Below are positions 1 to 12,580 of a stretch of 12,580 nucleotides of DNA, piece after piece. Below the pieces are notes generated by a model. It searched no databases. It was given only the letters and a program-made list of their open reading frames with translations, and was not told the origin of the DNA. The first letter of the stretch is position 1, and each line of letters starts with the position of its first letter. A program made the position numbers and the translations under genes. The DNA comes from Treponema sp. (GTDB lineage: Bacteria; Spirochaetota; Spirochaetia; Treponematales; Breznakiellaceae): assembly GCA_031257715.1 (NCBI GenBank), contig JAIROE010000257.1, positions 1 through 12,580 of the forward strand, in the 5' to 3' direction.

Positions 1-301
1 CGTACTCGCTCTCCGGCGTCCAGAACGCAAGGAGCCAGGGGACAAGGGGCTTTTCCGCCGTACCTTCGGGCTTCGGTTTTCCCGTTTTTTTGAGATACTC
101 AATTAGCGCCCGGCAGGCCCGTTTCGCCTCCGATTCCGAGGCCGGAAAACGCCAGCCGGCCAAGTCATCGGGAAAGGAACGGAAGGATTTCCGCCGCCAA
201 GACCGCCATACGGAATCGGGAAGCCCGGATTCGGCGGTGAGAGAAAGACGCCGGTACCCGTGGTTTTTGGACAAGATGAACTGATCCGCTACTTTTGGCA
301 T
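1..301 (-). CDS. Probable tyrosine-type site-specific integrase, N-terminal part (runs off left edge)
   Basis: The frame stays open for 100 codons from an ATG at 301 to the window edge. An excellent ribosome site (AGGAGG, plus-strand 307-312) lies 5 bases before the start. The product begins MPKVADQFILSKNHGYRRLS and, after a Trp/Arg-rich stretch, reaches LVPWLLAFWTPESEY at residues 86-100. I recognise this as the style of the N-terminal and core-binding region of Treponema phage-type integrases; the catalytic domain (Arg...His-x-x-Arg...Tyr) would lie outside the window and cannot be checked. The strongest support is context: the gene starts about 100 bp from the 3' end of a tRNA-Leu gene and is transcribed away from it, the normal layout for an element integrated at a tRNA. 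It would catalyse integration and excision of that element. It could instead be another Treponema-specific DNA-binding protein. Confidence 0.65.
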   Translation of the reverse strand, partial: MPKVADQFILSKNHGYRRLSLTAESGLPDSVWRSWRRKSFRSFPDDLAGWRFPASESEAKRACRALIEYLKKTGKPKPEGTAEKPLVPWLLAFWTPESEY

Positions 302-319
302 AAAACCCTCCTGAAAAAA

Positions 320-341
320 CGTGCGTAAAACGTGCGTAAAA
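320..341. repeat. Tandem 11-bp direct repeat upstream of the integrase
   Basis: CGTGCGTAAAA occurs twice back to back (320-330 and 331-341) with no mismatch. It sits 8 bp upstream of the integrase ribosome site. It is a candidate arm-type recombinase site or operator; only two units exist, so it is not a CRISPR. Confidence 0.7.
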
Positions 342-345
342 TCAG

Positions 346-392
346 GATAAGGAGTTTTTCGGAAAATTCCGAAAGTAGCGTAATTCCTTATC
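346..392. repeat. Nested inverted repeats (possible cruciform or hairpin)
   Basis: The inner arms TTTCGGAA (357-364) and TTCCGAAA (367-374) are perfect and separated by AA. The outer arms GATAAGGA (346-353) and TCCTTATC (385-392) are also perfect. Three further pairings (354-356 with 382-384, one of them G-U) extend the outer stem, leaving 375-381 as a bulge. It lies just downstream of the tRNA in the tRNA's direction, but no run of U follows on either strand, so a standard intrinsic terminator is unlikely. Confidence 0.6.
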
Positions 393-403
393 TGGTAAGC
401 ATT

Positions 404-485
404 GGCGGCCAAGAAGACTTGAACTTCCATACCTCTCGGCACCAGCACCTCAAGCTGGCGGGTCTACCAGTTCCACCATGGCCGC
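404..485 (-). tRNA. tRNA-Leu, anticodon GAG (with atypical discriminator and D stem)
   Basis: The minus strand folds as a class II tRNA. The acceptor strands GCGGCCA (485-479) and TGGCCGC (411-405) pair perfectly. The anticodon stem is CCAGC/GCTGG with loop TTGAGGT, giving anticodon GAG at 451-449. The variable arm is long (TGCC-GAGA-GGTA). The T arm has loop TTCAAGT on a stem of GGAAG/CTTCT. A long variable arm and GAG mean leucine, decoding CUC and CUU. Two features are odd. The base after the acceptor (position 73) is C, whereas A73 is the usual leucine identity base. The short D stem has U11 facing C24. No complete CCA is encoded after the discriminator. The gene has its own good promoter, so it may be active; it may also have been altered at its 3' end by the neighbouring integration. 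Confidence 0.88.
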
Positions 486-495
486 GTGTTAGTGT

Positions 496-524
496 ATGAT
501 AGCGGGTTTAACCGCCGGTGTCAA
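496..524 (-). promoter_or_regulatory. Sigma-70 promoter of the tRNA-Leu gene
   Basis: On the minus strand TTGACA (524-519, perfect -35) is followed after exactly 17 bases by TATCAT (501-496, five of six matches to the -10 consensus). Transcription would begin about 4 bases before tRNA position 1. The -35 box is made of the Leu-Asp-Thr codons at the very end of the GH18 gene, and the spacer contains that gene's stop codon. Confidence 0.8.
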
Positions 525-1653
525 GCCGTATGAGGTCCCAGACCGAGGGGATTTCCTGGCCTATGCGCCAGAAACCCACAGCCCGTACTCCCATTGAACG
601 GTACATCTCCATGCGCGCCGAAAGGGAATAATCGTCTTCGTAGTAAACCTTGACCGATACGGTAACATCGTAATCAAAGGAAGGAACGCCGTTTTCCCGG
701 TGTATGTCGGAAATACCGTTTTCATTGATGATTGTTTGTATGCCCGAATAAAGGTAAGCCCGTGAGGGGCTGATGTGCCCCCAGGCCCGGCCGTAAAAAG
801 GGAGGCCCATGATGAGTTTTTCCCTGCCTATGATCTCCAGTGAATATTCGGCTATCCGTTTGCACCAGCTCATGGAGGCGATGGGCCCCGGCTTGCTGCC
901 GGACCAGTGTTCGTCATAGGCCATTACGAGGATGCGGTCTACAAGGGGTTTTATTTTCACGTAATCGTAGACATCGGCGGCGACGGCGCGTGTCCGGGCC
1001 GGAAGCGCTATGGTAAACAGCTTGCCGGACAGTCCCGAACGCAGTTCCGCAAGAAAAGACAGGAAAGCCCGGCCATCCCGCGGGGGAATGTATTCAAAAT
1101 CTATCTGGAGACCGTCGAAATTCTCCGCGGCCTCAAGCAGATCGGCAATGAGCGTCTTTCGCTCGGGACTTCCTTCGGCAAGGACAAAATGGGAAAGCGC
1201 CTTGCCGCCGCAGGTTACCACCATGTGAAGCCTGCCCCCGAAATTCCTGATGTTCCGGGGGTTGGGCACATCAACCAGTTTGCCGTACATGTTTATTTCC
1301 GCGCCAAAGTACCCTATATCGGTAAGGGGCATGCCACCCCGAAAGGCATTCTCCCTGCCGCTCAGGAGATAGCCCCAGACCTCGGCAAAGACGGAGACGG
1401 GAAGATCCCCGTTTTCCGGAGGGAGATCGACGGGGGGATATTCTTCGGTTATTTCACCTGTTTCTTCGCCCTCCGCCGTTTCCATCTCCGTTTCAGCCGT
1501 TTCAGGCATTTCCGTTTCTTCCGGAACGGAGGAACAGGCCGTAAATAAAATGAGAAAAAACACCGCGAAAAGGATGAAACGGCCTGTTTTATGCGGAAAA
1601 CATGTCAGAACGCGGCTCAAAAACGTTCTTTCTTTCTGAATTGTACTTGACAA
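508..1653 (-). CDS. GH18-family glycoside hydrolase lipoprotein
   Basis: A 381-residue exported lipoprotein. A basic N-region precedes a hydrophobic stretch ending LFTAC, making Cys40 the likely lipid-modified residue; Phe at -3 fits the relaxed spirochaetal lipobox. Residues 41-80 form a Glu/Thr/Pro-rich linker. The rest matches glycoside hydrolase family 18: DGLQIDFE at 180-187 is the DGxxxDxE catalytic motif with Glu187 as the acid; MAYDEHW (244-250) supplies the conserved Tyr-Asp; GLPFYGRAW (283-291) and VGFWRIGQE (359-367) fit later strands of the barrel. Relatives cleave chitin or peptidoglycan-type N-acetylhexosamine polymers, so a cell-wall or scavenging role is likely, but the substrate cannot be read from sequence. 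The start is TTG, chosen because AAGGA (plus-strand 1660-1664) lies 6 bases upstream; the nearby ATG at 1670 is out of frame. It is divergent from the TetR operon. Confidence 0.9.
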   Translation of the reverse strand: MSSTIQKERTFLSRVLTCFPHKTGRFILFAVFFLILFTACSSVPEETEMPETAETEMETAEGEETGEITEEYPPVDLPPENGDLPVSVFAEVWGYLLSGRENAFRGGMPLTDIGYFGAEINMYGKLVDVPNPRNIRNFGGRLHMVVTCGGKALSHFVLAEGSPERKTLIADLLEAAENFDGLQIDFEYIPPRDGRAFLSFLAELRSGLSGKLFTIALPARTRAVAADVYDYVKIKPLVDRILVMAYDEHWSGSKPGPIASMSWCKRIAEYSLEIIGREKLIMGLPFYGRAWGHISPSRAYLYSGIQTIINENGISDIHRENGVPSFDYDVTVSVKVYYEDDYSLSARMEMYRSMGVRAVGFWRIGQEIPSVWDLIRLDTGG

Positions 1654-1751
1654 AAGTTGTCCTTTTCCATAATTTATTTAGTGGACGGAAGCATGATGTT
1701 GATAACGGACTATCATCTATGCAGATTATCGGTTAATTATAAAGAACAATT
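1654..1751. promoter_or_regulatory. Divergent control region between the GH18 gene and the TetR operon
   Basis: This AT-rich 98-bp gap must hold promoters for both directions. A perfect TATAAT is seen on the minus strand (1741-1736), but its expected -35 region is poor and would lie inside the TetR gene. On the plus strand TTGATA (1699-1704) could be a -35, with weak -10 candidates near 1723-1729. GATAA (1701-1705) and TTATC (1726-1730) form a spaced inverted pair that might belong to a TetR operator, although no long palindrome typical of TetR sites is evident. TetR regulators often control their own promoter and a divergent gene, so the GH18 gene could be co-regulated; this is inference. 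Confidence 0.4.
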
Positions 1752-2459
1752 ATGGGGATCATCGAGCGAAAAGAAAGGGAAAAAGCAGGGCGAAAAGATT
1801 TAATCATGCGCTGCGCCAAGGAACTTATTCTGGAATACGGCGTAGACAAGGTCAGCATGGTGGATATCGCCAGAAAAGCGGAGCTTTCCAAGGCGACGCT
1901 GTACCTCTATTTTCCCAGCAAGGATCTGCTTTTCAAGGAAATATGCGATATCGCCGGAGTCCAGTTTATCAACTATTTCCGTTCCAGGCAGAAACCGGGA
2001 ATGTCGGCTGTTGATACGCTGAAGCTCATCTGGGATTGTTACCTGGATCTGTTCGGGGAATCGGACGACATGCTGGTTATTTTCAGCATGAAAAAATATT
2101 TGTCGCCGGGTTTTCCCTTTATTCCCATAGAAAAGGATTCCCTTTCTCCGGCGGGTTCCAACTACGCGTTTTATTCTCTTCTTGTGGATCTGTTCGCAAA
2201 AGGGGTGGAGGAAGGGATCTTTGCCGAAGACGTGGATCCCGCCTCGATTTCCCGGACGTTCATAACATTCTTTTCTTATGTCGTTGAAACCGCCGCCAAA
2301 CTGCCAAAAAGCGGCAACGACTACCGCTGGGCCATTGAGGAGATGGCGAATCTTTTCCAGATTTTTCTGCGGGGTATAGCCGGGGACGGAGCGGATCTTT
2401 TGCGCCTTAAACTGTCTGATTCGAAAAAAGTGAAGACGGGAAAACAGGCAGTAACATAA
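1752..2459 (+). CDS. TetR/AcrR-family transcriptional regulator
   Basis: A 235-residue protein with a typical TetR N-terminal DNA-binding domain at about residues 13-60. The helix-turn-helix reads VSMVDIARKAELSKATLYLY from residue 34, followed by FPSKDLLFKEI, the family signature. Residues 65-210 form the helical ligand and dimerisation domain, which is variable, so the inducer cannot be predicted. The length is normal to slightly long. The ATG at 1752 has no clear ribosome site but gives the N-terminus expected for the family; a later start at residue 19 would cut into helix 1. Its TAA overlaps the ATG of the exporter by one base (TAATG), which implies translational coupling. It probably represses this operon until a lipid, detergent-like or toxic ligand binds; that is based on family habit and position only. 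Confidence 0.92.
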   Translation: MGIIERKEREKAGRKDLIMRCAKELILEYGVDKVSMVDIARKAELSKATLYLYFPSKDLLFKEICDIAGVQFINYFRSRQKPGMSAVDTLKLIWDCYLDLFGESDDMLVIFSMKKYLSPGFPFIPIEKDSLSPAGSNYAFYSLLVDLFAKGVEEGIFAEDVDPASISRTFITFFSYVVETAAKLPKSGNDYRWAIEEMANLFQIFLRGIAGDGADLLRLKLSDSKKVKTGKQAVT

Positions 2460-5182
2460 TGGCCCAATTTTTCAGGCATCCCTGGCTGATCCTCGCCGTT
2501 ATAGCCGTCATAACGGTTTTTTTTGCCGCGCAGCTTCCCCGGGCCGAACTGGACAACAACAACCTCCGTTTTGTTCCCGGGGACGATCCCACCCTCGCCA
2601 TGTCGCGGGACATAGACGACACTTTTGGAAGTTCCCTTTTTATTCTCATCGGACTTGAACGAAAATACGGAACCGTTTTTGAGAGGGAATTTCTTGGCCT
2701 CATAGACGGCTTTGTGCGGTGGGTCGAAGAGATCCCGATTGTTGAAAATGTCAAGGCCATCACCAACACCGACTACATCACCTCAAGCGGCGGCGCCATC
2801 GTGGTTGAAAAACTTGCCGGAAAGGACTTTTCCGGAAGCCCGGAAGAGATCGCGGAACTCAAACGGCGCGTTCTTTCCTGGGACATGTACGAAAGATCCC
2901 TTATTTCCGACGACTTTACTTCCACCCAGATCCTCGTGCCCCTCGATGTCGGTTCGGACGATGCGGGAAAGCCCGAGGTAGTCGCCAATTTTATCCGTAT
3001 CAGGAACAGGGCCGTGGAAATGTTTGACGGCGTTGCCGCGGTCTATGTGACGGGGATGCCGGTCATAAGCGCCACCATCAACGAGGCGGTCACCGCCGAT
3101 CTCAGGCTGCTCGTTCCTCTTGTCATCGCGGTGGTTTTGCTGGTGCTCTTCTTTTCTTTCAGGAAATTCACCGCGGTGGTTCTCCCCCTTCTCACGGTTG
3201 TCATCGCCGTAATCTGGTCCACAGGCGCGATGCCCCTTTTCGGGGTAAAGCTTTCGGTCATAACGACGGTGCTGCCCGTCATTCTTGTCGCGGTGGGAAG
3301 CGCATACGGGATTCACGTTGTTACCCATTACATCGCGGAGACGGATGGGAGGATCCTTGACCGGGAAGAACACCGCGAACTGGTCTATGAACTTCTGCGG
3401 AAAATAGGGCGGCCCGTATTTCTTGCCGCGCTTACCACCTTTGCGGGTTTCTTTTCATTCTGTTTTACCTCCGTCGTGCCGATCAGGGAATTTGGTTTTT
3501 TTTCAAGTTTCGGGGTGTTTGTTTCCTTTGCCGTGGCGCTGACGCTCATCCCTTCGCTCCTTATCATACGGGGGCCCAAATCCACCGGGAGCCTTTTCCG
3601 CCTGCGCCTGGAGGCGCGTGGCGTCAAAGATGCCGGGGGGAATGAAGATGGGGATCCCTTAAGTACGGTAATAGCCGCGGGACTGATGAAGGCGGCAGGA
3701 AAGAAGCGCTTTATATTGGGGCTTGCCGTCCTTGTCACCATCGTTGCCCTGTACGGCCTTTCAAAACTTGTCATTGACAATGTGTTTGTGGAGTATTTCA
3801 GGGATGATACGGATATTTACAGATCGGATGTTTTTATACGGGAGAAATTCGGCGGCTCAAAGGTTGTCAGTGTGGTCATGGAAGCGGACGATTCGGCGGC
3901 CCTTCTGCACCCCGATTCCCTTGCCGCCATGGACGGACTTGGCGCGTATCTTTCCGAACGGGTTCCCCAGGCAGGCAAGGTCATGGACTTCACTTCCCTT
4001 GTCAAACGTATAAACCAGGTGTTCAATGCCGATGAAAGTCCCGATGGTCTTGCGGCCGGAATTTCGGCCGGTTCGACGGGCGCTGAAAGCGCGGAAGGAC
4101 AGGACAGTTTCGGTTTTGACAATTTTGGATTTGATGATTTTGGATTTGGCGGCGATGATTTCGGCTTCGGCGATTCCGAACAGGACGGCTCTGGCATTGA
4201 GGGCAAGGTTCCGGATCAGGCGGACAGGGGAAAAAGGGTGTACACGGAGGAAGAACTTCTTGACCTCTTCGACAGGGCGGGCGGAAATTCCAAATCCATG
4301 AACGCGAATGATCTGGTATGGGAGCTCAAACGGCTCGTTAATTATGAAGGAGCCGCTTATTATGAGATACCGTGTGATCCTGAAAAATACGGGAAAAAAA
4401 CCAAAGAAGAACTGGGCCGGCTCATTTCAAATTATTTGGTGCTTCTTTCGGGAAACATAGATGAATACGCAAACGATCCCCTTGAACCCACCAGAATAAA
4501 ATCAACCGTACAGCTTCGCACCAAAGGAAAATATGACAGCAGCATCGCGCTTGCCGAAATAGACGGCTATGTCAAGACCCATTTTCCTCCCAACATACGG
4601 GTCGTGACGGGCGGCGTTACCCTGGTGGAATTTGCCCTTAACGCACTGGTCGTGCAGTCCCAGATCACTTCGGTGATCTTTTCCATCATCGTGGTGTTCA
4701 TCATCATCTCAATCTCAAACCGGTCTCTTGTAGCGGGTCTTGTGGCGGTGATTCCCCTTTCCATTTCCATTCTTGTCAATTTCGCGGTGATGGGTTTCGC
4801 GGGGATTAAGCTCAACATAGGAACCTCCATGGTGGCGGGTGTTTCGGTAGGCATAGGCATTGACTACACCATTCATTACATAGAGGCTTTCAAGCGTGAA
4901 TACCGGGCCGCTCTCGCGGCCGGAGAACAATTCGGCGGCAGGTTCCTTGTCAGGACCTTCAGGACTTCGGGAAAGGCCATAATAATAAATGCCGTTTCCG
5001 TCGGCGCGGGATTTGCGGTGCTTTTCCTTTCCAGGTTCGTCATGCTGGCCCATCTCGGACTGCTCATCGCCCTCACCATGGGTACAAGCGCCCTCGTAAG
5101 CCTTACGGTCATTCCGGTGCTGCTCACCACCATCAATCCGAAATTTGCCGGCAAAGGAGCCGGCATTGACATTTCGTGTTAA
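2459..5182 (+). CDS. RND-superfamily (MMPL/SSD-type) predicted exporter
   Basis: A 907-residue inner-membrane protein with the two-fold RND layout: one helix at 8-26, a periplasmic loop at 27-215, five helices between 216 and 370, a helix at 417-436, a second loop at 437-735, and five helices between 736 and 890. GIGIDYTIHYIEAF at 798-811 carries the Asp-Tyr of the membrane domain thought to relay protons. The first-half counterpart VGSAYGIHVVTHY (279-291) has Ala-Tyr there instead, so only one half appears able to use this Asp. The second loop is about 110 residues longer than the first and contains an acidic FGF-type repeat at 551-572. The family exports lipids or other hydrophobic molecules using proton-motive force. 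Here it is coupled to TetR and followed by a LolA-like and a barrel gene, pointing to inner-to-outer-membrane lipid traffic; the cargo is unknown. Confidence 0.92.
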   Translation: MAQFFRHPWLILAVIAVITVFFAAQLPRAELDNNNLRFVPGDDPTLAMSRDIDDTFGSSLFILIGLERKYGTVFEREFLGLIDGFVRWVEEIPIVENVKAITNTDYITSSGGAIVVEKLAGKDFSGSPEEIAELKRRVLSWDMYERSLISDDFTSTQILVPLDVGSDDAGKPEVVANFIRIRNRAVEMFDGVAAVYVTGMPVISATINEAVTADLRLLVPLVIAVVLLVLFFSFRKFTAVVLPLLTVVIAVIWSTGAMPLFGVKLSVITTVLPVILVAVGSAYGIHVVTHYIAETDGRILDREEHRELVYELLRKIGRPVFLAALTTFAGFFSFCFTSVVPIREFGFFSSFGVFVSFAVALTLIPSLLIIRGPKSTGSLFRLRLEARGVKDAGGNEDGDPLSTVIAAGLMKAAGKKRFILGLAVLVTIVALYGLSKLVIDNVFVEYFRDDTDIYRSDVFIREKFGGSKVVSVVMEADDSAALLHPDSLAAMDGLGAYLSERVPQAGKVMDFTSLVKRINQVFNADESPDGLAAGISAGSTGAESAEGQDSFGFDNFGFDDFGFGGDDFGFGDSEQDGSGIEGKVPDQADRGKRVYTEEELLDLFDRAGGNSKSMNANDLVWELKRLVNYEGAAYYEIPCDPEKYGKKTKEELGRLISNYLVLLSGNIDEYANDPLEPTRIKSTVQLRTKGKYDSSIALAEIDGYVKTHFPPNIRVVTGGVTLVEFALNALVVQSQITSVIFSIIVVFIIISISNRSLVAGLVAVIPLSISILVNFAVMGFAGIKLNIGTSMVAGVSVGIGIDYTIHYIEAFKREYRAALAAGEQFGGRFLVRTFRTSGKAIIINAVSVGAGFAVLFLSRFVMLAHLGLLIALTMGTSALVSLTVIPVLLTTINPKFAGKGAGIDISC
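4109..4174 (+). repeat. Coding repeat: acidic FGFD/FGFG units in the exporter's second periplasmic loop
   Basis: Residues 551-572 consist of units beginning FGF: FGFDN, FGFDD, FGFGGDD, FGFGD. The block is almost wholly Phe, Gly, Asp and Asn. The DNA repeats are imperfect, with varied third bases, so selection is probably acting on the peptide. It lies between a Gly/Ser/Glu-rich stretch and a helical segment (VYTEEELLDLFDRAGG, 594-609), and is expected to be exposed in the periplasm. A very similar peptide begins the mature barrel protein encoded downstream. Confidence 0.85.
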
Positions 5183-5185
5183 TAG

Positions 5186-5217
5186 AGTTGTTCAATAACT
5201 TCAGTTATTGAACAACT
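5186..5217 (+). repeat. Perfect 14-bp-stem palindrome just after the exporter stop codon
   Basis: AGTTGTTCAATAAC (5186-5199) and GTTATTGAACAACT (5204-5217) are exact reverse complements around a TTCA loop. The hairpin starts 4 bases after the stop codon. No U-run follows on either strand and the stem is AT-rich, so it does not look like a normal intrinsic terminator. It could protect the upstream mRNA, bind a dimeric protein, or be a dispersed palindromic repeat. Confidence 0.8.
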
Positions 5218-5230
5218 TCCGCTAAAAAAT

Positions 5231-5248
5231 GGCGGATTTGGCGGATTT
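5231..5248 (+). repeat. Tandem 9-bp direct repeat
   Basis: GGCGGATTT occurs twice in immediate succession (5231-5239 and 5240-5248), directly after the large palindrome. Its role is unknown; it may have arisen by slippage. Confidence 0.6.
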
Positions 5249-5283
5249 TTGCAAAAAATACACCGAATCTGTGAGGCTTGTGA

Positions 5284-5302
5284 AAGAACCAGCCGGGTTC
5301 TT
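5284..5302 (+). repeat. Small hairpin, 7-bp stem
   Basis: AAGAACC (5284-5290) and GGTTCTT (5296-5302) pair perfectly around AGCCG. A second short palindrome, CTTGAACAAG (5300-5309), overlaps its right arm. The two could form alternative RNA structures upstream of the LolA-like gene, but no ligand-binding riboswitch fold is recognised. Confidence 0.5.
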
Positions 5303-5366
5303 GAACAAGTCCAATGTTCGATAAAACACGGGCGGCAATGCCACCGCTTTTTACAGGAGTGTAAAG

Positions 5367-6158
5367 ATGAATAAAAAAACTTTTTTGTTTCTGCCGTTTG
5401 TTCTTGTGACGGGACTTCTCTCCGGCGCGGGGAGTCTTTTTGCGGAGGACGCCTACAGCATCGTACATGCCTCCCGGAACCGCGTAAGCGCCGTCACGAT
5501 CTCCACGAGGGCGCGTATGGTCATTACCGCGAAAAACGGAAGCACGACGGAGCGGATCATCGATCAGTATTCCAAAGACGGACAGGGGAACAGCCGGAGC
5601 GTCATCGTATTTCAGCGGCCGCAGTCGGTGGCGGGCACCCGTTTTCTTGTTATCGAAAAACCCGGTTCCAGTGACGACCGATGGATATTTCTTCCGTCGT
5701 TGGGAAAAGTGCGGCGTATAGCCGCATCGGAAGGATCGGCGAGTTTCATGGGGACCGACTTTTCCTTTGACGATATTTCTTCCGCGAACCGTGACGCCGA
5801 TCTTGATACTCACACGCTTGCCGGTGAGGAAAGCCTTAACGGGCGTCCCTGTTATGTGATCGAGTCCCGGCCCAAAGATCCTTCGTATCAGTATTCACGG
5901 ATGGTCCAGTGGATAGACAGGGAAACGGGGGTCAACCACAAGCTTGAACTGTACGACAAACAGAACGCCCTCGTGAAACGCGTGGAAATGCTGGACATAC
6001 GGGAAATAGAGGGGAGGCTTTCACCCATGGTCACCAAAATGACTACACTGGCTTCGGGTACCTCGACAACCCTCTACGTGGATATCCTTAAATATGACGA
6101 TCCCATTCCCGAAAGCGTTTTTACCACCGCGTATCTTGAGACGGGAAGGGCGCGATGA
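5367..6158 (+). CDS. Periplasmic outer-membrane lipoprotein-sorting (LolA-like) protein
   Basis: A 263-residue exported protein. A Sec signal peptide (Lys3-Lys4, hydrophobic core, cleavage probably after SLFA, residue 26) precedes a domain resembling the outer-membrane lipoprotein-sorting family often encoded beside RND exporters (PF17131-like, a LolA/LolB-type half-barrel). Recognisable blocks are RWIFLPSLGKVRRIA (105-119), FMGTDFSFDDIS (127-138) and VQWIDRETG (180-188). Proteins with this fold cradle lipid or acyl chains in a hydrophobic groove. Here it would ferry cargo from the exporter to the barrel protein. There is no lipobox, so it is probably soluble. The ribosome site AGGAG (5355-5359) lies 7 bases before the ATG. 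Its TGA overlaps the next gene's ATG (ATGA), indicating coupled translation. Similarity is judged by eye. Confidence 0.88.
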   Translation: MNKKTFLFLPFVLVTGLLSGAGSLFAEDAYSIVHASRNRVSAVTISTRARMVITAKNGSTTERIIDQYSKDGQGNSRSVIVFQRPQSVAGTRFLVIEKPGSSDDRWIFLPSLGKVRRIAASEGSASFMGTDFSFDDISSANRDADLDTHTLAGEESLNGRPCYVIESRPKDPSYQYSRMVQWIDRETGVNHKLELYDKQNALVKRVEMLDIREIEGRLSPMVTKMTTLASGTSTTLYVDILKYDDPIPESVFTTAYLETGRAR

Positions 6159-7597
6159 AAAAAAACCGCGTTCCGGGAAGGCGCCTCCCCGCGATCCTTG
6201 CCCTCGCCTTCTTTGCCCTTCTTCCTCCCGCGGCCGGCGCGCAGGAGTTCGGCTTTGGTTTTGACGATGAGGATCCGGAAAGCTCGGGCGGTTCCTCCGC
6301 TTCTTTTCCCGTTTCGGTAAAGCTGGGCGGAAAGGCGCGGGGAGAACTCTTTGCCTTTTTTGACGATCTTAATACCTTTGAGGAATTGAAGAATTCAAGT
6401 CCCGGCGACATTTTCAGCGGCGCGCTTTATTTCAGCGCCTCGGCGTCCGGCGCCGACGCCGTCATAAACCTCAATCTCGGCATGAACAGGAACAATCCTG
6501 TCGCGCTTGATGAGGCTTTTTTCAGGGTGTATTTTGGCCCCGCAAATATCGAGGCGGGCCTTAGAAAACTTTCCTGGGGCAGAGCGGACAGCTTCGGCCC
6601 GCTTGATGTGGTGAATCCCCTGGATTATTCGGATCTTTCGCGGATCACAAATGTACGCGAGATCAAGATAGCCCGTCCCATGGTTCACGGGACGGTGAAC
6701 ATGGGGAGCAGTTCAAAGCTGGAAGCGGTGTTTATTCCGGGTTTTGAAGGGCACAGATTCGCCTCTTCGGGACGCTGGACGCCTTCCGTGCCGGTAGACG
6801 GCATCTTTTCTTCATCGATGGCAGGCGGGATCCTTTCCTCCCTTCTGAACAATTATTACAGTCTCCTTGTTATGCCCGATACGGGGAAGCTTGAATACGC
6901 GCAGGCAGGCATGCGTTTTACCACGACGGCGGGTCCCGCGGATATTGGGGCGCAGTATTTTTTCGGGAACCTCTTTCGGCCTTCTTACAGTTTTGGGGGA
7001 GCGGGCGCTTTTCTTGCGGATCTTTTGACGGTTCTTCCTTCAAATCCCCGTTACACCGGGAATTTTTCCCTGCTGAGTTCCCGTATTGAATACAACCGTT
7101 ACCATCAGATAGGCGCCGACTGGGCCCAGGTGATAGCGGGCTTCAACATACGGGCAGAACTTGCGGCCCATATCACGCAGGATCTTGCCGGAAATGCCGG
7201 CTGGGTGCGGAATCCTTTTATCAGTTGGTCGTTTGGTTTTGACCGTGACACCGTGTGGGACATCAATGTAAACCTGCAGTGTAACGAGTCCGTCCGCCTT
7301 TTCGGTGACAAAAACAGCGCCTTTGCCGTTGATTTTGCATGGGACAGGCTGCCCGTTTCAACAAGGCTGACGCTGATAGTTTCCAAAAAATTCCTCCGGG
7401 ACAACCTCGAAGTTAAATGTACCGGGATCTTCGATCCCGAGGATACCGGTCTTTACCTTATCCCCGCCGTTTCCTGGGCCATAGGGGAAGTTACCGCGGA
7501 TCTTCAGGCGGGTATTTTCGCCGGAAAGAAAGGCGGTGAACTGTCACAGTACCGGAACAGCGGCTACATCAAGACGGCGCTGACATATTCTTTTTAG
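6155..7597 (+). CDS. Outer-membrane beta-barrel protein (DUF1302-like) of the exporter operon
   Basis: A 480-residue protein with a signal peptide (KK...GRR, hydrophobic 11-25, cleavage probably after AGA at residue 29). Much of the mature chain alternates polar and hydrophobic residues as in transmembrane beta-strands, and it ends ...KTALTYSF, with the terminal Phe typical of BAM-inserted proteins. LSWGRADSFGPLDVVNPLDY (139-158) resembles a motif of DUF1302-type barrels, which often occur beside RND exporters and LolA-like proteins; I infer this by eye. The mature N-terminus, on the periplasmic side by usual topology, starts QEFGFGFDDED (30-40), echoing the repeat in the exporter loop. GGGAAGG lies about 5 bases upstream of the ATG. 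It would be the outer-membrane end of the transport route. It could alternatively be an independent porin. Confidence 0.85.
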   Translation: MKKNRVPGRRLPAILALAFFALLPPAAGAQEFGFGFDDEDPESSGGSSASFPVSVKLGGKARGELFAFFDDLNTFEELKNSSPGDIFSGALYFSASASGADAVINLNLGMNRNNPVALDEAFFRVYFGPANIEAGLRKLSWGRADSFGPLDVVNPLDYSDLSRITNVREIKIARPMVHGTVNMGSSSKLEAVFIPGFEGHRFASSGRWTPSVPVDGIFSSSMAGGILSSLLNNYYSLLVMPDTGKLEYAQAGMRFTTTAGPADIGAQYFFGNLFRPSYSFGGAGAFLADLLTVLPSNPRYTGNFSLLSSRIEYNRYHQIGADWAQVIAGFNIRAELAAHITQDLAGNAGWVRNPFISWSFGFDRDTVWDINVNLQCNESVRLFGDKNSAFAVDFAWDRLPVSTRLTLIVSKKFLRDNLEVKCTGIFDPEDTGLYLIPAVSWAIGEVTADLQAGIFAGKKGGELSQYRNSGYIKTALTYSF

Positions 7598-7626
7598 GGA
7601 CCCGCAGAGAGGGGTTACGGCGCGGA
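7598..7626. other. 29-bp gap between converging operons
   Basis: The barrel gene and the DUF4139-like gene end only 29 bp apart on opposite strands. ACCC and GGGT around 7602-7616 could form a 4-bp stem, but no U-run follows, so no convincing terminator is seen. Transcripts from the two operons may overlap at their 3' ends. Confidence 0.5.
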
Positions 7627-9744
7627 TCACAGCGCAAGAGACGCGAGCCATGTTTCAAACGCTTCCTGTGCGGCCCTGGATGTTTTTTCCGCCTCTTCAA
7701 GCCGCGCGAGAAGCCGGTCTATGCCGGCGTCCGCTTCGGAAAGGCGCCGCAGGTATTCCTGTCCCTGGGGCGTCGTGTTTCCCGCGGCCTCAAGGTTTGC
7801 CCGTATGCGGGCCTGCTCGGAAATGAGGCGTTCCCTTCCGGCCGCTATGGCCGCCTCTTCCTGTTTTGCCGCGTCGGCTTTTTGTTTCAGCGAAACAGCT
7901 TCCTCAAGGGCCCGCCTGACGTTTGCGGGGATTTCCCGGTTTGATGCGTAGAAAAGAAGATTTTCAACGCGCAGCGTCGAGAGGCCTATCCGCTCGGAAA
8001 GCGGAATTTCCTCCCGTACCGAAAAGACATTTTCCGAACCGGCATTGATCGAACGGGTAAAGCGGTACACCGTCCGGGTTTTTTCCTCCGGCGCGGGTAC
8101 GGAAAGTTCCGCTCCGGGCGTTATGGGATGTTCAATGACAAGTTCCCGCGTTTCTTCCGTGTTGTTTTTTACCGTGTACTTCCGCTCGTGTATCTCCCGC
8201 CTGCTTATTGTCATGATCCCGCCCGATACTGCCGCGGCGCTTATCACCCGTGAAACGGAAATTTCCGCGCTTGCCGTGACGGAAAGATCCTCTCCGTAGG
8301 AGAGGAGTCTTTTTTCGCCGTCACCAAGGAATTCGATAAGGGCGTCTCCCGCGTAGGTTCCCCCGTCATACACAGTGACGGGGCCGGCGGGGAATTTTAC
8401 GCCCGCCGCGTTGGTGATTTCGGCTCCAAGCCGGGGATGTACGGTTTTGCCGGTGGCGTCCGTCCCGGAGAGGATGAGCAGTTTTCTGACGGGGAGCCTC
8501 GCCTGCACCAGCGGAAACATGGCGCTCATACGGCGGTCAAGTGTCACCGGTTCCCGCATGGTAAACTCGAACTGATCCCCCGCCGCCTGTGCCCCGATTG
8601 CAAGGGATTCGTAAGCGGGAACGGCATCCGCGGAGGCGATCTTTTGGGCCTCGTTCGGCGCGGGTGCGCGGGACCGCATCAAAGGCGCCGCTTGCGCTTC
8701 CTCCATCCCGGCGGCAGGACCAAAAGCCGCGGCCGCCTGCGCGCTTCCCGTGTCGTAGCTTCTCGCATCGGCGGTTCCGGCGATTGAAAGGGGCAGGACG
8801 GGCCGCGAAAGATAATAAGGCGGATAGAGGTTCTGTATGAACGAGACGGGCCTTCCCGCTACCAGCGACAATTCTACATTTTTCCAGTCGCTGTCGCTGT
8901 CGTTATCGACGATAGCCCATCCCTGAAAAAAAGCTCCGTCACGGGACGCAAGATCCAGCCTGTAGGAAACTTTCCAGACAGGGGCGGGGATGACATAGCT
9001 TACCGAAACGGAGCGGCTCTCTCCGCCCCCGAGATTGAGGGTGAGTTCACGTAAAAGGGAATTACCCGACGCCGCGAGAAGATCCATCGCCCGGTTCAGA
9101 TCTTCTCCAATGCGGGGATCGGGAAAATTTATGGTGCTTATATCCTTCAGGTTTACCGGACGGAGGCCCGATTCCGTGTAGATGACGAGCCATGGTTCCT
9201 GTATCGGAGGAAGGCGAAAATCCTGCGCCGGCGAAACGTTCCTGTATTCAATGCCGGCGATTCTTCCCCGTATGGGCGGCGCGGCAATTTCTATTTCCAC
9301 CCCGCGCAAGGACATCAATATGGCTGCGAGATCGGGATTCCCTGAAAGATCTATTGAAAGGCTTTGGAGGGTGGCAACGAGGGTACGTTCCGAAGGGTAG
9401 TTTACCGAAGGCGCCCCGCCGGATGCGGGATCATGTATCACCAGCGATTTGAGCGCGTCGTTGACGGCTTCGGTCCTGAAGTAGAGGCGCAAAACGGAAG
9501 AGCCCCGGACCGTTCCCGAACGCTCATAACAGGCGACTCCGGAAGAAAAAAGGGCGACACGCCTGATTGGAAGTTCACGGGAAACGGCGGCCGGGCCGGA
9601 ACCTCCCGCATCTCCCCGTCCTTCCTCCCGCGCCGCCTGAGCCTCAAGGCCGGCAACGGCGCACGCGAATACAAACGCCGCAATAGCCGGAAACAGTATG
9701 CCGGAAGCCGTCTTCCCGCGTGTATTGTACGCCGGTGTTTTCAT
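7627..9744 (-). CDS. DUF4139-like exported protein with C-terminal coiled coil
   Basis: A 705-residue exported protein. The signal peptide is basic then hydrophobic, with cleavage probably after AQA (residue 37). Residues 59-105 (IRRVALFSSGVACYERSG...) resemble the N-terminal DUF4140-like domain. WKVSYRLDL (257-265), DNDSDSDWKNVELSLVAGRP (280-299) and the block at 451-490 (FPAGPVTVYDGGTYAGDALI...) are characteristic of DUF4139. An Ala-rich stretch at 325-390 looks like a flexible insertion. Residues 610-705 form two charged helices broken at NTTPQGQ, probably a coiled-coil hairpin. The start at 9744 is preferred to an ATG-less in-frame extension to 9828 because it gives a proper signal peptide, has GAGG upstream, and overlaps the previous gene's stop as ATGA. 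The family is linked by name to mucoidy inhibition, but no function is established. It is last in its operon. Confidence 0.85.
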   Translation of the reverse strand: MKTPAYNTRGKTASGILFPAIAAFVFACAVAGLEAQAAREEGRGDAGGSGPAAVSRELPIRRVALFSSGVACYERSGTVRGSSVLRLYFRTEAVNDALKSLVIHDPASGGAPSVNYPSERTLVATLQSLSIDLSGNPDLAAILMSLRGVEIEIAAPPIRGRIAGIEYRNVSPAQDFRLPPIQEPWLVIYTESGLRPVNLKDISTINFPDPRIGEDLNRAMDLLAASGNSLLRELTLNLGGGESRSVSVSYVIPAPVWKVSYRLDLASRDGAFFQGWAIVDNDSDSDWKNVELSLVAGRPVSFIQNLYPPYYLSRPVLPLSIAGTADARSYDTGSAQAAAAFGPAAGMEEAQAAPLMRSRAPAPNEAQKIASADAVPAYESLAIGAQAAGDQFEFTMREPVTLDRRMSAMFPLVQARLPVRKLLILSGTDATGKTVHPRLGAEITNAAGVKFPAGPVTVYDGGTYAGDALIEFLGDGEKRLLSYGEDLSVTASAEISVSRVISAAAVSGGIMTISRREIHERKYTVKNNTEETRELVIEHPITPGAELSVPAPEEKTRTVYRFTRSINAGSENVFSVREEIPLSERIGLSTLRVENLLFYASNREIPANVRRALEEAVSLKQKADAAKQEEAAIAAGRERLISEQARIRANLEAAGNTTPQGQEYLRRLSEADAGIDRLLARLEEAEKTSRAAQEAFETWLASLAL

Positions 9745-11078
9745 GGTATATCCTCTTTCTTCATGATCCTTGCGATATAAAAGGCAAGTCCTGTCAACAC
9801 GATTACCGCACATGTCAATATACCCCATAAAAAAAATTCTTCAAAGCGCCGGGGCGGGAAGGATCCCTGTTTGTCTCTCCGGTAGAGCGCCTCCCCAACG
9901 GCGGCCCTTTCGGCGGCCGCTCCGGCGGGAACGGCGAAACTTTCCGCCGGGCCGGCGGCGGCGTTTCCGAAGGCAAGGGTCCATGGACCTTTCCCCCTTC
10001 CGGGAAAAACGATTTCTTTTACTTCCCGGACAAAACGGCACTCGGGAACATTTGCGAAGGGAAAAGAAAGCGATTCGAGTTCCCAGTAAGGGGCGGAAGA
10101 GGATACTTCCATGGGGTCATGCGTTCTTTCCCCGTCTTCATCCGAAAAACGAAACAGGGTCACTCTCCCCGCAATCCGCCATTCGTCGTTTTTATCCAGC
10201 CTGTTCCTCACCATCGCCTCAACGGAATCGGCTTCGGGGAGGATGAAATTGACGGAAACAATGGGGAAAAAGCCCCCGGCATCATAATCGATGACGTGGC
10301 GTTCCCCGTCACGAAAGGCTCCTTCCGCGGTCCATTCCCGCCGGGGAGGCGGGAGGTTCACCGCATCGAAACGCGCCGTAACGCCAAGCAGCGGAGGAAC
10401 GGGAGTTTCAAATTTCAAAAGAAGGTAGCGCATGCCTGTTTCGGGAAGTTCGATGGTATCGCGGTTTGCGCCCGAATTACCATATCTGGCTATGATCTGC
10501 CGTCTCTCAAATTCTTTCCACCGGGAAAGATCCGCCGCGCCTGAAAATACCCGCACCGCGGAATTGTAATTCGCCTCATTTTCCATGGAGAGGGCGAGAG
10601 AGGACGGCGTATGGCCGAATCCTGAAAAATCAAGGAGATACACCGGCCTTCCGCCGCCCGCGCTTCCTCCGCCGCGGCTGTTGACGCGGATCACCGTTCC
10701 CGACGCGTCTATCACCACATCGGCTTCCGCGGGAAGTGTTCCGCCTTCCTCTTCCCAGATGAAGAACGGTACCTCAAGGGGCGGCGGGGTAAAGCTGCCG
10801 CCGGGAACGGGACGCACCGCGAAGGGAACCGGCAGCCCCCCGGCGTCAAAGATCCGCATGTCGGCCATGTCGGCGCGTTCAAGACCCCGGTACACAGCTT
10901 CGGGAATTTCCAGTGAAAGAAGCCGGCCCGCCGTTCCGCCGAGGGGAATGCTCCCGGCAAATTCCCCGCTCTCCTCTTTCCGGGCCTCTTTTCCAGGCCC
11001 CGGCTCTTCAAATTCCGGCTCTCCTTCCGCCATTGCGACGGCAAGAAAGAAAAGAACGCAGGCGGCGGCCTTACGCAC
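9741..11078 (-). CDS. DUF3999-like membrane-anchored envelope protein
   Basis: A 445-residue protein. The signal peptide (RK, then AAACVLFFLAVAMA) is probably cleaved after residue 17. An acidic Pro/Glu linker (18-40) leads to a long beta-rich extracytoplasmic region, including MRIFDAGGLPVPFAVRPVPG at 74-93, which I recognise as DUF3999 style. A single helix (about 416-438) followed by KKEDIP anchors the C-terminus, leaving a tiny cytoplasmic tail. The start is GTG, overlapping the upstream gene's TAA by 8 bases; a GGAAGGA sequence lies unusually close to it, so initiation may rely on coupling. Downstream it overlaps the DUF4139-like gene by 4 bases. Adjacency to a DUF2339-like gene is a recurring pairing from memory, suggesting a shared complex. 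No catalytic motif is visible and the function is unknown. Confidence 0.82.
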   Translation of the reverse strand: MRKAAACVLFFLAVAMAEGEPEFEEPGPGKEARKEESGEFAGSIPLGGTAGRLLSLEIPEAVYRGLERADMADMRIFDAGGLPVPFAVRPVPGGSFTPPPLEVPFFIWEEEGGTLPAEADVVIDASGTVIRVNSRGGGSAGGGRPVYLLDFSGFGHTPSSLALSMENEANYNSAVRVFSGAADLSRWKEFERRQIIARYGNSGANRDTIELPETGMRYLLLKFETPVPPLLGVTARFDAVNLPPPRREWTAEGAFRDGERHVIDYDAGGFFPIVSVNFILPEADSVEAMVRNRLDKNDEWRIAGRVTLFRFSDEDGERTHDPMEVSSSAPYWELESLSFPFANVPECRFVREVKEIVFPGRGKGPWTLAFGNAAAGPAESFAVPAGAAAERAAVGEALYRRDKQGSFPPRRFEEFFLWGILTCAVIVLTGLAFYIARIMKKEDIP

Positions 11079-12580
11079 GGTCCTTCCCGCCTTCGGCTTT
11101 CGCCGGGACCGGAGGCAGCGGCGCCGCCCATCCTATGAAAAGCAGAACGAAACCGGCAATAAAAAACGAAACTATCCGCGTCACCGCCCCTGTTCCGGCA
11201 AGATCAAAGAGAAGGAGTTTTGCCACATCGGCTACCGTAAGAACGGCGCCGGCTATCCATATTCCCCGCCCGGCAATTCTGTGTCCCGTGATGATGTGGG
11301 CTATACCGTAAACGGCCCAGAGGATGAACAGGCAGAGGTGAAATACGTGGGAAGAAGGCACCATTTTCCATGGGACTTCGCCGTAAAAATGAACGCTTCG
11401 GGCGGTAACGGTGATGGTAAAAACAAAGAATGCCGAATCTGCAAGCGTTACCAGCGCCGCCTTCCCGAGCCCCCGGAAACCGGAAGCTTTCCCTTCCTCA
11501 AAAAAACGCTTTTTTCTTTTCAGGAGCGAAATTTGCCAGAGGAGGAAAAGGACGATGCAGAACGCTTCTTCAAGGTCAAGCGGATTAACGACGGGAAGAT
11601 AAAGGGGGAGGGGAGCGGGATCGCCGGGAAGAAAGAGCGTTACAACGAACCAGAGGGCCATGACACAGGAGAGGATAAAAGGAAGGATGAAAAAAACGCA
11701 CCGGTTTCTTGGGCCGCAAGGAACGCGTTTTGCGAAGATACCCGCCGCCGCCATGACGGCGAATACGGGGATGAGCCCCGCGAAACTGGTCCAGGATTCG
11801 GAAAGGTGAAGCCCGACGGACAGAGCCCGGCCTGAAGAACATATGACCACAAGGATGGAGAGGAATGCCGCAAGCAGCCATGCGCCGTGAAGGGCTTCCT
11901 TTAGCATCTTCCGCGCAAGGAAGAGGACAATCCCCTGGCATGCAAGGAAGGCCGGCCAGCCCCAGCGGTACAGCCCGTAAAAAAAATTAACACTCAAAAA
12001 AGGGCCGTCATTGTAGATGCTTCCTGCCGCGCCTTTCACCGCAAGAAAGATACCGTACACGAGGGAAGGCAGAGCGCCGGGAAGCAGCGCCCTGCAGCCA
12101 GAGAACCGCGCCGCCGCGCACGCCGCAAGCGCCGTCACCGAACAGAAAACAAAGAAAAGCGCATCGGGGAACGGAAACACCCTCTTCAATTCAAAAAACC
12201 AGCCGCCGAACCACCATGCAAAAGCCCATGCCGCCGCGACAAAGGGAAAGGCCGGATAAAAAATTTTTATGGCGAAGCCGGCTCCTTCCGCGGATTCGCC
12301 TCTTTCATCCCGCTTTTTTCTGAATCTTTCGGCGAGGATGACAAAGAGGAAAGCGGCAAGTGAAATGACAAGCGCCCCCGAAAAACGGGAACCGCGAAAC
12401 GCCCCTTCGGCAACGCCCGCTTCCTCAAAGGCAAAAATCACGGCGGCGGCAACATGAACAAGGAGCCCGGCGGCGGCGGTACGGAAGCGGTTCTGCCTGA
12501 GACCGAAAAAGAAAAAAGCCGCCCCTTCCGCCGCCCACAGTGCGCTTGTTATACGGGGCGAAAGTTCAAGGGGCGCGGCC
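11071..12580 (-). CDS. DUF2339-like polytopic membrane protein, C-terminal part (runs off right edge)
   Basis: The frame is open from the right edge to TAA at 11071, giving 502 residues. An in-frame GTG at 12441 is not the true start, because coding continues upstream: the first residues AAPLELSPRITSALWAAEGA, then AFFFFGLRQNRFR, match the SALWAxEGaxxxxxGLRQ style of DUF2339 proteins. Those proteins usually approach a thousand residues, so roughly the N-terminal half is missing. The visible part is a string of about a dozen hydrophobic helices joined by short Arg/Lys-containing loops, ending in a soluble AEGGKDRA tail. No enzymatic motif is evident. It is first among the visible genes of a leftward operon with the DUF3999-like and DUF4139-like genes and is probably the membrane core of whatever they build. 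Function unknown. Confidence 0.85.
   Translation of the reverse strand, partial: AAPLELSPRITSALWAAEGAAFFFFGLRQNRFRTAAAGLLVHVAAAVIFAFEEAGVAEGAFRGSRFSGALVISLAAFLFVILAERFRKKRDERGESAEGAGFAIKIFYPAFPFVAAAWAFAWWFGGWFFELKRVFPFPDALFFVFCSVTALAACAAARFSGCRALLPGALPSLVYGIFLAVKGAAGSIYNDGPFLSVNFFYGLYRWGWPAFLACQGIVLFLARKMLKEALHGAWLLAAFLSILVVICSSGRALSVGLHLSESWTSFAGLIPVFAVMAAAGIFAKRVPCGPRNRCVFFILPFILSCVMALWFVVTLFLPGDPAPLPLYLPVVNPLDLEEAFCIVLFLLWQISLLKRKKRFFEEGKASGFRGLGKAALVTLADSAFFVFTITVTARSVHFYGEVPWKMVPSSHVFHLCLFILWAVYGIAHIITGHRIAGRGIWIAGAVLTVADVAKLLLFDLAGTGAVTRIVSFFIAGFVLLFIGWAAPLPPVPAKAEGGKDRA

What the first reader, a model, noticed from the sequence alone, without database searches (positions are those of the whole stretch)
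4109..6274. A shared FGF-acidic motif in the exporter's periplasmic loop and at the N-terminus of the outer-membrane barrel
The exporter's second loop has four FGF-starting units made of F, G, D and N (residues 551-572). The mature barrel protein two genes later begins QEFGFGFDDED (30-40). Both should face the periplasm. Such a rare composition appearing twice in one operon, in two unrelated proteins, suggests a common docking or assembly tag: both could bind the LolA-like shuttle in turn, bind each other to bridge the membranes, or bind a metal through the Asp residues. The sequences and positions are seen directly; periplasmic exposure follows from family topology; the docking role is inference.
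Basis: partly seen in the sequence, partly recalled or inferred. Interest (0 to 1): 0.7.

Follow-up and report, generated by a model that had tools for sequence, protein, structure and literature searches.

The report
Co-evolving docking tag bridging spirochaete membranes
In many spirochaetes an inner-membrane exporter and its partner outer-membrane channel carry the same short aromatic-acidic tag, and when the tag changes in one protein it usually changes in the other, which suggests that the two ends of an export route recognise a common partner or each other.

Summary
In detail: four FGF units in the second periplasmic domain of an MMPL/RND exporter, and QEFGFGFDDED at the mature N-terminus of a barrel two genes on. 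Of the 120 listed homologues each (window included), 118 exporters and 118 barrels have FGF in place. Across 128 exporter-barrel pairs the tag diverges into dialects (FGF, FWF/FWDF, SFFEE, SFFDD, DDWG, FDDFGSF, PPLGF) and the two proteins usually share the dialect, also between paralogous operons of one genome. Phylogeny-controlled partial r is 0.54-0.67, against 0.09-0.20 for control segments. Codon choice argues against DNA copying. The tag was not seen at the start of other exported proteins sampled. The few non-spirochaete operons read lack it.

Best reading: a shared docking code, probably read by the LolA-like shuttle encoded between them, whose divergence tracks the dialect. Like-with-like pairing remains possible; metal binding is unlikely. 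No binding was shown. The machine is a new variant of known RND-LolA-DUF1302 exporters; I found no description of the code in the literature searched.

The parts
1752..2459 (+). TetR-family regulator, first gene of the operon
   Evidence: PF00440 50.7 bits, cut-off 24
2459..5182 (+). MMPL/RND exporter (HAE3-like), 907 aa
   Evidence: PF03176 138.4 bits, cut-off 20.5; TIGR00921 211.9 bits, below its cut-off 351.9
4022..4258 (+). Exporter residues 522-600: insert in the second periplasmic domain, 61-148 aa in the 120 listed exporters, that carries the tag
4109..4174 (+). Exporter tag: four FGF units, residues 551-572
5186..5217 (.). Perfect inverted repeat (15-nt arms) directly after the exporter stop codon; possible operator or RNA hairpin, function not studied
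5367..6158 (+). LolA-like periplasmic shuttle, 263 aa; its stop overlaps the barrel's start codon (ATGA)
   Evidence: PF17131 211 bits, cut-off 30; AlphaFold2 pLDDT 91.6; best fold match 9tp6, P. gingivalis LolA3; overlap read
6155..7597 (+). Outer-membrane beta-barrel, 480 aa, about 18 predicted strands (my count), ends in F
   Evidence: AlphaFold2, porin folds in Foldseek; no Pfam family at E 1e-3, some homologues carry PF06980/DUF1302 (name DUF1302 recalled)
6242..6274 (+). Barrel tag QEFGFGFDDED, residues 30-40, mature N-terminus, predicted disordered

Best explanation
The exporter, the LolA-like protein and the barrel form one export route from the inner to the outer membrane. The disordered periplasmic insert of the exporter (usually several tag copies) and the disordered N-terminal tail of the barrel (one or a few copies) carry the same short aromatic-acidic tag, because both are docking sites for one partner, most likely the LolA-like shuttle made from the gene between them. 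The multivalent exporter tract would hold the shuttle while it is loaded; the barrel tail would capture it for delivery. Each lineage, and each paralogous operon within a genome, uses its own dialect, so loop, tail and reader change together. Shown: presence, position, conservation and co-variation of the two tags; correlation of LolA-like divergence with the dialect; no sign of DNA copying. Inferred: periplasmic exposure (from family topology and hydropathy), physical docking, the shuttle as reader, handover, and a lipid-like substrate.
For: Conservation in both proteins. Dialects shared within operons. Own pair better than permuted pairs: 54 representatives z 6.8, p 0.0002 (median rank 11.2 of 54, since most of them share FGF); 13 representatives z 4.9, p 0.0002, median rank 1.0 of 13. 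Partial Mantel given exporter-core distance r 0.54-0.67, p 0.0005-0.001, against 0.09-0.20 for control segments. FGF changes on the same branch and in the same direction 5 times, 0.56 expected. Codons at matched residues 0.476 identical against 0.468 expected. LolA distance tracks loop dialect (partial r 0.40) and tag (0.32), and 0.31 and 0.21 after the barrel body is also removed, while loop against barrel body given LolA is 0.11, p 0.10; stable in nearer subsets for the loop. LolA and barrel genes overlap by ATGA. Tags kept in three genomes where the barrel found lies elsewhere on the chromosome.
Against: No binding or complex model. Loop and tag still correlate (0.47) after all three protein bodies are removed, which direct pairing would also give. 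Barrel-body distance also correlates with both tags when only the exporter core is removed (0.29 and 0.27). LolA column signals depend on which distant operons are kept, and the tag-LolA correlation weakens to 0.24, p 0.068, in the nearest subset. Discordant operons: L225 (SFFADSSF against FDELEQ) and L201 (SSFFDDAG against DSWGDDGAWGD); L259 and L261 have no exporter insert but a weak DYxxLF in the barrel. In several others the match is loose (L066, L206, L207, L210, L245).
Confidence: 0.55

Rival explanations
1. Like-with-like docking: the exporter tract and the barrel tail bind each other directly (stacked aromatic beta-like segments), bridging the two membranes; the shuttle works inside that bridge.
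For: The two tags resemble each other, more or less closely, in the 15 operons set side by side (picked by me), and stay correlated (0.47) after exporter, LolA and barrel bodies are all removed. No reader pocket has to be invented.
Against: LolA divergence also tracks the dialect. Exporters L018 and L053 keep FGF tracts with neither a LolA nor a barrel gene found in the loci held, nearly 10 kb downstream (the partner could be elsewhere). A tail of some 20 residues and an insert of 61-148 would have to meet across the periplasm (inference).
Confidence: 0.25
2. Both tags bind an unlinked envelope factor such as an assembly chaperone, peptidoglycan-anchored scaffold or BAM accessory, and the shuttle has no part in recognition.
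For: Tags are kept when the barrel found is unlinked and in exporters without a neighbouring barrel.
Against: Two paralogous operons in one genome keep different matched dialects (L109 and L240 of G155; L074 and L075 of one MAG bin), which one general factor would hardly read. The barrel has an ordinary C-terminal F, so the N-terminal tag is not the BAM signal (family knowledge, recalled).
Confidence: 0.13
3. Drift: disordered acidic-aromatic segments of one lineage share composition without a common function.
For: Some residual correlation in control segments: barrel N-terminus against barrel 60-100 partial r 0.19-0.20, p 0.005-0.009; loop against LolA 45-100 0.15-0.16, p 0.04-0.05; loop against LolA start p 0.0034 with 13 representatives.
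Against: These are far below 0.54-0.59 for the tag pair. FGF positions are among the most conserved of the whole barrel. The motif was not found at other exported N-termini in the 30 matches examined. Shuffled barrel tails match worse: 4.09 against 5.06.
Confidence: 0.05
4. Metal-binding tag through the Asp residues.
For: Acidic residues are frequent in most dialects.
Against: Number and spacing of acids vary freely, and PPLGF[DE] has few, whereas the aromatics are the conserved part.
Confidence: 0.02

Closest known systems
AmeABCD of Castellaniella defragrans (PMC6394551; abstract and passages read)
   Same: HAE3 RND exporter with a LolA-superfamily periplasmic protein (DUF1329) and a DUF1302 outer-membrane protein; deletion lowered monoterpene tolerance and raised Nile Red accumulation
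   Different: Has a fourth protein, AmeC, not seen in this operon; no shared tag is described in the passages read
MMPL - outer membrane lipoprotein-sorting protein - DUF1302 operon on a Prevotella nigrescens replicon (L284)
   Same: Same three genes in the same order
   Different: The exporter has no insert (MNCTLNGNKQQFYRIP) and the barrel has no tag (AQIDNTLPAG)
LolCDE-LolA-LolB lipoprotein sorting; P. gingivalis LolA3 (9tp6; PMC13103446 passages read)
   Same: The shuttle has the LolA3 fold (TM-score 0.82); that paper reports positive surface potential around the LolA3 opening and selective LolA-LolB pairing
   Different: Here the ends are an RND exporter and a barrel, not LolCDE and LolB; the passages read name no partner for LolA3
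MucB-MucA (6in9, 6jau) and RseB-RseA (3m4w; that it holds RseA is recalled), all
   Same: LolA-related folds solved with a partner protein, a precedent for a LolA fold recognising a partner segment
   Different: Stress signalling, not transport; weak fold match (TM-score about 0.25-0.40)
FG-repeat nucleoporins (recalled, no call)
   Same: Multivalent disordered aromatic-glycine repeats that hold a passing carrier
   Different: Analogy only; no homology claimed

Membership tests
MMPL/RND exporters (Pfam PF03176; HAE3) | Pfam MMPL profile above gathering score, two TM bundles with two large periplasmic domains | tested here: met
   138.4 bits against 20.5; hydrophobic segments
HAE3 as NCBIfam TIGR00921 | Score above curated cut-off 351.9 | tested here: not met
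   211.9 bits: HAE3-like, not a member by this model
LolA_like PF17131 | Profile above gathering score and open LolA half-barrel | tested here: met
   211 bits against 30; model and fold match
DUF1302 (PF06980) | Pfam profile match | tested here: not met
   No Pfam family at E 1e-3; precomputed PF06980 on some homologues
AmeABCD-type tetrapartite exporter | Four proteins, including AmeC | tested here: not met
   The operon holds TetR, exporter, LolA-like and barrel only; AmeC elsewhere in the genome cannot be checked, no genome is held
BAM beta-signal | C-terminal strand signal ending in an aromatic (recalled) | tested here: not met
   The tag is N-terminal; the barrel separately ends in ...LTYSF
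LolA shuttle function (hydrophobic cargo carrier between membranes) | Binding and delivery of an acylated or lipid cargo | not testable with these tools
   Needs biochemistry

The most novel reading that the evidence does not exclude
Spirochaetes evolved an address code for envelope export: matching short tags on an inner-membrane RND exporter and on its outer-membrane barrel, read by a LolA-like shuttle (or by each other), which diversified into at least seven dialects so that paralogous exporters in one cell find their own barrels. The RND exporter annotated TP0790 in Treponema pallidum, modelled in print as an AcrB-like TolC-dependent pump, would descend from this shuttle-type machine instead (its identity with the G053 exporter read here is recalled from genome size, not shown).
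Probability: 0.45. Interest if true: 0.85.

Novelty: new variant of a known kind. Interest (0 to 1): 0.72.

Why it matters
How RND exporters of the MMPL/HAE3 kind hand hydrophobic cargo to the outer membrane without an AcrA-type adaptor is, to my knowledge, open. A pair of tags that co-evolve on the two membrane ends gives a direct handle: it points to the binding segments, offers matched and mismatched natural dialects as built-in specificity controls, and suggests which periplasmic protein to test as reader. It also bears on how spirochaetes, many of which lack LPS (recalled), build their outer membranes, and on a published efflux-pump model of the TP0790 exporter (PMC8407342, passages).

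Tried and rejected
Metal-binding tag: rejected as unlikely, because acids vary while aromatics persist. DNA copying between the two genes: not supported by codon identity at matched residues. General N-terminal feature of treponemal exported proteins: not supported; of 68 matches to Q[DE]FGF[GDE] in 112 genomes of one family (7 in the reversed control), the 30 with loci were 16 barrels of this family, 1 exporter and 13 unrelated places, none of the 13 at a signal-peptide end; the other 38 were not looked at. FGF[G/D/E]F in four genomes (a fifth handle was not held): 23 matches, 3 in exporter tracts (two exporters), 20 without similarity to exporter, LolA or barrel (one search was a failed script). 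An ABC-type LolCDE-like cluster (L278) was looked at for a similar tag without a clear result. Literature: no paper with both Treponema and FGFGF; the listings show no description of such a tag. The library is limited to open PMC papers. A complex prediction of shuttle plus tag peptide was not possible (monomers only).

Weak points of the statistics. Of 222 exporter hits, 27 had no clean loop and 52 no barrel (the two can overlap); after removal of duplicates 129 pairs were left and one (L203) was dropped. One locus among the 80 (L017) is titled a Clostridia bacterium. Tag windows were cut badly in some rows (L023, L033, L197 were counted as FGF-discordant, although the FGF is seen for L023 and for L033). 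Features SF and F.DF/DFG.F are weak or null on the tree (the observed share was reached in 170 and 16 of 300 shuffles), FF is borderline (p 0.061) and W weak (p 0.047). Control segments are not all null (listed under rivals). The Fitch shuffles ignore clumping; the branch-length-weighted null is the better one. Paralogues from MAG bins could in principle be binning errors; G155 is one 2.84-Mb contig for both operons.
Full report
WHAT IS THERE. The window (Treponema-like: many homologues are named Treponema sp.; no genome held) has one + strand operon: TetR (1752-2459), MMPL/RND exporter (2459-5182), LolA-like protein (5367-6158) and beta-barrel (6155-7597). The LolA stop and the barrel start overlap as ATGA. 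The annotated genes on either side are on the other strand.

TOPOLOGY. The exporter tract lies between the hydrophobic segments 413-444 and 726-767, i.e. in the second periplasmic domain by RND topology (established knowledge, not measured here). It sits in an insert 61-148 residues long in the 120 listed exporters. The barrel model (pLDDT 81.3) has about 18 strands by my count and a tail, residues 23-50, with pLDDT under 50; Foldseek finds porins. An even strand number puts the N-terminus in the periplasm (inference). The shuttle model (pLDDT 91.6) matches P. gingivalis LolA3, 9tp6.

CONSERVATION. Of the 120 listed barrels 118 have FGF in the first 110 residues, and of the 120 listed exporters 118 have 1-7 FGF in the loop. 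These are the best 120 of 1161 and of 1602 hits, and each 120 includes the window's own protein. One barrel without it (P0067) starts after the tail; the other (P0117) has DFDAFSGFDGF. The exporters without it have WSFG/FDDDDWSFGGF (P0204) and WDPFNFGDIF (P0210). In 63 aligned barrels, picked by me from the 120, F34 is invariant and F32, G33 and G35 nearly so, in an alignment with 48% mean column identity.

CO-VARIATION. The dialects match, written exporter / barrel: window FGFD / FGFGFD; L064 and its clade FWDF / FWFD (with DFWLE in L055 and DYWFD in L079); L109 FGDFGNFEEE / GDFGFDDEE; L240 SFFDDED / SFFDDSD; L114 PFSFFEEE / LSFFEEG; L116 SLSFFSDD / DFSFFDT; L118 DDFSDFSEF / DFDDFGSF; L124 GWDDWGSDF / FDDWGSF; L223 DDWGDSG / DDWGSD; L258 PPLGFE / PPLGFD. 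Apart from the window itself, these have exporter cores 33-56% identical to the window's. Paralogues in one genome keep different matched pairs: MAG bin Cd354_bin14 L074 (FWDF / FWFD) and L075 (FGFGF / FGFG), bin Im510_bin46 L079 and L058, G003 L236 (FWDF / FWFD) and L235 (FGF), and G155 L109 and L240.

STATISTICS. Of 222 exporter hits 129 unique pairs had both a clean loop and a barrel, and 128 were kept (63 from the 80 loci, 64 from other genomes, and the window). Own-pair against permuted-pair similarity: 54 representatives own 5.20, other 4.60, z 6.8, p 0.0002, median rank 11.2 of 54; 13 representatives 5.23 against 4.12, z 4.9, p 0.0002, median rank 1.0 of 13. Controls with 54/13 representatives: barrel 60-105 p 0.058/0.66, LolA start p 0.062/0.0034, exporter linker p 0.13/0.80. 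Partial Mantel given exporter-core distance: r 0.56, 0.54, 0.59 and 0.67 for 105, 80, 54 and 28 representatives, each p 0.0005; control loop against barrel 60-100 0.09 (p 0.09-0.13), the other two controls 0.15-0.20 (p 0.005-0.05). FGF presence agrees in 91% of 128 pairs; 9 changes in loops, 8 in tails, 5 on the same branch and in the same direction, 0.56 expected by branch length, p 0.0002. W, FF and WG/DW give p 0.047, 0.061 and 0.017; SF is null and F.DF/DFG.F weak. Codon identity at 662 matched residues is 0.476, expected 0.468, so the match is kept at the protein level.

SPECIFICITY. In 112 genomes of one family the N-terminal form of the motif has 68 matches against 7 for the reversed control; among the 30 examined, every one at a signal-peptide end is this barrel (16), with 1 exporter and 13 unrelated. 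In ORFs of at least 120 aa of the 80 loci (602,368 residues, both strands, exporters and barrels included in that total), 23 other ORFs hold FGF[G/D/E] or one of four related patterns (F[G/W]FxF, FGFGFD, DFGFG, DFWFD); 10 of them in the sequence SFGFDTA, and none that I could see as a tag after a signal peptide.

LOSS AND UNLINKED CASES. In G383, G388 and G362 the barrel nearest the family lies elsewhere on the chromosome (about 0.25-0.9 Mb away) and still starts DDFGFD, while the exporter loops read FGDFGDFG. G053 (1,139,633 bases) has exporter and LolA-like genes, no barrel found at E 1e-3, and a decayed tract DDFGVFKTF. Nine distant operons in which the exporter has no insert (L257, L260, L263-L268 and L270) have barrels without the tag; in L256 the insert site was not located and the barrel starts EDEFDEF. 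Non-spirochaete operons from plasmid records (Bacteroidota, Fusobacteriota, Pseudomonadota) lack insert and tag in what was read: an acidic-aromatic scan of seven exporters (L284, L285, L287-L291), with the insert site itself seen only in L284, L285 and L288; no barrel was found beside L288, and the L291 barrel start (DTEFSGFLES) is at most a faint resemblance. Two more loci (L286, L292) have an ABC exporter by eye. Exceptions to co-variation: L225, L201, L259 and L261, with loose matches in L066, L206, L207, L210 and L245.

WHO READS IT. 112 pairs had a usable LolA-like sequence, 71 representatives. LolA-like distance correlates with loop dialect (partial r 0.40, p 0.001) and with tag dialect (0.32, p 0.002) given exporter-core distance, and also when the barrel body is removed too (0.31 and 0.21). 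Barrel-body distance correlates as well when only the exporter core is removed (0.29 and 0.27), but loop against barrel body given LolA is not significant (0.11, p 0.10). Loop against tag stays at 0.47 with all bodies removed. In nearer subsets LolA-loop stays 0.47 and LolA-tag falls to 0.32 and 0.24 (p 0.068). Single LolA columns 251, 259, 215, 122 and 240 pass or reach a family-wise test on all 71, but the list shifts with the subset (251, 215 and 240, then 116); 240 stays in every list. This is exploratory. A LolA-related fold bound to a partner protein has a precedent in MucB-MucA structures, and P. gingivalis LolA3 is reported with positive potential round its opening (PMC13103446, passages), which would suit an acidic tag. 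I therefore favour the shuttle as common reader, with direct tag-tag pairing second.

AGAINST WHAT IS KNOWN. The gene set is known in kind: AmeABCD (PMC6394551, abstract and passages) and a Prevotella MMPL-LolA-DUF1302 operon. The tag pair is not in the passages read or in the listings. The T. pallidum exporter TP0790 was modelled as AcrB-like with the adaptor TP0965 and TolC-like factors (PMC8407342, passages). The Bacteroidota LolA3 papers (PMC13103446 and PMC11885536, passages) do not mention an MMPL or RND partner in their main text by term count.

Noticed in passing
window 5186-5217: Perfect 15-nt inverted repeat with a 2-nt gap directly after the exporter stop codon, in the 184-nt gap before the LolA-like gene; no T run follows.
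   Followed up: partly
L278 (G089:C49), locus 1407-6973: A LolCDE-like ABC cluster (ATPase, two permeases, by eye) followed by a LolA_like gene and a barrel starting AQTDEDFFEDVTE: an ABC counterpart of the RND system; no clear matching tag seen in the permeases.
   Followed up: partly
L280 / G053:C1:845000-862000: A 1.14-Mb treponemal genome keeps exporter and LolA-like genes but no family barrel was found; the exporter tract is decayed.
   Followed up: partly
L018, L053, L239: Exporters with full FGF tracts but no LolA or barrel gene found just downstream in the same direction (about 10, 10 and 3.6 kb held); L239 has a barrel-like gene upstream instead.
   Followed up: no
window 7627-12579, minus strand: Convergent cluster DUF4139, DUF3999, DUF2339, membrane or exported proteins of unknown function in a row next to the operon.
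   Followed up: no
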